Below are positions 1-64,000 of a DNA stretch of 64,000 bases, piece by piece. Both the position numbers and the translations under genes were made by a program. The DNA lies in NCBI RefSeq assembly GCF_002355635.1, contig NZ_AP017558.1, positions 682,001 through 746,000 on the forward strand, in the 5' to 3' direction. Every line of letters begins with the position of its first letter. Position 1 is the first letter of the stretch. The notes beneath the pieces were generated by a model. It ran no database searches and had not been told where the DNA came from. It saw only the letters and a list, made by a program, of their open reading frames with translations. Source of the DNA: Halopenitus persicus (GTDB lineage Archaea; Halobacteriota; Halobacteria; Halobacteriales; Haloferacaceae).

Positions 1-2474
1 TCCCGAAGGCCCTCTCGGGGTACGGCTACACGCTCCGGTTTATGCAGGGGGATCGGACGGGCGGGGATGGGACGGGACCGGCCGGTGAAAGCGCGGTTGG
101 ACCGGGCGACGAAAGCGCAGCGGGGCCGGCGGGCAGTGGGAGTGCTCCCGGAGTCACGGCCGGCCGGTCGACCGACCCGACGCTCGAGCGCCTCGCGATC
201 GGCGGCTTCCTCGCGATGCTCGTGATGCCGTGGTACGTCCTCTCCCTGTATCCCAGCTATCTCGGGATCGAGACGAACGTGTTGGCGATCGACACGACCA
301 CGCCAGTGGGGCGATACCTGCCGCTGGCGTTCATCGCGCTGGTGACGACGGTACTGGTGGCCACCACCGGCGCGCCGATCCTTCGAGGGGCGTACGTGAG
401 CCTCCGAGCGAGACGGCCCAACATGGACCTTCTCGTCGCCGTGGCCGCCCTGTCGGCGTACGCCTACAGCACCCTCGCGCTCGCGACCGGGAGCACGCAC
501 CTCTATTACGACGTCACGGTGGCGGTCGTGATGGTCGTCTCGCTGGGCCGCTACTACGAGGGCCGGGTTCGATCCCGGGCGACCGACCTGTTGGAGACGG
601 TCACGGCTGCTCGGGTCGAGTCGGCGACGCGAATCACCGACGCCGGCCGAGAGACGGTCCCGATCGGGGCTCTCGAGCCCGGCGACCGGATCCGGGTCGC
701 GCCGGGCGAGCGCGTCCCCGTCGACGGGACCGTGATCGAGGGGATCGCCGACGTCGACGAGTCCGTGATCACCGGCGAGTCGCTGCCGATTCGGGCGGAA
801 CCGGGCGAGACGGTGGTCGGCGGCGCGAGGGTGCTCGGCGACGTCGGCCACGGCGATGGGGTGGAGGGCGAAACGGACGATGAAGCCGAGAGCGGCGCCG
901 ACAGTGCAGCCGAGAGCGGCGCCGACAGTGCAGCCGAGAGCGGCGCCGACAGTGCAGTCGAGGGAGACGCCGGCAGTGCAGCCGAGGGCGGCGCGATCGA
1001 GGTCCGGGTCGGCGAGGACGCCGAGAGCACGGCCGACCGCCTGGCCGCCGCGCTGTGGGAGGTCCAGACGACCACGCCGGGGATCCAGCGGTTCGTCGAC
1101 GCGCTCGCGACCGTCTTCGTGCCGGTGGTGTTGACGCTCGGGCTGGCGGTCGCCGCGTGGCAGCTCGTGGCTGGCGAGACGGTCGCCGCGGCGATGCTCG
1201 CCGGATTGACCGTGCTCGTCGTCTCCTGTCCGTGCGCGATGGGACTGGCCACTCCGCTCGCGGTCTCCGGCGGGCTGCGGGACGCCATCGCGCGCGGCGT
1301 CGTCGTCACTGACGGCTCCGTCTTCGAGTCCGCCCGGGAGGCCGAGACGATCGTCTTCGACAAGACCGGCACCCTCACTGCCGGGGAAATGCGAGTGAGC
1401 GCGGTCCACGGCGACGACCGGACGCTCGCCCGCGCCGCCGCGGTCGAGCGCCGCGCCGACCATCCGGTCGCCGACGCGATCCACGAGGCGGCCGCAGCCA
1501 GGCCCGACGGCGGCGAGGGGGGCGGTGTGGTCAAGGGAACGGCTCCCGGCGATCCGGCCATCTCGACGGACTCGACCGCATCGGGAGGCGACGGTCCCTC
1601 CGTCGAATCGTTCACCCACCATCCGGGGATGGGCGTCTCGGGAACGCTCGTCGACGACGACCGTGACGACCGTGGCGATCGGACCGAGCCGCCGGAACCG
1701 GAATCGGGATCGAGATCGGTAGCATCCGACGCGGCCGGCGATCGCGTGGTCGTCGGGACGCCCGACCTCGTCGAGCGCGAGTGTGGGCCGCTGCCGGCCG
1801 AGCTCGCCGAGCGCGTCGCCGCCGCCACGGACGACGGCGCGCTGCCGATCGCGGTCGGCTGGGACGGCGCGGCCCGCGGCGTGATCGTCGTGGCGGACCG
1901 CGATCGGGCGGGCTGGACGGCAACGCTGGAGGCGGTCGCCGACCGCGAAGTGGTGATTCTCACCGGCGACGACGGACCCCGCGCCCACCGGTTCCGGAGC
2001 CACCCGGCGGTCGACGAGGTCTTCGCCGGCGTCCCGCCGGACGGAAAGCTCGAGGCGGTTCGGGGATTCACGGCGACCGGCACGACGGTGATGGTGGGCG
2101 ACGGAACCAACGACGCGCCGGCGCTGGCGGCGGCGGACCTGGGGATCGCGATGGGCGACGGGACGGCCCGCGCCGTCGAGGCCGCGGACGTGGTGATCAC
2201 CGGCGAGGACCTCCGGACGGTCGAGACCGTCTTCGAGCTCGCGGCCGGGACGCGGCGGCGCATTCGCGAGAACGTGGCCTGGGCGCTCTGTTATAACGCG
2301 GTAGCCATCCCGCTGGCGGTCTCGGGGGCGCTCAACCCGTTCTTCGCCGCCCTGGCGATGGCCGCCAGCAGCGCCATCGTGGTGACGAACTCGACGCGTC
2401 CGGTGCTCGAGGACGATCCGGTGCTCGAGGACGATCCGGTTCTCGACGACGACTCGGAGTTCGAAGCGTCCTGA
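1..2474 (+). CDS. Copper-type P1B ATPase, 5' end cut by window edge
   Basis: Membrane pump that uses ATP to move a soft metal ion, most likely copper, across the cytoplasmic membrane. The frame is open from base 3, before the first ATG at 42, and the residues there (ALSGYGYTLR) look like the end of an N-terminal metal-binding domain, so the true start lies outside the window. Visible in order: membrane helices, actuator loop with TGES near base 770, CPC metal-binding motif at about 1227-1235, phosphorylation motif DKTGTLT from 1359, HP motif near 1460, and GDGTNDAP near 2098. Two acidic, low-complexity inserts interrupt the cytoplasmic domains (about 860-1000 and 1500-1720), and the C-terminus repeats VLEDDP. 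The following uspA is convergent. Family is certain; copper versus silver or zinc, and direction of transport, are inferred. Confidence 0.93.
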   Translation, partial: PKALSGYGYTLRFMQGDRTGGDGTGPAGESAVGPGDESAAGPAGSGSAPGVTAGRSTDPTLERLAIGGFLAMLVMPWYVLSLYPSYLGIETNVLAIDTTTPVGRYLPLAFIALVTTVLVATTGAPILRGAYVSLRARRPNMDLLVAVAALSAYAYSTLALATGSTHLYYDVTVAVVMVVSLGRYYEGRVRSRATDLLETVTAARVESATRITDAGRETVPIGALEPGDRIRVAPGERVPVDGTVIEGIADVDESVITGESLPIRAEPGETVVGGARVLGDVGHGDGVEGETDDEAESGADSAAESGADSAAESGADSAVEGDAGSAAEGGAIEVRVGEDAESTADRLAAALWEVQTTTPGIQRFVDALATVFVPVVLTLGLAVAAWQLVAGETVAAAMLAGLTVLVVSCPCAMGLATPLAVSGGLRDAIARGVVVTDGSVFESAREAETIVFDKTGTLTAGEMRVSAVHGDDRTLARAAAVERRADHPVADAIHEAAAARPDGGEGGGVVKGTAPGDPAISTDSTASGGDGPSVESFTHHPGMGVSGTLVDDDRDDRGDRTEPPEPESGSRSVASDAAGDRVVVGTPDLVERECGPLPAELAERVAAATDDGALPIAVGWDGAARGVIVVADRDRAGWTATLEAVADREVVILTGDDGPRAHRFRSHPAVDEVFAGVPPDGKLEAVRGFTATGTTVMVGDGTNDAPALAAADLGIAMGDGTARAVEAADVVITGEDLRTVETVFELAAGTRRRIRENVAWALCYNAVAIPLAVSGALNPFFAALAMAASSAIVVTNSTRPVLEDDPVLEDDPVLDDDSEFEAS
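885..980. repeat. 24-bp tandem repeat inside the P-type ATPase gene
   Basis: Three perfect copies of GCCGAGAGCGGCGCCGACAG plus TGCA lie at 885-908, 909-932 and 933-956, followed by one degenerate copy at 957-980. The unit is a multiple of three, so each copy adds eight residues (AESGADSA) to an acidic loop just after the TGES actuator motif. Copy number could vary by slippage without breaking the frame. Confidence 0.95.
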
Positions 2475-2513
2475 TCGGCGCTCGGAACGCGCCAGGGTCC
2501 GGGCGGCGGTGAC

Positions 2514-2942
2514 TTATTCCTCGATTCGAACGGTCAACACCGGCACCGGGGACTGCTTGACGACGCGCTGGGAGACGCTGCCGACGATGTTCCGCTCGTA
2601 GTTGTCGCCGCTGGTTCCCATCACGACGAGATCGATCCCGGCCTCCTCGACGTACTCGATGATCGCCGGCGAGGGGTCCCCGACGTCGACCGCCGAGGTC
2701 GTCGGGATCCCTCGGTCGGCCGCGGCGTCCACGGCGGCGTCGACCGCGGCACGCGCCTGCGCCTCGAGGTCGCTCCGGACCTCGTCGATGCGGTCGTCGT
2801 CGAGGGTCAGAAAGGAGCGGTCGTCGACGACGGACAGCACGTGCAGCGTCGCGTCCCGGGTTTCGGCCATGTCGAGGGCGTACTCGAGCACCGCGTCCGT
2901 CCGCTCGGTGCCGTCGGTCGGGAACAGGATGTGATCGAACAT
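2514..2942 (-). CDS. Universal stress protein (UspA family)
   Basis: Small cytosolic nucleotide-binding protein of 142 residues, the usual single-domain size. The start is set at MFDHILFPTDGT, which matches the first strand of the family; an upstream in-frame ATG at 3041 would add 33 residues unlike any Usp. The C-terminal ATP loop reads MGTSGDNYERNIVGS, which has eight rather than nine residues between the second Gly and the Gly-Ser. The strand PVPVLTV closes the domain. It is convergent with the metal ATPase; a role in stress survival is known for the family but no specific partner is visible here. Confidence 0.9.
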   Translation of the reverse strand: MFDHILFPTDGTERTDAVLEYALDMAETRDATLHVLSVVDDRSFLTLDDDRIDEVRSDLEAQARAAVDAAVDAAADRGIPTTSAVDVGDPSPAIIEYVEEAGIDLVVMGTSGDNYERNIVGSVSQRVVKQSPVPVLTVRIEE

Positions 2943-3192
2943 CAACGGGCGAATCGAGGCTCGTCGGCTATTTAAGTTCGCCGTGCTCGGCCGGGCGGAA
3001 CGCGGCGGTCGGTTGACGCTGGTCGTCACCGATGGCCGCATCGAACACGTGTGCTACCCGATCTTCCCTCGGGTGAGCACGCGGCTGACGGTCCCGAATG
3101 GGTGAGGGAAAATCCCCGGTGGATGGAACGACACGTCGTGTGCCGCCAGCCATCCCGTTCCATCGTCCGAGCTTTCGTACCGTCTCGGTATG

Positions 3193-3513
3193 TTAGACGG
3201 GCGGGTCCGCGTCGTCACCGAACCCGCTCCCGTACGACTCGACGACTTCCGTAACGATGACTTCGTATGCATCGTACCACTCCGTCCACCGCCGTTTCGC
3301 ACGTTCGTGGTCGGAGTCCGCCCCGAACGTCTCAAGCGCATCCAGCGACTCCCAGTAGTACACGACGAGAACCTCCTCGCTCTCCGGCGCATACCACGTC
3401 CGCTTGCCCAGATATCCCTCCGTCTCCTCGGCAGCAGCCTGTATCGCGTCGTTCAACTCGTGGAACTCCGCGTCATACTCCCCCGGATCGAGGCGGAACG
3501 TAACCAGATACAT
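3193..3513 (-). CDS. Antibiotic biosynthesis monooxygenase (ABM)-like protein
   Basis: A 106-residue protein with the ferredoxin-like ABM fold pattern: N-terminal strand MYLVTFRLDPG, an amphipathic helix, the segment GYLGKRTWYAPESEEVLVVYYWES and a second helix rich in acidic residues. These proteins dimerise and act as cofactor-free monooxygenases or heme-degrading or stress proteins, and many are uncharacterised. The start is the ATG of MYLVTF, with no sensible upstream alternative. It stands alone; the neighbour on the other strand is a broken regulator gene. Substrate unknown. Confidence 0.7.
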   Translation of the reverse strand: MYLVTFRLDPGEYDAEFHELNDAIQAAAEETEGYLGKRTWYAPESEEVLVVYYWESLDALETFGADSDHERAKRRWTEWYDAYEVIVTEVVESYGSGFGDDADPPV

Positions 3514-3556
3514 CAGTGCCGGAACTCACGCTTTCGCGGCCAAAATATCCGTTTCC

Positions 3557-3973
3557 GTGAACCGATTCAAGTCGCTTCTCAGGCAGGCGAACGAGGTCCG
3601 CTATCTTCGGCCGGAGGTTGCCTTGATGGAGCCCTGCTTCGACGTGCTCCTCTCGTTGGTTGACGCCAGTGTCGACGTAACGTTGGTCGACCGGCCGAGT
3701 TGTCACGCATACTTCATCACGACGTATCCCGAGCGCAGTTTAGAGCTGGAGAAACGGGACAATTTCACGGTTCTTGAGCATGACGAACTCCCCCAATGCG
3801 GAATCGGCCTGCTGGAAACCCGAGTTACCATCAGCTGTTACGGGCAGGACAGTGGGTCAGTCCAAGCAGTGATCGACACCGACGTTCCGGCCATCCGCGA
3901 GTGGGCAGAATCGATGTATGCGTCCTTCGAGATCGATGCGCGACCGGTCAACCGCGAAGCCTATCTCGAGTGA
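3557..3973 (+). pseudogene. Remnant of a FilR1-type (winged-helix) transcriptional regulator
   Basis: The reading frame from about 3557 gives the middle and end of the ligand-sensing domain found in haloarchaeal and methanogen regulators of the FilR1/DUF1724 kind: an internal segment about a position like VDVTLVDRP, then the characteristic GLLETRVTISCYG, then DTDVPAIREWAESMYASF near the C-terminus. The N-terminal winged helix-turn-helix that should precede it is absent, because the upstream DNA is the oppositely oriented monooxygenase-like gene. An ATG at 3626 could start a truncated protein, but it would lack DNA binding. I therefore call it a 5'-truncated pseudogene. Confidence 0.6.
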
Positions 3974-4195
3974 CGTTCCCAGTCGCGTGAGTACGGTATC
4001 CATCCGGTTGCTCAGTGTCTCCTCGTCTACGTCGCAGGACGGGCTGGTTTGCCATCGATTTCTCGGCAGCGTTCAATGAGCACCTGTTGCCGCGTGTGCA
4101 GTCGCTGAAAGAATGGCAGGGTCTGCCGAAACGGCACGAAATAGCTACATCGTCTCAGGGGTCGTTGTGTCGCTTGTCGGAGGGACAACGAAACA

Positions 4196-4801
4196 ATGAC
4201 TGACGACCGGCAAACCATGCACGGGATCGACCTCGAAACGCTCGAAGGATTCGCCGAACACGCAGCCGAGAACCCCGAAGCCGTCCAGTTTGGCCTCGAA
4301 GCGTCCGCGACCTACGAGGGGACGGCGGCTCACAGCCTGGCAAAGATCGATAGCTACGACCTCGGCGGCGAGACCATCGCTCGCGAGACGCGTGAATACA
4401 CCGTTCCGTACGGCGCCTGGAAGGAGGTGCTGGATGCTGGTGGGTGGGTCGGCGCGACCGATCGACTCGAACCCATCGAAGCAGCACTGTCCGCGCTCGC
4501 CGCCTACATCAATGTCGGCATCTCGATCAACGCCGCCGCGAACGGCGTCGACATCGACCGTCTTCGGACGCGCGTCAGGACGGATTTCGATCCAGCGGTT
4601 CTCTTTAGTCTCGCTGAGCTCAAGGAGGCCGACTCGGTGTACGGGAATCTGACCGTGGAGGTCGACATCGATGGGGAGGACATCGACGACGACCTGATCG
4701 ATGAGTGGGCGCGACGAGCGCCCGTCTACACGCTGCTATCACTCGCTCAAGACATCCAGCTAAGCATCAAAACCCCCGCCGAAGCGACGGAAGACGACTG
4801 A
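4196..4801 (+). CDS. OsmC/Ohr-family protein lacking both catalytic cysteines
   Basis: Cytosolic protein of 201 residues whose centre (GATDRLEPIEAALSALAAYI) is the hallmark helix of OsmC-like proteins. Classical members reduce organic hydroperoxides with two cysteines, one in an AAC-type position of this helix and one in a CPV-type position near the end. Here the first is Tyr (LSALAAYINV) and the second is Ala (RRAPVYTLL), and the whole protein contains no cysteine. Peroxidase chemistry is therefore unlikely; a binding or structural role is inferred. The gene is 13 nt upstream of a methyltransferase on the same strand and is probably co-transcribed with it. Confidence 0.8.
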   Translation: MTDDRQTMHGIDLETLEGFAEHAAENPEAVQFGLEASATYEGTAAHSLAKIDSYDLGGETIARETREYTVPYGAWKEVLDAGGWVGATDRLEPIEAALSALAAYINVGISINAAANGVDIDRLRTRVRTDFDPAVLFSLAELKEADSVYGNLTVEVDIDGEDIDDDLIDEWARRAPVYTLLSLAQDIQLSIKTPAEATEDD

Positions 4802-4814
4802 TCGGTGAACGACA

Positions 4815-5900
4815 ATGAATGAATCAGTAGACATAGACGGACCCGAACCGATAAACGAGGAGAAACTAAGCGAACTCGTAGAGACGTCCCTCGTCGATCT
4901 CGGTGCGACGGTTCACGCCGCACTGGCCGTCATCGGTGACGAGCTCGGACTGTACGAGACGCTTGATGACGAGGGGCCGCTCACGTCATCCGAACTCGCT
5001 GAAAAAACCGAAACCGTCGAGCGGTACGTTCGTGAGTGGTTGCGCTCGCAGGCCGCGGGCGGGTACGTGACCTACGACGCTGAGACTGACCGATACTACC
5101 TCACCCCGGAGCAGGCGCACATCTTGGCCAACGAGGAGAGCCCCGTGTTTATGCCCGGTGCGTTCCAGCTGGTCGGGTCAGTGGCAAAGATCGGTCCCGA
5201 ACTCCAGGAGGCTTTCCGAACGGGCGAAGGCATCGGCTGGCACGAACATGACGAGGACGTGTTCCACGGGACGGAACGTTTCTTCGGGCCGTCCTACGGG
5301 GCGTTCCTGCTCGACTGGATCGGCGCGCTCGATGGCGTCGACGCCAGGCTGAAATCGGGGGGCCGGATCGTCGACGTGGGATGTGGTCACGGTGCGCCGA
5401 CGATCCGCATAGCCGAAGCGTACCCCAACTCGACGGTCGTCGGCATCGACTACCATAAGGAATCGATCGAGGTAGCACGCGAGCGGGCGGAAACAGCGGG
5501 TGTGGCCGACCGCGTTCGCTTCGAAGTGGCGACCGCGAGGGAGTACACCGGCTCCGACTACGACCTCGTGACGATGTTCAACTGCTACCACGACATGGGC
5601 GATCCAGTCGGGGTGGCCGCTCACGTTCGAGAGACGCTCAGTGAGAACGGTGCGTGGATGATCGTCGAACCGTATGCCGATGACCGGGTCGAAAACAATC
5701 TTACCCCATTTGGTCGCCTTGGATACGCCATTTCGACGCTTGCCTGTACGCCAAATTCGCTCAGTCAAGACGTCGGGTACGGGCTCGGCGCGCAGGCGTG
5801 CGAGGACCGAACGCGAGAGGTCGTCACCGGAGGCGGGTTCACGCGTTTCCGCCGGGCGGCCGAGACGCCGACCAGTCTGGTCTTCGAAGCAAAACTCTGA
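4815..5900 (+). CDS. SAM-dependent methyltransferase with N-terminal winged helix (Rv2258c-like)
   Basis: Two-domain protein of 361 residues. Residues about 30-100 form a winged-helix dimerisation domain (SSELAEKTETVERYVREWL, then a YYLTPEQA wing), as in Rv2258c-type and plant O-methyltransferase-like proteins. The class I methyltransferase domain follows, with motif I VDVGCGHGAP near residue 185, the acidic ribose-binding loop VVGIDYH, and the post-motif segment FNCYHDMGDP. The substrate is unknown, and sequence cannot separate small-molecule from protein methylation. It sits 13 nt behind the cysteine-free OsmC gene, so the two may act together. Confidence 0.85.
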   Translation: MNESVDIDGPEPINEEKLSELVETSLVDLGATVHAALAVIGDELGLYETLDDEGPLTSSELAEKTETVERYVREWLRSQAAGGYVTYDAETDRYYLTPEQAHILANEESPVFMPGAFQLVGSVAKIGPELQEAFRTGEGIGWHEHDEDVFHGTERFFGPSYGAFLLDWIGALDGVDARLKSGGRIVDVGCGHGAPTIRIAEAYPNSTVVGIDYHKESIEVARERAETAGVADRVRFEVATAREYTGSDYDLVTMFNCYHDMGDPVGVAAHVRETLSENGAWMIVEPYADDRVENNLTPFGRLGYAISTLACTPNSLSQDVGYGLGAQACEDRTREVVTGGGFTRFRRAAETPTSLVFEAKL

Positions 5901-5947
5901 TTTCTTGTCTGAGCGATTTTTCCGTTCGACGCTCGCCGGTCGCCTAA

Positions 5948-7153
5948 TCAGTTCTCCTCCGGCATCCAAACCGTGAGAGCGATGACGACTGCCATAATTA
6001 CGGCTAAGACGACGTATCCCTCGTCGAAGTATCCGTGATCGCCGACCACTCCGAAGAGAACTGGACCGCCGGCAGCGAGCGATGCCGTGAGCGTTCGGAT
6101 CACGCCGAGTCCCGCTCCTTGCCGCTCGTCGGAGAACGAATCCGCGAGGAACGACTGTGTAACCGCTCCGGTTCCAAGCATCGTGCTTATGAGAGCGGTG
6201 ATGCCACCGAGGAGCCAGACGCCGTTCAGTGCGGGCAGGAGCAGGAAGCCCGCTGCTGCTGGCGTGAGAATGCCGATCAGTGATCGTCGCATACCGATCC
6301 GGTCGTAGGCCACACCGGCCACGGGCTTCACGACCACGCCAACGGCGAAAAAGAACCCGAATAGAACGCCCGCCAACTGTGAGGACAGCCCCTTTACAGT
6401 GGTGAGGTAGGTCGGATAGAACGCGGTGAACGACTGCCAGATGAACATATAGAGAAACAAGATGACGGTCATGAATCCCATTGCCGGGTTACGAAGCTCC
6501 GTCACAACGTGTAGCGTCTCCCGGATCGATCGCGTCTTGGTTGCCCCTTCAGCCGAGACGTCGCTGGAAGACGTTGCAAGGACACTGAGTCCGGCGAGAA
6601 CGAGGAGTGGCGCGACGAAACCCAGCCCGATCTGCCAAGCGATGACCGCGGCGAAGGCGCCCGCAATCGGCGGAAGAACGGTCTGTCCAATATCCCCCGT
6701 TGCCATCGTCACGCCGAGGGCGCTTCCAAGTCGTTCGGAGTAGAGCTCGGAGAGGAGCGTGATTCTGGCGATCGGGTACAGAGAATGGCCGAGCCCCCAG
6801 ATTGCCGTTGCGAAAAACAAGATAACCGGCGACGAGGACGTGACGACGAGTCCAAGTGCAGCCGCAACGACGACCGTACTCACTGTCATCAGCGCTCGCT
6901 CGTCGTACCGGTCCGCAAGGATGCCTCCCGGCAACTGGCCGATGGCAGCAAAGAACCAGAGAACGGTCACTAACAGGCCGGCGATCGTCAGACTCAGATC
7001 ATAATCAGCCTGGAGGTAGGGGATGATGACGGGATACACCATACGACCCCCGTTTAGCAACCCCCATCCAGTAGCGATTGCAACGAGCGATATCCCTTTT
7101 CCGTCGCCCCACAGCGCTGTCACTTCCTTGCGAAAGACGGCAGCAAATTCCAT
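5948..7153 (-). CDS. Major facilitator superfamily transporter
   Basis: Integral membrane protein of about 401 residues with twelve predicted hydrophobic segments. The loop between helices 2 and 3 has the MFS signature GGILADRYDERALM, and a related GVAYDRIGMRRS appears after helix 8. I start it at MEFAAVF (7153), because the ATG nine codons upstream gives a non-helical extension MGGVLLYHP. Similar haloarchaeal proteins are annotated only as MFS transporters; the substrate is unknown. It is convergent with the methyltransferase gene and not obviously in an operon. Confidence 0.85.
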   Translation of the reverse strand: MEFAAVFRKEVTALWGDGKGISLVAIATGWGLLNGGRMVYPVIIPYLQADYDLSLTIAGLLVTVLWFFAAIGQLPGGILADRYDERALMTVSTVVVAAALGLVVTSSSPVILFFATAIWGLGHSLYPIARITLLSELYSERLGSALGVTMATGDIGQTVLPPIAGAFAAVIAWQIGLGFVAPLLVLAGLSVLATSSSDVSAEGATKTRSIRETLHVVTELRNPAMGFMTVILFLYMFIWQSFTAFYPTYLTTVKGLSSQLAGVLFGFFFAVGVVVKPVAGVAYDRIGMRRSLIGILTPAAAGFLLLPALNGVWLLGGITALISTMLGTGAVTQSFLADSFSDERQGAGLGVIRTLTASLAAGGPVLFGVVGDHGYFDEGYVVLAVIMAVVIALTVWMPEEN

Positions 7154-7319
7154 TGGGTGATATAGCAATACTCCGCCCAATGGCCATAGTTGCTAGCTTT
7201 AGTCCCTCAATTACCGGTTCCACTCGACTGAACGCCGCAGTACGATGCCCCCACCGTATTGAGCGGCATGTCGAGGGTTTCAACGGATTCCGAATAACAC
7301 CGCCGTCCCAGTGAAACCC

Positions 7320-8012
7320 TCAGACGGTGCGCACGAACCGGCGCAGGGTGTCGCCGTTGGCGTCACGGAGCTCGATCTCGAACTGCGCGCCGGACGGGCC
7401 GTCCGAGAGAGCATCGCGGGATGCCGAGACCGCGTACGGCGGTTCATCGCTCCGGTCGAGCACCTCCCCGCCGGAGGTGAGCACGACGTGGTCGACGCCC
7501 GTGCTCGTCTCGACCTCGCAGCTGACGGCCTCGGCGCCGGTCTCACAGGTCAGCTCCGCGGTCACGTCCCCGCCCGCGTCGGCACCGAAGCCGGACGAGA
7601 AGTCGAGCAGCATCACGCCCGGCGCGAGCGTTCCCACGACCGCGACGATCACGAGGAACGTCCCGAAGTTGATCTTCGACCCGTGACGGGCGAAGCGCCG
7701 GACGAGAGGGCGCTGAGCGGTCCGCCGTAACCGGATCACGGTCGGGACGACGAGCAGGTGAGTCAACGGCCCCCACGCAAGGAGGACGAAACCGTACGCC
7801 ATCGCGTACTGCAGAGCGGTCGCATCGGGCCAGTAGGCCAACAGGACGTTGCCGCCCATCCACAGGAAGAACCCGAGGAAGACGAGCGCGCCGCTTTTGA
7901 GCCAGCGCCACACCGGCGTGTTGGCGTAGTAGACGCTCAGGAGGTCACGCCATGCCTGGCGAACGATACCGCCGAGCTGCATCGGGAGATGGATGCGTGA
8001 GGTGTCGGTCAT
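7320..8012 (-). CDS. Haloarchaeal membrane protein downstream of the oxidase-type operon
   Basis: Protein of 230 residues that I do not recognise. The first half has about four hydrophobic segments (for example ALVFLGFFLWMGGNVLLAYW and FGTFLVIVAVVGTLAPGVML) separated by basic, inward-facing loops such as RLRRTAQRPLVRRFARHG. After about residue 140 it continues as a soluble, acidic domain with two cysteines (CETGAEAVSC) that could form a disulfide outside the cell. It lies 176 nt after the heme-copper subunit I gene on the same strand, so an accessory role in assembly is possible but unproven. Confidence 0.65.
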   Translation of the reverse strand: MTDTSRIHLPMQLGGIVRQAWRDLLSVYYANTPVWRWLKSGALVFLGFFLWMGGNVLLAYWPDATALQYAMAYGFVLLAWGPLTHLLVVPTVIRLRRTAQRPLVRRFARHGSKINFGTFLVIVAVVGTLAPGVMLLDFSSGFGADAGGDVTAELTCETGAEAVSCEVETSTGVDHVVLTSGGEVLDRSDEPPYAVSASRDALSDGPSGAQFEIELRDANGDTLRRFVRTV

Positions 8013-8188
8013 TCGTTGGGGTCGTGCGGTCGGGGGGTCAGTCCGTCGGTCATTCGTTGGGGTCGTGCGGTCGTGGGGGCATTCATAGGAGCCGCGCGGT
8101 CGTTGGATCGTTTATCAGGGGCGTTCGGATAGTGGGCCAGTGGTGAAGATCCCGGCAACCCCGGCGGGGACCGGGCGTCGACCGGCGC

Positions 8189-9913
8189 CTACGCGCCGAT
8201 CGCCCACAGCTGCGTCACGAGGTACCAGTTCAGCACGTAGATGGCGATGAAGACGGCGAGGAAGACCAGACACAACGTGAAGGTCCCGCGAAGCTCCACC
8301 GCGTGGATCGGCTGCCCGCCGTCGGCGTGGAGCCCGCCCTCGGGCAACAACCCGCCGTCGTCGCCGCCGGGAAGCCGGTCACCGAACAGCAGCGAGCCGA
8401 CCGACACGAGGATGAACAGCGCGCCGGAGGCGATCGCCACCACCGCGAAGAGCCCGAAGATCATGAATATCGGGATCGCCGCCGCGAAGCTGAACTCGGA
8501 GCCGGGGATGTTCCGGACGACCTCGGCGGTCCGCCGCGGGACGCCGTAGAGGATCCCGGCGTACATCATCATCAGCGTGACGATGCTCATCGCGCCGGCG
8601 TAGGCGTACGGCACCGCGGCCGCCAGCGTCTCCGAGACGAAGTCGCGACGGAACATCGTCTTGATGACGAAGAAGACGAGCCCCATGAAGGCGAGCGTCG
8701 TCCCGAGCACGACGGTCGCGTGGAAGTGGCCGACCGCCGCGAAGGTGTTGTGCCAGGTCATGTTGACCTGCATCTGGCCCATCACGACGCCGGTGATCCC
8801 GCCGAGGAAGCCGAAGAGGATGATGCTGAAGACGGTGGCGGCGAAGACGGGGTTCCCCCAGGGTGCCGAGGTGAGCCAGCCGAACAGCCCGCCGCCCTGG
8901 CCGCGGCGACGGCGGCCGGCCTCGATCCCGGCCGGGATCGCGAACGCGTGGATCATGCTCGCGAAGGCCGCGCCGTAGAAGGCGTAGGAGGTGTTCCAAA
9001 TCCGCCAACCGGCGGAGACGCCGGGATCGACGAGCAGGTGGTGGGCCGCCCCGAGGTTGATGAAGAAGAGGTAGAACACGAACGCCGTCCGGGAGATCTT
9101 CTCGGAGACGACGACCGCGCCGCCCACGACGTGGGTCAGGAAGTACCACACCGTGATCATCGCGAGCAGGTTGATCTGCTGGCTCCCGTGACCGATGATC
9201 CAGTAGAGCTGCCGGTAGATCCCCGGGTCGACGGAGGCGATCAGGTCGATCCGCCAGGCGAACGCGTACGCGAAGGCCGCGATTCCGCCGAGGATCGCCT
9301 CGACGGCGATGATGCCGGTGATGAACGCGCCGAAGGCGACCAACGGGAGCGTCCGGCGGGTCCCCCGGGTCTCCAGCCAGATCGTCGCGAAGAACGGCAG
9401 CGCCGCGATCGTGGTCCCGAGCAGGAAGACGATGGCGGTTCCGTAGAACCACGGGGAGACCGGCAGCGGAACGTACGCGGTCAACAGCGGGGCCTCGTTG
9501 GGCGCCTCGGTGAGCAGGATCGACGCGTTGACGCCGACCGCGCCGAGCGCCATGATCACCCAGCCGGCGGTCGCGAGTCGACGCAGCGGGAGCGTTCGAC
9601 CGAGCACCATCGGCCCGCCGACGTAGAGGATGGCGATCTCCATGAAGACCATCCAGAAGATGAGCAGGTTCCACGCATGCAGACTCAGGTGCGTGTAGTA
9701 GCTGCCCGGATCGAGGAAGCCGATGAACTCCCAGCGCGTCATCGCGACCGTGAAGGCGAAGATCCCGCCGAACGCCAGCGCGATCACCGCGGTCAGCCCG
9801 AACAGCTTCACGTGGTTCTCGACCGACCGGTGGACGTCCAGCCCGGTCACCGAGCAGGTCCGGAAGCCGTCCGAATCGTAGTCGTTCCGGAAGAGGGAGG
9901 CGATCGCCGACAT
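8189..9913 (-). CDS. Heme-copper oxidase-superfamily subunit I; candidate nitric oxide reductase
   Basis: Catalytic membrane subunit of 574 residues with 12 or more helices. Metal ligands are visible: H79 (SLHAW) for the low-spin heme, H242 plus H291/H292 for CuB, and H396/H398 (GHFHATVV) for the two hemes. In oxygen reductases the first CuB histidine is followed four residues later by the tyrosine cross-linked to it (GHPxVY). Here the segment is GHGSQQINLL, with Gln246 at that place. Loss of this tyrosine is typical of nitric oxide reductases, including the B-family-like NOR groups that keep a CuA subunit. The gene follows its subunit II by one base. Family certain; NOR function is an inference. 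Confidence 0.85.
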   Translation of the reverse strand: MSAIASLFRNDYDSDGFRTCSVTGLDVHRSVENHVKLFGLTAVIALAFGGIFAFTVAMTRWEFIGFLDPGSYYTHLSLHAWNLLIFWMVFMEIAILYVGGPMVLGRTLPLRRLATAGWVIMALGAVGVNASILLTEAPNEAPLLTAYVPLPVSPWFYGTAIVFLLGTTIAALPFFATIWLETRGTRRTLPLVAFGAFITGIIAVEAILGGIAAFAYAFAWRIDLIASVDPGIYRQLYWIIGHGSQQINLLAMITVWYFLTHVVGGAVVVSEKISRTAFVFYLFFINLGAAHHLLVDPGVSAGWRIWNTSYAFYGAAFASMIHAFAIPAGIEAGRRRRGQGGGLFGWLTSAPWGNPVFAATVFSIILFGFLGGITGVVMGQMQVNMTWHNTFAAVGHFHATVVLGTTLAFMGLVFFVIKTMFRRDFVSETLAAAVPYAYAGAMSIVTLMMMYAGILYGVPRRTAEVVRNIPGSEFSFAAAIPIFMIFGLFAVVAIASGALFILVSVGSLLFGDRLPGGDDGGLLPEGGLHADGGQPIHAVELRGTFTLCLVFLAVFIAIYVLNWYLVTQLWAIGA

Positions 9914-9914
9914 G

Positions 9915-10457
9915 CTATCCCTCCACCACCGTGAACCGGCCGTGCATCGTTCGGTGTCCCTGGCCGCAGAACTCGTTACAGACGACGTGGTAGGTGCCGG
10001 GCTCGTCGAAGGTCATCGGGATCACCCACTCCGATCCGGGGAAGACCTGGAGGTTGATCTGTTTGTTCAGGTTCTCCTCCGGCCGGACCGAGAAGCCGTG
10101 CTGGACGTCGTAGGCGCCGAGGTGGATGTCGTACTCGTGGCCGGCCTCGAGCACGACCGGGAGGCCGTCCCAGTTGAACCGCAGCGCGCCGATGTAGACG
10201 TCGTCGCCCGGCGGGACCAGGCCGTCCTCGGTCTCCTCGGCGGCCTCCTTGTACTCGGCCACGCGCTCCTGATACCGATCGGGGTCGACGTCGTAGGTCG
10301 TGCCGATCGGGTTCTGGTCGCCGAACTGGGTGAAGCCGGCCATCCAGGCGAAGATGCCGACCGACCACGCGCCGGCCAGCCCGAGCCAAATGCTCTCACG
10401 GCGGTTCACCGGGGAGTTCCACCAGTCGTCGTCGGGGTCTTTGAGTGGATCGCTCAT
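9915..10457 (-). CDS. Subunit II with CuA centre (heme-copper oxidase superfamily)
   Basis: Membrane-anchored electron-entry subunit of 180 residues. One transmembrane helix (about residues 25-45, GLAGAWSVGIFAWMAGF) is followed by a cupredoxin domain. The CuA ligands are intact: His in YDIHLGAYDVQHG, then C160, C164, H168 and M171 in CNEFCGQGHRTM. It accepts electrons from a halocyanin-type donor and passes them to subunit I. It lies 6 nt after the small subunit gene and 1 nt before subunit I, so the three form one transcription unit. A CuA subunit is found both in true oxidases and in the sNOR-type nitric oxide reductases. Confidence 0.88.
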   Translation of the reverse strand: MSDPLKDPDDDWWNSPVNRRESIWLGLAGAWSVGIFAWMAGFTQFGDQNPIGTTYDVDPDRYQERVAEYKEAAEETEDGLVPPGDDVYIGALRFNWDGLPVVLEAGHEYDIHLGAYDVQHGFSVRPEENLNKQINLQVFPGSEWVIPMTFDEPGTYHVVCNEFCGQGHRTMHGRFTVVEG

Positions 10458-10463
10458 CGGGAA

Positions 10464-10619
10464 TCACCTCGCCGGCAGCGACGTGAGGTCGAGCAGCCCC
10501 CAGCCGACGTAGGCCACGAGGAAGAAGACGAACGCGGCCAGGGCGAGCAACCAAATGCGGTCGTATAGGCGCTGCATCGCCGGCACGTCGGCGGCGTCGC
10601 GGGTCTGATCCTGACTCAT
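10464..10619 (-). CDS. Single-helix small subunit of the heme-copper complex
   Basis: A 51-residue protein reading MSQDQTRDAADVPAMQRLY... with one hydrophobic helix (LLALAAFVFFLVAYVGWGLL) near its C-terminus. It resembles in size and topology the small subunits (IIa or CbaD/E-like) that precede subunit II in archaeal and bacterial ba3-type operons. Its stop lies 6 nt before the ATG of subunit II. I infer membership of the complex from position and topology; no residue motif proves it. Confidence 0.75.
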   Translation of the reverse strand: MSQDQTRDAADVPAMQRLYDRIWLLALAAFVFFLVAYVGWGLLDLTSLPAR

Positions 10620-10626
10620 AGCTGAC

Positions 10627-10899
10627 TCACGTCTGGAGGATACGGACAGTCACCCCGTGGGGGTTGTCGCGTACATGTTCGACCGACGCTTTCGAAACGT
10701 GGGATCCCGGGCGAACGTATTCGTGGACGAGGAGGGTCGAGGGATCAGCCAGCCCGAACCCGGACGCGACACCGATGGCCCAGGCACACGGGCCCCGTTG
10801 GTATGGATCGGATCGGTCCACCAAGAAGACTCGAGGTCGAAGCCACCCGTGCAAATCAATCGCGGTCGTCAACTCATCGAGTGAGGTGAGCTCAAACAT
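10627..10899 (-). CDS. Hypothetical 90-residue protein at the head of the oxidase-type operon
   Basis: An unrecognised soluble protein (begins MFELTSLDELTTAIDLHGWL). It contains a short segment GPCAWAIGVASGFGLADPST but no motif I can name. Its stop codon is 7 nt upstream of the small membrane subunit on the same strand, so it may be the first gene of that operon. Codon composition is less GC-rich than the oxidase genes. No competing frame on the other strand is better. Could be a spurious frame. Confidence 0.45.
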   Translation of the reverse strand: MFELTSLDELTTAIDLHGWLRPRVFLVDRSDPYQRGPCAWAIGVASGFGLADPSTLLVHEYVRPGSHVSKASVEHVRDNPHGVTVRILQT

Positions 10900-11035
10900 C
10901 GGAGATTCTTCGGGGGTTCAGTGAACCAGTCGACCTGTCGGGCGATGACTATACACTCGGTTTGAATGGCTGGTGTGAGCGTCTGGAAGTAGCATCGACC
11001 ACAGAAATATCCGGCTGGAGAGCCAATATGGGAGG

Positions 11036-11635
11036 ATGGCAGACGATAAGCGCGGTCGCGACAAGCAAGCACAAGACGCTGAAAGACGCCAGCAAGAGCG
11101 CGAGATTGCGACGGAACTGGAGCGCGGGGACGAAAGAGAGCCACCGGTGAATACGGAGGAACTCGCCGATTTTGAGGCGGGACTCGAAGAACTGGCATTC
11201 CCGGCGACGGGGGTCGAGGTCGTCGCAGCGATCGGCGATCGTGAGATCGAATCGGTCGGCGGGAGCTACAGTATCGAGGAGCTAATACCGGAGACAGACG
11301 AGGTAACGTTTGACTCACCAGCTGCCGTCCGGGTGCAGGTACAGCGGCCGACAGTTGCTGCGGCCATGAAACGGGTTGTGGAAGCCAGCAAGACGCTTCA
11401 CAACACGGATTTCGGTTGGACACAGCACAAAGCGTACGAGAAGACCTTCCAGGAACTCAAAGCGATCGACGCCGATGACGATGATGAAGGGATCCAAGCC
11501 ATCAGCGATTGGATCGTCAAGCGAATCCACGACGAAGAAACGCTCCCGACGTCCCGCGAAGTACGCCGAGAAGCGGCAAAATTCTGTCGGACGAACGGAT
11601 ATCAAGTCCGAAACGACGAGTGGCTCGGGATATAG
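11036..11635 (+). CDS. DUF5789-like haloarchaeal protein
   Basis: Soluble protein of 199 residues. It opens with a highly charged coiled segment (KQAQDAERRQQEREIATELE), then a conserved block LAFPATGVEVVAAIGDREIE and a C-terminal helical region ending in KFCRTNGYQVRNDEWLGI. I recognise the central block from a family restricted to Halobacteria, which I believe is DUF5789; no function is known to me. The start at 11036 is preceded by GGAGG overlapping a near-upstream ATG. It stands alone between the oxidase operon and another hypothetical gene. Confidence 0.65.
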   Translation: MADDKRGRDKQAQDAERRQQEREIATELERGDEREPPVNTEELADFEAGLEELAFPATGVEVVAAIGDREIESVGGSYSIEELIPETDEVTFDSPAAVRVQVQRPTVAAAMKRVVEASKTLHNTDFGWTQHKAYEKTFQELKAIDADDDDEGIQAISDWIVKRIHDEETLPTSREVRREAAKFCRTNGYQVRNDEWLGI

Positions 11636-11799
11636 ACCGACGATCACGGGCGAGCGTGGCAATGTCTGCCATCAAGCTTCAAGCGTGATCGATACGCGCA
11701 CACCATCCAGTAACGGGATGTTCTCTTGCGAGCGGCGTCCCATCCCGTTTCCTGTGAAACTGCTACGGGCTTTATTGTGTTACCAGTGAAACCACTGGT

Positions 11800-12273
11800 A
11801 TGGCGCTCGATATAGAGGTACCAGAACCACCAGACCTCTCGAACCGAGGAATGCCGCGCGAGTTCGAGTGGCAGGACGAGACGCTCGGGTCAGAGGACTT
11901 CTACCGCGAGGACCTCGAAGACCTGCTCCAGGAGGGTGCGTGGATGGAGGGGTTCAATGAGTGGACCGAGTACACGAATCTCGATGAAGAGCAGGTTCGA
12001 ATCGTCAGTGACCTTGGTTTGTTCCAGGCGTTCGACTTCTATTGGGATCCGACCGAAGACTGCCTTCGCATCGATCCCCCAACGATTCCGGACAACTGGC
12101 GGGAGCGAGACGCGACTGAGTCGCTCGATTCGAGTACGGTGTCGCTGATCGACGGTGAGTTGGACGATCTCGGCCGAGCAGTACAGGAGGTATTGGAGGA
12201 CTACCTCGAACGGAACGACGAAGCGTCCGACTATGGATGGGGTGAGGAAACGTACGGCAAACGCGAGGAGTGA
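11800..12273 (+). CDS. Hypothetical acidic protein
   Basis: A 157-residue, very acidic soluble protein (starts MALDIEVPEPPDLSNRGMP) that I do not recognise. It is rich in Glu, Asp and Trp, with the segment FDFYWDPTEDCLRIDPPTIPDNW in the middle and a predicted C-terminal helix (LDDLGRAVQEVLEDYLERND). Codon and amino-acid use match haloarchaeal genes, and the frame is clean for its whole length, which supports a real gene. It starts about 165 nt after the DUF5789-like gene. No function can be inferred. Confidence 0.6.
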   Translation: MALDIEVPEPPDLSNRGMPREFEWQDETLGSEDFYREDLEDLLQEGAWMEGFNEWTEYTNLDEEQVRIVSDLGLFQAFDFYWDPTEDCLRIDPPTIPDNWRERDATESLDSSTVSLIDGELDDLGRAVQEVLEDYLERNDEASDYGWGEETYGKREE

Positions 12274-12466
12274 TGTACGGAGAGTTCGAGCAAACCACGC
12301 CCCCACGAACGTCCCAAAGAAGTGCGCACGAATTCGCAAGTTGCCTCCGTGAGTCGGTAGCCGAACCCCCCCGACGGAGGAATCCTGCGCTGTAGCGCGG
12401 GGAGGCTGTCACTGGTTTGTGAGCGTCACGAACATCCCTATAAAGCGACGTCCGCGACGTTCCCCT

Positions 12467-13888
12467 TCAGAACGCGAGCGTCTCGAGGAGGATCGCCGCG
12501 AGGAGCGCCCCGAGATAGGCGTTCGAGGCGTGGAAGCTCCGGTAGGCGGCCGAACGGCCGTCGCTCGCCCGGCGATCGGCGTCGTACTGCCGGACCACGC
12601 TCCGGACGAACACCGCCCCGAGCGCCGTGGTCGCGATCGCGTACAGGAGGCCCAGATCGGTGACGGTTCCGAGCAGGGCCGCAGCGACCAGGGTGATCCC
12701 GAGCCAGACGAGGATCCGACGCCGCGCGGTCGGGACGCCGGCGACGACCGGCAGCATCGGGTAGTCGGCGCGGGCATAGTCCTCGCGGTGGGCGATCGCG
12801 AGGTTGTAGAAGTGCGCCGGGGTCCAACAGCAGACGACGACCGCCAGCAGGACCGCCGGCAGCCCGACGGTGCCGGTCACCGCGGCGTAGCCGATCAGGG
12901 CCGGCAGGGCGCCCGACCCGCCGCCGATCACGGTGTTCCAGCGCGTGGTTGGTTTCAACAGGACCGTGTAGACGTACGCGTAGTAGACGACCGCGAGGGC
13001 GGTCAGGACCGTCGCGAGGACGTTCACGAACGCGAGGAGGATCGCCATCGCGACGGTCACGAGCGCGATCCCGAACGCGACCGCGCGCCGGACGCCGACC
13101 CGGTCGGTGGCGACCGGCCGGTCAGCGGTGCGGCGCATCTTCCGGTCGCGGTCGCGCTCGTGGACGTGGTTGAACGTGCCCGCGGCCCCGATCGCGAGAA
13201 CGCCCCCGCCGAGGGTCGCGACGACCGTCACGCCGTCGATCGCGGCGCCGGTCGCGGTCGCCAGCCCCATCCCCGCCAGCGCGAGCAGACACAGCAGCCA
13301 CATCAGCCGCGGCTTCGTCAGCTCGAGATACGCACGCAGGCGATTCCCGAGCGTGGTCGCCGGGGAGACGGATGATGGTGGGTCGGTTACTTCCGCGGTG
13401 GTTGGTTTTGCGGCGGTCGCGTCCGGGACGGTCGTTTCAGAGGTGGCCGTTTCAGAGGTGGCCGTTTCCGAGGCCGCCGGGGTGACGGCGTCAGCCAGGG
13501 CTTCGTTTCCGGTCGGCGCCTCCGTGGTCGTCTCCAGCCGGTGGATCAGGGTCGCGAGGAGGACCGCGAAGACCGCGATCCCGCCGAGCAGGTGAAGCCG
13601 CCCGTCGAAGAGCCTGACGCCGGACAGTCCCGCCAGCCCGATGCCGGCCTGCACGGGGTAGGCGATCACGACGATCGCCGTGCCGATTCGGACGCCGCGT
13701 GCCGCCGCAACGCGATGGGCCACGACCGCCGTTGCGACCAGCAGCAGGCCGACGAGGACGGCGGCGGCGTGGTGGGCCGCGGCCAGCGTCGGCCCGGCGT
13801 CCGCGGCGGCAGTCGCTCCGAGCGCGACGAGCAGGTAGGTGCCCACGACCGCCCAGGTCAACAGCGTCGTGAGGCGTGGTCGGTCCAT
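12467..13888 (-). CDS. ctaB: Heme O synthase (protoheme IX farnesyltransferase) with N-terminal membrane domain
   Basis: Integral membrane UbiA-family prenyltransferase that attaches a farnesyl chain to protoheme to make heme O for heme-copper enzymes. Residues about 190-473 are the catalytic domain, with the signature NHVHERDRDRKMRRTADRP that binds the polyprenyl diphosphate through Mg2+. Residues 1-120 form four extra helices like half of a COX15/CtaA protein, a fusion known in haloarchaeal CtaB. A Thr/Ala/Glu linker with repeated SETAT joins the two. It lies about 1.8 kb from the heme-copper operon on the same strand, fitting a role in its cofactor supply. Confidence 0.9.
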   Translation of the reverse strand: MDRPRLTTLLTWAVVGTYLLVALGATAAADAGPTLAAAHHAAAVLVGLLLVATAVVAHRVAAARGVRIGTAIVVIAYPVQAGIGLAGLSGVRLFDGRLHLLGGIAVFAVLLATLIHRLETTTEAPTGNEALADAVTPAASETATSETATSETTVPDATAAKPTTAEVTDPPSSVSPATTLGNRLRAYLELTKPRLMWLLCLLALAGMGLATATGAAIDGVTVVATLGGGVLAIGAAGTFNHVHERDRDRKMRRTADRPVATDRVGVRRAVAFGIALVTVAMAILLAFVNVLATVLTALAVVYYAYVYTVLLKPTTRWNTVIGGGSGALPALIGYAAVTGTVGLPAVLLAVVVCCWTPAHFYNLAIAHREDYARADYPMLPVVAGVPTARRRILVWLGITLVAAALLGTVTDLGLLYAIATTALGAVFVRSVVRQYDADRRASDGRSAAYRSFHASNAYLGALLAAILLETLAF

Positions 13889-14075
13889 ACGCCGCGTTCT
13901 CGCCCCGCCCCCGCGGACCTTCCCCCGAACGTGTTCGCACCGCGGCGGTTCGGCGGTTTGGCGGCCCGACGGCCCGACGGCCCGGCGGCCCGGCTACGCG
14001 CGTCGACGCCGCGTCGATCGCGGTTCGGCGATAGCTTTAGCACGCGGCTGGGTGAGGGATCGGACGATCGACTGG

Positions 14076-15374
14076 ATGAACCGGAACGATCGGGCGCTGA
14101 CCGGGTTCACGATGCTCGGACACGCGACCTTCCACACCTACGAGCTCGTCATCCCGATCCTCGTCGTCGTCTGGCTGGACGCCTTCTCGACGACGCCGGC
14201 GTTCCTCGGGGCGGTCGTCGGCGCGAGCTACGCGGCCACCGGCGTCGGCGCGCTTCCGAGCGGCATCCTCTCGGACCGGGTCAGCGGCAAGCGTCTCGTC
14301 GTCGCCTCGATGGCGGGGATGGGCGGCGGGTTCCTGATCGTGAGTGTCGCGCCGAACCTGGCGACGCTGTCGGTCGGCCTGCTCGTCTGGGGCGCCGCCG
14401 CCAGCCTCTATCATCCCGCCGGGCTCTCGCTCATCAGCCGCGGCGCGACGGAGCGGGGGACCGCCTTCGCCTATCACGGCGCGGCCGGGAACGTCGGCGT
14501 CGCGACCGGACCGCTGCTGGGCGCGATCCTGCTGACGGCGTTCGACTGGCGCACCGTTGCGGCGCTCTTGGTCGTTCCCGTGGCGATCGCGGTCGTGGTC
14601 GCGCTCGGACTGGAGTTCGACGAGACGGCCGGACGTGGTGAGGATCCCCGACGCAACGAGGCGGCGGACGGCGACGCGGCGAACGACCCGGAGGCGAGCG
14701 ACCCGGAGGCGAGCGACCCGAAGGCGGATGAACCGGGAGAGGGCGAACCCGACGGAACCCTTCGGGAGTTCGCGGCCGGCTCCCGGCGCCTGTTCGTCGG
14801 GGGGTTCCTCCTCGTGTTCGTCATCGGGGGGCTCTACGGACTCTATTACCGGGGCGTGTTCACGTTCCTCCCGGACGTGCTGGCCGGGGTCGCCGTCTTC
14901 GATCCGGTCGTGGTCGGCGGTCGGTCGCTCGAGCCGAGCCAGTACGTGTACTCCGGGCTGCTCCTGCTCGGCGGCGTCGGCCAGTACGTCGGCGGGAGGC
15001 TCGTCGACCGGTATCCCGCCGAGCGCGTGCTCGTCGCCAACTTCGGGACCCTCGTGCTCGTCGCCCTCGCGTTCCTGCCGGCGGCGAACGCGGGCGCCGG
15101 ACCGCTCCTCGTCGTCTCCGGGCTGCTCGGTTTCTTCGTCTTCCTCGAGGGCCCGGTTAACCAGGAAGTCGTCTCGAAACACGTGCCGCGGGACCTGCGC
15201 GGGCTCTCGTTCGGCTGGACCTACGTCGCGATCTTCGGCGTCGGCGCCGGCGGCTCGGCGATCGCGGGCGCGATCCTGACGCACCGGTCGCCGGCGGTGC
15301 TGTTCGCGGGCCTCGCCGGGGTCGCCGTCCTGGCCGGGCTCGTCGGCGGCATGCTGCTGTGGCGATCGGGGTGA
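14076..15374 (+). CDS. Major facilitator superfamily transporter
   Basis: Membrane transporter of 432 residues and about twelve helices, split by an acidic cytoplasmic loop (about residues 185-225) in which the pentapeptide-like unit EASDP is repeated. The MFS loop motif appears as GILSDRVSGKRLV after helix 2 and GGRLVDRYPAERVLV in the second half. I place the start at MNRNDRALTG, because longer in-frame starts would run antisense into ctaB. Similar haloarchaeal proteins are called MFS or fosmidomycin-resistance-like; the substrate cannot be read from sequence. It is divergent from ctaB and convergent with the propeller lipoprotein. Confidence 0.85.
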   Translation: MNRNDRALTGFTMLGHATFHTYELVIPILVVVWLDAFSTTPAFLGAVVGASYAATGVGALPSGILSDRVSGKRLVVASMAGMGGGFLIVSVAPNLATLSVGLLVWGAAASLYHPAGLSLISRGATERGTAFAYHGAAGNVGVATGPLLGAILLTAFDWRTVAALLVVPVAIAVVVALGLEFDETAGRGEDPRRNEAADGDAANDPEASDPEASDPKADEPGEGEPDGTLREFAAGSRRLFVGGFLLVFVIGGLYGLYYRGVFTFLPDVLAGVAVFDPVVVGGRSLEPSQYVYSGLLLLGGVGQYVGGRLVDRYPAERVLVANFGTLVLVALAFLPAANAGAGPLLVVSGLLGFFVFLEGPVNQEVVSKHVPRDLRGLSFGWTYVAIFGVGAGGSAIAGAILTHRSPAVLFAGLAGVAVLAGLVGGMLLWRSG

Positions 15375-15407
15375 CGGAGGAGGCGGTTCCGGAAACGGAA
15401 CTGCCGA

Positions 15408-16712
15408 TCACTCGCTCCCGTTCGGGGCGTCGACGGCGCGGATCGCCACCAGGCCGGAGGGGCTCGCGACGAGGACGCGGCCGGCCGCGATCACCGGTGA
15501 GGAGTACGTCGTCGCGTGAACCCCGTCGTACCGCCACCGGACGCGGTCCGGCTTGAGGAGTCCGTCCAGGTCCCGGCGGTACGCACGGAGGTCGCCGCTG
15601 GCGACGAGGACGTCGTCGTCGGTCGCCACTGGCGCGGCGGTCCCCTCGCTCGGGAGGTGCGCCTGCCAGGTCGTCTCGCCGGACCCCGGGTCCAGCTCGT
15701 GGAGGTCGCGTGCCGCGACGTAGACGTCGCCGTCCGCGGCCGCCGCGGGAGCTCGGCTGTGGAGGTCACGCCGCCAGCGAACCTCGCCCGCGAGGTCGAC
15801 AGCGACGGTCTCCTGCCAGCCGGTCTGGATCACGCCGTTCGACTCGACGACGGCGGCCGCATATGGCGTGTCCACCGGGACGCGCCAGCGTTCGGTTCCC
15901 CGCTCGCGGTCGATGCACACGAGCGCGTCGCGGTCGGGAACGAGGACGGCGTCGCCGGCGACTGCCGGGACGATCTGGGTCGCGGTGGAGTCGCCGAGGT
16001 TGTACTCGTCGTAGATGAGGGGGTCGAGCGGGCGCCGCCAGCGCTCGCCGCCGTCGGGATCGAGCCTGACGCAGGCGGTGGCGCCGCGAACGTAGCAGTC
16101 GCCGTCGGCGACGGTGACGCCGTAGGTCGCTCGGTCGCCGACCCGGACCGATCCGACGATCGACCCGTCGCGCATCGAGAGCGCGGTCAGGGACGCCGGC
16201 GCGGGATCCGGCGCGTCGGTCGTCCGAACGGTCCGGGTCGGGACGTAGAGCCGGCCCCGCTCCGGATCGAGGGCGGGGGCGCCGGAGACCTCGGCGTTTA
16301 GCGACTGGGACCACGCCTCGCGGTCCGGGACCGCGGCCGCGGGCGAGAGGGCGCGGACCTCACGGCCGGCCGCGAAGTAGACGGTTCCGTCCTGGACGAC
16401 CGGCGGGACGTGGACCCACTCGCCGGAGGCGAGGCGATCGAACCCGGTCGGTTCCGGAGCCCCGCCGTCGACCCGGTTGCGGTTCCGCGGACCGGCACCG
16501 AAGGTGCGCCAGTCGCCGTGGTGATACGGATCGGGGTCATCACCGCCTTGGAGGGTGCTGCAGCCGGCGATTCCGGCGATGACTCCGGCCCCGACCGTGG
16601 CGAGGAGCGCGCGGCGGGACGTCGTCGCGGCATCGTCCGGCGCGTTGCGAGTGGATGGCGGGTCGGGGGAGGAGCGAGGGCTGAGGATGGATGGAGGGTC
16701 GGGGGCGGGCAT
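15408..16712 (-). CDS. PQQ-type beta-propeller lipoprotein, Tat-exported
   Basis: Exported protein of 434 residues. The N-terminal region has twin arginines followed by a hydrophobic stretch and a lipobox (TSRRALLATVGAGVIAGIAG then C), so it should be sent folded through Tat and lipid-anchored outside. The rest is a WD/PQQ-like beta propeller with recurring blades such as GTVYFAAGREVRALSP, GDAVLVPDRDALVCIDRERG and GDVYVAARDLHELDPGSG. Such proteins act as extracellular scaffolds (BamB-like) or, with PQQ, as dehydrogenases; no enzyme residues are obvious here. The start is chosen as MPAPDPP, because longer versions read into the upstream repeats. Confidence 0.8.
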   Translation of the reverse strand: MPAPDPPSILSPRSSPDPPSTRNAPDDAATTSRRALLATVGAGVIAGIAGCSTLQGGDDPDPYHHGDWRTFGAGPRNRNRVDGGAPEPTGFDRLASGEWVHVPPVVQDGTVYFAAGREVRALSPAAAVPDREAWSQSLNAEVSGAPALDPERGRLYVPTRTVRTTDAPDPAPASLTALSMRDGSIVGSVRVGDRATYGVTVADGDCYVRGATACVRLDPDGGERWRRPLDPLIYDEYNLGDSTATQIVPAVAGDAVLVPDRDALVCIDRERGTERWRVPVDTPYAAAVVESNGVIQTGWQETVAVDLAGEVRWRRDLHSRAPAAAADGDVYVAARDLHELDPGSGETTWQAHLPSEGTAAPVATDDDVLVASGDLRAYRRDLDGLLKPDRVRWRYDGVHATTYSSPVIAAGRVLVASPSGLVAIRAVDAPNGSE

Positions 16713-16757
16713 CGTCCCGGTTTCAGCCCCCGGCGAAAAATGTGTTCCGCTCGATCC

Positions 16758-16853
16758 GGGCTGCTCGATCCACGTCGGCTGATACGGGCTGCTCGATCCA
16801 CGTCGGCTGATACGGGCTGCTCGATCCACGTCGGCTGATACGGGCTGCTCGAT
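16758..16853. repeat. 28-bp tandem repeat array upstream of the propeller lipoprotein
   Basis: Three perfect head-to-tail copies at 16758-16785, 16786-16813 and 16814-16841, and a fourth partial copy of 12 bases to 16853. The unit begins GGGCTGCTCGATCCACGTCG. There are no spacers, so it is not a CRISPR. It fills the divergent promoter space between the lipoprotein (start 16712) and the nuclease-like gene (start 16922). Confidence 0.95.
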
Positions 16854-16921
16854 GCCGTCCCGATCGATCGGCCGTGGCGACAGTAAGTAGCTTCTTGGTG
16901 ACGGCGATCGAGGCTCCGCGT

Positions 16922-18091
16922 ATGGACGAGGCGGCGGTGTTCGACCACGTCATCACGGCGCTGGAACGACGGGACTACGATCCCCTGGTGCACGTCCCCG
17001 AGGCTCACAGCGAGACGTACGCGGACGTGTTGGACCGCTGCCGCCGGCACGCGATCACCATCCGGGGTCGGTACCCGGACGTGATCGGGTTCACGAACCG
17101 CAATCGGGTGTTCGCGGTCGAGGTGAAGGGGTCCTCAGGGCTGCTTCGGGGAATCGGCCAGGCGCTCACCTATCAGGAGGGCGCGCACGTCTCCTACCTC
17201 GCGGGGGACGCGACCGCCGTCGACTCGCACGCGTCGCTGCTGCGGTCGAAGGGAGTTGGCGTCATCGGCGTCCGCGAGGACGGGGTGAGCGCCTGGCGGG
17301 CGCCGCCGCGGGCGGAGACGAGCACGGAGGTGACCGACGTCGAGGGGCAGCTCTCGCTGCGGCTTCGGGGCGGCGAGTTCGGCGGCGACGTCACCACGCT
17401 GACGCTGGCGCAGCCGCTGAACTACCTCGCGCCGGTGGTCGGGCTCGACGAGGCCGGACCGGCGCCGCAGGAGGAACTCGTCGAGCGGCTCGCCGACGAG
17501 TACGGCTTCGGCGCGGGGGCCGCGGCGGTCGCGAGCGCGCGGACGCTCGGCCTGCTGGCGGCCGGCTCGCCGTGTCGCCTGACCGACCAGGGCGAGCTGT
17601 CGGCGACGGTCCTCCGGGGATACGGCGTCGGGGACCTCGCGGACCTGTGGGCGATCAAGCGGGAAACGCGGGGGAGCACCGTCGTCGAGACGCACCCGCC
17701 GCTGGCGATCCTGCTGCGGAACGCGTTCGCGCGGCACCCGGAGTTCGGGCTATTGCTCGAGGCGCTTCGGGCGGAGGGCCCGCGGGTGCACTTCCTCGAC
17801 CTCCTCGAGCGGCTGGTTCGGGAGTATCCGAACGTGTTTTTAAGTGCAATCTGTACGACCCGCGGCGCCGAGCGCGCTCGCGAGCTGATCGAGCGCGGCG
17901 AGACGGCCCGGATCTACGCGGACCCGGACGTCTGGCGGGACGTCGTCCGGAACAACGTCCTGTTCAACTTCGTCCAGCAGCTCAAACACGTCGGGGTTCT
18001 GGCGCCGGCGACGCGAAGCCACAGCGGCGCGATGGCCGAGTACGATCCCGACGAGAAGCCCTGGATCCTCGCCGCGGACGATCGAGGATGA
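16922..18091 (+). CDS. PD-(D/E)XK nuclease-like protein with helical C-terminal region
   Basis: Protein of 389 residues. The N-terminal 110 residues match the restriction-endonuclease-like fold: a helix, then PDVIGFTNRNRVFAVEVKGS, in which Asp of PD and the E-V-K triad are the expected metal-binding and catalytic residues, then a helix GIGQALTYQEGAH that often follows in these enzymes. The remaining 270 residues are mostly helical with winged-helix-like stretches (LVERLADEYGFGAGAAAVASAR), perhaps for DNA binding or target recognition. I start it at MDEAAVFDHV; a start 16 codons upstream is possible. It is convergent with vapC, whose stop is 1 nt away. Function (repair, defence or transposon nuclease) unresolved. 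Confidence 0.7.
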   Translation: MDEAAVFDHVITALERRDYDPLVHVPEAHSETYADVLDRCRRHAITIRGRYPDVIGFTNRNRVFAVEVKGSSGLLRGIGQALTYQEGAHVSYLAGDATAVDSHASLLRSKGVGVIGVREDGVSAWRAPPRAETSTEVTDVEGQLSLRLRGGEFGGDVTTLTLAQPLNYLAPVVGLDEAGPAPQEELVERLADEYGFGAGAAAVASARTLGLLAAGSPCRLTDQGELSATVLRGYGVGDLADLWAIKRETRGSTVVETHPPLAILLRNAFARHPEFGLLLEALRAEGPRVHFLDLLERLVREYPNVFLSAICTTRGAERARELIERGETARIYADPDVWRDVVRNNVLFNFVQQLKHVGVLAPATRSHSGAMAEYDPDEKPWILAADDRG

Positions 18092-18092
18092 G

Positions 18093-18488
18093 TCAGCGAC
18101 CCTGGAGGTTCGTGACGGTCATCAGATCCGTAAGGAGGTCGGTCTCGAAATCATCGTCCGTCACGATGAGTTCGTCGCCGGTGGATCGCGCGGTCGCCGC
18201 GATGAGGAGATCCCGAGTAGCCATCCGTTCACCCCCGTCCAGCAGCTGATCCTGCATCCGTCCCGCTTCCAAGGCGATCCGTTCGTTGAGGTCAAGCGCA
18301 CGGACACCGCCGAACCGTTGACGGACCGCGACGACGTCCGTGGTTCCGGAACCGACCGCTCCATCGATGACCTCGAAGACGCAAAGCGAGGAGGTGAGAT
18401 ACGGTTGACCGCAGTCCTCGACGTGCTCGACGACGTCAGGGACGCCCTCGAGCATATCGATGATGACGGATGAATCGAGGAACGTCAC
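18093..18488 (-). CDS. vapC: VapC-type PIN-domain ribonuclease toxin
   Basis: Toxin of 131 residues that cuts RNA when not bound by its antitoxin. The PIN acidic residues are all present: D5 in FLDSSV, E39 in CVFEVIDG, D93 in ATRDLLIAA and D111-113 in IVTDDDFE. The start is GTG at 18488, whose bases overlap the TGA stop of vapB (GTGA), the usual arrangement for coupled translation. Longer in-frame starts would run antisense through vapB. The family's known targets are tRNA or rRNA; the target here is unknown. Confidence 0.88.
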   Translation of the reverse strand: MTFLDSSVIIDMLEGVPDVVEHVEDCGQPYLTSSLCVFEVIDGAVGSGTTDVVAVRQRFGGVRALDLNERIALEAGRMQDQLLDGGERMATRDLLIAATARSTGDELIVTDDDFETDLLTDLMTVTNLQGR

Positions 18489-18682
18489 CGCTCGAAACTC
18501 TCCCGAGAGCGCTTCACGGCCTCCCGTGCCCGCTCCGCCTTCCCCCCGCTCCACGCCCCAATGTCGATGGGCCGCTCGCTCTGCGCAAGCCGTTCGAGGA
18601 GCTCGTCGAACGTCTCGTCCTCCCGTTTCAGACGCTCCAGTATTCGTTTCGTATCGTCGGACACCCGGATTGACGTGCTCAT
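18485..18682 (-). CDS. vapB: VapB-type ribbon-helix-helix antitoxin
   Basis: Antitoxin of 65 residues. The N-terminus STSIRVSDDTKRILERLKRE is a typical ribbon-helix-helix DNA-binding strand and helix, and the C-terminal half (helical, basic, REAVKRSRESFER) would wrap the PIN toxin. The start at 18682 is the second ATG of the frame; it gives a clean RHH and lies about 25 nt after a TATA-like GATAATTA, which fits a leaderless mRNA. A near-perfect palindrome sits directly upstream and probably mediates autoregulation. Confidence 0.85.
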   Translation of the reverse strand: MSTSIRVSDDTKRILERLKREDETFDELLERLAQSERPIDIGAWSGGKAERAREAVKRSRESFER

Positions 18683-18683
18683 A

Positions 18684-18702
18684 TGTATACGGTCCGCATA
18701 CA
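18684..18702 (-). promoter_or_regulatory. Palindromic operator of vapBC
   Basis: The 19-base TGTATACGGTCCGCATACA is a palindrome with one mismatched pair around a central T. It lies between the TATA-like element (18705-18713, on the minus strand) and the vapB ATG at 18682, where bound antitoxin or antitoxin-toxin complex would block initiation. Confidence 0.6.
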
Positions 18703-18978
18703 CAGCTAATTATCTTTCGCCGAGGGCGCCCCCGGGAGCTGCCGCAAGGCGGGACCAACGAGGGATTATCGTCCCTTGCGATCGCGAAAGCGGTTCCAGC
18801 TCGACGGACGCCGAGCTCGCGGTGGATCGGACGTCAACGTCGTATACGACGCCGCGGCACGCCGATACCGAACCCGTCGGCTTCGGAGACCCGCCGTCCG
18901 TCGATCGGTTCGGACGTCGAGTTCGGACGTCGAGTTCAGACATCGCGATCGGTTTGCGCACCGGCCGAGTTGCGACCC

Positions 18979-19449
18979 TTAGAGCGCGGCCTGCATCCCG
19001 CACTCGGGGCACTCGACCCCGGGCGCGCCGTCGATCATCGCGAACGCGAGGTAGTCGCTGTCGCCGCAGGCCTCGCAGGGGCCGGCGATCCGGACGTCGG
19101 TCGACTCCTGGGGGGTGCCCATCGCGAGGGCGCGGAGGGGCGCGTCCGACTCGTTGCGGCCCTGCTGGTACTCGCCGGGCTCGAACCGGACCAGCTGGCC
19201 CTCGCCGACGGTGACCGTCTCGGAGTCGGCCGTCGGGCCGGGGGCCGTCTCGAAGGTGGCCTCGCCCTCGAGGACGAGGAACGTCTCCTCCTGGTCGAGG
19301 TGCGCGTGGAGCCCGGCGGTGAACGCCTCGCCGGGGTCGAGCGCGTAGTAGTTCATCGCGAAGTCGTCCGCCCCGAGGGCGTCCGCGACGCTGGCACGGT
19401 TTTGGGGACTGTCCGCGGCATCGAGGTCGGCAACGTCGATCGTTTCCAT
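18979..19449 (-). CDS. Cupin protein with C-terminal zinc ribbon
   Basis: Cytosolic protein of 156 residues. Residues about 35-110 form a cupin barrel with motif 1 GLHAHLDQEETFLVLEGEA (His, His and Glu metal ligands) and motif 2 RFEPGEYQQGRNES. The end carries a zinc ribbon, CEACGDSDYLAF... followed by CPECG, four cysteines in all. The start METIDVADLD is chosen because upstream ATGs add nonhomologous, basic sequence. The combination suggests a metal-binding sensor or small-molecule enzyme; substrate unknown. Confidence 0.78.
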   Translation of the reverse strand: METIDVADLDAADSPQNRASVADALGADDFAMNYYALDPGEAFTAGLHAHLDQEETFLVLEGEATFETAPGPTADSETVTVGEGQLVRFEPGEYQQGRNESDAPLRALAMGTPQESTDVRIAGPCEACGDSDYLAFAMIDGAPGVECPECGMQAAL

Positions 19450-19689
19450 TGCGGGTTCGGTTTGGATGGGGAGCGTGAATAAGGTACTGCACGACGGCAG
19501 GGTGGTCCACGGTGTCGTCGCGATGAAGCGCTCGTGTCGATCGCCGTCGAGACGGAGCTCGGTAATTTCGAAACGGTGACACCGGGAAACAGGTGACGGC
19601 ACAGTCGATATTGGTACTGCAGTCACCCATTTCCGTTCGTGCGCTCGACGTAACTGACAAAGGGAGACGCCGAGAACCACCAGACAGAG

Positions 19690-19860
19690 ATGGCGTCCAG
19701 TACCGATTCCTCAACAGCGATCGACGACGAGGTCCGTACGCTGTACGAGCGGTGTCTGGAAGCCGAGAGCGACGCCGAACGCCACGAAATCGCCCTTGAG
19801 ATGGGACGACTCGACGGACGCCGACACGCGGGGATCTACGACGCGCTGGAATCCGGGTGA
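19690..19860 (+). CDS. Small haloarchaeal protein (56 residues)
   Basis: Short frame with acidic haloarchaeal composition: MASSTDSSTAIDDEVRTLYE, then a helix CLEAESDAERHEIALEMGRL and the end GRRHAGIYDALESG. It is helical throughout, with no motif I recognise. Preferred GC-rich codons, a normal ATG and a stop after a clean frame support a true gene. It is the last host-like gene before the AT-rich island. Confidence 0.55.
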   Translation: MASSTDSSTAIDDEVRTLYERCLEAESDAERHEIALEMGRLDGRRHAGIYDALESG

Positions 19861-20373
19861 CATCCGACGAGCGAGCCGAACATCCGGCCCAGAAGCATTA
19901 CAGACCGACCGCCAGGCGCTCGAGTCGGTCGTTTCGGTGGGATGGATGGGCCCGTTCGACGCTGGTTTGACTCTCCGCAAGGATTAGCGTATGTTAAATA
20001 TACCAAATTCTACATATACACCGTAATATAGTAAATATTGTATTTAATATTTCCTTATATTTATGATTATTCATATTTAATCTGTATATCATAATTCAAC
20101 TTCGTGTTCATCGTAGTTCGGGGTGCCATCTCCACTGATCCGAGTTTAACCGTGTCACGTTAGACGGCGTGTTTAGCCCAGCTTGACACTAGTCGAAGCT
20201 GATTTACGCCGGATCGCGGTCTCACCAACACATTATTTCTCAGATCCGCGTCCGTCAGCAGTCTTTTGATCTCTTAATCTAGAGTTATAAATTATTCTAA
20301 TACTAATACATTTGTCATATATTAAAATTTTATTTGTCAACCTAATATAGCATAATAAAATGTGTGGGATTTG
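19861..20373. other. AT-rich left border of the genomic island, no gene seen
   Basis: From about 19985 the base composition falls abruptly from GC-rich to strongly AT-rich, with runs such as ATAGTAAATATTGTATTTAA. All frames are short and interrupted. The 3' end contains TATA-like sequences that belong to neither flanking gene with certainty. I see no tRNA, integrase or clear direct repeat that would mark an attachment site. Confidence 0.7.
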
Positions 20374-21183
20374 TCAATAATTCGAAGTCATCTCGTTCAA
20401 GATCTTCTCCTCCAATGTCTCAACCGATGATCGCAGTATTTTCGGGATCTCTTTTCGAAACCGGGTGTCGGTCATCCGATAGCTCGGTCCGAACAAGGAA
20501 ATGGCGCAGATCGTGTTCCCGCTTACTCCCTTAACGCGGTGTCCAACCGCTCGTAATCCCTCCACGGCTTCCTCATCCGAATACGCAAACCCTCTCTGCT
20601 TAATGTCCTCCAGTTCATCAAATAGTTCCGTCTTTGACGTGATCGTGTTTTCCGTCCGACGCGGGAGTCCCCATCGGTCAACGATCTCATTCACCCGTTC
20701 CTTCGACATCGTTGCAAGAAGTGCTTTCCCCGATGCAGTGCAATGAAGGTGATAATAGGTTCCGGAGTGATACTCCTGGTTACCCATTCCTCCATCGCTT
20801 GCTGCATATCGATGTTCCGGATGATAGGACTCCTCGAGAATCAATCCTCGTCCATCGTTTTCGACAACCATATCGACCTCTTCGCGGGTTTCGTTGGCTA
20901 GTTCCCGGGTGGTTTCTATTGCGAGTTTGTGCTGTTTCTTCCTACTTCGAGCGTATCCGCCGAGGTTGTAGAATTTCAATCCGATGTGGTACTGTTCCCC
21001 CTCTTTAACGACGTATCCGTTATGTCTCAGCGTTTGAAGATGTTTGTAGGTGGTACTCTTTACCAGATCCAGCTCGTCAGTGATATCTGCCATCGTTGCG
21101 CCATCTTGATCTTGAATAAAATCAACGATATCTAGAGAACGCTGTGTCGTGTCTAGGATATTATCATTGTGATCAGTAGGCAT
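20374..21183 (-). CDS. IclR-family transcriptional regulator
   Basis: Regulator of 269 residues, the normal IclR size. Residues about 15-70 are the winged helix (MADITDELDLVKSTTYKHLQ, TLRHNGYVVKEG), and residues 85-260 form the GAF-like effector domain, with the hallmark LHCTASGKALLATM and AVGHRVKGVSGNTICAISL. IclR proteins sense small carboxylates and control catabolic genes next to them. It is divergent from the amidinotransferase/ABC transporter/amidohydrolase genes, which is the usual layout for a local regulator of a degradation pathway. Its codons are less GC-rich than genes outside the island. Confidence 0.92.
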   Translation of the reverse strand: MPTDHNDNILDTTQRSLDIVDFIQDQDGATMADITDELDLVKSTTYKHLQTLRHNGYVVKEGEQYHIGLKFYNLGGYARSRKKQHKLAIETTRELANETREEVDMVVENDGRGLILEESYHPEHRYAASDGGMGNQEYHSGTYYHLHCTASGKALLATMSKERVNEIVDRWGLPRRTENTITSKTELFDELEDIKQRGFAYSDEEAVEGLRAVGHRVKGVSGNTICAISLFGPSYRMTDTRFRKEIPKILRSSVETLEEKILNEMTSNY

Positions 21184-21817
21184 TGACCAATGGTACCGGC
21201 TCTACTTTTAATAGTTTTTCTCTTCCGAACGGCATATATACGCACGGATGGAAATAACTGGGTTGTCTTCAATTTCGGTATGCATCTCAGATAGAGAAGT
21301 GAATCCCAAAGAAAAACTCGATTTTAGCCTCTCGTAGTCATCTCCTGTGAATTACTAATATAGTAGTGTAATTCTAGAGATTGCGATGGAGTACTATTTA
21401 ATAGTTTTTGAGAAAGAAACTCTTGAGATGGGTGAACTCCGACAAGCAGTTCGTTCAAGCGAACTAACAATTTGACTCTGCGGTCACCGAAGGCATCGAC
21501 GACTCGTGGCTTGATTACTTGCAGAACCACGGCCGGGGGAACGGCACACAGGTGATTCGACGAACCGCTAGCAACTGACGAGATCTTGCGACTGATCGCG
21601 AATACGAAAACCCCCACGAGCTCCGTACACTGCTTCTGTCGCTATCGTCCTGGGTGAGCGCTGAGGTCTGCAAGATCCACTGTCGCCTTTCGAAACGTGG
21701 AGACAACGGGTTGGCTTCGATAGTGCTCTACCGGTGCGGATCATCCATCCGATCTTTGCCAAATATTTTTATACTATGGAATATGCTGTTTGTTGTATGG
21801 GTGCAACCCAATAGATT
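21184..21817. other. Divergent intergenic region with unresolved coding remnants
   Basis: The 630-base space between the IclR regulator and the amidinotransferase gene. The middle (about 21420-21760) is more GC-rich and shows several short overlapping frames on both strands, none longer than about 100 codons and none with a recognisable motif; it may be a decayed gene or transposase. Near the right end CAAATATTTTTATACTATGG (about 21759-21778) is a good TATA element for the gene starting at 21818. Near the left end AT-rich sequence likely holds the IclR promoter. Confidence 0.5.
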
Positions 21818-22924
21818 ATGGCGGAGGCAGAGATCACTGCGGACGAAGACGGAGAGTTCGGAGAATCAGTCGATGAAATGTACAAGTCGCTTCACCCACA
21901 GGTTCTCTCGGACTTCGAGGATGAAATGCCCAAACTCTGGGGTGAAAAGTGGAAGGCAAACACCACGGTCGGGAAGCTCAGAACCGCACTCTTGCACAAG
22001 CCGGGCGAAGAGATGCTCCAAGTCGGCGAGGAGACTCCCTGGGAGCCCCACGAATCCAGCCTTGCGGCGTGGCGTATGCGGGAACAGCCTGATCTCGACG
22101 AGATGGTGGAGCACCACTACAATCTGAAGGACACGCTCGAGGCGGAGGGGGTGGACGTCATTACCCGCGAACCGGACCCGAACGATCCGCCGTACCAGGT
22201 CAAATCGATTTATTGTGATGACGTCGCACAACCTGCGGCATACGGGCACGTCATCCTCCGAATGTACGATAACGTGCGGCGGGGCGAGGAGGTCCCGACG
22301 TACAAGACCCTGGCCAAGAACGATATTCCGGTCGTCGGGATGATCACCGGGAAAGGAATGGTTGAAGGAGGGACATGCGGATGGTTCGACGAGAAACACG
22401 CGTTCATTGAAGTCCACGTTCCGCGGGAAAACACGTCCGACCCGGAGGTGATGCGTGCAAACGAGGCAGGACACCAGCAACTGGCAAACATCATCAAATC
22501 ACAGGACCCCGAGGTGGACGTTCGAGTTCAATCCGGATACGGAGAGACGAAAGGGAACATCCCGTATGCGATGGTCGATCGCCATACGAGCATCGGCAAG
22601 GAGGAGTGGTACGATCCGCACCTCGTCGAGTGGATGAAATCCGAGATGGACTGGAACTTCATCGAACCGCCGGAACACCTCGTTCGCGATCAGGTCCGAG
22701 CGTTCACGCGCGGGCCAAATACCGGGGTCGTGCTGGAGCCGGGGAAACTCCTGACGACTGATCAGTATCCGGAGGCGACGAGGTGGTTCGAATCGATCGG
22801 CCTCGAGGTCGTCGAGGTCAACGTCGAGAGCCTCGTTCGACCGAGAAACAGCGGGAGCATTCACTGCTGCGTCGGAAGCCTTCGACGGGATCCCGAACCC
22901 GAGGAACCGGATACGTACGCATAA
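21818..22924 (+). CDS. Amidinotransferase / guanidine-modifying superfamily protein
   Basis: Protein of 368 residues with the pseudo-symmetric fold of arginine deiminase, dimethylargininase and amidinotransferases, which act on guanidino groups through a cysteine. Visible marks are TVGKLRTALLHKPG at the first strand, GKGMVEGGTCGWFD in the substrate-binding loop, and the C-terminal nucleophile region GSIHCCVGSLRRDP. The usual EGGD reads EGGT here, and the usual internal HxD is not obvious (VDRHTSIG is the nearest), so the reaction may differ from known members. Directly followed by an ABC importer and enzymes, it is likely the entry or second step of the island's pathway. Confidence 0.75.
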   Translation: MAEAEITADEDGEFGESVDEMYKSLHPQVLSDFEDEMPKLWGEKWKANTTVGKLRTALLHKPGEEMLQVGEETPWEPHESSLAAWRMREQPDLDEMVEHHYNLKDTLEAEGVDVITREPDPNDPPYQVKSIYCDDVAQPAAYGHVILRMYDNVRRGEEVPTYKTLAKNDIPVVGMITGKGMVEGGTCGWFDEKHAFIEVHVPRENTSDPEVMRANEAGHQQLANIIKSQDPEVDVRVQSGYGETKGNIPYAMVDRHTSIGKEEWYDPHLVEWMKSEMDWNFIEPPEHLVRDQVRAFTRGPNTGVVLEPGKLLTTDQYPEATRWFESIGLEVVEVNVESLVRPRNSGSIHCCVGSLRRDPEPEEPDTYA

Positions 22925-23190
22925 TAGACCGCTTTCGAAGGGAATGACGGCTGAAGTGTCGAACGGCGCCAATTGAGCCTGGCAGCAAAAAAGCGGAACG
23001 GAGTCGAGCATACTCCGGCTGAATTATTCGTTTCTCCGGGTGCTAATCCAACAATCATCTACCGCGATATCTGAGCATCCTGGACCACGTTCACCGAAGC
23101 GATCGAACAGTCCACACATCCAACGTTCTCTCAGTTGGCCTCCATACCGTCGTGAGATGAACGAGAATTACTGTTTCGATCTGGGATAAA

Positions 23191-23198
23191 TTTATATA
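23191..23198 (+). promoter_or_regulatory. TATA element that decides the start of the binding-protein gene
   Basis: TTTATATA at 23191-23198, preceded by purine-rich GGGATAAA. Archaeal transcription begins about 25 bases after the centre of this box, that is near 23220. This makes the ATG at 23222, not the one at 23207, the likely start on a leaderless mRNA. Confidence 0.6.
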
Positions 23199-23221
23199 GA
23201 TAGGCTATGCAGATCGCTTTG

Positions 23222-24355
23222 ATGCGTTCAAGAAGACGGTTCATTCAGTCAGCGGGGGTTGCATCGTCGATGGTTGCCGGCCTCAGCGGTTGCTTGGGTG
23301 ATGGCGATGGGGGCAATGGTAACGGCGGCGCTCAAACCGGAACCGTCGATGGTGATCCGGGGCTGGCCGACGAGCTTCGCGTCTCAACGTACGGTGGGGC
23401 TATGGGCAACGCGATCTCGAGCACCGTGCTTGACGGGTTCGAGGAGGAATACGGAGTCGAGATCGTCTCCGGAGACTTCCCGTCGAACTGGGGTCTCATA
23501 TCACAGATGCAGGCCGGAGAAGTCGATGTTGACGTCCTTATCCTGGATAATACTGCAGTTCCAACCGCTTACGAAGCGGATCTGATGTTGGAGCTTCGAC
23601 CGGAAAACATCCCGAACCTCGAACGGTATCAGGACCGGTTCGACCCACGAAACGCCCGATGGGACCCGACCGAAAACGGAGCGAGTTACGCACCGTTCCA
23701 ATACTTTGCGGATGGGATGACGTATAATACGGAGCAGCTGGACACGCCGACGGAATGGGATGATATGCTCACCGAGGGAGCACAGGGACATGCCATCAAT
23801 GCGTCGTGGATCGACCGCGTTCTCGGGGTGGCCGGTGTCGATATCGGCGTAGACGTCAGTGATCTCGGCACGGATACCGAATCAAAACTGAACCAGATCT
23901 GGGAACGCGTTGAGGAGCAAAACGAGTACATCTTCGAGTGGGCGGACACCGGAGGAACCATCCAGGATGCCTTCGCGAGCGGGACCGCATACATTGGAAT
24001 GATGTGGTATGGGAGAGCGACGACGCTCCACGACGAGGATGACGTTCCGATCGAGTACATCATCCCGGAGGAAGGAACGACGATGGCCACGAGTGGCTGG
24101 AGCGTTTCCGAAACGACGGAGCGTCGCTATACCGCCGAGAAGTTCATCGATTACAGCCTCTCCGAGCAGGCACAATACGACTACGGCGAAGCCATCGGTT
24201 ACGTCCCAACGACGGAGATGGACGAACTCCCGCAAATCGTCCAAGACAATCCGGATTATCAGCAAAAAGACCGTCTGGAGTTCTTCGATGGACACGCGCT
24301 TATGAACAATCAATCCGATTGGGCAAGAGAATTCCAGCAGCGCATTCGGCAGTAA
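23222..24355 (+). CDS. ABC transporter substrate-binding lipoprotein (PotD / spermidine-opine type)
   Basis: Exported binding protein of 377 residues. It begins RSRRRFIQSAGVASSMVAGL, a Tat signal, and a lipobox Cys follows (SGC), then a short Gly/Asn-rich linker GDGGNGNGG. The mature part opens LRVSTYGGAMGNAISSTVLD and shows the family pattern of a periplasmic-binding protein type 2 of the spermidine/putrescine/opine class, ending with the hinge-like TATSGWSVSE region. It should catch the substrate outside the cell and deliver it to the two permeases encoded downstream. Which cation or amide it binds cannot be read from sequence. Confidence 0.85.
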   Translation: MRSRRRFIQSAGVASSMVAGLSGCLGDGDGGNGNGGAQTGTVDGDPGLADELRVSTYGGAMGNAISSTVLDGFEEEYGVEIVSGDFPSNWGLISQMQAGEVDVDVLILDNTAVPTAYEADLMLELRPENIPNLERYQDRFDPRNARWDPTENGASYAPFQYFADGMTYNTEQLDTPTEWDDMLTEGAQGHAINASWIDRVLGVAGVDIGVDVSDLGTDTESKLNQIWERVEEQNEYIFEWADTGGTIQDAFASGTAYIGMMWYGRATTLHDEDDVPIEYIIPEEGTTMATSGWSVSETTERRYTAEKFIDYSLSEQAQYDYGEAIGYVPTTEMDELPQIVQDNPDYQQKDRLEFFDGHALMNNQSDWAREFQQRIRQ

Positions 24356-24369
24356 CAGAGTGACCGCCT

Positions 24370-25503
24370 ATGACACCAACACTACAGCAAACGGAGCCAA
24401 CGTCGTCAAGTGACGAACGAAAGGCAGTCGTTACGCTCGATTCTATCGTCAAAGAGTTCGGGGACGTGACGGCAGTTGACGACGTTTCGATCGAGGTACG
24501 GGATGGGGAGTTCTTCTCAATCGTCGGACCGAGTGGATGTGGAAAAACCACAACCCTTCGAATGATAGCCGGGTTCGAACGGCCGACCCGCGGACGGATT
24601 CATCTCGAGGATGAGGACGTCAGTCAGGTTCCCGCGTATGAACGGGACATTGGTATGGTATTCCAAGGGTATGCCCTCTTTCCACACAAAACCGTCGGCG
24701 AAAACGTCGCGTTCGGTCTCAAAATGCAGGGAGTTCCGGAGGAGGAGCGTGAAAAACGAGTCGCCGACATACTCTCGCTTGTGAATCTTCCGGGAACCGA
24801 GGATCGGAATCCGACGGAACTTTCGGGAGGTCAACAGCAACGCATCGCGCTCGCACGCGCACTGGTCGTTGAACCCTCGGTGTTGTTGTTGGACGAGCCA
24901 TTATCGAACCTCGACCGCAAACTTCGGGAGGAAATGCGATTCGAGCTCAAACGAATTCAGGACGAGCTGGGCATTACCACGATCTATGTCACTCACGACC
25001 AGGAGGAAGCTATGTCTATGAGTGACCGGATTCTAGTGCTAAATAAGGGTGAAATGGAGCAGATCGGGGAGCCGTATGAGATCTATCACGGGCCGTCAAA
25101 CCAGTTCGTCGCCGACTTCATCGGAGACATCAATGCGTTACCGGGGACCATCGTGTCAAAGACGGATTCCCAATATACGGTTGAGCTAGATGACACGACA
25201 GACGTGATCGATCTGCCACGTTCGGTTTCCGGACGGGAGCTCCAGGCCGATACGCGCGTCAACGTCAACGTTCGTCCGGCGGACTCCCAGTTGGACACGA
25301 AGCTCGACGAAGGGATATCGCTTCAAGGAACGATCGAGGCGATAAATTTCCTCGGGAAGAGTGCGAACATTCTTATCGACGTGAACGGTCGTGAATTCCT
25401 CGTGCAAGCGAACGGGAGAACGGCTGGTGGTCGTTACCAACCGGGAGACTCGGTCACGGTCAACTGGAAAACAGAGGCCAGCATACTTCTGCAAGAATCC
25501 TAA
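24370..25503 (+). CDS. ABC transporter ATPase (PotA-like, with TOBE domain)
   Basis: ATP-hydrolysing subunit of 377 residues. Walker A GPSGCGKTT near residue 57, Q-loop MVFQGYALFPHKTV, signature LSGGQQQR, Walker B VLLLDEPLSN and the switch His in TIYVTHDQEEAMSM are all intact. Residues about 260-375 form the C-terminal TOBE regulatory domain of the CUT1/MOI/POPT group. It starts 14 nt after the binding-protein gene and ends 4 nt before the first permease, so the transporter is one operon. Confidence 0.93.
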   Translation: MTPTLQQTEPTSSSDERKAVVTLDSIVKEFGDVTAVDDVSIEVRDGEFFSIVGPSGCGKTTTLRMIAGFERPTRGRIHLEDEDVSQVPAYERDIGMVFQGYALFPHKTVGENVAFGLKMQGVPEEEREKRVADILSLVNLPGTEDRNPTELSGGQQQRIALARALVVEPSVLLLDEPLSNLDRKLREEMRFELKRIQDELGITTIYVTHDQEEAMSMSDRILVLNKGEMEQIGEPYEIYHGPSNQFVADFIGDINALPGTIVSKTDSQYTVELDDTTDVIDLPRSVSGRELQADTRVNVNVRPADSQLDTKLDEGISLQGTIEAINFLGKSANILIDVNGREFLVQANGRTAGGRYQPGDSVTVNWKTEASILLQES

Positions 25504-25507
25504 TCAG

Positions 25508-26428
25508 ATGTCAATCAAAAATAAATTCGACGAGTTGAATCGAACGGCGAGCGTCTACTTCAAACGCGAGGAGGGGCGGCTGGGGTTACTCGAGATCCTC
25601 CCGGGACTAACGCTGATCACCGTATTGCTGGGCGGATCGCTCGGGATCGTTCTCCTCTACAGTTTTCTTGAGCCTGCGCCCGTATCCGCCGAGTCAACGC
25701 TCACGCTACAGCATTACAGGGAGTTTTTCGAAACCGGATTCTATCTCTCGGTTCTCCTGGACTCGTTCGTCATCGCCGTCATCACGACCGCCGCAGCACT
25801 CGCCTTGGGATACCCCGCGGCGTACTACTTAACGATAATGGATAGTAAGTGGAAATCTCTCTACCTCCTGTTGATGATACTGCCGTTCTGGATCAACGTG
25901 GTGGTGCGAACCTATGCGTGGCGCCTCATCCTCGGATCGAACGGCCTCATAAACTATTTTCTCGTCGATATTACGGGAGTGATTAACTCCCCGTTGGAGC
26001 TACTGTACTCGAAAGCCGCCGTCGCCGTCGGCCTCGTCCACGTGTTTCTCCCGTTTATGATCATTCCGATCTACATCTCGTTGAATAACGTCGATCGATC
26101 GGGCGTCGAGGCCGCAAAGAATCTCGGAGCGAACAAGCTGGTAGCGTTCTCGGAGATTACGTTTCCACAGAGCCTTCCGGGTGTCGCGGCAGGAGTACTG
26201 CTCGTGTTCGTGATGTCGTTCGGGGCGTTCGTAACGCCATCGCTGCTCGGCGGACAGCAAAACATTATGATCGGTAACGTTATTGGGCAGATGTTTAACG
26301 AGCTCCAAGCCTGGGGCCTGGGAGGAGCAATATCTGTGATCTTCATCGTCCTGGTGGTAGCCATCGTGTACCTGTTCAACCGGCAGATCGGGCTCGATGA
26401 GATCTATGGGTCAGGAGGTGACGCGTGA
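25508..26428 (+). CDS. ABC transporter permease (PotB-like)
   Basis: Inner-membrane subunit of 306 residues with six core helices and an extra N-terminal one. The EAA loop that contacts the ATPase reads EAAKNLGANKLVAFSEITFP, the classic motif. The start MSIKNKFDEL is taken because the longer frame begins within the ATPase gene. It ends with TGA overlapping the ATG of the second permease. With its partner it forms the channel of the island's importer. Confidence 0.9.
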   Translation: MSIKNKFDELNRTASVYFKREEGRLGLLEILPGLTLITVLLGGSLGIVLLYSFLEPAPVSAESTLTLQHYREFFETGFYLSVLLDSFVIAVITTAAALALGYPAAYYLTIMDSKWKSLYLLLMILPFWINVVVRTYAWRLILGSNGLINYFLVDITGVINSPLELLYSKAAVAVGLVHVFLPFMIIPIYISLNNVDRSGVEAAKNLGANKLVAFSEITFPQSLPGVAAGVLLVFVMSFGAFVTPSLLGGQQNIMIGNVIGQMFNELQAWGLGGAISVIFIVLVVAIVYLFNRQIGLDEIYGSGGDA

Positions 26429-27270
26429 TGGGATCGATTCGATCAGTCCTCTCCAACATCGACCTCTCGGATGGTCTCAGTACCCGTCTCCTGAAAGTCC
26501 ACACACTGTTGCTTTTCACGTTCCTCTACGTCCCGATCGGCGTCGTCGTGCTGTTGTCGTTTACGCCGGATCAGGTACCGACGTTTCCGATGCCGGGGAT
26601 TAGTCTTCAGTGGTACGCGGAGATATTCCCGCCAAACTACAATGAGGAGCTGATATCCGCCCTTTTCACTAGTCTGAAGATCGCGACGTTATCCTCGATC
26701 GGAGCGGGAGTCGTCGGGACGCTCGCGGCGTTCGGAATGGTTCGACACGATCTCCACATCCGCTGGCTCTCGACTGACAAATTAAACACGGCCTTCCTAC
26801 TCCCACTCGTTGTTCCGTGGATCGTGACGGGGATTGCCGTTTCAACCCTCTACAGTTTGCTCGGGATCTACGGGACGTTCTGGTCCGTGGTCCTTGGCCA
26901 TATTCTCATCACGATACCGTTCGTCGTGACGATCGTTTCGAGCCAACTCTACGGTTTCGATCGATCACTCGAGGAAGCAGCGCAAAATCTCGGTGCATCG
27001 GAGGTTCGAACGTTCTACGAAGTTACGTTCCCGATCGTCGTTCCCGGTATCCTCGGGGGAATGCTGTTCGCGTTCACGATCTCGTTCGACAACTTTACTC
27101 AGACTTTCTTTTGGACGAGCTTCGGAACGGACACGCTCCCCGTCGTCATTTACTCAATGATTCGAACGGGTATCGATCCCTCCGTGAACGCGATCGGAAC
27201 CGTAATCGTTGGGTTCTCACTGACGGTTGCCGTAATCGGAGAGAAACTTTCCCAACGAGTACTGGACTAG
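26428..27270 (+). CDS. ABC transporter permease (PotC-like)
   Basis: Second permease of 280 residues with six helices. Its EAA loop is EAAQNLGASEVRTFYEVTFP. The ATG at 26428 overlaps the stop of the first permease as TGATG, and a strong Shine-Dalgarno-like GGAGGTGA lies about 8 nt upstream, so translation is coupled; a GTG one codon earlier is possible. About 260 nt of AT-rich sequence separates it from the amidohydrolase gene, which has its own TATA-rich upstream region. Confidence 0.9.
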   Translation: MGSIRSVLSNIDLSDGLSTRLLKVHTLLLFTFLYVPIGVVVLLSFTPDQVPTFPMPGISLQWYAEIFPPNYNEELISALFTSLKIATLSSIGAGVVGTLAAFGMVRHDLHIRWLSTDKLNTAFLLPLVVPWIVTGIAVSTLYSLLGIYGTFWSVVLGHILITIPFVVTIVSSQLYGFDRSLEEAAQNLGASEVRTFYEVTFPIVVPGILGGMLFAFTISFDNFTQTFFWTSFGTDTLPVVIYSMIRTGIDPSVNAIGTVIVGFSLTVAVIGEKLSQRVLD

Positions 27271-27534
27271 TTCCGTTGCAGGCCTCAATTTCGCCATCCA
27301 CGTTTCTCACCGGCATAAATGTCCGGTTCGTCGTGCAGTTCACGGCGCTTCTGTCAAGTGCCGGCGATGACGAACTGCGCTGATATTGAGCTTGCAGAGA
27401 CCATCATTGTGGTCGAAAGCCACTCCAGCTGCCCGATCGGAAGCATATGTCCGTGCTCCCCACCGTATGTTTAGGATAATTTATATATTATATCAATAGA
27501 TATTATTTTATAACCTGCATTTGAACTACGACCT

Positions 27535-29151
27535 ATGGTGGAAGCGGAGACTATCAAAGCGTTTGCTATCGACTGGTTAGAGCAAAATCAGGATTGGCTC
27601 GCCGAGTTCGAGCAGGAGATCTGGGAGTATGCCGAACCGGCGTTTCGAGAGTACAAATCGGCGCGTGCGTATCGAGAGTTGCTCGAGGAGCACGGCTTTG
27701 AGGTCGAGGTCGGTACTGCCGGAATGCCGACGGCCTTCCTCGCCGAATGGGGAACCGGTGAGCCGACGCTGGCGACGTATGCCGAGTACGACGCGGTGCC
27801 GGGAAACTCACAACAACGCGTCCCGTATGAAGCACCTCGTGAAGGCCTTCATCCCTATGCAGCAGGCCACACGGACCCTCACTCTATACTTGGGGTGGGA
27901 ACCCTTGGCGGGGTTCTCGCGGCCAAAAACGCGATGGACGAGTTCGATCTCGACGGGCGGATCCGATACTTTGGAGAACCGGCGGAGAAGATCTGTGCAT
28001 CCAAACCGGTCCACGCCACGAAAGGCTACTTCGAGGACCACGATGCCCATATCTCCTATCACCCGTACCCGACAAATACCACGGTCTGGGACACTCAGTG
28101 TGGATCGTATTGGAGCGTCGTGTTCACCTTCGAATGTGACGAGCCGGAAACGTGGTCGGACCCGAGCGTGCTCCCGGATATGGGGCCGTGGCATGCAGGC
28201 GCACGCGCACCGGGGGCGCTGGACGCCATCTCGCTTATGTATACGAACACGAAGCATACGAAGGAAGCGATGTTTCCCCACACCGGCACGTGGATCGTGA
28301 ACGAACACGTCATGAATGCGGGGCAGAAAACGTCGGATAACCTCGCGCCACGCATCGGGCAGATACAATACTGCTGGCGCGCCCCGACTCTCGACATTCA
28401 ACAACGGATCTACGAAATCTTGCGGCAAAACGCCGAACACGCGGCGTCGGTGTCACATTGTTCGCTGTCGGAGACCTGGGTGACGAAAACGCGCGTCGGG
28501 TTGACTAACCATACCCTTTCAACGCTCACTTACGAGAACCTCAAACAGGCCGGCACGCCGAAGTTGAGCGAGGAGGCCCGTGAATTCGGCCGAGAGATAC
28601 AGCGGAATCTGGACATCGAGCCAATGGAGAATCCCTTCAACGACGGAGCGGAAGAACTCATCGAGCCCCAGGACTACGAGGCCCAGCTCCGTCGGGGACT
28701 TCCGGAATGGCAGCAGAACTTCACCTCCGACGACTACGTCGATTATACGTGGCACGCTCCAACGGTTCGTCTGTACACCGGCCGGCCGTGGCTTGACCCG
28801 CCGACCGAGGACTACAGTTACCCGGAATGGGCCTATAACGCGATCGGTGGCGTGCCCGAAGTGACGCATCCGGGTATGTTCACAGCCAGTAAAACGATCG
28901 CCGGAACGATGCTCGATCTGTTCGTCCGCCCGGACGCTCTCGAGGCCGCGACGGAGGAGTTCCGCGAACGGACCGGTGGAGGCGTCGGGGGAAGCGAGTG
29001 GGTGCCCCCGCTGCTACCGGAAGATCACACTCCGCCGACCGACCTTCCGTGGCCCGAATACGTCGAAACGCCACGCGGGAGAGAGTGGTCATTGGCAACT
29101 CCATCACGAACGTGGAACGGAAACAAGCCCTACGAAGGGACGAACGAGTGA
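27535..29151 (+). CDS. M20-family amidohydrolase (AbgB-like)
   Basis: Cytosolic metal-dependent hydrolase of 538 residues. Metal-site residues are seen in AGHTDPHSILG (H112, D114, H116), GEPAEKICASKP (catalytic Glu; the next residue, often a second Glu, is Lys here) and AHISYHPYP. The long form and the sequence order resemble p-aminobenzoyl-glutamate hydrolase subunit B and related amidohydrolases rather than ordinary carboxypeptidases. It probably cleaves an amide of the imported compound. It is followed after 36 nt by a ThDP enzyme, suggesting hydrolysis then decarboxylation. Confidence 0.82.
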   Translation: MVEAETIKAFAIDWLEQNQDWLAEFEQEIWEYAEPAFREYKSARAYRELLEEHGFEVEVGTAGMPTAFLAEWGTGEPTLATYAEYDAVPGNSQQRVPYEAPREGLHPYAAGHTDPHSILGVGTLGGVLAAKNAMDEFDLDGRIRYFGEPAEKICASKPVHATKGYFEDHDAHISYHPYPTNTTVWDTQCGSYWSVVFTFECDEPETWSDPSVLPDMGPWHAGARAPGALDAISLMYTNTKHTKEAMFPHTGTWIVNEHVMNAGQKTSDNLAPRIGQIQYCWRAPTLDIQQRIYEILRQNAEHAASVSHCSLSETWVTKTRVGLTNHTLSTLTYENLKQAGTPKLSEEAREFGREIQRNLDIEPMENPFNDGAEELIEPQDYEAQLRRGLPEWQQNFTSDDYVDYTWHAPTVRLYTGRPWLDPPTEDYSYPEWAYNAIGGVPEVTHPGMFTASKTIAGTMLDLFVRPDALEAATEEFRERTGGGVGGSEWVPPLLPEDHTPPTDLPWPEYVETPRGREWSLATPSRTWNGNKPYEGTNE

Positions 29152-29187
29152 ATCCACAATCGGCCGCCGATCACTACAACACATCAT

Positions 29188-30858
29188 ATGTCAGATAACT
29201 ATACAGGCGCGGATCTGGTCGTCGACGCATTGGAGTCATACGGAGTCACTCACGTCTTCGGAAATCCGGGAACCACGGAAGTTCCGCTCCTGAAAGCACT
29301 CGGTGACTCCGCCCTCCAGTACATTCTCGGGTTACACGAGGATATCGCGGTTGGAATGGCTGCCGGGTACGCGAGTACTCGTCGGTATCACGCCAATCAT
29401 CGGGACGCGTTTCCGCTTGGTGTCGTCAACCTCCACGTTGCGCCAGGTCTTGCACACGGACTCGGCAATCTCCAAAACGCCCATCGGAGCGGGGTTCCTC
29501 TGCTCGTGACCGCGGGCGAACATGGCACGAGCCATCGCCACGAGGAGCCGATCCTTTCGGGAGATCTCGTGAAGATGGCCGAGGAGTACACGAAATGGAG
29601 CGCCGTCGTTGATGACGTGTCCGCTCTACCGACGATGCTACGGCGAGCGATCCGAACCGCTTTGACCCCACCGACCGCACCCGTCTTCCTGGGACTGCCG
29701 ATCGACGTGATGATGGCTGGGACGGATGAACCGCCCGAGAGGCTCGGTGGCATACCCACCGCTGGGCGTGGTGATCGTCGACAGATCGAAGCCGCTGCTC
29801 GTGAGCTCGAGAACGCGACCGATCCCGTCCTCGTCTTGGGTGATCAAGTCGCGCGAACGGGCCCACGTGGAATCGAAGCTGCAACCACACTCGCAGCCGA
29901 AACCGGAACGCCGGTATATAGCGAGATGGCAACGGGCGAGATCAATTATCCACCCGGTGACGATCACTGGGTATCGTTCGTTGCGCCGGATACGGAGATG
30001 GCTCGAGTCGCGTTCGATGCTGACACGCTCGTTTTCGTCGGATGTTCGACGAACGTCCCCTACATTCCATATGACGAAGCGTTCGTCCCCGACGACGCGA
30101 CGACCATCCATATCGGGGACGATGCCTGGGAGCTCGGTAAAAACGATCCCGCGGACGTCGCAATCGTTGGTGATCCCGGAAGCGTGATGTCAGAGATCGC
30201 TGAACTCGTCGACGTTTCGACGACGGAACGCGAACGGCGACGAGAAACGGTTTCACAACGACGCGAGGAGATGGCGGCCTTTCATCCGACGACGGACGTG
30301 GACTCGCCGTCGATATCCAAAACGGCTCTCGCGGAAAAGCTGGCTACCGTTGCGCCCGATGCGCTCGTCGTCAACGAGAGCAACACCAGTAAGTACCCGC
30401 TGTTAACGCAATGGCCGCTTGAACCTGAACAGTTCATCGCCAACAAAAACGGTGGTCTGGGCTACGCGCTTCCCGCTGCCGTCGGAGCAGCCATCGCGGT
30501 TTCACAACGCGGCGAGGATCGGTCAGTCATCGGATTCATTGGGGATGGGTCGTTTCTGTATTACCCGCAGACGATGTATACTGCCGCTCGCTACGGTATC
30601 GACGTAACCGTTGTCGTTCCAAACAACCAAAACTATCGGATCCTAAAGGACGGAATGTTGGACATCTTCGGCGGAACCGACGATGACTACGACTACGTCG
30701 GAATGGACATCGACCCCGAGTTCGACATTGCTGAAAACACGCACAGTCAGGGCGTGCTTGCCGATTCCGTTCGGGACATCACATTGCTTGAGTCATCACT
30801 TCATAAAGCGGTGAATACGGATAAACCTGCGATGGTTGACGTCCACGTCGAAGACTAG
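29188..30858 (+). CDS. ThDP-dependent decarboxylase-like enzyme (benzoylformate decarboxylase type)
   Basis: Enzyme of 556 residues with the three domains of the acetolactate synthase/benzoylformate decarboxylase group. The N-terminal domain has FGNPGTTEVPLL and the activating Glu in LHEDIAVGMAAGYA. The C-terminal domain has the ThDP/Mg motif GDGSF with its downstream Asn pair (VVPNNQNY). Opening FGNPGTTE is the benzoylformate-decarboxylase signature rather than that of acetolactate synthase. It should act on a 2-oxo acid, decarboxylating or ligating it. Co-oriented with the amidohydrolase and the small cupin gene; exact substrate unknown. Confidence 0.85.
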   Translation: MSDNYTGADLVVDALESYGVTHVFGNPGTTEVPLLKALGDSALQYILGLHEDIAVGMAAGYASTRRYHANHRDAFPLGVVNLHVAPGLAHGLGNLQNAHRSGVPLLVTAGEHGTSHRHEEPILSGDLVKMAEEYTKWSAVVDDVSALPTMLRRAIRTALTPPTAPVFLGLPIDVMMAGTDEPPERLGGIPTAGRGDRRQIEAAARELENATDPVLVLGDQVARTGPRGIEAATTLAAETGTPVYSEMATGEINYPPGDDHWVSFVAPDTEMARVAFDADTLVFVGCSTNVPYIPYDEAFVPDDATTIHIGDDAWELGKNDPADVAIVGDPGSVMSEIAELVDVSTTERERRRETVSQRREEMAAFHPTTDVDSPSISKTALAEKLATVAPDALVVNESNTSKYPLLTQWPLEPEQFIANKNGGLGYALPAAVGAAIAVSQRGEDRSVIGFIGDGSFLYYPQTMYTAARYGIDVTVVVPNNQNYRILKDGMLDIFGGTDDDYDYVGMDIDPEFDIAENTHSQGVLADSVRDITLLESSLHKAVNTDKPAMVDVHVED

Positions 30859-30911
30859 ATGTGACTAAATCACAATGATATGATCCACCAGTCCCGGTCA
30901 TCGAAACGGAG

Positions 30912-31340
30912 ATGCAACAGGAGCGCTCATACCACCAGTACTCATCAAACGGTGATGTAACCGATATGACTCAGGAATTCACGATGGTGGAATTCGATAC
31001 TGCGACGAAGGAACCATCCCGAATATCCGGCGTTCCAGGTATTGATCTGACCGAAGAACTCGGATGCAAGGAGCTTCGGCCGAGAGTCTGGTATCTCGAT
31101 CCCGGTGACACGATGGTGCGTCATAAGCAGGAGCAACAGGAGGAACTCTATGTTCCCCTTGCAGGGCCGTGTCAGATCCGGATCGATGGGGAACTATTCA
31201 CCGTTCCGACTGGCTCCGCAGTACGTATTTCACCGGATACGCCACGACAGTTAATCAATACTGATCAACACCAGCACGCGTGGTTGATCGTTGGTGCTCC
31301 TCCGATCGAAGACGACGGAATCCCGCTCATTTCCAAATAA
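30912..31340 (+). CDS. Small cupin-domain protein
   Basis: A 142-residue single-domain cupin: PGDTMVRHKQEQQEELYVPL is motif 1, with a His and Glu ligand pattern, and AVRISPDTPRQLIN is motif 2. It may be an isomerase, a small dioxygenase or a binding protein. The frame begins at ATG 30912; an in-frame ATG at 30966 (MTQEFTMVEFD) could be the true start and would shorten the N-terminus by 18 residues. It is the last gene of the island operon, 53 nt after the ThDP enzyme. Confidence 0.75.
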   Translation: MQQERSYHQYSSNGDVTDMTQEFTMVEFDTATKEPSRISGVPGIDLTEELGCKELRPRVWYLDPGDTMVRHKQEQQEELYVPLAGPCQIRIDGELFTVPTGSAVRISPDTPRQLINTDQHQHAWLIVGAPPIEDDGIPLISK

Positions 31341-31932
31341 ATACCATTTTTATGTATTGTATATTTATATGATATTTATACTAAGTGTGACGAGCCATCG
31401 TTTACACGTAGTGAGGTTCGGAGGACAATTGGTTGAATACACAACTGTATCAGGTCGTATCGGAGAGATCACGGTCAAGCGTATCGATCAATGATGCCGA
31501 TTACACGCCACCAGTTGGTTGACGGATCGTTTTGCCACAATGATTTGAGAAGATCAAAAGTATCAGCTATAAATTAATGAACCGGGATTAAGAAACGAAT
31601 GAAAGAGATATGCGTTATGACCAGCATACGTCGAGGCCACGAAACACACTATCAGTTCGGGTTCAAGATCTAATAGAAATCCGAGATCGTTAAAATAACA
31701 GATGTTATAATTCAGTAACGACGGACGATCTGGTCTATTCGCAGAGCGAATATACATCTCATCGTAGTAGATGGAATGAATTAATTATATATTTCTTATA
31801 TATAGAGTGGTAAAACAGACACACACAAAACGAGAAGTAAAAGTGCAACATACAGCGCCACGAATACGAGCCGTTCAGCCACGAACGGGCACGCGCCGCG
31901 AGCGACGCATCGTGGACGGCCTCGCGTCCGGA
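31341..31932. other. AT-rich right border of the island, no gene seen
   Basis: From the cupin stop to about 31806 the sequence is strongly AT-rich with only short interrupted frames on either strand. At about 31850 it returns sharply to GC-rich host DNA. I found no tRNA or integrase. The mirror-image AT-rich borders at 19985-20373 and here frame the whole catabolic set. Confidence 0.7.
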
Positions 31933-32151
31933 CTAGCAACCGCCGTCGGCGGGCGTCCACGCACACGCGTCACCCGTCGTGAGGCCGTGCTCGTCGATGT
32001 ACGCGGCGAGGCAGGCGTGGTTGCAGAAGTACGTCGGCGAGCCGCAGTCGTCCTCGCAGTCGCGCACGCAGATCGGATCGTGGTCGAAGATGTGCGACCC
32101 GCAGTAGGCACACGGTTCGTCCGCGTCGGGCGTCGAAACGGTCGTCGACAT
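31933..32151 (-). CDS. Small cysteine-rich zinc-binding protein
   Basis: Protein of 72 residues (starts MSTTVSTPDADEPCAYCGSH). Cysteines and histidines come in the order C-x2-C, H, C, C, C, C, H, C, C, C, with the segment TYFCNHACLAAYIDEHGL, like the TRASH/MYM-type treble-clef fingers seen in Halobacteria. It probably binds zinc and acts as a small regulatory or adaptor protein. It is divergent from the transporter gene. The GC-rich codons mark it as host DNA outside the island. Confidence 0.75.
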   Translation of the reverse strand: MSTTVSTPDADEPCAYCGSHIFDHDPICVRDCEDDCGSPTYFCNHACLAAYIDEHGLTTGDACAWTPADGGC

Positions 32152-32265
32152 ACTCGCGGTAGGGTCCGGTCACGGAAAACGGTTCGCGGGCCGTGTGGTC
32201 GGGCAGTGGGCAGCGGCCACCACGGAGCGACGGCGGTTTCCCTGCGGGCACGAAGGGGGAGCCGA

Positions 32266-33231
32266 ATGGACGCGAAACAGTGGCTGCAGCGGCACCAGGT
32301 CGCCGTGTACGCGGTGGCGGTCGCCCTGGCGGTCGGCGTGGGAAGCGGTCGACCCGGCGCGGCCGCCCCCGTCGAACGGCTGATCGATCCCGTGCTGGCG
32401 GTGCTGCTGTACGTGACGTTTCTCGAGATCCCGTTCGTGCGGCTGCGGCGGGCGGTCACGAACGGGCGGTTCATCGCGGCCGCGCTCGGGATGAACTTCC
32501 TCGTCGTTCCCGTCGTCGTGTGGGGGTTCATTCGGGTGCTTCCGCCGGAGCCGGTCGTCCTCGTCGGCGTGTGTCTGGTGTTGTTGACGCCGTGTGTCGA
32601 CTACGTCATCACCTTCACCGACCTGGCGGGCGGTGACGCCGAGCAGATCACCGCGACGACGCCGGCGCTGCTGGTGCTCCAGCTCCTGCTGCTGCCGGCG
32701 TACCTCTGGCTGTTTCTGGGTGCCGACGTCGCGGCGGTCATCGACGCCCGGCCCTTCCTCGAGGCGTTCCTCACCCTCATCGTGATCCCGCTGCTGCTCG
32801 CGTGGGGCACCGAGGTCTGGGCGGCGCGGTCCTCGCGGGGCGGATCGTGGCAGCGGACGATGGGCTGGCTGCCCGTGCCGATGCTGGGCGTCACGCTGTT
32901 CGTCGTCATCGCCTCGCAGCTCCCCCGGGTGGCCGACTCGATCGGGGGGATCGCGGCGGTCGTGCCGGTGTACGTCGCGTTCCTCGTCGTGATGCCGGTG
33001 CTCGGGCGGGTGGCCGCCGGGCTGGTCGGGCTGGACGTCGGCGAAAGTCGCGCGCTCGTGTTCACGTCCGTCACGCGAAACTCGCTGGTCGTGCTCCCGC
33101 TGGCGCTGGCGCTCCCGGCGGGCTACGAGCTCGCCCCGGCGGTCGTCGTCACGCAGACGCTCGTCGAACTGTGCGGGATGGTCGTGCTCACGCGGGTCGT
33201 CCCGGCGTGGCTCGTTCCGGGGCCGGCATAG
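32266..33231 (+). CDS. ACR3 / bile acid:Na+ symporter-family transporter
   Basis: Integral membrane protein of 321 residues with about ten helices. The segment LVLLTPCVDYVITFTDLAGGDAEQ carries a conserved Cys and the helix-breaking polar residues of the BASS/ACR3 fold, and the mirror segment SVTRNSLVVLPLALALP lies in the second half. Homologues in Halobacteria are often called arsenic resistance proteins; arsenite export would use the Cys. I start it at MDAKQWLQRH; the longer open frame crosses the upstream zinc-finger gene on the opposite strand. No arsenate reductase or ArsR is adjacent, so the substrate is unsure. Confidence 0.75.
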   Translation: MDAKQWLQRHQVAVYAVAVALAVGVGSGRPGAAAPVERLIDPVLAVLLYVTFLEIPFVRLRRAVTNGRFIAAALGMNFLVVPVVVWGFIRVLPPEPVVLVGVCLVLLTPCVDYVITFTDLAGGDAEQITATTPALLVLQLLLLPAYLWLFLGADVAAVIDARPFLEAFLTLIVIPLLLAWGTEVWAARSSRGGSWQRTMGWLPVPMLGVTLFVVIASQLPRVADSIGGIAAVVPVYVAFLVVMPVLGRVAAGLVGLDVGESRALVFTSVTRNSLVVLPLALALPAGYELAPAVVVTQTLVELCGMVVLTRVVPAWLVPGPA

Positions 33232-33426
33232 TCCCCTCTCACTCGGAGAGATATTTCCGACGGAGCGCGTGAGATCCTCAAGCTCGTCCCGCAGGGCGTC
33301 GGTGAGGAGTTACGTCCGGGAGACGTCGAGGAGATCAGCAACCTGATCCGCTCGCTCGACGAGCGACGGAGTAGGTTTTTGTCGCAGACAGCGGAACCTC
33401 GATCCGAATGGCCGAGCCGATCCTGA
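33232..33426 (+). pseudogene. C-terminal gene fragment between transporter and adenine methylase
   Basis: In the same frame as the transporter but after its TAG, codons from about 33247 read RDISDGAREILKLVPQGVGE and then a charged helix (GDVEEISNLIRSLDERRSRF) before a stop that overlaps the methylase start by 19 bases. There is no start codon in the frame. The strong haloarchaeal composition suggests the tail of a gene cut off when the methylase group arrived. I do not recognise the parent family. Confidence 0.35.
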
Positions 33427-34277
33427 AGTGGGCGGGCGGGAAACGCCAACTCCTCGCGGACATCACCGGACTGTTTCCGCGAACCTACGAGACGTATCAC
33501 GAACCGTTCGTGGGTGGTGGCGCGGTGTTCTTCCATCTCGAGCCCGCCGCGGCGATGATAAACGATCTCAACACGCGACTGACGACCTTTTATGAGGTCG
33601 TCCGAGACCACCCGGAGGAGTTGATCGACGAAAACCAGACGCACGAACACGCCGAGACGTACTACTACGACGCACGTTCGGAACTCAACGAGATACGGTC
33701 GGGAGAGGATCTCACGACCACGGATCGGATTCGCGAGGCGAGTCTCCTGTTATATTTAAACCGAACGTGTTTCAACGGTCTCTACCGGGAGAACAGCGAC
33801 GGGGACTTCAACGTCTCCTTCGGGAGATACGCTGATCCGGACTGGGTTCGGGGACGGGAGATTCGGGCGGCATCACGCGTGCTTCAGGAGGCCACGATTT
33901 ATAACACCGACTTCGGCTACGTCCACGAGGAAGCGACCGTCGGGGATCTGGTGTACTTCGATCCGCCCTACGAACCCGTGTCGAAGACGGCCGACTTCAA
34001 TTCATACCACGCCGATGGATTCGATCGCGACGACCAACGCCGACTCCGTGACGTCGCGGTTGAGTTGGCCGAGCAGGACGTCGCCGTGATCGTTTCGAAC
34101 TCGCCGCCGGTTACCGAACTGTACGATGACCACGATGCGTTCGACGTCACGTACGTCGAGGCGACGCGGGCGATAAACAGCGACGCGAGCAATCGCGGCG
34201 AGGTCGCGGAGGTTCTCATCACGAACGTTCCATCGAACGAGCGACGTCGACGAACGCTTTCGGACTTCGGGACGTGA
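33408..34277 (+). CDS. DNA adenine-N6 methyltransferase (D12 class / Dam-like)
   Basis: Modification enzyme of 289 residues. The SAM-binding motif near the start, LKWAGGKRQLL, and HEPFVGGGAVFFHLEP are typical of the D12 class, the LYLNRTCFNGLYRENS block follows, and the catalytic motif IV reads DPPY in VYFDPPYEPV. Members methylate adenine in short sites such as GATC; the site here is unknown. It is convergent with a large endonuclease gene 84 nt away, so they likely form a restriction-modification pair. Confidence 0.9.
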   Translation: MAEPILKWAGGKRQLLADITGLFPRTYETYHEPFVGGGAVFFHLEPAAAMINDLNTRLTTFYEVVRDHPEELIDENQTHEHAETYYYDARSELNEIRSGEDLTTTDRIREASLLLYLNRTCFNGLYRENSDGDFNVSFGRYADPDWVRGREIRAASRVLQEATIYNTDFGYVHEEATVGDLVYFDPPYEPVSKTADFNSYHADGFDRDDQRRLRDVAVELAEQDVAVIVSNSPPVTELYDDHDAFDVTYVEATRAINSDASNRGEVAEVLITNVPSNERRRRTLSDFGT

Positions 34278-34361
34278 GAGTACGGCTTTCTGAAACGACG
34301 TCCCTTTTAAATTTGCCAGGATGGGGGAATGACGCGAAAGCGTTCCTAATACACGATCGAG

Positions 34362-36023
34362 CTAGGAAAACTCCACCTCGAGCAAGTCAGCGGCTGCATC
34401 GACGTCGAAGAACTCCGAGCCATAGAACACCGACAACGGGAGTTCGCGATCGTCACTCGCATACTCGTCTTGCCACAGTTCTGCAAGCTCTTTGAGATCG
34501 GCCGCACGGACCAGGCGGATGTCCTTGCCGATCTGCATCTCCAGTCGTTCCGCATTCGTCGCTGCTCGGTCCGTGAAGTCCGGCGCAATGATCAGGAACC
34601 ACTCGACGTCGTGCTGTTTGGATTTGGTGTCGATGTAGCTCTTGATCTTGCTTCGCGCGTCGCTCCCGAGTCTGAACTCCTCCCGTCGCCGTTTATTATC
34701 CCACAACAGCCACCGTCCGTCCTGCTCGATCTCGCCGTCAGCGACCATTCCGGTGGCCTTCTGTCCCAGCTGGTTCACGCCATCGAGATCGAATGCTTCA
34801 CGAAAGATCTCGCCAGTCGCTTCCTCGAATAGGATATCGAGCTTCTCCTCGGCATTGTCGGCATCAACGAGGTCCTGTAGCTGTGGCGGGACCTGGTTGA
34901 CAGTCCCATCAGCGATCTCCTCGTAGGCGTCGATGTACAGATCGACCTCGGGTTCGCCCTGTTGGACGGATTTCTGTGACTGTTCGAAGTACTCGATGAT
35001 CGCCGAGACCATCTCATCCGTCTTTCGCTTGTGTGCATCGAGGCCGTACCGATCGACTATCTTCTTGAGGTCCTCCTTTTCAACGACCTCTTTGAGGAGT
35101 TCGCTGGGATAAATGCCGGCTTCGGCGATGTTCTCACGTCGGTTCTCGTTTCGACCATAGTTCTTGCCTTCGACGCCAAACTGCTCGCGGGCGTCGATCA
35201 ACACCGACTGGCGATCGAACACGTCGAGGGTCTCGAGCATTGCCAGCAGGTTCTCCTCGGACATCTCGTAGTACAGCCAGTCGCGAACGACGTCGATGTA
35301 ATCTTCGGGGATGCCCACCAATTCGTTGACGTCCTCCTCGTTTACTTCATAGACGAGCGCCTGCTCTTGCAGCGACCAGAGTCCTTTTTCGATCGTGTCG
35401 AGTGCGTGCTCGGGGCGATCCGACCGGGAAACCTTCGGAAACCGTCCAATGGCGGCGAGGCGTTTGAAAAAATCAAGCCAGGTATAATATTCGTGCTTGC
35501 TCTCCTGCGCCCGGTTGTGCAGCTCGAAGTAGCTATACACCATATGTAGCTCGGAATCGTCGATCTGGTTCTGATAGTCCACCGCAGCCTCCGCCAGATG
35601 ACGAAGATCGTCGGTCTCGACGAAGGTATCCTCATCATATCGTTCGATGAACGAACGTTGCCAGTTCTGAACCGCCTCCAGCAGGTTTCCCTTTGCCATA
35701 TTGTATTCTGGTTGCTGGATGAGCTGACGAAGAATACCGTACCGAATGACGAGTGCCTGATAGGGAGAATCGTTGATCGAGGTCAGACGGGGTGGCGTGA
35801 AATCGTTCAGTTCCGTGCTGATACGCTCAGGATCCGCAAGTGCAGGGACGTACGTCTCGAGATACGCCTCCCGGTCGTCGAACCCATCGTGTTTGAAATT
35901 CTCCGGATCGAATTCATCCGTTTCGGCCTTCGTATCGTCCTTGATGAACCGTTTCCGTTCGTGGCTGTTCCAGTCGGCATCGATGAGATCGCTGAGATAC
36001 ATATCCGGTTTGATTGGTATCAT
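34362..36023 (-). CDS. Restriction endonuclease with FokI-like C-terminal cleavage domain
   Basis: Large protein of 553 residues. The N-terminal 420 residues are helical, acidic and unrecognised, probably for DNA recognition and dimerisation. The last 130 residues look like the FokI cleavage domain: a catalytic Asp in MVADGEI, then DNK at 442-444 (WLLWDNKRRREEF), corresponding to the PD...DTK of FokI, then a helix SDARSKIKSYID and strand EWFLIIAPDF. This is the D-(D/E)XK type of active site. Convergent to the adenine methylase, it would cut unmodified DNA. Type IIS-like behaviour is inferred from the domain, not shown. Confidence 0.65.
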   Translation of the reverse strand: MIPIKPDMYLSDLIDADWNSHERKRFIKDDTKAETDEFDPENFKHDGFDDREAYLETYVPALADPERISTELNDFTPPRLTSINDSPYQALVIRYGILRQLIQQPEYNMAKGNLLEAVQNWQRSFIERYDEDTFVETDDLRHLAEAAVDYQNQIDDSELHMVYSYFELHNRAQESKHEYYTWLDFFKRLAAIGRFPKVSRSDRPEHALDTIEKGLWSLQEQALVYEVNEEDVNELVGIPEDYIDVVRDWLYYEMSEENLLAMLETLDVFDRQSVLIDAREQFGVEGKNYGRNENRRENIAEAGIYPSELLKEVVEKEDLKKIVDRYGLDAHKRKTDEMVSAIIEYFEQSQKSVQQGEPEVDLYIDAYEEIADGTVNQVPPQLQDLVDADNAEEKLDILFEEATGEIFREAFDLDGVNQLGQKATGMVADGEIEQDGRWLLWDNKRRREEFRLGSDARSKIKSYIDTKSKQHDVEWFLIIAPDFTDRAATNAERLEMQIGKDIRLVRAADLKELAELWQDEYASDDRELPLSVFYGSEFFDVDAAADLLEVEFS

Positions 36024-36119
36024 TACACAATAAATTACGCGTCGAGGGGGCTTATTCCGGAAAACGCCATCAATTACGGGGTTAGTACTTAAATGAGACT
36101 ACAAACGGTCCCATATCAA

Positions 36120-37145
36120 CTACGGTACCAACACGTACTCCTGACTCGGGCCACGCCCTGACGTCCGGATCTCCGGGAGCAGACCAAGCCATTCACCAAC
36201 GGTGCGTGCTCGACGATCGGTGGTCGACGCGGAGAGTTCGGTTTCAGCAGCGATGACGTCAGAGATGTCACTCCGCACAATCGTTCCGCCAGCCTCCAAC
36301 TCGTTGTACACACGCGAGATGATCTCGACGTCGCGAAGTTGTCGATATAACAGGTCGTCAGCGGCGTCCTGATCCCCGCGATCGAGATAGGCGAGATATT
36401 CCTCCCCGGTTCGCGTGAGTCCCCAGCGACGAAGGTCGTGGCCGTCGATCGTCACCTGCTCGTCCTTATGAAGGAACTCGAGGAGCCACGCAGCTATCGC
36501 GTAGTAATCGGACTGTCGAGGATCAAACGTGTCCGCCTCGTTGGTCCGGACGTACTCCGTGATCGCCGGTTTGACGTCGGCGCCGGCATCAACGGCCCTG
36601 AGGACGGTACGAACGATGTCGAAGTTGTCCGCCTGCGGGACCTCCAGGGAGGGAATGACGTCGTCGCGCACCGGCTTCTCGAACGCATTCCAGAAACCCG
36701 GATCGAGGTCGTACGAGCCCTCGTTCTCGACGACGCCGATCTCGCTGCTGACCATAATGCCAGCGAGATGGTCGCCATCGATGAGCCGGATATAGTCGCG
36801 TTCGGCGCTGTCGACGGCGCCGGATGTGAACGACGAAGTGGTGATGACGGTCCCGATATGGTAATTCTGGTCGGACAGTGCGCCTTTAAAACCCCGAATC
36901 GTTCGTGCGCCGACGGTGTTGCCCGGTGCGTACTGTTTGGCCTGCACCCCGAGCCGGGCGTGGAACAGGTCACGGTCGATGACGGCGTGGACGTCGATCC
37001 CTCCATCGCCGCGAAACGGCGTGAGTTCAAGGTCCCGAGTCCGTTCGGACCGTTCGATCACCATCTTGCAGAGCTGTTCGAACTGCTCGTGATCGATCGT
37101 CAGTCCCTGATCGAGCAGTTCGGCTTTCGCCGTCGACCGCTTCAT
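36120..37145 (-). CDS. Mrr-like restriction endonuclease
   Basis: Protein of 341 residues. Residues about 15-150 match the Mrr catalytic domain: FEQLCKMVIERSERTRDLEL, FRGDGGIDVHAV with catalytic D51, and GVQAKQY, in which Q68-A69-K70 is the Q-x-K form of the PD-(D/E)XK centre. The C-terminal half (about 165-341) carries winged-helix-like repeats (LRRWGLTRTGEEYLAYLDRG, GGTIVRSDISDVIAAETELS) likely for DNA binding or regulation. Mrr enzymes often attack methylated foreign DNA. It lies 96 nt from the FokI-like gene on the same strand, forming a three-gene defence group with the methylase. Confidence 0.8.
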   Translation of the reverse strand: MKRSTAKAELLDQGLTIDHEQFEQLCKMVIERSERTRDLELTPFRGDGGIDVHAVIDRDLFHARLGVQAKQYAPGNTVGARTIRGFKGALSDQNYHIGTVITTSSFTSGAVDSAERDYIRLIDGDHLAGIMVSSEIGVVENEGSYDLDPGFWNAFEKPVRDDVIPSLEVPQADNFDIVRTVLRAVDAGADVKPAITEYVRTNEADTFDPRQSDYYAIAAWLLEFLHKDEQVTIDGHDLRRWGLTRTGEEYLAYLDRGDQDAADDLLYRQLRDVEIISRVYNELEAGGTIVRSDISDVIAAETELSASTTDRRARTVGEWLGLLPEIRTSGRGPSQEYVLVP

Positions 37146-37527
37146 TCACGATCGACGTTCTCGTGTGGAGTAAAAAAGCACCCCCATATGTAGAACCGGG
37201 CACAGACCACGGGCGGATCAACTGGCACCCATATTAGCGGCAGCTGTATTCATTAGAGTTCTACTTATGCAGTCAGCAGTATCATATCTCCAGAATATCA
37301 TTAACTTATACTGTCATCCGTGGTCCAGCGAACCAACCGTTGGAATAAGCGCGCCTCAAGCATCCGCGAGCGGTTTACCGATGGAGCTGTCGAAGACGAT
37401 AAGTTGATTTTCCCTCCAGATTTTTCGAGGATCGGTTCCCGAACGCAAACAGAGGAAGCGCAGGAGTTCAACGAACAAAAAGATCTATATTAAGTAATTC
37501 GTGAATTCCTATTGAAGATCAGATTAT
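37146..37527. other. Gap with a possible gene remnant
   Basis: AT-richer DNA between the Mrr-like gene and a regulator. A plus-strand frame opens at GTG 37320 and closes at 37493 (VVQRTNRWNKRASSIRERFT, then a charged tail ending EFNEQKDLY). Its residue choice looks coding, but it is short and has no motif, so it may be the tail of a lost gene. I see nothing else. Confidence 0.35.
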
Positions 37528-37860
37528 TCACACATCCGGCAAGTGTTCGATCCAGGGATTCTCGTCTTCAAACGTTGCACTCGCCGCGATCACCGATTCA
37601 GTATCTCGCGGCGGACCGATGCCGGCGACGTCCTCGGCAACCGCCCAGTAGGAATCGACCTTCCGAACGAGGCCTTTCTCTCGGAGCCGGGAGAGGGTCT
37701 TGTGGACGCTGGAATACGGAACGTCGGTCAGTTCCGTCAGTTCCGTCGGGCTGAACCCTATCTCGGGATGGTCGAGCAACACCGTGAGCAGTTCGTGGGC
37801 GTTCGTCCCCGGTTTAACGGATGGCGTGTCCCCGCCGGTGGAATCGATTCTGATTGGCAG
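37528..37860 (-). CDS. Winged-helix (MarR-like) regulator with apparent CTG start
   Basis: Small regulator with a clear winged helix: GFSPTELTELTDVPYSSVHK, TLSRLREKGLVRKVDSYWAV. The conserved family N-terminus, of the type MPI-x-ID... then GTNAHELLTVLL, is encoded in the same frame upstream of the first usual start (GTG at 37782). There it begins at 37860 with CTG-CCA-ATC, and a TGA lies a few codons further up. Either CTG serves as start, or an ATG mutated and only the 84-residue form lacking the first helix is made from GTG. I give the longer form (110 codons). No partner gene is evident. Confidence 0.6.
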   Translation of the reverse strand: MPIRIDSTGGDTPSVKPGTNAHELLTVLLDHPEIGFSPTELTELTDVPYSSVHKTLSRLREKGLVRKVDSYWAVAEDVAGIGPPRDTESVIAASATFEDENPWIEHLPDV

Positions 37861-38144
37861 TAGTGTCCGGCTCCGTCAGAACTTGTCTGAAAACGTCATA
37901 AACCTGTTGCCGTCCGAATACATTCGTGAGACGAACGCTGTATCATATCGGATCGTCATGGAAAACACCTCGTATAGTGCTATTTCCTCCCCCAGCGTGG
38001 AGCGCCGGACGAACTGAAAGTTCGACCTCGAACCGAGGAACAGGATTCGCACACCCGGACGCTGAACTGAGCGGGCGGCGTGTGGTTCCTGCGTCTCAGA
38101 ACCCACGCTACACGCCTATGTCTCTCGACGCCGTAGGAGTAGGT

Positions 38145-38438
38145 ATGACGGATACTGTACCTGATTTGGAGGAGGCAAGGGAGTCGAAGCTGCGGCAGGC
38201 GCTTGCTGCGCTACCGCCGGTCGAACGGCGGATAGAGGACGGTCTCCTCCACGAGACTCGGCGCTTCCGTGGGCTCACGCGAGAGCAGGCGATTCGGTAT
38301 CTGTGTCATCTCGGGGGAACACAACGTGATGCGCACACCGTCACTGGAGACGACTGGGAAGCCCGCCTCTCGACCCGGAAAGTTTCGGTCGGCCCATCCT
38401 ACCGACTCACAGAAGTCGAGATCTCCTGGATCGGTTAG
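38145..38438 (+). CDS. Conserved haloarchaeal hypothetical protein
   Basis: Soluble 97-residue protein. It has a long helix (LEEARESKLRQALAALPPVE) and a second, HETRRFRGLTREQAIRYLCHL, followed by a short beta-rich end with WEARLSTRKVSVGPSYRLTE. I have seen near-identical small proteins in many Halobacteria, never with a known role; the pattern GLTREQAIRYLCHLGG is the conserved core. Two in-frame starts exist, 38118 and 38145; the latter gives the conserved beginning MTDTVPDLEE. Confidence 0.6.
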   Translation: MTDTVPDLEEARESKLRQALAALPPVERRIEDGLLHETRRFRGLTREQAIRYLCHLGGTQRDAHTVTGDDWEARLSTRKVSVGPSYRLTEVEISWIG

Positions 38439-38808
38439 CCAGACACCCTCGAGAACGTCATTGTTCGCTTCAGGCTCAAAGCCTTCCGCGCACCCGGATA
38501 GCGAGTCGTCGCCACGAGACAGTCGGAAACTGAAGCGACCGGAACCCGGAACGCGCGTCAGAATTTACGCCGAGCGGACGAGACACTCTCGTATGGATAG
38601 AGAGAACAGCGAGCCGGTCAGCTGGATGTCCTGTATTCGGTTCTGGGTAGTCGGCGGTTGGACTCTGATCATCGTCGGAGCATTGTGATGGCGATGTCGA
38701 CGGTGATTCTCTGACCAATTCGCACACGCACCCTGATAGCTGCTGCAGCAGCCCCCCATAAAACGGCATACTGAGTGTTCCATCACACCCACCGGATCGG
38801 CTATCGAC
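38439..38808. other. Gap holding a possible 31-residue membrane peptide
   Basis: The only notable frame is plus-strand 38593-38688, a 31-residue peptide starting MDRENSEPVSWMSCIRFWVV with one hydrophobic stretch (VVGGWTLIIVGAL). It has no ribosome-binding site I can see and may be chance. The rest shows no recognisable feature. Confidence 0.3.
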
Positions 38809-39075
38809 GTGCCGACGAGCGACGCCGGTCCGAAGCAGGGGGACCGCCGATACGACGAGGCATCGATCGACTCCGGCGACGACCCATTCGTCACGGGAGT
38901 CGCCAGCGAACGGGACGCCGACACGGGGCTTGTCGTCACTGGCGCTGGTGACGACCGGCTTCTCATCTCGGACCAGGGACGACGCGGTGCGACGAAAAAC
39001 CGGCTGTTCGGCGTTGCCGTGCTGTCAGTCGTCGGTCTCCTGCTCCTCTGGTACGGTGCCGCGCCACTGCTGTGA
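38809..39075 (+). CDS. Small membrane-anchored hypothetical protein
   Basis: Protein of 88 residues: an acidic, polar N-terminal 65 residues (SDAGPKQGDRRYDEASIDSG) and a single C-terminal helix, LFGVAVLSVVGLLLLWYGAA. This is a tail-anchored layout, with the soluble part likely inside the cell. I recognise no family. The helix is clean, the codons are haloarchaeal, and the opposite strand offers no better frame. Confidence 0.5.
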   Translation: MPTSDAGPKQGDRRYDEASIDSGDDPFVTGVASERDADTGLVVTGAGDDRLLISDQGRRGATKNRLFGVAVLSVVGLLLLWYGAAPLL

Positions 39076-39473
39076 TCCTCGCGTGGTTCGTACCCGCTTT
39101 CCCGGTCCCGTTGTCGTCGATTCGGGATGATAGGATGATCTGCCCGTGACTTCTCCCACGACTCCAGTCGTGGGCTTGCTCCTCGGATTTCTGTAAGTCC
39201 CCGGCGCGACGGACTCGGTGCGAGCTGCGCGCGGTGTATTACAGCGGATCGCTCTCAACACGATCCGTTGTGACGGAGCCGTCAGCGATCACTATTCAGG
39301 CTTTCCTCTCGCAGGCTTTTCCTCTCAGGTTGATTGACAACATTATCAACGAGAAATACCGTGGTGGGTACGAGAAACGTCTCGTGAACCGTCCTTCGAC
39401 GGTTCCGAAATGTACACGCTAGTGTCTGATTACTGACCGAAGATATTTACATATAGTTGAACTATTCGGTAAA
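39076..39473. other. Gap with an IS200/IS605-like terminal hairpin, otherwise no gene
   Basis: Near its left end is the hairpin listed below. Further right a second short hairpin ACGAGAAACGTCTCGT occurs near 39369-39384. Frames in between are short and I cannot assign them to a transposase. ATATTTACATATA at about 39444-39456 is a TATA-like element for the gene starting at 39474. Confidence 0.4.
39155..39174 (-). repeat. Hairpin resembling the right end of a haloarchaeal IS200/IS605 element
   Basis: CCCACGACT-CC-AGTCGTGGG is a nine-base-pair stem with a two-base loop. Read on the minus strand its context (AAGCCCACGACTGGAGTCGT then GGGAGAAG) is strikingly like the end hairpin of TnpB-type elements in Halobacteria. 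No tnpA or tnpB frame survives beside it, so it is a solo end or a small non-autonomous remnant. Confidence 0.4.
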
Positions 39474-39701
39474 GTGGAACAAGATCCATTCACCTATCTG
39501 AAAGGAGTTGGATTGGTTCTCGCTCTGTTTTTCGGCCTCTATCCAGCGATCCTCATCGTTCAACTACTGACGAACACAGTCACGGAGTCCGTTCCCCAAA
39601 TATCGGTTCTCCTGATCCTGTCCGGCATTGCATGGGTCTGGATACTTCGTCTCTATCGAGCGTATCGATCCGTTGGATTGACGATGCAAGCCTCCGATTG
39701 A
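39474..39701 (+). CDS. Small two-helix membrane protein
   Basis: Protein of 75 residues starting with GTG. It has two hydrophobic helices: GVGLVLALFFGLYPAILIVQ and ISVLLILSGIAWVWILRLYR. A TATA-like element sits about 20-30 nt upstream, so the mRNA is probably leaderless. No family recognised. Less GC-rich than core genes, like other genes in this accessory stretch. Confidence 0.5.
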   Translation: MEQDPFTYLKGVGLVLALFFGLYPAILIVQLLTNTVTESVPQISVLLILSGIAWVWILRLYRAYRSVGLTMQASD

Positions 39702-40099
39702 CGGCCTCAGCGTCCGATCGACGGCCTCCAGACCAGCTAGCGCGCCGGTGATCGATCCCAAAACGAACCCCACTCGTCCGACACCAGACAGCGGCAACGC
39801 GGGGTGTTCCGTCGCGCCTGCACCACTGGCTAGCCTCGAGATCAGGGAGACGGGTGGATCGGCTCGCCAGTTGCACCAGTTGCACCAGTTGCAGTGGACC
39901 AGCGACGTATGCAGCTCACCACCCTCCGAGGCGTCGGCCCACGCGATGAGCTTCTCGAAGCCGACGAAGACGGGCAGGAATAGCACGATGAACACGCTCC
40001 ACCGACCGACGTGGAACTCGCCCGTGAACGCCAACACGTTGAAGAGGAGATCGAGGCGCCGATTGCGCCGGCCAGATACAGCTGTCCGCGAACGTTCAT
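39702..40099 (-). pseudogene. Frameshifted small membrane-protein gene
   Basis: On the minus strand an ATG at 40099 opens MNVRGQLYLAGAIGASIS, typical of a membrane-protein start, but the frame then becomes Ser/Arg nonsense. Shifting frame at about 40050 gives a continuous, sensible sequence: DLLFNVLAFTGEFHVGRWSV, FIVLFLPVFVGFEKLIAWAD and, further on, VGFVLGSITGALAGLEAVD. The simplest reading is one gene of two or three helices broken by a frameshift. A tandem CCAGTTGCA repeat lies inside. A sequencing error is possible. Confidence 0.4.
39867..39893. repeat. 9-bp tandem repeat, three copies
   Basis: CCAGTTGCA occurs at 39867-39875, 39876-39884 and 39885-39893. On the minus strand it encodes the odd run CNWCNWCNW in the broken membrane-protein gene, and may be a by-product of slippage. 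Confidence 0.9.
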
Positions 40100-40272
40100 A
40101 CACCCTATATCGGTCGGCACAAAGATAGCTGTATGGGAGCCCCGCCCCTTCGCCACCATCACCGCAAGTTCGGTCACCCAGGACGCCAGTTCGAACCCCA
40201 CCACCACGCGAGCGCTTAACTATCGCCACGACGAACCGGTGAAGGTAACTCGACTTCACGAGAGGATCCCGT

Positions 40273-41310
40273 ATGCCCACGTCCGACCTCGATCCCGGTG
40301 ACGTCCACGTGCTCGATCTCTTCTGCGGCGGCGGCGGCCTCTCGGAGGGATTCCTCCGGGCCGGCTACGACGTCGTCGCCGGCGTGGACGTCAGCGAGGA
40401 CTTCCTCGCGACCCACGAGCACAACCACGAGGACGCGCTGGCGATCCGGGCGGACCTCGCGACGGTCGAGCCCGCCGAGTTCTTCGCGACGCACCCGATC
40501 GACCCCGACGCGATCGACGTCGTCATCGGCGGCCCGCCGTGTAAGGGGTTCAGCATCGCCGGCCACCGCGACCCCGACGACGATCGCAACTCCCTGGTCG
40601 GCAGCTTCATCGACTTCGTCGAGTTCGTCCAACCGGCCGTCTTCGTGATGGAGAACGTCCCCGGGATCACTTCGATGGAGGACGGCGACACCCTGCGGTC
40701 GATCCTGGCGGGCTTTGCCGACGCGGGCTACGAGAAGACGCGCTACGAGACGCTGAACGCCGCGGACTACGGCGTCCCACAGACGCGCCGCCGCGTGATC
40801 TTCATCGGCCGGCGGGACGGCGAGCAGCCGACCTATCCCGAGCGCACCCACGGCCCGGCCGAACAGACCACGCTCACCGGCACCCGGCGCCAGTCCTACG
40901 TCACCGTCGCGGACGCCATCCTCGACCGGGATCTCGAGGGGCTCCCGAACACCGAGACCACGGACCACTCCGCGGACATGGTCGACCGGATCGCCGACGT
41001 CGAGCCCGGCGAGAGCCTCTATGAGAGCTACGGCGACAGCTGGCGCCGACTCGAGCCCGACGCGCCCGCGTTCACGATCAAGGAGAACCACAACGCCCCG
41101 TTCATCCACCCCGAGAAGGACCGCGTCGGGACCGTCCGCGAGTGTGCCATCCTCCAGTCGTTCCCCGACGACTACGTCTTCCAGGGCGCAAAGAGCACGC
41201 AGCTGAAGGTGGTCGGCAACGCCGTCCCCCCGGGGCTCGCCAACGCCGTCGCCGAGGCCATCGCCGCAGACGTCGCCGCGATGCGACGCGCCGAGCCCGT
41301 CTCGGAGTAG
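40273..41310 (+). CDS. DNA cytosine-5 methyltransferase
   Basis: Modification enzyme of 345 residues. The C5-methylase motifs follow in order: motif I DLFCGGGGLSEGFLRAGYD, motif IV with the catalytic Cys in GGPPCKGFSIAGH, motif VI ENVPGI, motif VIII QTRRRVIFIG, and motif X VVGNAVPPGLANAVAEAI. The target-recognition region between VIII and X is short. There is no restriction gene adjacent, so it is either an orphan methylase or paired with an enzyme elsewhere. Its GC-rich codons suggest long residence in the host. Confidence 0.95.
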   Translation: MPTSDLDPGDVHVLDLFCGGGGLSEGFLRAGYDVVAGVDVSEDFLATHEHNHEDALAIRADLATVEPAEFFATHPIDPDAIDVVIGGPPCKGFSIAGHRDPDDDRNSLVGSFIDFVEFVQPAVFVMENVPGITSMEDGDTLRSILAGFADAGYEKTRYETLNAADYGVPQTRRRVIFIGRRDGEQPTYPERTHGPAEQTTLTGTRRQSYVTVADAILDRDLEGLPNTETTDHSADMVDRIADVEPGESLYESYGDSWRRLEPDAPAFTIKENHNAPFIHPEKDRVGTVRECAILQSFPDDYVFQGAKSTQLKVVGNAVPPGLANAVAEAIAADVAAMRRAEPVSE

Positions 41311-41490
41311 CGGCGGGTCGCCTCACGCGGGAGAGGGAGACCGGTCGGACCCGCCAAACGACAGCGATACCTCTCCAGCCGGCCGCGACACTCGGCGAGC
41401 CAGCGACCGTCGCGGTGGACTCAGAACGGCCGAGGACTGTCGAGTGTCGTCGCCGGCGCTGGGTGTTCGGCGTCGCCACTCGGTGCCCGG

Positions 41491-42060
41491 TTACTCGTCG
41501 AGACGCTGGAGCAATTGCGTGACGTAGGGGTTGTTCTTCCAGCTCCGATGGGGGCTGATCGTCGTGATCAGCGTTCGAGCCTCCTCGTGACTCAGATGGC
41601 CGTTGCGAGCGTAATCGGCGATGAGCCGTGGTGTCGGAACGATCCGTGGCCCTTGCAGCACGGCGTGAATCAGCGGAAAGTTCGTCCCGCCGAACTCGTC
41701 GGTGAGAAACCCGTCGACGGCGAGCGCGTTCGCGAGGACGATGCCATCGGTTTCACCGTCATCGAGGCCAAACGTCGGACGGGAGTCCGGTGTGTCCTCA
41801 CGCTTGTAGGGGTCTTCAATCGTGTAGTAGCTGCGGGCCGCGAGGACGTTGTTCGCAGCCGCGACGTGGCTGTCCTGGTACTGCGTGATGCCGCGGAGTT
41901 CCGCGACCACTTCCGGCGGCACGAACACCTCACACGAGGTGAGCAGATACTGGAACGGGTCCGGGACGTCGGTTTCGACGGCCGCGTCGGCTCGGGGAAC
42001 CGCGAGACTGACGAGCGCGCTGGTGTCGGCGACGACCGTTCGCAGCCGCCGGCCGCTCAT
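41491..42060 (-). CDS. PIN-like nuclease / toxin
   Basis: Protein of 189 residues with PIN acidic residues: D12 in VVADTSALVSL, E of PPEVVAELRG, D of LDDGETDGIVLANAL and D of FLTDEFGG. It belongs to the larger PIN group (COG2405-like) rather than to standard VapC. Its ATG overlaps the stop of the upstream ribbon-helix-helix gene as ATGA, the pattern of toxin-antitoxin pairs. RNase activity is likely; the target is unknown. Confidence 0.8.
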   Translation of the reverse strand: MSGRRLRTVVADTSALVSLAVPRADAAVETDVPDPFQYLLTSCEVFVPPEVVAELRGITQYQDSHVAAANNVLAARSYYTIEDPYKREDTPDSRPTFGLDDGETDGIVLANALAVDGFLTDEFGGTNFPLIHAVLQGPRIVPTPRLIADYARNGHLSHEEARTLITTISPHRSWKNNPYVTQLLQRLDE

Positions 42061-42425
42061 CGCTCGTCGTCGGCTGCGGTTTCAACCGCCGTCGCGTCGC
42101 CATCGTAGACGTCGAGGTCGTCGGGGGTAGCGAGATCGAGTGGTTCGTCCTCGAGATCCGCTTTGAGAAGACGGAGGCGCTGGGCGGTCTCGGCGCCGAC
42201 CAGCTGCTTCACCGTCTCGAACTCGAGTTGGTCGTCGTAGTACTTCGTCGCGACCAGCTCCTGAAACGTCTCGTTATCGGCCGTGTCTTCGATGTACTCG
42301 CGAATCGCCTCGACAAGCAGGTCCGTCCGATCCGTGTCGAAGAGCTCCGCGATCGCATCCAGCCGGTCGACCAGATACTCCGGTGACTGGAAATGGACCC
42401 GTCGCGGATCGTCGCTCGCGCTCAT
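42057..42425 (-). CDS. Ribbon-helix-helix antitoxin of the PIN pair
   Basis: Protein of 122 residues. The N-terminal RRVHFQSPEYLVDRLDAIAE and FDTDRTDLLVEAIREYIED form the ribbon-helix-helix DNA-binding fold. The C-terminal part (about 65-122) is acidic and would neutralise the toxin. The start MSASDDPRR is taken because it gives the fold directly and is about 25-30 nt from a TATA-like element; upstream in-frame ATGs would include the operator DNA. Two inverted repeats precede it, suggesting autoregulation. Confidence 0.8.
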   Translation of the reverse strand: MSASDDPRRVHFQSPEYLVDRLDAIAELFDTDRTDLLVEAIREYIEDTADNETFQELVATKYYDDQLEFETVKQLVGAETAQRLRLLKADLEDEPLDLATPDDLDVYDGDATAVETAADDER

Positions 42426-42428
42426 TCT

Positions 42429-42485
42429 ATGTGCAAGTTCTGCACATAAAGAAATAACCGTTTCGGTGGATGCACGGATAGTGCA
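42429..42485 (-). promoter_or_regulatory. Two inverted-repeat operators around the PIN/RHH promoter
   Basis: Site 1: ATGTGCA (42429-42435), five bases, TGCACAT (42441-42447), a perfect 7+7 inverted repeat next to the antitoxin start. Site 2: TGCAC (42471-42475), five bases, GTGCA (42481-42485). The half-site and five-base spacer are the same in both, and the likely TATA element (TTATTTCTTTAT on the minus strand) lies between them. This fits a dimeric ribbon-helix-helix repressor bound on both sides of the promoter. The remaining DNA to 42744 shows no gene. Confidence 0.65.
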
Positions 42486-42744
42486 CATCAGTCGGTGATC
42501 ACCTCGCCGCGTTCACGGCGACGACATCGGTGGTGGCCGTTGTGAGGCCGGCGGCGTGGCGGTCAATGCCGGTGTCGATACGGTCGCAACGGTTGTCGTT
42601 GATTTCGCGGGCGTCGTTCCACCGTGGTTGCTCGTCCTGCGTGATGCGACGGCGAAGTCCCACCCATCGCAGGTGACGTGATCGCACCGTCGGGGACCTC
42701 CCCCTCCAGAAACACTTACTGAAGCGGCGTGCTACCGTCCGGCA

Positions 42745-43581
42745 ATGTCCTCCACCGACCGCCTGACGCCGCAGCGTCGGGACGCGCTGCGTGCCGTCAT
42801 CGCGCTGGCGCTGCTCGCCGGGCCGCTGTGGATTCCCGCTCTCCACCTCGGTGACCCGACCTACCGGTACGAGCGGGCCCAGATCACCGACGACGGCTCC
42901 GGTGTGGCCTTCGAGAACGAGTCGGCAGTCCCGGCCGGCACGATTCTGAGCGAGGAAATCGCCTGTGCAGGCACCTCCTCCCGTGCGTGTGCTTTTGAGC
43001 GCCATCTGGCACGAAACAACACCGTTCTCACGCCGATCTACTCCAGTACCGCCGGCACGGGAACGAGCTCCTTCGCCGTCGCGCCCGACAGCTACGACTA
43101 CGTCCAGATCAACGGCACGGTCTACGAGGCCACCACCGTCGCGAACCGTTCGCGCGTGTACGTCGTCGCAAACCGCACCGTCTACGAGAAGGGGGAGGCC
43201 CCGGAAGATGCCGACACCAGCGGCGATCTGTACCGGGTGGAACTGTCACACCGACAGGCACCACCCGCCGAGGTACTGTTCCGTGTGTCCCGTGACGTCG
43301 ACACGGTTCCGTCTCCGATCGCGCAGGCGGCACGTACCGGCACCGGGGTGGCCCACCGCGACCTCGACGTTCCGAAGACGCCGATCCGAACCGCGGAGGA
43401 CACCTACTACCGGGTCTTCCGCGCCGGACAGAACGAGACCGGTGGACACGCCTGGCTGGATACGATGCTGACCATCGGAACGCCGATAGCGGGCCTGATC
43501 ATCCTTGTCCGCCTCCGGCGTCGCGTCGAAATCACTCACGTCGGCACCGCCGATCCGGACGATCAGGACGGCCCGTCCTGA
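42745..43581 (+). CDS. Hypothetical membrane protein with large extracellular domain
   Basis: Protein of 278 residues: one helix near the N-terminus (VIALALLAGPLWIPAL), a long polar domain of about 200 residues with Asn-X-Ser/Thr sites and two near-adjacent cysteines (CAGTSSRAC), and a second helix near the end (MLTIGTPIAGLIILVRL) with a basic cytoplasmic tail. The topology places the bulk outside the cell. Similar proteins occur in Halobacteria without known function. It follows the toxin-antitoxin pair divergently. Confidence 0.65.
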   Translation: MSSTDRLTPQRRDALRAVIALALLAGPLWIPALHLGDPTYRYERAQITDDGSGVAFENESAVPAGTILSEEIACAGTSSRACAFERHLARNNTVLTPIYSSTAGTGTSSFAVAPDSYDYVQINGTVYEATTVANRSRVYVVANRTVYEKGEAPEDADTSGDLYRVELSHRQAPPAEVLFRVSRDVDTVPSPIAQAARTGTGVAHRDLDVPKTPIRTAEDTYYRVFRAGQNETGGHAWLDTMLTIGTPIAGLIILVRLRRRVEITHVGTADPDDQDGPS

Positions 43582-43717
43582 TAGCCACGATATGTGAACT
43601 ACCCCACCCTACTCGCTCACCGCTGACGCGGTTTGCTCCTTGAGGAAGGGGACTTAGCGCCTAATTCAGTTCAGTTAAATGAATCTCGCAGCCCTGTGAT
43701 TTCCATATGAAAGGTGA

Positions 43718-43792
43718 TGGGCTGGCCAAGATTTGAACTTGGGGCCTGCTCCGTGTGAAGGAGCCGTCATAACCGGACTAGACCACCAGCCC
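43718..43792 (-). tRNA. tRNA-Val (anticodon CAC)
   Basis: On the minus strand the sequence begins GGGCTGGTGGTCTAGTCCGG and ends with the matching acceptor GCCAGCCC plus discriminator A. The anticodon arm GCTCC-TTCACAC-GGAGC gives anticodon CAC, reading the valine codon GUG. The T arm CCAAG-TTCAAAT-CTTGG is complete, and there is no intron. CCA is not encoded. It lies at the edge of the accessory region; I see no second copy of its 3' end nearby. Confidence 0.93.
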
Positions 43793-43932
43793 GCTATCGC
43801 TCGCTAGCCGGCGTTCCGACTTAAGGATTGCCTTGTGGCGCGACTCATCGGTGCGACGCCGCCCGCGACCGCCCCACGTCCGGCGACGGACGTCGACGAA
43901 CGGACGACCCGAAAAAACCCGGTTCCCGATCC

Positions 43933-44199
43933 CTATGCGGCGTCGCCGTCGCCGCGGGAGCCGCGGACCATCTCCCGAAGGGACGCCGCCGTCTCGCGGG
44001 CCGTCTCCGCCGCGCGCTCGCCGGCCGCGACCAGGTCGGCCCGGCGCGACTCGAGCCACGAGGGCTCCGGCTCCTGCTCGACGCCCGCCAGCTCGCGTGC
44101 CCGTTCCGTGACCGGCTCGAGTTCCTCCTTCACGCCCGCAGTCGTGTGGTCGATCGCTCGTCCGAGGTAGTATCGTGCGTCCTGGAAGTGCTTGCTCAT
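43933..44199 (-). CDS. Small helical haloarchaeal protein (DUF7553-like)
   Basis: Protein of 88 residues, nearly all helix: MSKHFQDARYYLGRAIDHTT, a coiled segment TAGVKEELEPVTERARELAG, and GERAAETARETAASLREMVR. I recognise it as a protein family common in Halobacteria with no known role; the DUF number is from memory. The start MSKHF is preferred to an ATG two codons upstream. Confidence 0.65.
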   Translation of the reverse strand: MSKHFQDARYYLGRAIDHTTAGVKEELEPVTERARELAGVEQEPEPSWLESRRADLVAAGERAAETARETAASLREMVRGSRGDGDAA

Positions 44200-44486
44200 A
44201 CCCACCGATAGGACGCCGGAGGATATAGTCCTTGTGGAAACAACAGAACCTTTCCAGAACGACGGAACCTTTTGTGGACGACGGAATCCGTCGGAGAAGA
44301 CGGGACCTGGTAGCGACGACGGAAAGACGACGGGTCCGTTTTGAGAGGACGGAACATCGTTCGCGGGAAGACGTCGAGATCGTGGAGTGATACGGGATGA
44401 GGTACGGGATGAGATACGGGATGAAAACGAAACGGGGACGGTCCGGGCGCAGTCCCGCCGTCCGGCCCACGACCTCGCCTCGGATC

Positions 44487-45020
44487 TCAGTACGTCGGCG
44501 ACTCCTCGGGCTCGTCCGCGCGGGCGTTCACCACGCGCGCGAGCGTGAACAGCGCGTCGGAGAGGCGGTTCAGGTACGCGAGGACGGCCTCCTCGACCGG
44601 CTCCTCGCGGGCGAGCGCGACGGTGCGTCGCTCGGCCCGCCGAACCACGGCGCGGGCGTGGTGCAGCCGCGATCCCGCCTCGCCGCCGCCCGGAAGGATG
44701 AACGACTGCAGGGGCGCCAACTCCTCGGAGAGGGCGTCGATCCGGTCCTCCAGCGCCGCGACGTGCTCGTCGGTCACCCGGGGATCGTCGGGATCGGGGT
44801 CGGGATTCGCGAGGTCCGCCTGGACGACGTGGAGGTCGTTTTGCACCTCGGCGAGCGTCTCGTCGACGTCGGGATGGCCGGTCGGCCGGACCGTCCCGAT
44901 CAGCGCGTTCGCCTCGTCGACCGTGCCGTAGGCCTCGATGCGGGGGTCGGTCTTGGAGACGCGCTCCATCGTCCGGAGGTCCGTCTCCCCGGCGTCCCCG
45001 CGTCCGGTGTAGATGGTCAC
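44487..45020 (-). CDS. Cob(I)alamin adenosyltransferase (PduO type)
   Basis: Enzyme of 177 residues that transfers the adenosyl group of ATP to cob(I)alamin, completing coenzyme B12. It has the signature IYTGRGDAGETDLRT at the start (ATP loop), then EAYGTVDEANALIG, LQSFILPGG, and the conserved C-terminal RRAERRTVAL plus YLNRLSDALFTLAR. The start is GTG at 45020, overlapping the stop of the glutaredoxin gene as GTGA; longer in-frame starts would run into that gene. Coupled translation suggests that the glutaredoxin may supply reducing power. Confidence 0.9.
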   Translation of the reverse strand: MTIYTGRGDAGETDLRTMERVSKTDPRIEAYGTVDEANALIGTVRPTGHPDVDETLAEVQNDLHVVQADLANPDPDPDDPRVTDEHVAALEDRIDALSEELAPLQSFILPGGGEAGSRLHHARAVVRRAERRTVALAREEPVEEAVLAYLNRLSDALFTLARVVNARADEPEESPTY

Positions 45021-45256
45021 GCCAGCGTCCGCTCCACGTACTCGAGGATGTTCGCGCTCTCGGCCATCGTCACGCCGCGCTCGTCGTCGACGAGCACCGG
45101 GACCGCGCGTTGACCGCTTACGCGTTTTACCTCGTTGCGCTTCGAGTGCAGCCCCTCGACCCACTCGGTTCGATACTCCAGGTCCGCCGCCTGCAACGCG
45201 TCGTGGACCTTCTCACACCACGGACAGCCCTCCAGGGCGTACAGCGTCAATGCCAT
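45017..45256 (-). CDS. Glutaredoxin-like protein
   Basis: Protein of 79 residues with the thioredoxin fold of glutaredoxins: strand MALTLYALEG, redox motif CPWC at residues 11-14, the cis-Pro loop AVPVLVDDE, and the segment MAESANILEYVERTL like the N-domain of glutathione transferases. Halobacteria use gamma-glutamylcysteine, so that or a protein is the likely partner. Its stop overlaps the GTG of the adenosyltransferase gene. Confidence 0.88.
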   Translation of the reverse strand: MALTLYALEGCPWCEKVHDALQAADLEYRTEWVEGLHSKRNEVKRVSGQRAVPVLVDDERGVTMAESANILEYVERTLA

Positions 45257-45382
45257 ACGCGCCGTTGGGCCCGCGTCCCCATCAAGCTCCCGCCGACCTT
45301 CCGCGGCGGGACCCGACCCCGCGATGCGACTCGCGACCGCCGCGGCGCGTCCGGCGCAGCCACCGCCCGACTCGCGACTGCC

Positions 45383-46093
45383 TTAGGCGCCGCCGAGGTA
45401 CAGCTCCATCACCTCGTCGCTCTCGAGCAGCTCCGTGCCGGTCCCCTCGAACCGGTTCTCGCCCATATCCAGGACGTAGCCCCGGTCGGAGACGCGCAGC
45501 GCCTGCTTGGCGTTCTGTTCGACCATCAGGATCGCCGTCTCGGTCCCGTCCCGGATGTCGACCAGCCGGTCGAACATGTCGTCGACCAAATCGGGCGCCA
45601 GCCCCGCGGAGGGCTCGTCGACGACCAGGAGGTCGGGGTCGACCATCAGCGCCGAGGAGAGCGCCAGCATCTGCTGTTGGCCGCCGCTCATCGACTCGGC
45701 CCGCTGGTGTTTCCGCTCCTCCAGGATCGGGAACCTGTCCCACACCTCCTGGAAGTCCGCCTCGGTCACCTCGTCCTCGATGTACGCGCCCATCTCCAGG
45801 TTCTCCTTGACCGACAGCGTCGGGAAGACGTTGCCCCGCTGGGGGACGTAACACATCCCGAGCTCGCTGACCGTGTCGGCCCGGCGGTCGGTGATGTCCT
45901 CGCCGTCGAACCGGACCGTCCCCTCCCAGCAGTCGATGAGCCCGTAGATCGCCTTGAGCAGCGTCGACTTGCCCGCCCCGTTGGGGCCGATGATCGTCAC
46001 TATCTCCTCCTCGTCGGCGTCGAGGTCGACGCCGTGGAGGATCGTCGCGTCGCCGTATCCGGAAACCACGTCCCGGGCTTCGAGTAGTGCCAT
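45383..46093 (-). CDS. livF: Branched-chain amino acid-type ABC ATPase (LivF-like)
   Basis: ATPase of 236 residues, the normal LivF size: Walker A IGPNGAGKSTLLKAIYGL, signature MSGGQQQMLAL, Walker B LLVVDEPSAGL, and switch His replaced in the family form ILMVEQNAKQAL. It starts at MALLEARDV; the frame upstream has no homology. It is the last gene of the livH-M-G-F operon, 84 nt after livG. It powers uptake of hydrophobic amino acids or related amides; the exact substrate is unknown. Confidence 0.92.
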   Translation of the reverse strand: MALLEARDVVSGYGDATILHGVDLDADEEEIVTIIGPNGAGKSTLLKAIYGLIDCWEGTVRFDGEDITDRRADTVSELGMCYVPQRGNVFPTLSVKENLEMGAYIEDEVTEADFQEVWDRFPILEERKHQRAESMSGGQQQMLALSSALMVDPDLLVVDEPSAGLAPDLVDDMFDRLVDIRDGTETAILMVEQNAKQALRVSDRGYVLDMGENRFEGTGTELLESDEVMELYLGGA

Positions 46094-46177
46094 ATGTGTG
46101 TCGTGTCTCGCCGTGTTGGTTACCTCTTCCCCCTGTGCGTCGGATCGTCCCAAACGGGGCCGGACCGGGCCGGCCGG

Positions 46178-47146
46178 TCAGTCCACGCCGAGGTAGGCGT
46201 CGATGACCGCCTCGTCCTCCTGGATCGCCTCGGGGTCGCCCTCGACGAGGACGTCCCCCTCGCTCATCACGATGATGGTGTCGCTCAGGTTCATGATGAC
46301 CTCCATGTCGTGCTCGACGATACAGAAGGTGTAGCCCTCGTCCCGAAGCGTCTCGATGCGGTCCATCAGCTTCCGGGTGAGCGAGGGGTTGACCCCCGCG
46401 ACCGGCTCGTCGAGCAGGATGACCTCCGGCTCGATCATCAGCACCCGACCCAGCTCGAGCAGCTTCCGTTGGCCGCCCGAGAGGTTGCCCGCGCGCTCGT
46501 CGCTCACGTGGTCGAGCTCCAACAGCTCGAGCATCTCGCGGGCCTGCTCGCGGACCGCGACCTCCTCCCGTTCCATCAGGTCCCGGCGCAGCCAGGTGTT
46601 CGCCAGGTTCTCGCCGGCCTGGCCCTGCGGGGCCAGCATCAGGTTCTCGAGGACGGTCATCTCGGTCAGCTCGCGGGTGATCTGGAAGGTCCGGACGAGC
46701 CCCTCCCGGGCGAGCATGAACGGCCGGCTGTTGGTGTGGCCCTCGCGGGACTGCCGGACCCGTTCCTGGCCGGCGTAGAACCCGGCTCCCAGGCCCGCAC
46801 CGACCGCGAGCGTCCCGAGGCCGCCGACGGTGCCGAGCCCGAGACCGGCGACGCCCGCGATGCCGCCGATCGTCCCGGCGGTGATCGCCGAGGCGCCGCC
46901 CCAGATGACGCGCTCGTCGCGGCTGGGCTCCATCAGGTCCTGGAGGTCCTCGTCGCGGAACCGGACGGTGCCGCCGTCGGGCTCCTCGAAGCCGCTGATG
47001 AGGTTGAACGTCGTCGTCTTGCCGGCGCCGTTCGGCCCGATGAGGCCGGTGATCGACCCCTCCTCGATCCCGAACGTGGCGCCGTCGACGGCGGTGATGC
47101 CGCCGTAATGCTTCTCGAGGCCGTCGACCTCGAGGATCGTCGTCAT
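46178..47146 (-). CDS. livG: Branched-chain amino acid-type ABC ATPase with hydrophobic insertion (LivG-like)
   Basis: ATPase of 322 residues, about 65 longer than usual LivG. Walker A (GPNGAGKTTTFNLI) at residues 38-51, Q-loop VRTFQITRELTEMTV, signature LSGGQRKLLEL and Walker B VILLDEPVAGV are intact. Between Walker A and the Q-loop, residues about 80-143, lies an extra Gly/Ala-rich hydrophobic block (SAITAGTIGGIAGVAGLGLG, TVGGLGTLAVGAGLGAGF) long enough for a membrane hairpin. This is foreign to a normally soluble subunit. Its ATG overlaps the stop of livM by four bases. Confidence 0.9.
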   Translation of the reverse strand: MTTILEVDGLEKHYGGITAVDGATFGIEEGSITGLIGPNGAGKTTTFNLISGFEEPDGGTVRFRDEDLQDLMEPSRDERVIWGGASAITAGTIGGIAGVAGLGLGTVGGLGTLAVGAGLGAGFYAGQERVRQSREGHTNSRPFMLAREGLVRTFQITRELTEMTVLENLMLAPQGQAGENLANTWLRRDLMEREEVAVREQAREMLELLELDHVSDERAGNLSGGQRKLLELGRVLMIEPEVILLDEPVAGVNPSLTRKLMDRIETLRDEGYTFCIVEHDMEVIMNLSDTIIVMSEGDVLVEGDPEAIQEDEAVIDAYLGVD

Positions 47147-48822
47147 GAGTCGCTCACCCCCGAGGAGTACTCCTCACGGCCAAGCAGCCCGTCCGGCATG
47201 TAGTACAACACGATCAGGAACAACACGCCGACCACGACGAGCCGGAACGCGAGGACGTTCACCCGCAATGCGGGCGGGAAGAAGCCGGCCAGCTGCGTGG
47301 TGGCCTGCTGGAACGCCCAGTAGAGCACCGCGCCGAGCAGGACGCCCTTGTTGTTGCCGACCCCGCCGACGAAGACGATGAGCAGCGCGATGAAGGTCGT
47401 CTCGGGGGCGCCGGTCCGGAAGGTGAGCCCCTGGGAGTACATCGCCCACATCGCCCCGGCGAAGCCGCCGAGCGCCGAACCGATCACCATACTCTGGACC
47501 TTGTAGACGAACGGGTCCTTTCCGAGCGACTTCACCACCGCCTCGTCGTTGCGGATCGCCCGCAGGACGCGGCCGAACGGCGACTGGACCGCCGCCTCCA
47601 ACACCGTGTACAGCGCGCCGAGCGACAGGAGGAACAGCGCGAGCTGGAACCGGCTGTAATCCAGTTGGACGGTCACGTCGCCGATGACCGCGATGGAGTA
47701 GCCGATCCCGGCGCTGCTGCCGAACTGGAGGAACCAGACCACGTTCTGAAAGAGCGTGCTGAGCACGCCAGCGACGTCCCCGGACCCCAGCGGACCGAGG
47801 ACCGGCAACAGGACGTACCAGATGCCGACGAACCAGACGCCGCCGAGTCCGATGACGGTCAGCTTGACGTCCGCGACCCAGTCGTAGGACGTGATCGCGT
47901 AGTAGTAGGCGTACACGAGCGCACCCAACAGCGCGAGCGTCCCGACGATCGAAACCGAGATCCGGTCGACGATCGGCAGCGGCAGCAGCGCCACGAGCAG
48001 CCCCGTCCCGAACCCGACGCCGAGGGCCAGTTCGCGGCGCGCGAGGCCGGCGTAGTGTTGGCCGATCCCCACGAGCACCACGAGCCAGCCGTAGACCGAG
48101 ACCAGGACGCCGACGACCAACACGAGGGAGGCACCGAGCAGCAGGCCCGCCGATATCACGGCCGCGATCAGCCCCGCGACGCCGGCCACCGCGAACCGGG
48201 AGCCGAGGAGGCCGGCGGCACGCGTCCCGAGGCCGAACGTCGTGACCGCGTAGATCCGGTCGAGCGGCAGCCGGGAGTCGTGCTCGCGCTGCAACGACAG
48301 CGCCGCCGTGGCGACCGTCCAGACGACGAACACCACGAGCGCGAACGCGACCGCACCCACGACGGTCCCCGGATCGATCGGGAAGAGCCCCTGGAACGGC
48401 GGGGAGTACCCCCGGAGCGCGTCCGGCCCGTTCGCCAGCCAGCTCTCCGACTGGACGACCCGCTGGAAGATGACCGAGATCCCCAACAGCGTGATGGCGA
48501 GGTAGTCCTCGCGCAACCGTATCGTCGGCAGGGCCACGAGCCCGCCGATCACCCCCGTCAGTATCGTCGCGACGATGATCCCGAACGCCCAGGTGCCCAC
48601 GAGGGGGACGTCCCCGAGTCCGATGACGTAGTTGGTGAAGTCGGCCGGGTCGTCCGGCGGCAACACGAACAGCGCGGAGGTGTACGCGCCGATCAGGAAG
48701 AACCCGACGTGGCCGAAGTCCAACAGCCCGGTGTGGCCGAACTTGACGTTCAGCCCGAGCGAGAGGACGCCGTAGATGGCCACGAGCAACGCGAACGAGA
48801 CGACGACGTCGGAGACCGCCAT
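47143..48822 (-). CDS. livM: Branched-chain amino acid-type ABC permease, greatly enlarged (LivM-like)
   Basis: Permease of 559 residues against about 300-420 for typical LivM. The N-terminal part (SLGLNVKFGHTGLLDFGHVG) and the C-terminal EAA-like part (SPFGRVLRAIRNDEAVVKSL, then KVQSMVIGSALGGFAGAMWA) are classic. Between them, residues about 150-388, is an additional membrane domain with roughly six helices, which I do not recognise. The gene is 1 nt after livH and overlaps livG by four bases. It should form half of the channel; the insertion could be regulatory or an adaptation to salt. Confidence 0.9.
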   Translation of the reverse strand: MAVSDVVVSFALLVAIYGVLSLGLNVKFGHTGLLDFGHVGFFLIGAYTSALFVLPPDDPADFTNYVIGLGDVPLVGTWAFGIIVATILTGVIGGLVALPTIRLREDYLAITLLGISVIFQRVVQSESWLANGPDALRGYSPPFQGLFPIDPGTVVGAVAFALVVFVVWTVATAALSLQREHDSRLPLDRIYAVTTFGLGTRAAGLLGSRFAVAGVAGLIAAVISAGLLLGASLVLVVGVLVSVYGWLVVLVGIGQHYAGLARRELALGVGFGTGLLVALLPLPIVDRISVSIVGTLALLGALVYAYYYAITSYDWVADVKLTVIGLGGVWFVGIWYVLLPVLGPLGSGDVAGVLSTLFQNVVWFLQFGSSAGIGYSIAVIGDVTVQLDYSRFQLALFLLSLGALYTVLEAAVQSPFGRVLRAIRNDEAVVKSLGKDPFVYKVQSMVIGSALGGFAGAMWAMYSQGLTFRTGAPETTFIALLIVFVGGVGNNKGVLLGAVLYWAFQQATTQLAGFFPPALRVNVLAFRLVVVGVLFLIVLYYMPDGLLGREEYSSGVSDS

Positions 48823-48823
48823 C

Positions 48824-50251
48824 TCAGTTCCCCCCCACGATGCCTTCCGGCTTCACGAGCAACACCACGAGCAACACCACGAACGCGACCGGGATGCGGT
48901 AGGTCGCGCTGAGCCCGGGAATGGCGAAGATGCCGACCTCCATCGCCAACCCCACGGCGTAGCTGCCGAGGATGGCGCCGTAGACGTTGATCCCGCCGAG
49001 GATGACGCCGGCGAACATCGGCAACAGCAGGTTGAACCCGAGGTTGATGGAGAGGTTCGAGAAGAGGAACCCCAACAGCACGCCGCCGAGAGCCCCGAAC
49101 AGGCCGGCGATGATCCAGACGGTCATCATCACGCGCCGGGTGTTGATCCCGCGAACCATCGCGAGGTCGCGGTTGTCGCTCGTCGCCCGCATCGCCTTCC
49201 CCAGCGTCGTGGCCCTGAGCAGGTAGTGTAACAGTCCCATCATCACGAGCGCGGTCAGAATGATGCCGATCCGGAGCGGGGACGCGCGAACGCGGGTGGC
49301 GTACCACGCCGTCTCGGGGATCGCCCCGGGAGCGAGCGCCGTTCCGCCGACCACGACCGTCGCGACCACGGCGAGCGCGGCCGCGAGCCGCCCGCCGATG
49401 ACCCCCGCGGTGTTGGTCCGCCACCGGTAGGCCGCGACCCCGAGGACGGCCGCGACGGCGACGACCGCGGCGACCTCGATCCACGAGTAGGAGAACGTCG
49501 CCAGCGGGATCTCGTTCCCCCCGCGCGTCTCGCGGATCGAGAGCGAAAAGCCGTTGCCGGCCACGAAGAAGTCGAAGAACTTCGCGAACGTGATGTCGAG
49601 CTGCCGTCCCGCGAACGGGATCGTGGTATCCACCTGGTAGGACCGGATCTCCCCGCCGAAGATCGTCTGAACGCCGAACCGAACGATGAACGCCACGGCC
49701 AGCGAGGCGATGAGCAGCATCGCCACCGAGGCGTCCTTCGCACGGAACTTCCGGAAGACGAGCGACTCCATCAGCGGGACGAGCGCACCCACGACGACGA
49801 CCGCGAACAGCAACGCCGCGAGGAACGACGGCGTCCCGGTCACCACGAGGACGCCGACGCCGGCCGCCGCGAGCACGTGTATCACGACGGCCACCGACGG
49901 CGGGGCGTCGATCCCCCACCAGCCCCCCTTCAGGGCACGTCTCCCCCCGAGGTGATACACGATACCTAACACACCAACGACCGAAACCACGAACAGGAAC
50001 GCCATCCCGCCGATGCCGACCCCGCGCGTGTCAGTCGCGAGGGCACCGAACCCGGGCACCGTGCCGGGCTTGTTCACCAACAACGCCGTGTAGGCGCCGA
50101 GCGTCAGGAGATCGCCGTGAGCGAAGTTGGGCACGTCGCCGATGTCGTACACCAACGCGAGCCCGATCGCGCCGAGCGCAACGATGCTCCCGGTGACGAT
50201 CCCGTTCGATATCGCGTTCAACAACCCCGTTTCGACTGCCATGGATGCCAT
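48824..50251 (-). CDS. livH: Branched-chain amino acid-type ABC permease, enlarged (LivH-like)
   Basis: Permease of 475 residues against about 290 usually. The core is clear: GIVTGSIVALGAIGLALVYD, then IGDVPNFAHGDLLTLGAY, the EAA-like TTLGKAMRATSDNRDLAMVR and the last helices. Two insertions, about residues 70-145 and 235-320, add around five hydrophobic segments. The start could be 50251 or, three codons on, 50242; both begin just before AVETGLL. It is the first gene of the operon, divergent from livJ across an AT-rich promoter region of about 260 bases (50252-50513) that should hold both promoters. Confidence 0.9.
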   Translation of the reverse strand: MASMAVETGLLNAISNGIVTGSIVALGAIGLALVYDIGDVPNFAHGDLLTLGAYTALLVNKPGTVPGFGALATDTRGVGIGGMAFLFVVSVVGVLGIVYHLGGRRALKGGWWGIDAPPSVAVVIHVLAAAGVGVLVVTGTPSFLAALLFAVVVVGALVPLMESLVFRKFRAKDASVAMLLIASLAVAFIVRFGVQTIFGGEIRSYQVDTTIPFAGRQLDITFAKFFDFFVAGNGFSLSIRETRGGNEIPLATFSYSWIEVAAVVAVAAVLGVAAYRWRTNTAGVIGGRLAAALAVVATVVVGGTALAPGAIPETAWYATRVRASPLRIGIILTALVMMGLLHYLLRATTLGKAMRATSDNRDLAMVRGINTRRVMMTVWIIAGLFGALGGVLLGFLFSNLSINLGFNLLLPMFAGVILGGINVYGAILGSYAVGLAMEVGIFAIPGLSATYRIPVAFVVLLVVLLVKPEGIVGGN

Positions 50252-50513
50252 CTCATACCGCAGTACCTATACGATTATGGTATTATTCATTGAATATACA
50301 TTTAATTATATATTATATAAGATCAAATATATACCGGAGCCGCCGAGATCGGTGATCTGACGGGTATCCAGGGGAAAATACACCGACGGATCGGTCACAC
50401 TCCACCGCGCTTCGTTCGCATCCGTGCGGTTATCGGCAAAAATGTATTGTAAATATCCCCCACGCCGAGCACATGGTTTAATTACACAGAAGGCCGAAAC
50501 CGTTGAATGGGCC

Positions 50514-51875
50514 ATGTCATCGTACAACAGACGAGAGACGCTCAAGCGACTCGGCGCCGCGGCCGGCACCGCCGGCGTCGTGTCGCTCGCCGGCTGTTCA
50601 CAGCAGGACGGCGGTAACGGCAACGGCGGCGGGAACGGTAACGGCGGCGGCAACGGCAACGGCGGCGGCAACGGCAACGGCGGTGGAAACGGCGACGGCA
50701 ACGGCGACGGTAACGGCGGGGGTGGCGGCGATCCCATCCAGTTCGGGACGCTGTTCCCGATCACCGGCACGAACAGCGCCTACGGCGGCGGCCATCAGCA
50801 GGCCGCGAACCTCGCGATCGAGGAGATCAACGCCGCGGGCGGCCCCCTCGACCGGGAGATACAGGTGACCAACCGCGACACCGAGGGCGACCCCGCACGG
50901 GCCGGTCAGAAGTTCCGGACGATGATCAACGAGCAGGGGATCGTCGGACTCGTCGGGCCGTACTCGAGCGGCATCGGGACCACGCTCGCGCCGATCGCCA
51001 GGGACAACCGGGTGATGGAGGTCTCGAACGGCAACACCTCGCCGGCGCTGGCGACGGCCGGGATCAACGATAGCAACGGCGTGAAGTATTACGGTCGGGT
51101 GTCGCCGAACGACACCCAGCAGGGACTGGTCGTCGCCCGGATCATGAACCAGACGCTGGAGGCCGAGACCGCCTCGTTCCTCTACGTCGACAACCCCTAC
51201 GGCGAGGGGCTCGCGCAGGTCGCAAGCGAGAACTTCGACGGCGAGACGCTCAACATGGTCGGCTACGCCCAGGAGGCGAGCGACTACACCTCGACCCTCG
51301 ATGCGGTCTACGAGGGCGACCCCGACGTCGTCGGCGCGGTCATGTATCCGGGCAACGGCGAGACGATCCTCAACCAGTGGAACCAGGGCGGCTACGGCGG
51401 CCAGTGGGTCGCCGCCGAGGCGATCTGGTCCCCGGACCTGCTCTCGCGGCTGTCCGACATCGTCGAGGGGATGTACATCACCTCCCCGCAGACGGCCGAC
51501 AGCGAGACGTTCCAGGAGAACATGGGCGGCCAGGACCAGATCACCCAGTTCGCGCCCCACGCCTACGACGCGACCTACCTCGAGGCGCTGGCGCTCCAGC
51601 GCGCCGGCGAGTCCAGCGGCACGGCGATCGCGGAGAACATCCGGGCCGTCTCGCGGCCGAACGACGGGGACACGACGATCGGCGTCGCGGAGTTCCAGGC
51701 CGGCAAGGATGCCCTCGCGAACGGCGAGGCGATCAACTACGACGGCGCCTCCGGCAACGTCGACCTCAACGAGAACCTCGAGCCGGTCGTTCCCTACCGG
51801 ATCATGCAGGTCGAGGACGGCGAGGCCGTGCTCCAGGAGGAGGTGCCCGTCTCCTACTTCGAGGGGAAGATCTGA
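50514..51875 (+). CDS. livJ: Branched-chain amino acid-type ABC binding lipoprotein (LivJ-like)
   Basis: Exported binding protein of 453 residues. The signal is Tat-like (NRRETLKRLGAAAGTAGVVS) with lipobox LAGC, followed by an unusually long Gly/Asn linker of about 35 residues from a 12-base repeat (GGNG units, bases about 50610-50730). The mature domain begins IQFGTLFPITGTNSAYGGG, typical of type 1 binding proteins for amino acids and amides, with NREIQVTNRDTEGDPARAGQ-like sequence following. I start it at MSSYNRRETL, which gives a proper signal. It is divergent from the permease and ATPase genes it serves. Confidence 0.9.
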   Translation: MSSYNRRETLKRLGAAAGTAGVVSLAGCSQQDGGNGNGGGNGNGGGNGNGGGNGNGGGNGDGNGDGNGGGGGDPIQFGTLFPITGTNSAYGGGHQQAANLAIEEINAAGGPLDREIQVTNRDTEGDPARAGQKFRTMINEQGIVGLVGPYSSGIGTTLAPIARDNRVMEVSNGNTSPALATAGINDSNGVKYYGRVSPNDTQQGLVVARIMNQTLEAETASFLYVDNPYGEGLAQVASENFDGETLNMVGYAQEASDYTSTLDAVYEGDPDVVGAVMYPGNGETILNQWNQGGYGGQWVAAEAIWSPDLLSRLSDIVEGMYITSPQTADSETFQENMGGQDQITQFAPHAYDATYLEALALQRAGESSGTAIAENIRAVSRPNDGDTTIGVAEFQAGKDALANGEAINYDGASGNVDLNENLEPVVPYRIMQVEDGEAVLQEEVPVSYFEGKI

Positions 51876-51908
51876 TCGGCCGACCCGACCGGCTCCGCCG
51901 AACCGGCA

Positions 51909-51954
51909 GACCCGGCGACTCGGCGACCCGGCGACCCGGCGACCCGGCGACCCG
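51909..51954. repeat. 8-bp tandem repeat
   Basis: About five and a half copies of GACCCGGC, one with GACT in place of GACC, fill the space between livJ and the next gene. A TATA-like TTTTTAA follows at 51956-51962, about 25 nt before the ATG at 51985. Confidence 0.85.
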
Positions 51955-51984
51955 ATTTTTAAGTCCCGACCGTGAACGGGCGGT

Positions 51985-53253
51985 ATGGTCGAGCTGGAAA
52001 CGGAGTGGCATCCGTCGACGAAGCTGAACGTCATCGCCGGCGAGCTGGATTTCACGGCCGTGGACCCGCTTCCGGACGGCGTGACCCGGGACGAGATCGA
52101 GGAGAACTGTTACGCGCTGCGGACGCTGTACGGCGAGTACGTCGACGAGATCGTCGCGGAGACGACGCTGTCCCGGCGGGAGGCCCAGACCTGGGTGCTC
52201 ACCCGACTCGTCCACGAGGGCGCCGATCGCCTCTCCTACGAGGCCGTCGGCCTCTACATCTGGGCGATCGGCCGGTCGACCGACGGCGACCCGCTCTCGC
52301 GGACGATCGTCACCGACTACGCCGAGCGCGCCGCCGAGAAGGTCCGCCGCGCCGAGGAGACCGTCAAGCGGACCGGCCCGCCGCCGTATCCCGACGACTG
52401 TTACGAGGAGCCGGCGCTCGTGTGGCTCGAGGGGGCAGCCGCCGACCGCCTCCGCCGCCGCGCGGGCCCCGAGGAGACGTACGGCGACCTCCTCGAGCGG
52501 CTGCTCGACGAGACGCTCGCGTCGATCACGATGGCCGACCTGATCGAGACCTACCGCGAGGCCGCCGGCAGCGAGTACGTCGCCGTCGAGACCGTCTATC
52601 CGAACTGGGACGAACACCTCCGGATCGTCGCGCACGCACCCGAGAACGCGACCGAAACCGCCACACCCCCGGCGGTCGCCGAGGCGGACGCAGTGACCGT
52701 CGACGGGGTCCCGATCCCGTTCCGGATCGAGGAGCGCGCCGAGCCACGACGCGAGCAGTCACATCTCGCCGTCTACGACGCGGCCGAGGGGATCGATCCC
52801 GAAACCAGGATCGACCGACTCCGGAAGGCCCTGGCCGCGGTCGAGGGGACCCTCCCGGAGGTAGTCGAGCGCGTGCGCGAGGCGGGCGGCTGCGCGCTCG
52901 CGGTCGCGAACGAGCCCGCGGGCGCCGGCGCGCATCTCCACCCCGTGTTCCCGGGGCTGGAGGGCGCCGATGCCGTGGATGCCGACTCCGCCGATGCCGT
53001 GGATGCCGACGCAGCCGCCACCGACCTGCCCGAGGACGGCGGACTCACACACCTGGAACGGATCGATCTGGACGACCGGACGCTCGCGGTCGGCCGGATA
53101 TCGCCGACGACAGTCGCCGAGTACGGGACGCTCGCCGGGGAGACGACGCTGCTGTGGGCGGCGCCCGGCTTCGAGCCGGGGGCACTCGAGCTGCCGGACG
53201 ACCCGGTCGAGGGCCGCGAGCGGTTCCCCGCGGCGGTGCTGCGGACCGCCTGA
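51985..53253 (+). CDS. Conserved haloarchaeal hypothetical protein
   Basis: Soluble acidic protein of 422 residues. The N-terminal 190 residues are helical (SRREAQTWVLTRLVHEGADR, LDETLASITMADLIETYREA), with the look of a DNA-binding or regulatory domain, and the rest is mixed alpha/beta with an Ala/Asp repeat DADSADAVDADAAA around residue 335. I know the N-terminal pattern from several Halobacteria but no function. The start MVELETEWHP is preceded by a TATA-like box at leaderless distance. It may be unrelated to the livJ gene upstream. Confidence 0.65.
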   Translation: MVELETEWHPSTKLNVIAGELDFTAVDPLPDGVTRDEIEENCYALRTLYGEYVDEIVAETTLSRREAQTWVLTRLVHEGADRLSYEAVGLYIWAIGRSTDGDPLSRTIVTDYAERAAEKVRRAEETVKRTGPPPYPDDCYEEPALVWLEGAAADRLRRRAGPEETYGDLLERLLDETLASITMADLIETYREAAGSEYVAVETVYPNWDEHLRIVAHAPENATETATPPAVAEADAVTVDGVPIPFRIEERAEPRREQSHLAVYDAAEGIDPETRIDRLRKALAAVEGTLPEVVERVREAGGCALAVANEPAGAGAHLHPVFPGLEGADAVDADSADAVDADAAATDLPEDGGLTHLERIDLDDRTLAVGRISPTTVAEYGTLAGETTLLWAAPGFEPGALELPDDPVEGRERFPAAVLRTA

Positions 53254-53313
53254 AGTCGGGCCACGAGGAACGGACGGCCTGAAGTCGGGCCGTGAGGAAC
53301 GGAACGGCGGACG

Positions 53314-53712
53314 CTACAGGTCGTGATATTCGCGGATCGTCGACCGCCAGTCCTTCGGGAGCGGGACGGACTCCCCGGCGTCGGCGTCGTAGCTTACCTG
53401 GACGGACTCCGCCTCGGCGGCGACGCCCGCGTCGGTGGCGATCGTGTACGTCATTGGGACGCTGGCGGTGCCGATCTCGGGGACGCCGATCTCGACGGTC
53501 ACGGCCTCGTCGTCGAGATCGATCGGGGCGCGGTAGTCGATCGAGAGGCTCGCGAGCACGGTCTCCACCGCCGAGAGGTCGCGACCCAGCACCTCCCGGA
53601 AGTAGGCGGCCCGTGCCTGCTCGAGGTAGGTCGCGTAGACCGCGTTGTTGACGTGGCCCATCGAGTCGACGTCGCGGAACCGGACCGCGATCTCGGTTGT
53701 GAACGTGCTCAT
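53314..53712 (-). CDS. Acyl-CoA thioesterase (hotdog fold, FadM/YbgC-like)
   Basis: Protein of 132 residues with the 4-hydroxybenzoyl-CoA thioesterase pattern: TEIAVRFRDVDSMGHVNNAV, in which Asp of RDVDSMGHVN is the catalytic acid, then YLEQARAAYFREVLG and the strand ASLSIDYRAPIDLDDEAV. It hydrolyses acyl-CoA esters; the chain length is unknown. The start MSTFTTEIAV is chosen because the upstream extension is low-complexity. It is co-oriented with the two cupins and the semialdehyde dehydrogenase. Confidence 0.85.
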   Translation of the reverse strand: MSTFTTEIAVRFRDVDSMGHVNNAVYATYLEQARAAYFREVLGRDLSAVETVLASLSIDYRAPIDLDDEAVTVEIGVPEIGTASVPMTYTIATDAGVAAEAESVQVSYDADAGESVPLPKDWRSTIREYHDL

Positions 53713-53791
53713 AGCGGGCCCTCGTCGGGGAGCGGTATGTAGCCATCGGCCGCTCGCCGCCGATGGGGGAGACGGTCCGTGAAGCCGGACG

Positions 53792-54106
53792 TCAGTCCTC
53801 GGACCGGGGCGCCAACACGAGCAACGCGGTGCTGTCGGCCCTGGCGACCGGGGAGATGTCCTGATCGCCGTCGAAGTGGGCGACGTCACCGGGTCCGAGC
53901 TCGTGGATCTCGTCGTCGAGGTGCAGATCGATCGCGCCCTCCAGGAGGTACGCCACGATCTCCCGGTCGGGATGGCTGTGCGGGGCGACGCGCTCGCCGG
54001 ACTCGAGCCGCAGCCGGATCGTCTTCGGCTCCGCGCTCGGGAAGGCGTTCGCGTGGGGCGCGCCCTCGAGGTCGGCGAGGGACCGGATCGTCGCCACCGG
54101 GATCAC
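53792..54106 (-). CDS. Small cupin protein
   Basis: Cupin of 104 residues: motif 1 VAPHSHPDREIVAYLLEGAI gives the His, His and Glu metal ligands, and motif 2 is LGPGDVAHFDGDQDIS. It starts with GTG (VIPVATIRSL), whose bases overlap the stop of the preceding cupin gene as GTGA, so both are translated together. The role may be detoxification or small-molecule isomerisation; nothing specific can be said. Confidence 0.75.
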   Translation of the reverse strand: MIPVATIRSLADLEGAPHANAFPSAEPKTIRLRLESGERVAPHSHPDREIVAYLLEGAIDLHLDDEIHELGPGDVAHFDGDQDISPVARADSTALLVLAPRSED

Positions 54107-54546
54107 CGCCCTCCGTCGCCACGACCGGCAGCACCGGCCCCGTCGTCGCGACTCCCCGCATCCGTTTCCCCGCCGTCCGGATCGAACTCGCCGCGTTTGA
54201 GTCCACGGCGGACCGGATCGTGTTCCGCGTCGGTCGGCGGCGGGGACGTCACCAGCAGCGCCTCGAGCCGGCCGTCCTCGTCGGCCCGGATCCCGCGGTC
54301 GACGTCCGCCTCGACCGTGACGACGTCCCCGGGTTCCACGCGATGCTCGCGGTCGCCCTCCCTGACGAGACCGGTTCCCGACCGCACGCTCACCACGAGG
54401 TCGCTGCCCGGCGCGTGGACCGGGATGAACTGGCCGGGTTCGAAGAAGCCGCAGACGACCTTCGTCCGGTCGGTGCGGAACGCTCCTTGAGCACTGAACC
54501 GGTTCTCGTCGTACTGCCGCTCGGCGTCGAAGTCGATCGCGGGCAT
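54103..54546 (-). CDS. Cupin protein with disordered acidic tail
   Basis: Protein of 147 residues. Residues about 25-105 form a cupin (FEPGQFIPVHAPGSDLVVSV, EPGDVVTVEADVDRG), with the metal site less typical than in the partner gene because the expected His-x-His reads HAPGSD. The last 35 residues are Gly/Asp/Ala-rich and probably disordered. The paired cupins may form a heteromer. The start MPAIDFDAER has no alternative nearby. Confidence 0.7.
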   Translation of the reverse strand: MPAIDFDAERQYDENRFSAQGAFRTDRTKVVCGFFEPGQFIPVHAPGSDLVVSVRSGTGLVREGDREHRVEPGDVVTVEADVDRGIRADEDGRLEALLVTSPPPTDAEHDPVRRGLKRGEFDPDGGETDAGSRDDGAGAAGRGDGGR

Positions 54547-54746
54547 TCACGCCACCTCGGTCGCGCCGTCGCCGGTTACTCCCGATTCGGTCTCGTTCGG
54601 ACGACGTCCTGTCTGCATACGCTCGAGGAAACGGTCGCCGCTCGGGTGTACGTTCGCACGAATATATTCCGGTCAGGCGGGCGGTCAGGCGGCCGGACAG
54701 CCGGGCGGGCGGCGGCCGGTCCCGACGCGGTTGCGACCCCCGACGA

Positions 54747-56222
54747 TCAGGCGTCGGGCCAGCGCTCGATGTAGATCGTCTCGTCGGTATAAAAGCGGAC
54801 CACGTCCTCCGCCTGCGCGTGGAGGTCGCCGAAGAACGAGTCCTTCCGGCCGCCGAAGTGGAAGAACGCCATCGGCGCCGCGGTCCCCGCGTTCACCGCC
54901 AGGTTGCCGGCCTCCGCGCGGTGGCGGAACCGCCTGGCGTCCGCGCCGCTGCCCGTGAACAGGCTGGCGGCGTTGCCGAACTCGCTTTCGTTCAGAACGT
55001 CGATGGCCTCCTCGATGCCGCTCGCGGGCAGCAGGCCCAGCACCGGTCCGAAGATCTCCTCGCGGGCGATGACCATGTCCGACGTCACGTCGCGGAACAC
55101 GCACGGCCCGAGGAAGTTCCCGCCCTCGTGGCCCTCGACGGTCACGTCGCGGCCGTCGTGGATCAGCTCCGCACCCTCCTGGACGCCCGTCTCCACGTAG
55201 TTCCGGACGCGCTGCTCGTGGTCCGCCGAGATGAGCGCGCCGATCGTGGTCCCCTCGTCGAGGCCGTTTCCGACGACCTGTCGCTCGACCTCCTCGCGGA
55301 CGAGGTCCACGAACTCCTCGTAGACCGACTCCTCGACCACGGCGACGTCGTTGGCCAGACAGCGCTCGCCGCCGCAGGCCAGCGCGGAGCCGACCGTCTT
55401 CTCGGCGGCGAACTCGAGGTCGGCCGATTCGGTCACGATCACGTGGTTCTTCGCGCCGCCCTGCGCCTGGACGCGCTTGCCGTTGGCCGCGGCCGTCTCG
55501 TAGATCGTCTCCGCGACGGGCGTGCTGCCGACGAACGAGACGCCCTCGATGCCGTCGTGTTCGAGGATCGCGTTCACGGTGTCGACGCTCCCGTGGACGA
55601 GCTGGACGACGCCGTCCGGAAAGCCGGCCCGATCGATGAGGTCGAAGAGGTACTCCGCGGTCAGCGGCGTCTGCTCGCTCGGCTTCAGGATGAACGAGTT
55701 GCCCGTCGCGACCGCGTACGGGAGGAACCACAGCGGGATCATCCCGGGGAAGTTGAACGGCGTGACGGCGGCGAAGACGCCGAGGGGTTTCCGAACCGCG
55801 GTCTCGTCGATGGCCGGTGCGGCGTTCTCGACGTGGCCGGCCTGCATCAGCGTGGGGATCCCGCAGGCGGTCTCGACGTTCTCGATGCCGCGTCGCAGTT
55901 CGCCCTTCGCCTCGCCGACGGTCTTGCCGTGCTCCTCGACGAGCAGCGCCGCGAGGTCGTCCTGATGCTCCTCGAGCAGCTGCTTGAGCTCGAACAACGG
56001 CTGGATTCGCTCCTCGACGGGGCGCCGGTGCCATTCCTCGAAGGCGTCCTGCCCCGTCGTGACCGCCTCGTCGACGTCGCCCGCCGAACTGTATCCGACG
56101 CGCGCGATCGACTCCCCGGTCGCCGGGTTGGTGACGTCCTCCCCGTCGGCGGCCGGCGTCGTCCACTCGCCGTCGACGTAGTTCCGTACCGTGCCGTGCT
56201 GAAGCTCCGTCTGGCTGGACAT
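54747..56222 (-). CDS. mmsA: Methylmalonate/malonate-semialdehyde dehydrogenase (CoA-acylating)
   Basis: Aldehyde dehydrogenase of 491 residues. It oxidises methylmalonate or malonate semialdehyde to propionyl- or acetyl-CoA with NAD+. Typical marks are PFNFPGMIPLWFLPYAVATG, KPSEQTPLT, FVGSTPVAETIY and GAKNH, and the catalytic Cys lies in GGERCLANDVAVV. The absence of the usual general-base Glu of hydrolytic ALDHs at the EQGG-type site (here AQGGAKNH) supports the acylating type. It is divergent from a class III aminotransferase, which would generate the semialdehyde from beta-alanine or a related amino acid. Confidence 0.9.
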   Translation of the reverse strand: MSSQTELQHGTVRNYVDGEWTTPAADGEDVTNPATGESIARVGYSSAGDVDEAVTTGQDAFEEWHRRPVEERIQPLFELKQLLEEHQDDLAALLVEEHGKTVGEAKGELRRGIENVETACGIPTLMQAGHVENAAPAIDETAVRKPLGVFAAVTPFNFPGMIPLWFLPYAVATGNSFILKPSEQTPLTAEYLFDLIDRAGFPDGVVQLVHGSVDTVNAILEHDGIEGVSFVGSTPVAETIYETAAANGKRVQAQGGAKNHVIVTESADLEFAAEKTVGSALACGGERCLANDVAVVEESVYEEFVDLVREEVERQVVGNGLDEGTTIGALISADHEQRVRNYVETGVQEGAELIHDGRDVTVEGHEGGNFLGPCVFRDVTSDMVIAREEIFGPVLGLLPASGIEEAIDVLNESEFGNAASLFTGSGADARRFRHRAEAGNLAVNAGTAAPMAFFHFGGRKDSFFGDLHAQAEDVVRFYTDETIYIERWPDA

Positions 56223-56401
56223 GCGTTCGTCGTCGAATCGGCGCCGAGCGTTATAAGCGTTCCCCGTTCTCCGGAAGACGTCCGCCAGATAGCGAATATT
56301 CAGGACGAATTCCTTCTTTATTTTTCTCTCTTGGATATTATATCCCGAAACGTCATTTCGTGCAAAGATTAATCAAACATACGCGCGTAGCCGGGCACAG
56401 T

Positions 56402-57733
56402 ATGTCCGAGCGATCCGCCGCCGAGCTGAACGAGATCGAACGGCTTGACAAGGACCACGTCCTCGGCACGTGGTCGTACCAGAGCGAGGTCAGCCCGACC
56501 CAGATCGTCGACGGGGACGGCGTCCGCTTCACCGACGCGGACGGAAACGAGTTCATCGACTTCTCCGGACAGCTGATGTGTTCGAACCTCGGCCACTCCG
56601 CCTCGCGGGTCTCCGAGGCGATCGCCGAGCAGGCCGCGGACGTCCCGTACGTCGCGCCGAACTACACCACGGAGGCACGCGCGCGCCTCGGCGAGAAGCT
56701 CGCCGAGATCACGCCGGGGAACCTCTCGAAGACGTTCTTCTCGACCAGCGGCACGGAGGCGATCGAGGCCGCCATCAAGATCGCGAAGTTCTACACCGGG
56801 AAGGACAAGATCGTCTCCCGCTACCGCTCGTATCACGGGGCGACGTACGGCTCCATCAGCGTCACCGGCGACCCGCGCCGGCTCGCGGCAGAACCGGGGA
56901 TGCCGGGCGCGATCAAGGCGCCGGACCCGTACGCGTACGGCTCCACGATGGATCCGATGGAGAGCCTGGAGTACATCGACGAGATGCTGATGCTCGAGGG
57001 GGACACGGTCGCGGCCGTCCTCGTCGAGCCCGTCGTCGGGTCGAACGGGATCCTCGTCCCGCCCGCGGAGTACCTCCCGCGGCTCAAGGAGATCGCCCAC
57101 GACCACGGCGCGCTCCTCATCTGCGATGAGGTGATGGCCGGATTCGGCCGGACCGGCGAGTGGTTCGGCAGCGACGTCTTCGGCGTCACGCCCGACATCA
57201 TGACGATGGCCAAGGGGCTCACCGGCGCCTACCAGCCGCTGGGCGCGACGGTCGTCACCGACGAGATCGCCGCCCACTTCGAGGACGAGATGCTCACGCA
57301 CGGGCACACGTACGCGGGCCATGCGGTGGCGTGTGCCGCCGGCGTGGCCGCCATCGAGACCTACCAGGAGGAGAACCTCATCGAGCGCGCGAGCGAGACG
57401 GGTGAGTACCTCGAATCGCGGCTCGAGGACCTCGCTGACGCGCATCCGAGCGTCGGCGATACCCGCGGCGTCGGGCTGTTCCGCGGGATCGAGCTGACGA
57501 AACATCCCGAAAAGCGGGTACCGTTCGGCGAGCGTGCGGACAAGCTCGCGAAGGGGAGCACGGTCGTCGACGAGGTCGCCGCGGCCGCCGGCGAGCACGG
57601 AGTGTACGTCGCGAACATGATCAACACGCTGATCATCGCGCCGCCGTTGACGATCACGGAGGCGGAGATCGACGAGGCGATCGACGCCCTCGACGCCGCC
57701 CTCGAGGTATCCGACGACGCAATGGTTGCCTGA
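56402..57733 (+). CDS. Class III (omega) aminotransferase
   Basis: PLP-dependent enzyme of 443 residues. It has the N-terminal DFSGQLMCSNLGHSA, the phosphate-binding STSGTEAIEAAIKIAKFYTG, YRSYHGATYG, the cofactor Asp in LLICDEVMAGFGRTG and the Schiff-base Lys in MTMAKGLTGAYQPLGA. It moves an amino group from an omega-amino acid such as beta-alanine, taurine or 3-aminoisobutyrate to pyruvate or oxoglutarate. Its divergent neighbour, the acylating semialdehyde dehydrogenase, takes the product, so together they degrade such compounds to acyl-CoA. The start MSERSAAELN is chosen over an ATG 14 codons upstream. Confidence 0.88.
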   Translation: MSERSAAELNEIERLDKDHVLGTWSYQSEVSPTQIVDGDGVRFTDADGNEFIDFSGQLMCSNLGHSASRVSEAIAEQAADVPYVAPNYTTEARARLGEKLAEITPGNLSKTFFSTSGTEAIEAAIKIAKFYTGKDKIVSRYRSYHGATYGSISVTGDPRRLAAEPGMPGAIKAPDPYAYGSTMDPMESLEYIDEMLMLEGDTVAAVLVEPVVGSNGILVPPAEYLPRLKEIAHDHGALLICDEVMAGFGRTGEWFGSDVFGVTPDIMTMAKGLTGAYQPLGATVVTDEIAAHFEDEMLTHGHTYAGHAVACAAGVAAIETYQEENLIERASETGEYLESRLEDLADAHPSVGDTRGVGLFRGIELTKHPEKRVPFGERADKLAKGSTVVDEVAAAAGEHGVYVANMINTLIIAPPLTITEAEIDEAIDALDAALEVSDDAMVA

Positions 57734-57784
57734 TCGGTGGCGGTTCGAGCGTCGCCGGATCCTGGCGGGCGGGGGTTGGACCGG

Positions 57785-57856
57785 AGCAGCCAGGAATCAC
57801 CCGTTCGAAGCAGCCAGGAATCACCCGTTCGAAGCGGTCGGGGACCATCCGTTCGA
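57785..57856. repeat. 24-bp tandem repeat
   Basis: Two perfect units starting AGCAGCCAGGAATCACCCGT at 57785-57808 and 57809-57832, then a degenerate third copy to 57856. It lies between the aminotransferase gene and the Lrp-family gene. No protein is encoded across it in any convincing frame. Confidence 0.9.
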
Positions 57857-57958
57857 GGCGCCGTCCTGAACCCCTAGTTCGTATAATATCCTATTTAAGA
57901 TCCATAGTTAATGGAATATAGAACGTTGTTTCACAAAAGAGCCCTTTCATCGGAAGTA

Positions 57959-57966
57959 TTTATATA
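57959..57966 (+). promoter_or_regulatory. TATA element of the Lrp-family gene
   Basis: TTTATATA lies 21-28 bases before the ATG at 57987, the distance expected of a leaderless or near-leaderless haloarchaeal transcript. The upstream 60 bases are AT-rich and likely hold a BRE and a regulator site. Confidence 0.6.
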
Positions 57967-57986
57967 TCCGCGCGGCAAGCACGGAT

Positions 57987-58496
57987 ATGACCGACGCGAA
58001 CGGCGGCGCCTTCGACGAGATGGACATCGAGCTCCTGCGGTGCGTCGAGTCCGACTTCGACGTGAGCCTCGACGCGCTCTCCGAGGAGCTCGACCTCTCG
58101 AAGTCCGCGGTCCACTACCGGTTGAACAAGCTGAAGGACCGCGGCGTCATCGAGGGAGTCACCGCGGACCTCGATCCGCTCTCGTTCGGGCTCGACATGG
58201 TCGCCATCACCGAGGTCTCGGTGACTCACGAGCAGGGCTACTCCGAGAGCATCGGCGCCGACCTGGCCGCGCTTGCGGGCGTGGAGCAGGTCTATTACAC
58301 GATGGGCGACGTCGACTTCGTGGTGATCTCCCGCGTCCAGGACCGCACGCAGATGAACGCGGTCATCGAGGAGATGGTTGCCGTCGACGGCGTCAACGAG
58401 ACGTCCTCCCGGTTCGTGATGGACGAGATCACGAGCCGTCCCCGCGTCATCGACTCCATGCCCGAGGCGGCCCGGACGAGGGTCGTCGAGGAGTGA
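57987..58496 (+). CDS. Lrp/AsnC-family transcriptional regulator
   Basis: Regulator of 169 residues. Residues about 8-55 are the helix-turn-helix (DIELLRCVESDFDVSLDALS, EELDLSKSAVHYRLNKLKDR), and residues 75-160 are the RAM effector domain, with VSVTHEQGYSESIGADLAAL and TSSRFVMDEITSRPRV. It senses amino acids and acts on nearby metabolic genes. Placed downstream of the omega-aminotransferase and facing the same way, it is the best candidate to control the aminotransferase and semialdehyde dehydrogenase. Confidence 0.92.
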   Translation: MTDANGGAFDEMDIELLRCVESDFDVSLDALSEELDLSKSAVHYRLNKLKDRGVIEGVTADLDPLSFGLDMVAITEVSVTHEQGYSESIGADLAALAGVEQVYYTMGDVDFVVISRVQDRTQMNAVIEEMVAVDGVNETSSRFVMDEITSRPRVIDSMPEAARTRVVEE

Positions 58497-58606
58497 CCGC
58501 CGTCGTCATTGTATATCGCGGCTTTCGGTTTATACCGTGTGACCGTGCCGACGGCCGGCGCAGCTGACGAACAACGGTTAAGCAACCCGAGTGACTACCG
58601 ACGCGT

Positions 58607-58771
58607 ATGGCTCTCGAACGATCGGTGGCGTGTCCCCGATGTGAGGAGGAACAGTCGTTCTACCGAACCGCGGCGATGACGCTGCACCTGGGCGAGAAGC
58701 AGAAGTGGCGGTGTCCCGAGTGCGAGTACGGGTTCATCGCGATCAACGGGATCGACACCCTTCCCGCCTGA
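58607..58771 (+). CDS. Small zinc-ribbon protein (54 residues)
   Basis: A short gene reading MALERSVACPRCEEEQSFYR ... WRCPECEYGFIAINGIDTLPA. Two CPxC-type pairs (CPRC and CPEC), 28 residues apart, form one zinc ribbon; the linker contains TAAMTLHLGEKQKWR. I know it as a widespread haloarchaeal zinc-ribbon family without known partner; nucleic-acid or protein binding is likely. It lies 110 nt after the Lrp gene. Confidence 0.8.
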   Translation: MALERSVACPRCEEEQSFYRTAAMTLHLGEKQKWRCPECEYGFIAINGIDTLPA

Positions 58772-59226
58772 CTGCCTGACGTCCGAGTCGGCGGCCGCAT
58801 CCGTGAACGGCGGATCGTCGGCCGACGGATCGTCGACTGGGTCTTCGACCGACGAGCCGCGATCGACGGACTTTCGACCGACGAGCCGCGCTCGGCGAGC
58901 ATTCGGACGGGGGGCCGATCGACGGCCGTCAGCCGGAAGTCGCGGCCGGCAGCCGAAACGGTGAGGAGTTCTTCGATGGCGTGTTCGCGACGAGATGTGA
59001 CTCCGTGCCGGAGTGAGTCGAACGCCCGGCGGGGAGCGACCGATCGCCGGCCACGGAGCGCCCGCTTTGGAGGACGCACGCACCGACCCGCATCGATCAC
59101 GTCGACGAACGGGATCATCGCGGCTCCCGGCCCCGGGCGGAGCTTCGGGGTCGTCCGATCGGAGACCGAGTCGGAAGGACCGATAAATGATATGTCGCAA
59201 TATCAAATCCCGTACTCGGCGGGATC
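58772..59226. other. GC-rich gap, no gene recognised
   Basis: Open frames on both strands exist but have the composition of chance GC-rich ORFs (Arg/Pro/Ser-rich, no acidic bias). The direct repeat TTCGACCGACGAGCCGCG occurs twice, at 58844-58861 and 58873-58890. Near 59176-59216 the DNA becomes AT-rich, but both neighbouring genes point away from or into the gap end, so no promoter is assigned. Confidence 0.5.
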
Positions 59227-60300
59227 TCACTCCGCTTCCTCGCCGTCACCCATCCACCGAAGGCCGAGCAGCCGATAGCCGTCGAACTCTCCACGGTCGA
59301 TTTCCGCCTCGATCTCGGCGTGCGTCTCCGAGTCGATGCGTGCAATATGACAGAGCGGATGGCCCGGGAGCGCGACCGGGTTTTCGAGAACGCCGACCAG
59401 AATCCCGGTGAAGGGTGCCTCGACGACGTGTTCCTCGGTGCTGAAGTGGTCGCTGATTGTGCAGATCGCCTCGCCCTCGTGGACGAGCGGCGTCGGCCCC
59501 CACTGCATCTCGACGAGGCCGCCCGTGTTCGCGCGCAGCCACCGCTTTTCCTGATCCCCGCCGAGGATCTTCTGCCAGTGGGGCCGCTCGACCTCGGCGT
59601 CCGGGCGGACGTCGTATTCGGCGAGGACGCTTTCGACCCCCGAAGCCGCCTTGTCGATGAGCGGTCGCTGAAACCGGTGGGCCTTTCCCATCTCGACCGT
59701 GATCGTCGGAATTCCGTCGGTCGTGGCGACCGACCGCAACGACGTTTCGTCGCCGTCCCCGGAGAGGATCACGTTCGTACCGAACGCCTGCGCCAACCGT
59801 TCGACCTCGGGGTTCGACATGTCCGCGCGGGCGTGATACATCGTCGTCCGGTTGCGCGTCGAGGTATGGAAGTCGATCCCGAGGTCACACTGGCTGATGA
59901 ACCGCCGATACACCTGATACGCCATCCGCTCCGCGGTGTTGCTCCGTTCCTTTCCCGGGAACGACCGGTTGAGATCCTGGTCGTAGATCGGAATGTCCCG
60001 CTGTTGGGCGAGATAGCCGGGCACGTTCACGACGTGGAGGCACACGAGCGTTCCGTGCAGATCCGCCGGATCGTACGTCGCAGCCACCTCCTGCAGGACC
60101 TTCACGCCGTTCAGCTCGTCTCCGTGGATCCCCGCGGTGAGAAACACCGTCGGGCCAGCTGCGTCACCGTTGATGATCGTGACGGGCATCTCGACCGGAT
60201 CGCCGAGATACGTTTCCCCGATCTCGTAGCGAACGTGTCGCTTCTCTCCGGGCTGGACTTCGGCATCGTAGCGAAACGGTTCCGGGGCTGGATCTCCCAT
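59227..60300 (-). CDS. Succinylglutamate desuccinylase / aspartoacylase-family hydrolase
   Basis: Zinc enzyme of 357 residues. The zinc ligands are visible in AGIHGDELNG (His and Glu) and GIDFHTSTRNRT (His), with the helper Arg/Asn in DLNRSFPGKERSNTAER and the catalytic Glu in ITVEMGKAHRFQ. The C-terminal 120 residues form the barrel domain seen in larger members, with VEAPFTGILVGVLENPVALP. The family cleaves N-acyl amino acids, and related proteins remove protecting groups or deacylate ectoine-type compounds. It stands alone, divergent from the GT75-like gene. Confidence 0.85.
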   Translation of the reverse strand: MGDPAPEPFRYDAEVQPGEKRHVRYEIGETYLGDPVEMPVTIINGDAAGPTVFLTAGIHGDELNGVKVLQEVAATYDPADLHGTLVCLHVVNVPGYLAQQRDIPIYDQDLNRSFPGKERSNTAERMAYQVYRRFISQCDLGIDFHTSTRNRTTMYHARADMSNPEVERLAQAFGTNVILSGDGDETSLRSVATTDGIPTITVEMGKAHRFQRPLIDKAASGVESVLAEYDVRPDAEVERPHWQKILGGDQEKRWLRANTGGLVEMQWGPTPLVHEGEAICTISDHFSTEEHVVEAPFTGILVGVLENPVALPGHPLCHIARIDSETHAEIEAEIDRGEFDGYRLLGLRWMGDGEEAE

Positions 60301-60429
60301 ACCGCCCCTCTCGTCGTGCGTCTCGATGAAACCCCCCGTTCCTGCGTAACGAACGATGATTCATGACCGGGACGAAACCCCGACGGTCGATCGGACGGGA
60401 CCGAGGCGCGTTCCGATCCCGGCACATTC

Positions 60430-60445
60430 TTTAGGCTCCCCTAAA
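60430..60445 (+). promoter_or_regulatory. DtxR/SirR-like operator upstream of the GT75-like gene
   Basis: TTTAGG-CTCC-CCTAAA, a perfect 6+6 inverted repeat with four-base spacer, 13 bases before the ATG at 60459. The same half-sites and spacing recur before the iron-type binding protein. The motif matches the TTAGG...CCTAA type bound by iron-dependent DtxR-family regulators described in Halobacteria (Idr/SirR). Position over the transcription start suggests repression when metal is plentiful. Confidence 0.65.
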
Positions 60446-60458
60446 GAGACGGGGACGA

Positions 60459-61637
60459 ATGACTCAGGACATCTGCGTCGTGGTCCCGACGATCCGGGAG
60501 TACGAGTGTATGCGGACGTACTTCGAGAACGCGCGCGAACACGGGTTCGACCTCTCGCGGCTCCACGTCGTGCTCGTGACCGAGGACTTCTGCGAGACGG
60601 ACGCGATGGCGACGATGCTCGAGGAGGAGGGCGTCTCCGGCGAGGTCTTCGACGGGACGCGCCGCCAGGAGTGGTACGAGGAGCAGGGGATCGCCGAGTA
60701 CGACCACCTCGTGCCGGCGGCCAGCCACGCGGAGACCAGCTTCGGGCTCCTGTATATGTGGGCCCACGACCGCTTCGAGTACGGCTTCTTCATCGACGAC
60801 GACACGCTGCCGGAGCCGGAGGACGACTTCTTCGGCCGCCACATGGAGAACCTCGCGTTCGAGGGAGAGGTGGAGTCGGTGTCCTCCGACACGGACTGGG
60901 TGAACGTGCTCCACCAGAACGACGACGAACACGGCCTCTACCCGCGCGGATACCCCTACGCCGCGATGGACGAGACGGTCGAGACGGCGACGGAGACGGT
61001 CGACGACGTGGTCGCGTCCCAGGGACTGTGGACCAACGTGCCCGACCTCGACGCGGTCCGGATCCTGATGGACGGCGACCTGCAGGGGCAGGCGCAGACG
61101 CGGACGAGCCGGTCGGACTTCACCGGCGACTTCGTGGCCGCGGAGGGCAACTACCTGACGGTCTGCTCGATGAACCTCGCGTTCAAGCGGGAGGTCATCC
61201 CGGCGTTCTACCAGCTGCCGATGGACGACAACGAGTGGGACGTCGGCCGGTTCGACGACATCTGGAGCGGCGTGTTCCTCAAGCGGGCCTGCGACGTCCT
61301 CGGGAAGACCATTTATAATGGGTACCCGCTGTGTGAGCACAACAAGGCGCCACGCTCGACCTTCGACGACCTGACGAACGAGGTCGCCGGGCTGGAGCTC
61401 AACGAGCACCTCTACGAGATCATCGACGACGTCGGCGGTGACGCCGAGACCTACGCGGACGTCTTCGCGGCGATGGGACGGGAGCTCGCGGCGGGCGACT
61501 ACGAGTCGTACAACAACGGCGCGTTCTTCAACTACGTCGGCGAACACATGTGCGAGTGGGTCGACTGCCTGGACGCGCTCAACGGCGTCGACCGGTCGAC
61601 GGGATCGCAAAAACCCCGGACCGCGGCGGAGAACTGA
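60459..61637 (+). CDS. GT75-like protein (reversibly glycosylated polypeptide / alpha-1,4-glucan-protein synthase family)
   Basis: Protein of 392 residues. It opens MTQDICVVVPTIREYECMRT as in nucleotide-sugar enzymes, and the DXD-type metal and sugar-nucleotide motif is FIDDDTLPEP at about residues 111-120. Downstream are GLWTNVPDLDAVRI and WDVGRFDDIWSGVFLKRACD, both hallmarks of the plant RGP/UDP-arabinopyranose mutase family, which is also present in Halobacteria. It could self-glycosylate or interconvert a sugar ring for cell-surface glycans. It shares an operator with the next gene, so it may belong to a metal-starvation response. Confidence 0.82.
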   Translation: MTQDICVVVPTIREYECMRTYFENAREHGFDLSRLHVVLVTEDFCETDAMATMLEEEGVSGEVFDGTRRQEWYEEQGIAEYDHLVPAASHAETSFGLLYMWAHDRFEYGFFIDDDTLPEPEDDFFGRHMENLAFEGEVESVSSDTDWVNVLHQNDDEHGLYPRGYPYAAMDETVETATETVDDVVASQGLWTNVPDLDAVRILMDGDLQGQAQTRTSRSDFTGDFVAAEGNYLTVCSMNLAFKREVIPAFYQLPMDDNEWDVGRFDDIWSGVFLKRACDVLGKTIYNGYPLCEHNKAPRSTFDDLTNEVAGLELNEHLYEIIDDVGGDAETYADVFAAMGRELAAGDYESYNNGAFFNYVGEHMCEWVDCLDALNGVDRSTGSQKPRTAAEN

Positions 61638-61656
61638 ACCGACGGGTATTTATTGA

Positions 61657-61672
61657 TTTAGGCATACCTAAA
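61657..61672 (+). promoter_or_regulatory. DtxR/SirR-like operator upstream of the iron-type binding protein
   Basis: TTTAGG-CATA-CCTAAA, the same 6+6 inverted repeat with four-base spacer as at 60430-60445, ending 3 bases before the ATG at 61676. A TATA-like TATTTATT precedes it at about 61647-61654. Confidence 0.75.
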
Positions 61673-61675
61673 AAT

Positions 61676-62872
61676 ATGAGCGAAGACGATATCACGGACG
61701 ACCGTTCGACGACCGGGCGACTGACCGACCGGCGACGGTTCCTCGCGAGCGCCGGAACGCTCGCCGCGGTCGGGATCGCGGGCTGTACGGGCGGCGGCAA
61801 CGGCGGCGGCAACGGGAACGGCAACGGCGGCGGCAACGGAAACGGCGGCGGCAACGGCGACTCAGATCCCGGCTCCGACGTCGGACAGATCGGATCCGGG
61901 AGGGCGGGACGCGACGCGCCCGGCGGAACGCCGATGGCCGAGATGCCCGATCTCGAGGGCGAACTCACCGTCTACTCCGGGCGCGGGGAGTTCCTCGTCG
62001 GCGAGCTGGTGAGTTACATCAACGACCTCTACGACGACTTCGATCTGACCGTCCGGTACGGCGGATCCACGGACCTCGTCAACCAGATCGCCAACGAGGG
62101 CGCCGGGACGCCCGCGGACGTCTTCTACTCGGTCAACGCCGGGTCGCTGGGCGCGCTGGCGGACGCGGGCCACGCCGCGTCCCTCTCGAGCGACGTCACC
62201 GACCTCGTTCGCGGGGAGTTCCACACCGAGAACTGGATCGGAACGTCGGGACGAGCGCGAACGGTACCGTACAACACGAACGCGCTCTCCGAGGAGGACC
62301 TCCCGAACGACATCATGGCGTACCCCGAGGAGTTCGACGGGGACCTCGGCTGGGCTCCGCGGTACGGCTCCTGCCAGGCGTTCATCACCGCGATGCGGAT
62401 CATCGAGGGCGAGGAGGCGACCCGCGAGTGGCTCCAGGGCGTCCTCGACGCCGGCATCCAGGAGTATCCCGACGAGTTCGCCGCCTGTCAGGCGATCGCC
62501 GACGGGGAGATCGACGCCGCGTTCACGAACCACTACTACATCCAGCGCGTGCTCGACGGGAATCCCGGGGCACCGATCGCCACCTCCTTCACGGAGGGCG
62601 ACGCGGGCGCCGTCTTCAACGTCGCCGGCGCGGCGGTCGTCGAGGCGACCGACCAGGCGACGCTGGCCGAGAACTTCATCCGCCATCTCCTGTCGGCTGA
62701 AGCACAGGACTACTTCGCGCGGTCGACCTTCGAGTACCCGCTGATCCCGGGCGTCGAACCGATCGGCGACCTGCCGACGATCGACCAGCTCGACGTGCCG
62801 GACGTCGACCTCGCACAGCTGTCCGACCTCGAGGCGACCGTCGACCTGATGCGCGACGTCGGCGCGCTCTAA
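61676..62872 (+). CDS. Iron-type ABC transporter binding lipoprotein (Fbp-like)
   Basis: Exported binding protein of 398 residues. The N-terminus has a Tat signal (DRRRFLASAGTLAAVGIAG) with lipobox Cys and a Gly/Asn linker from a 12-base repeat. The mature part begins ELTVYSGRGEFLVGELVSYI, then LTVRYGGSTDLVNQIANEG, as in ferric iron and molybdate binding proteins; a C-terminal Tyr/Asp-containing segment (NHYYIQRVL) resembles the metal site of ferric-binding proteins. The DtxR-like operator supports iron. No permease or ATPase is adjacent: the next gene is a glycosyltransferase. Confidence 0.85.
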   Translation: MSEDDITDDRSTTGRLTDRRRFLASAGTLAAVGIAGCTGGGNGGGNGNGNGGGNGNGGGNGDSDPGSDVGQIGSGRAGRDAPGGTPMAEMPDLEGELTVYSGRGEFLVGELVSYINDLYDDFDLTVRYGGSTDLVNQIANEGAGTPADVFYSVNAGSLGALADAGHAASLSSDVTDLVRGEFHTENWIGTSGRARTVPYNTNALSEEDLPNDIMAYPEEFDGDLGWAPRYGSCQAFITAMRIIEGEEATREWLQGVLDAGIQEYPDEFAACQAIADGEIDAAFTNHYYIQRVLDGNPGAPIATSFTEGDAGAVFNVAGAAVVEATDQATLAENFIRHLLSAEAQDYFARSTFEYPLIPGVEPIGDLPTIDQLDVPDVDLAQLSDLEATVDLMRDVGAL

Positions 62873-62887
62873 CCCGGCACCCGGTCC

Positions 62888-64000
62888 GTGTCGTCTCCGG
62901 TTCGAACCGCGATCCGACGCGTTCGCAGCGCGCTTCAGCGGCGGCTCCGGTCACGGATCCGCCGAGCGGCCCCCGAAACGCTCGCGGCGCTGGGCATCGC
63001 GGCGATCGCCGGAACCGCGGTGTTCGCCGTCGCGATGACCGTCTTCGCGTATCACTCCAGCAACCACGACGAGGCGGTCTACCTCCAGCAGGCCGCGATG
63101 CTGCTTGAGGGACAGCTCGCGCTGTATCCCGGCGACCTCGCCGACGCGTTCCATCCCTGGTTCTTCATCGAGGACGGCGGCCGACTGTATCCCAAGTACT
63201 CGCCGGTACCGGCGGCGATGTACGCCGTCGCGATGGCGGTCGTCGGCGAGCCCCGCATCACCCTCGCTGTCGTCGCCGCAGCCAGCGCCTTCCTCGTCTA
63301 CCGACTCGGCTCGATGGCGGCGGACCGCCGGGTCGGCCTCGTCGCCGCGGTCGTCTTTGCCGCCGCACCGCTGTCGCTCGTGACGACGGCCGTTTTCCTC
63401 CCGTACGCACCCACGGCGGCGTTGAATCTCCTGTTCGTCGTCTCGTACCTGTACGGGGTGCGTGACGGCTCGCTTCGGTGGGCCGGCGTCGCCGGGATCG
63501 CGATCGGGCTCGCGTTCTTCGCGCGTCCCTACACGGCGGTGTCGGTCGCAGCGCCGTTCGTTCTGCACGCGCTGGTGACGACGCTCCGAGCCATCGACCG
63601 TGAAACGCTCGCGGCGATCGGGTCGCGGTCGGAACCGCTGCCGAACGTGGTTCGACGGAACCTCCTCACCGGCACGTTCGGGATCCTGTTCGTCGGGATC
63701 ACGCTCGCGTACAACGCGCGGATGACCGGCTCGCCGCTGGTGTTCCCCTACGCGGCGTTCGCTCCCCTCGATGGGCCGGGCTTCGGGCGACGGCGGATCC
63801 TCGGCCATTCGATCGAGTACACGCCGGAGCTGGCGGTCCGCGCCAACGGCTACGTGATCGAGTACTTCCTCACGCGGTGGATGACCGCGGGCGGGATCGG
63901 AAGCGCAGCCGCGCTCGGCGGGCTGGCGATCGCGGCGCGCCGATGGTTCGATCCGGATCCGGACGCCGGGTTTCGCCGGACCGCAAGCGGCCTGCTGGCC
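62888..64000 (+). CDS. GT-C (GT39-like) glycosyltransferase, 3' end outside window
   Basis: Large membrane enzyme cut by the window edge; about 371 residues are visible. It starts with GTG (VSSPVRTAIRRVRSALQRRL) 15 nt after the binding-protein gene. After the first helix (LGIAAIAGTAVFAVAMTVFA) an extracellular loop holds NHDEAVYLQQAAMLLEGQ, where Asp-Glu is the acidic motif of dolichol-phosphate-sugar-dependent enzymes such as PMT and ArnT. Further helices follow, e.g. FAAAPLSLVTTAVFLPYAPT. It would transfer sugar from a polyprenyl carrier to a protein or lipid outside the cell. It may share the metal-regulated promoter upstream. Confidence 0.75.
   Translation, partial: MSSPVRTAIRRVRSALQRRLRSRIRRAAPETLAALGIAAIAGTAVFAVAMTVFAYHSSNHDEAVYLQQAAMLLEGQLALYPGDLADAFHPWFFIEDGGRLYPKYSPVPAAMYAVAMAVVGEPRITLAVVAAASAFLVYRLGSMAADRRVGLVAAVVFAAAPLSLVTTAVFLPYAPTAALNLLFVVSYLYGVRDGSLRWAGVAGIAIGLAFFARPYTAVSVAAPFVLHALVTTLRAIDRETLAAIGSRSEPLPNVVRRNLLTGTFGILFVGITLAYNARMTGSPLVFPYAAFAPLDGPGFGRRRILGHSIEYTPELAVRANGYVIEYFLTRWMTAGGIGSAAALGGLAIAARRWFDPDPDAGFRRTASGLLA

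Follow-up and report, generated by a model that had tools for sequence, protein, structure and literature searches.

The window, a stretch of 64,000 nucleotides from a salt-loving archaeon, carries genes for a D12 methylase, a FokI-like protein and an Mrr-like nuclease side by side, all three open reading frames lying at the coordinates and on the strands given in the initial annotation. The first gene (33408-34277, plus strand; 289 amino acids) encodes a predicted D12-class (Dam/DpnM-like) adenine-N6 DNA methyltransferase. Indeed, the protein matched PF02086 of Pfam (E 5.6e-59) and TIGR00571 dam of NCBIfam (E 8.1e-78), and its closest PDB chain was DpnM (2dpm; E 5.5e-62), bearing out the class assigned to it initially. 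It carries FNVS at the motif, as do seven close paired methylases in the alignment, whereas NVP occurs instead in DpnM, E. coli Dam, five more distant paired methylases and the aligned solitary ones, except for the solitary methylase of genome G283, which has FNVA. Such methylases are also found alone, for instance that of G327, whose close relative sits in the paired genome G324. The likeness to Dam and DpnM is shared with the DpnII/Dam GATC enzymes (M.DpnIIA and the Dam-like cHG W / HG3 of haloarchaea), but the partner nuclease of the window methylase is Mrr-like. The gene for this probable cognate nuclease (36120-37145, minus strand; 341 amino acids) encodes Mrr_cat (PF04471; E 2.8e-23) and, at the C-terminus, DUF7226 (PF23871; E 9.1e-8); together with a GIDV..QAK motif, the PF04471 match upholds the Mrr-type nuclease that had been proposed.

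The FokI-like gene lies between the two (34362-36023, minus strand; 553 amino acids). Homologues begin at codon 8 in an alignment of 22 sequences, so that the protein is probably 546 amino acids long, starting at 36002 (34362-36002, minus strand). Its left junction (34278-34361) spans the methylase stop to its own stop; its right junction (36003-36119), which includes its upstream region, is devoid of the ATTGAAGT element found before most other copies. As a single sequence, the 553-amino-acid protein gave no match in Pfam (E<=1), none among the PADLOC-DB defence profiles (0 families at E<=1), none in PHROGs (E<=0.1) and a best match at chance level in NCBIfam (E 0.068), and PF09254 (FokI_cleav_dom) was matched weakly by four of the 22 aligned family members (best E 0.013), which are 61-87% identical to the window protein. 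The predicted model of its C-terminus was compared structurally and displayed the FokI-type PD-(D/E)XK fold, with a Z of 16.4 to FokI (2fok_B of 2fok; 2.7 A over 157 residues) and of 15.8 to Nt.BspD6I (6qnz), whereas PD-(D/E)XK enzymes beyond this group reached about 9; similarly, Foldseek related the modelled domain to the FokI fold (E 1.6e-4). Model confidence was lower at residues 351-390 (pLDDT 60-76) and mostly about 90 thereafter. In addition, a D...D-x-K signature (D422, D435 and K437), which we take to be equivalent to D450, D467 and K469 of FokI, is invariant across the family alignment. Hence, according to the model, the protein ends in a FokI-type nuclease domain (34365-34955, minus strand; residues 350-546); the cleavage fold claimed initially thus stands, but at about 185 residues (351-534) it is longer than the 130 residues given for it.

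As in FokI and Nt.BspD6I, a large N-terminal part precedes the cleavage domain. This mostly helical region (34956-36002, minus strand; residues 1-349) is the presumed target reader. Residues 1-113 and 188-246 have a pLDDT below 50 in both models, and confident helices are predicted at about residues 250-343. Unlike in those two enzymes, no known fold was found for these 349 residues in models that are weak: Foldseek returned no match at E<=0.001 with a model of mean pLDDT 54, and the best structural Z was 3.9. The initial description of the region as unrecognized therefore holds. A SAP-like motif suspected by eye at about residues 305-340 was dropped, as Pfam did not support it. Mean pairwise identity within the family is 0.71 for the N-terminal region versus 0.69 for the nuclease domain; the reader being conserved as much as the nuclease, specificity is probably constant across hosts.

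The D12 and Mrr-like genes lie tail to tail in 17 other haloarchaeal genomes, with nothing between them and a gap of -11 to +17 nt. The methylase gene is adjacent in 19 of the 34 Mrr-bearing genomes, comprising these 17 uninterrupted pairs, a broken one (G006) and that of the window, which is interrupted by the FokI-like gene. The pairs are spread over six genera and four families, methylase and nuclease being linked across genomes as in type II systems. Close paired methylases, 72-75% identical to that of the window, come from 12 genomes of one genus (g2), in which the stop codons are 15-17 nt apart, versus 1842 nt in the window. In G152 and G335 the pair occurs as well as the FokI-like gene, at separate places. 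By eye, the last few residues of the window Mrr-like protein differ from those of its relatives at the junction. G152 has a shorter Mrr frame (318 amino acids, with one stop inside the match), and the Mrr active site is aberrant in G037 (paired) and G124 (unlinked). The tail-to-tail order itself might come from co-transfer of defence genes instead of joint function.

In the Mrr tree, 14 of the 15 unlinked Mrr genes group together (support 100/100), and the window Mrr and all other paired ones fall outside this clade; the branches of the tree are long, and the paired type may have a single origin. A window-like methylase (E 1e-30) occurs in one of the 15 unlinked-Mrr genomes versus 95 of 391 overall, a comparison that ignores kinship, eight of the 15 belonging to one genus. 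At the family level (E 1e-5), six of these 15 genomes have a D12 gene, so that D12 is not wholly lacking from the unlinked-Mrr set; the presence of D12 in every paired genome is true by definition and is not evidence. The Type IV Mrr of Haloferax volcanii (HVO_0682) resembles the window protein in Mrr_cat and GIDV..QAK. It is 334 amino acids long, as implied by its 1005 bp (PMC5867850), and half of the eight unlinked members from genus g6 share this length. The window protein is 39-42% identical to g6 members; g6 is probably Haloferax, judging by the gene length and by a neighbouring gene that resembles a topoisomerase. The window Mrr differs from it in being paired with a D12 methylase and in falling outside the unlinked clade.

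Carriers of the FokI-like gene numbered 20 among 391 Halobacteria genomes, being those kept of 27 matched genomes; they include G225 (split over two frames) and G335 (across two contigs) and leave out the fragment-only genomes G194, G059 and G185. Four further matches were weak (31-34% identity; E 1.9e-4 to 9.1e-4), probably due to chance, and were discarded; three of them (L055-L057) lie in frames that resemble quinone-oxidoreductase-type enzymes by eye, and the remaining one is in G112. G296 contains two copies, and other genomes have split or partial ones. A search of 246 genomes of the phylum retrieved only the window genome and G026, both already known as carriers, and IMG/VR contained one locus, its gene being identical to that of G357. 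One variable spot is filled by the FokI-like gene in two genomes and empty (55-84 nt between the flanks) in five of the ten related genomes read. The tRNA adjoining this spot appears by eye to contain an intron and to have the anticodon CAT; it was called by neither ARAGORN nor Rfam. The FokI-like gene is under purifying selection, with a dN/dS of 0.062 for L039/L040, the sole compared pair not near saturation. Furthermore, the ATTGAAGT element lies about 35 nt before the start in 15 of 20 copies, 12 of them with exactly TTGAAGT and three with one mismatch; this motif was chosen by eye, so that the shuffle expectation is optimistic. At L040 another Mrr_cat gene is found alongside the FokI-like gene, as it is, by clustering, at the fragment locus L053.

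The three genes had initially been taken for one group, in which the D12 methylase would protect the host against the FokI-like enzyme and Mrr would be an additional methyl-directed layer. The genes are indeed adjacent and convergent in the window, and the methylase domains that accompany FokI itself are of the D12 class. This reading is nevertheless very improbable, since the Mrr-like gene is the recurrent neighbour of the methylase in 17 pairs with no FokI-like gene between them, the window-type methylase was encountered within the DNA read at none of the 21 other FokI-like loci, and D12 is absent at E 1e-5 from 11 of the 20 carriers and present in nine. Nor do these counts support the protecting role ascribed to the methylase. 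Among the families searched, an adjacent cognate methylase, as expected for type IIS enzymes, is not a feature of the FokI-like family, in contrast to FokI and Nt.BspD6I: only the window copy of 21 genes had a methylase match within 5 kb on the same contig, eight having no match on their contig. Ten secondary methylase matches outside the set used for these distances are no closer to any FokI-like gene. Alternatively, the FokI-like protein may be of Type II and be guarded by an orphan methylase encoded elsewhere in each genome. Passages of two papers (PMC6471742, PMC10609329) indeed describe orphan methylases in haloarchaea, such as those for CTAG and GATC. In addition, methylase-like genes lie 5-10 kb from the FokI-like gene in G131, G247, G302 and G389, the last of which has at its locus L050 a frame that is a relative of L001's annotated N-6 methylase, and PF01555 occurs in 16 of the 20 carriers (E 1e-10), PF02384 in 15 and PF00145 in 11, these being family-level counts that do not imply specificity. 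However, none of the four families tested (D12, PF00145, PF01555 and PF02384) is common to all 20 carriers; at the cut-offs used, G357 has D12 and C5 without PF01555 or PF02384, and G247 has PF01555 alone. Together with the N-terminal conservation, which points away from a host-dependent specificity, this makes such an orphan partner unlikely.

A role of the FokI-like protein in repair or genome maintenance instead of defence would fit the strong purifying selection and the conserved upstream motif, but it fits poorly with the patchy distribution (20 of 391 genomes, and just two known carriers in the phylum search), the variable insertion spot and the split and fragmentary copies, and is likewise improbable. 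Somewhat better chances, still on the doubtful side, may be given to a paired Mrr that has remained methyl-directed (Type IV) against other marks, the methylase being an orphan kept alongside. According to passages of PMC6471742, the H. volcanii Mrr acts on GATC-methylated DNA; moreover, unlinked Mrr relatives exist, and the methylase occurs without the nuclease (G327 versus its relative in G324). Against this stand the abutting tail-to-tail order in six genera and the position of all paired Mrr outside the clade that 14 unlinked genes form.

What looks like a three-gene restriction group is thus more probably a system of two genes with an independent nuclease between them. As the best explanation, with a probability of roughly 0.7, a two-gene D12-Mrr system has been interrupted by a free-standing, methylase-independent and probably defensive FokI-like nuclease. 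The pairing, its interruption, the predicted nuclease fold and the purifying selection are observed; on polarity of cleavage, target and role in defence we infer the following. The methylase would mark host sites and the Mrr-like enzyme would most likely cut DNA without the mark, both making up a Type II-like restriction-modification pair with an Mrr-family nuclease. The FokI-like gene, encoding a presumed reader of about 350 amino acids and a cleavage domain, has been inserted between the two stop codons. Its product most likely cuts foreign DNA by a fixed feature of the invader, either a modification or a structure that host DNA does not have, not by an unmethylated site of the host type. 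The initial annotation had also foreseen that a methylation-blocked and a methylation-directed nuclease in one group must not attack each other's mark; as this Mrr accompanies the methylase and all but one of the 15 unlinked Mrr genes belong to another clade, this conflict probably does not arise as stated. More tentatively, at somewhat less than even odds, the FokI-like protein might represent an undescribed single-gene immune nuclease of haloarchaea, with a uniform reader for one non-self feature and without a methylase, and at the same time the paired Mrr might follow a reversed logic as a cutter of unmethylated DNA for a Dam-like methylase.

Among the open-licence PMC papers retrieved, titles and abstract openings described neither the D12-Mrr pair nor a solitary haloarchaeal FokI-like gene, and a term search of the main text of PMC12988326 found neither FokI nor Mrr. 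Passages of Fullmer et al. 2019 (PMC6471742) report that Mrr and Dam-like genes are not anticorrelated in Halobacteria and suggest that some members are dysfunctional or of other specificity. For this puzzle of coexistence, a methylase-paired Mrr as opposed to a separate unlinked clade offers a directly testable answer. The locus also cautions against taking neighbouring genes in a single genome for a system when relatives do not bear it out. The FokI-like family itself, a nuclease for which the libraries searched contain no profile, has an N-terminus of 349 amino acids and no common methylase; it is a candidate defence gene and possibly a new FokI-type module.

All three open reading frames were found where the initial annotation had placed them, as one modification and restriction group. 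The first gene (33408-34277, + strand) codes for a Dam/DpnM-like D12 methylase and the third (36120-37145, - strand) for an Mrr_cat protein with DUF7226 at its C-terminus; the product of the middle gene (34362-36023, - strand), here called FokI-like, had by itself no significant match in Pfam, NCBIfam, PADLOC, or PHROGs. Its relatives begin at codon 8 of the window gene, so that the protein is likely 546 aa long. A structure model predicted from 22 sequences was poor for the N-terminal part and confident from about residue 391 onward. This modelled C-terminal domain matched FokI (Z 16.4 over 157 residues, 2.7 Å) and Nt.BspD6I (Z 15.8), the remaining PD-(D/E)XK enzymes scoring about Z 9. Sequence profiles alone barely detected the FokI domain, with hits in 4 of the 22 proteins and a lowest E of 0.013. 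Since the predicted domain matches FokI structurally and D422, D435, and K437 are invariant across the alignment, the FokI-type C-terminal fold guessed in the initial annotation is right. Between about 20000 and 40000 of the window, G+C was 0.46-0.60 in nine of ten 2-kb steps versus 0.61-0.73 elsewhere in the window, which is consistent with acquisition of this region, the three genes included. A C5 cytosine methylase gene (40273-41310, + strand; PF00145, E 3.8e-59) lies about 3 kb past the Mrr-like gene.

Among 391 Halobacteria genomes, methylase homologues occurred in 95 (E 1e-30) and Mrr-like homologues in 34 (E 1e-20). In 17 genomes of five genera, the two genes form a tail-to-tail pair whose stop codons are -11 to +17 nt apart, and a broken form of this pair was found in G006; in the window, the stops are 1842 nt apart. 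The FokI-like gene matched 27 of the 391 genomes, namely 20 carriers, three with fragments only, and four that were probably chance matches. The carriers hold 21 genes (two copies in G296); the gene is split over two frames in G225 and over two contigs in G335. When 21 other FokI-like loci were read, all but L054 (in which the gene adjoins a contig end) over at least 6 kb in each direction, a window-type D12 methylase was found at none of them within the DNA read. A relative of the Mrr protein was present at one (L040; 32% identity over residues 16-131), and the fragment locus L053 contained an open reading frame clustering with these Mrr proteins. Both the pair and the FokI-like gene were present in G152 (Mrr frame shorter than the others, 318 aa) and G335, at separate places. 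Given the 17 uninterrupted pairs and the lack of D12 at the 21 other loci, the window is thus best read, from gene order compared with pairs of other species, as a methylase-Mrr pair interrupted by insertion of a FokI-like gene. The junction, judged by eye, also altered a few residues at the very C-terminus of the Mrr-like protein. The two congeners of the window organism in the sample had no Mrr match and, as D12, only another homologue.

One FokI-like copy resides on a plasmid and one in a contig that IMG/VR classes as viral. Two genomes from a single genus have the gene at a variable spot adjoining an apparent intron-containing tRNA gene with anticodon CAT, seen by eye (about 7050-7190 in L141, about 10560 onwards in L040) and not called by ARAGORN or Rfam. 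The flanks of this spot are just 55-84 nt apart in five of ten related genomes read; in the remaining five, its content or the extent of the left-flank match differs. The FokI-like gene is under purifying selection (dN/dS 0.062 for L039/L040); in the five comparisons with the window copy, synonymous sites were at or close to saturation. Mean pairwise identity was 0.71 for the N-terminal part versus 0.69 for the nuclease domain, and this conservation comparison revealed no diversifying target-recognition domain. In 15 of 20 copies, a ATTGAAGT element occurs at about -35: TTGAAGT lies about 35 nt upstream of the start in 12 of the 20 regions and with one mismatch in three more (shuffle-based expectation 0.06, the motif having been chosen by eye). 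Possibly a promoter or operator, it is absent from the window copy and the four most distant ones among these 20 regions.

A tree was drawn of 33 Mrr proteins, of which 18 are paired and 15 have no adjacent D12 gene (unlinked). One clade (100/100) holds 14 of the 15 unlinked proteins, every paired one falling outside. As drawn, with a midpoint root and several long branches, the latter do not form one clade; the paired type may nevertheless have a single origin. Genomes with an unlinked Mrr contained a window-like methylase in one of 15 cases (E 1e-30) and some D12 member in six of 15 (E 1e-5). Four of the eight unlinked proteins of one genus (g6) match in length (1005 bp) the H. volcanii Mrr, an enzyme with reported activity on GATC-methylated DNA. 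Fullmer et al. (PMC6471742) describe Mrr and Dam-like genes as not mutually exclusive. On the simplest account of this distribution, paired Mrr relatives would serve a Type II-like system as its nucleases and unlinked ones would be methyl-directed. Active-site motifs are aberrant in the paired Mrr of G037 and the unlinked one of G124; the latter gene lies about 7.5 kb from two D12 methylase genes standing back to back (L120, 1857-2867, - strand, and 2918-3841, + strand). The window methylase and seven close paired ones carry FNVS, versus NVP at the same place in DpnM and E. coli Dam, in five paired methylases that are more distant, and in the solitary ones aligned, except that of G283 (FNVA); this is a possible hint of altered methylase specificity. 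D12 methylases 65-69% identical to that of the window and without an Mrr neighbour stand, by eye, next to a PCNA-like gene (L080, L082) or an RrmJ-type methylase gene (L075, L079, L081, L084, L085); possibly, these are orphan Dam enzymes with conserved housekeeping neighbours.

Whether the FokI-like nuclease needs a methylase was judged from four families. PF01555 was present in 16 and PF00145 in 11 of the 20 carriers (E 1e-10), PF02384 in 15 and D12 in nine (E 1e-5), none being common to all; G357 had only D12 and C5, and G247 only PF01555. The nearest methylase match on the same contig was less than 5 kb away in the window only and 7-10 kb away in G131, G247, and G302; for eight of the 21 genes, the contig, in some cases a short one, carried none. 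At L050 (G389), a frame that is related to the N-6 methylase annotated in L001 and lies about 5 kb from the gene was not counted by the Pfam search. As none of these four families is universal and few matches are nearby, a protecting methylase conserved among carriers seems unlikely. Since D12, C5, and N4/N6 methylase genes all occur among the carriers, the marks that they would leave on host DNA, if the genes are active, are unlikely targets. The favoured explanation is that the FokI-like nuclease would recognise a feature missing from host DNA.
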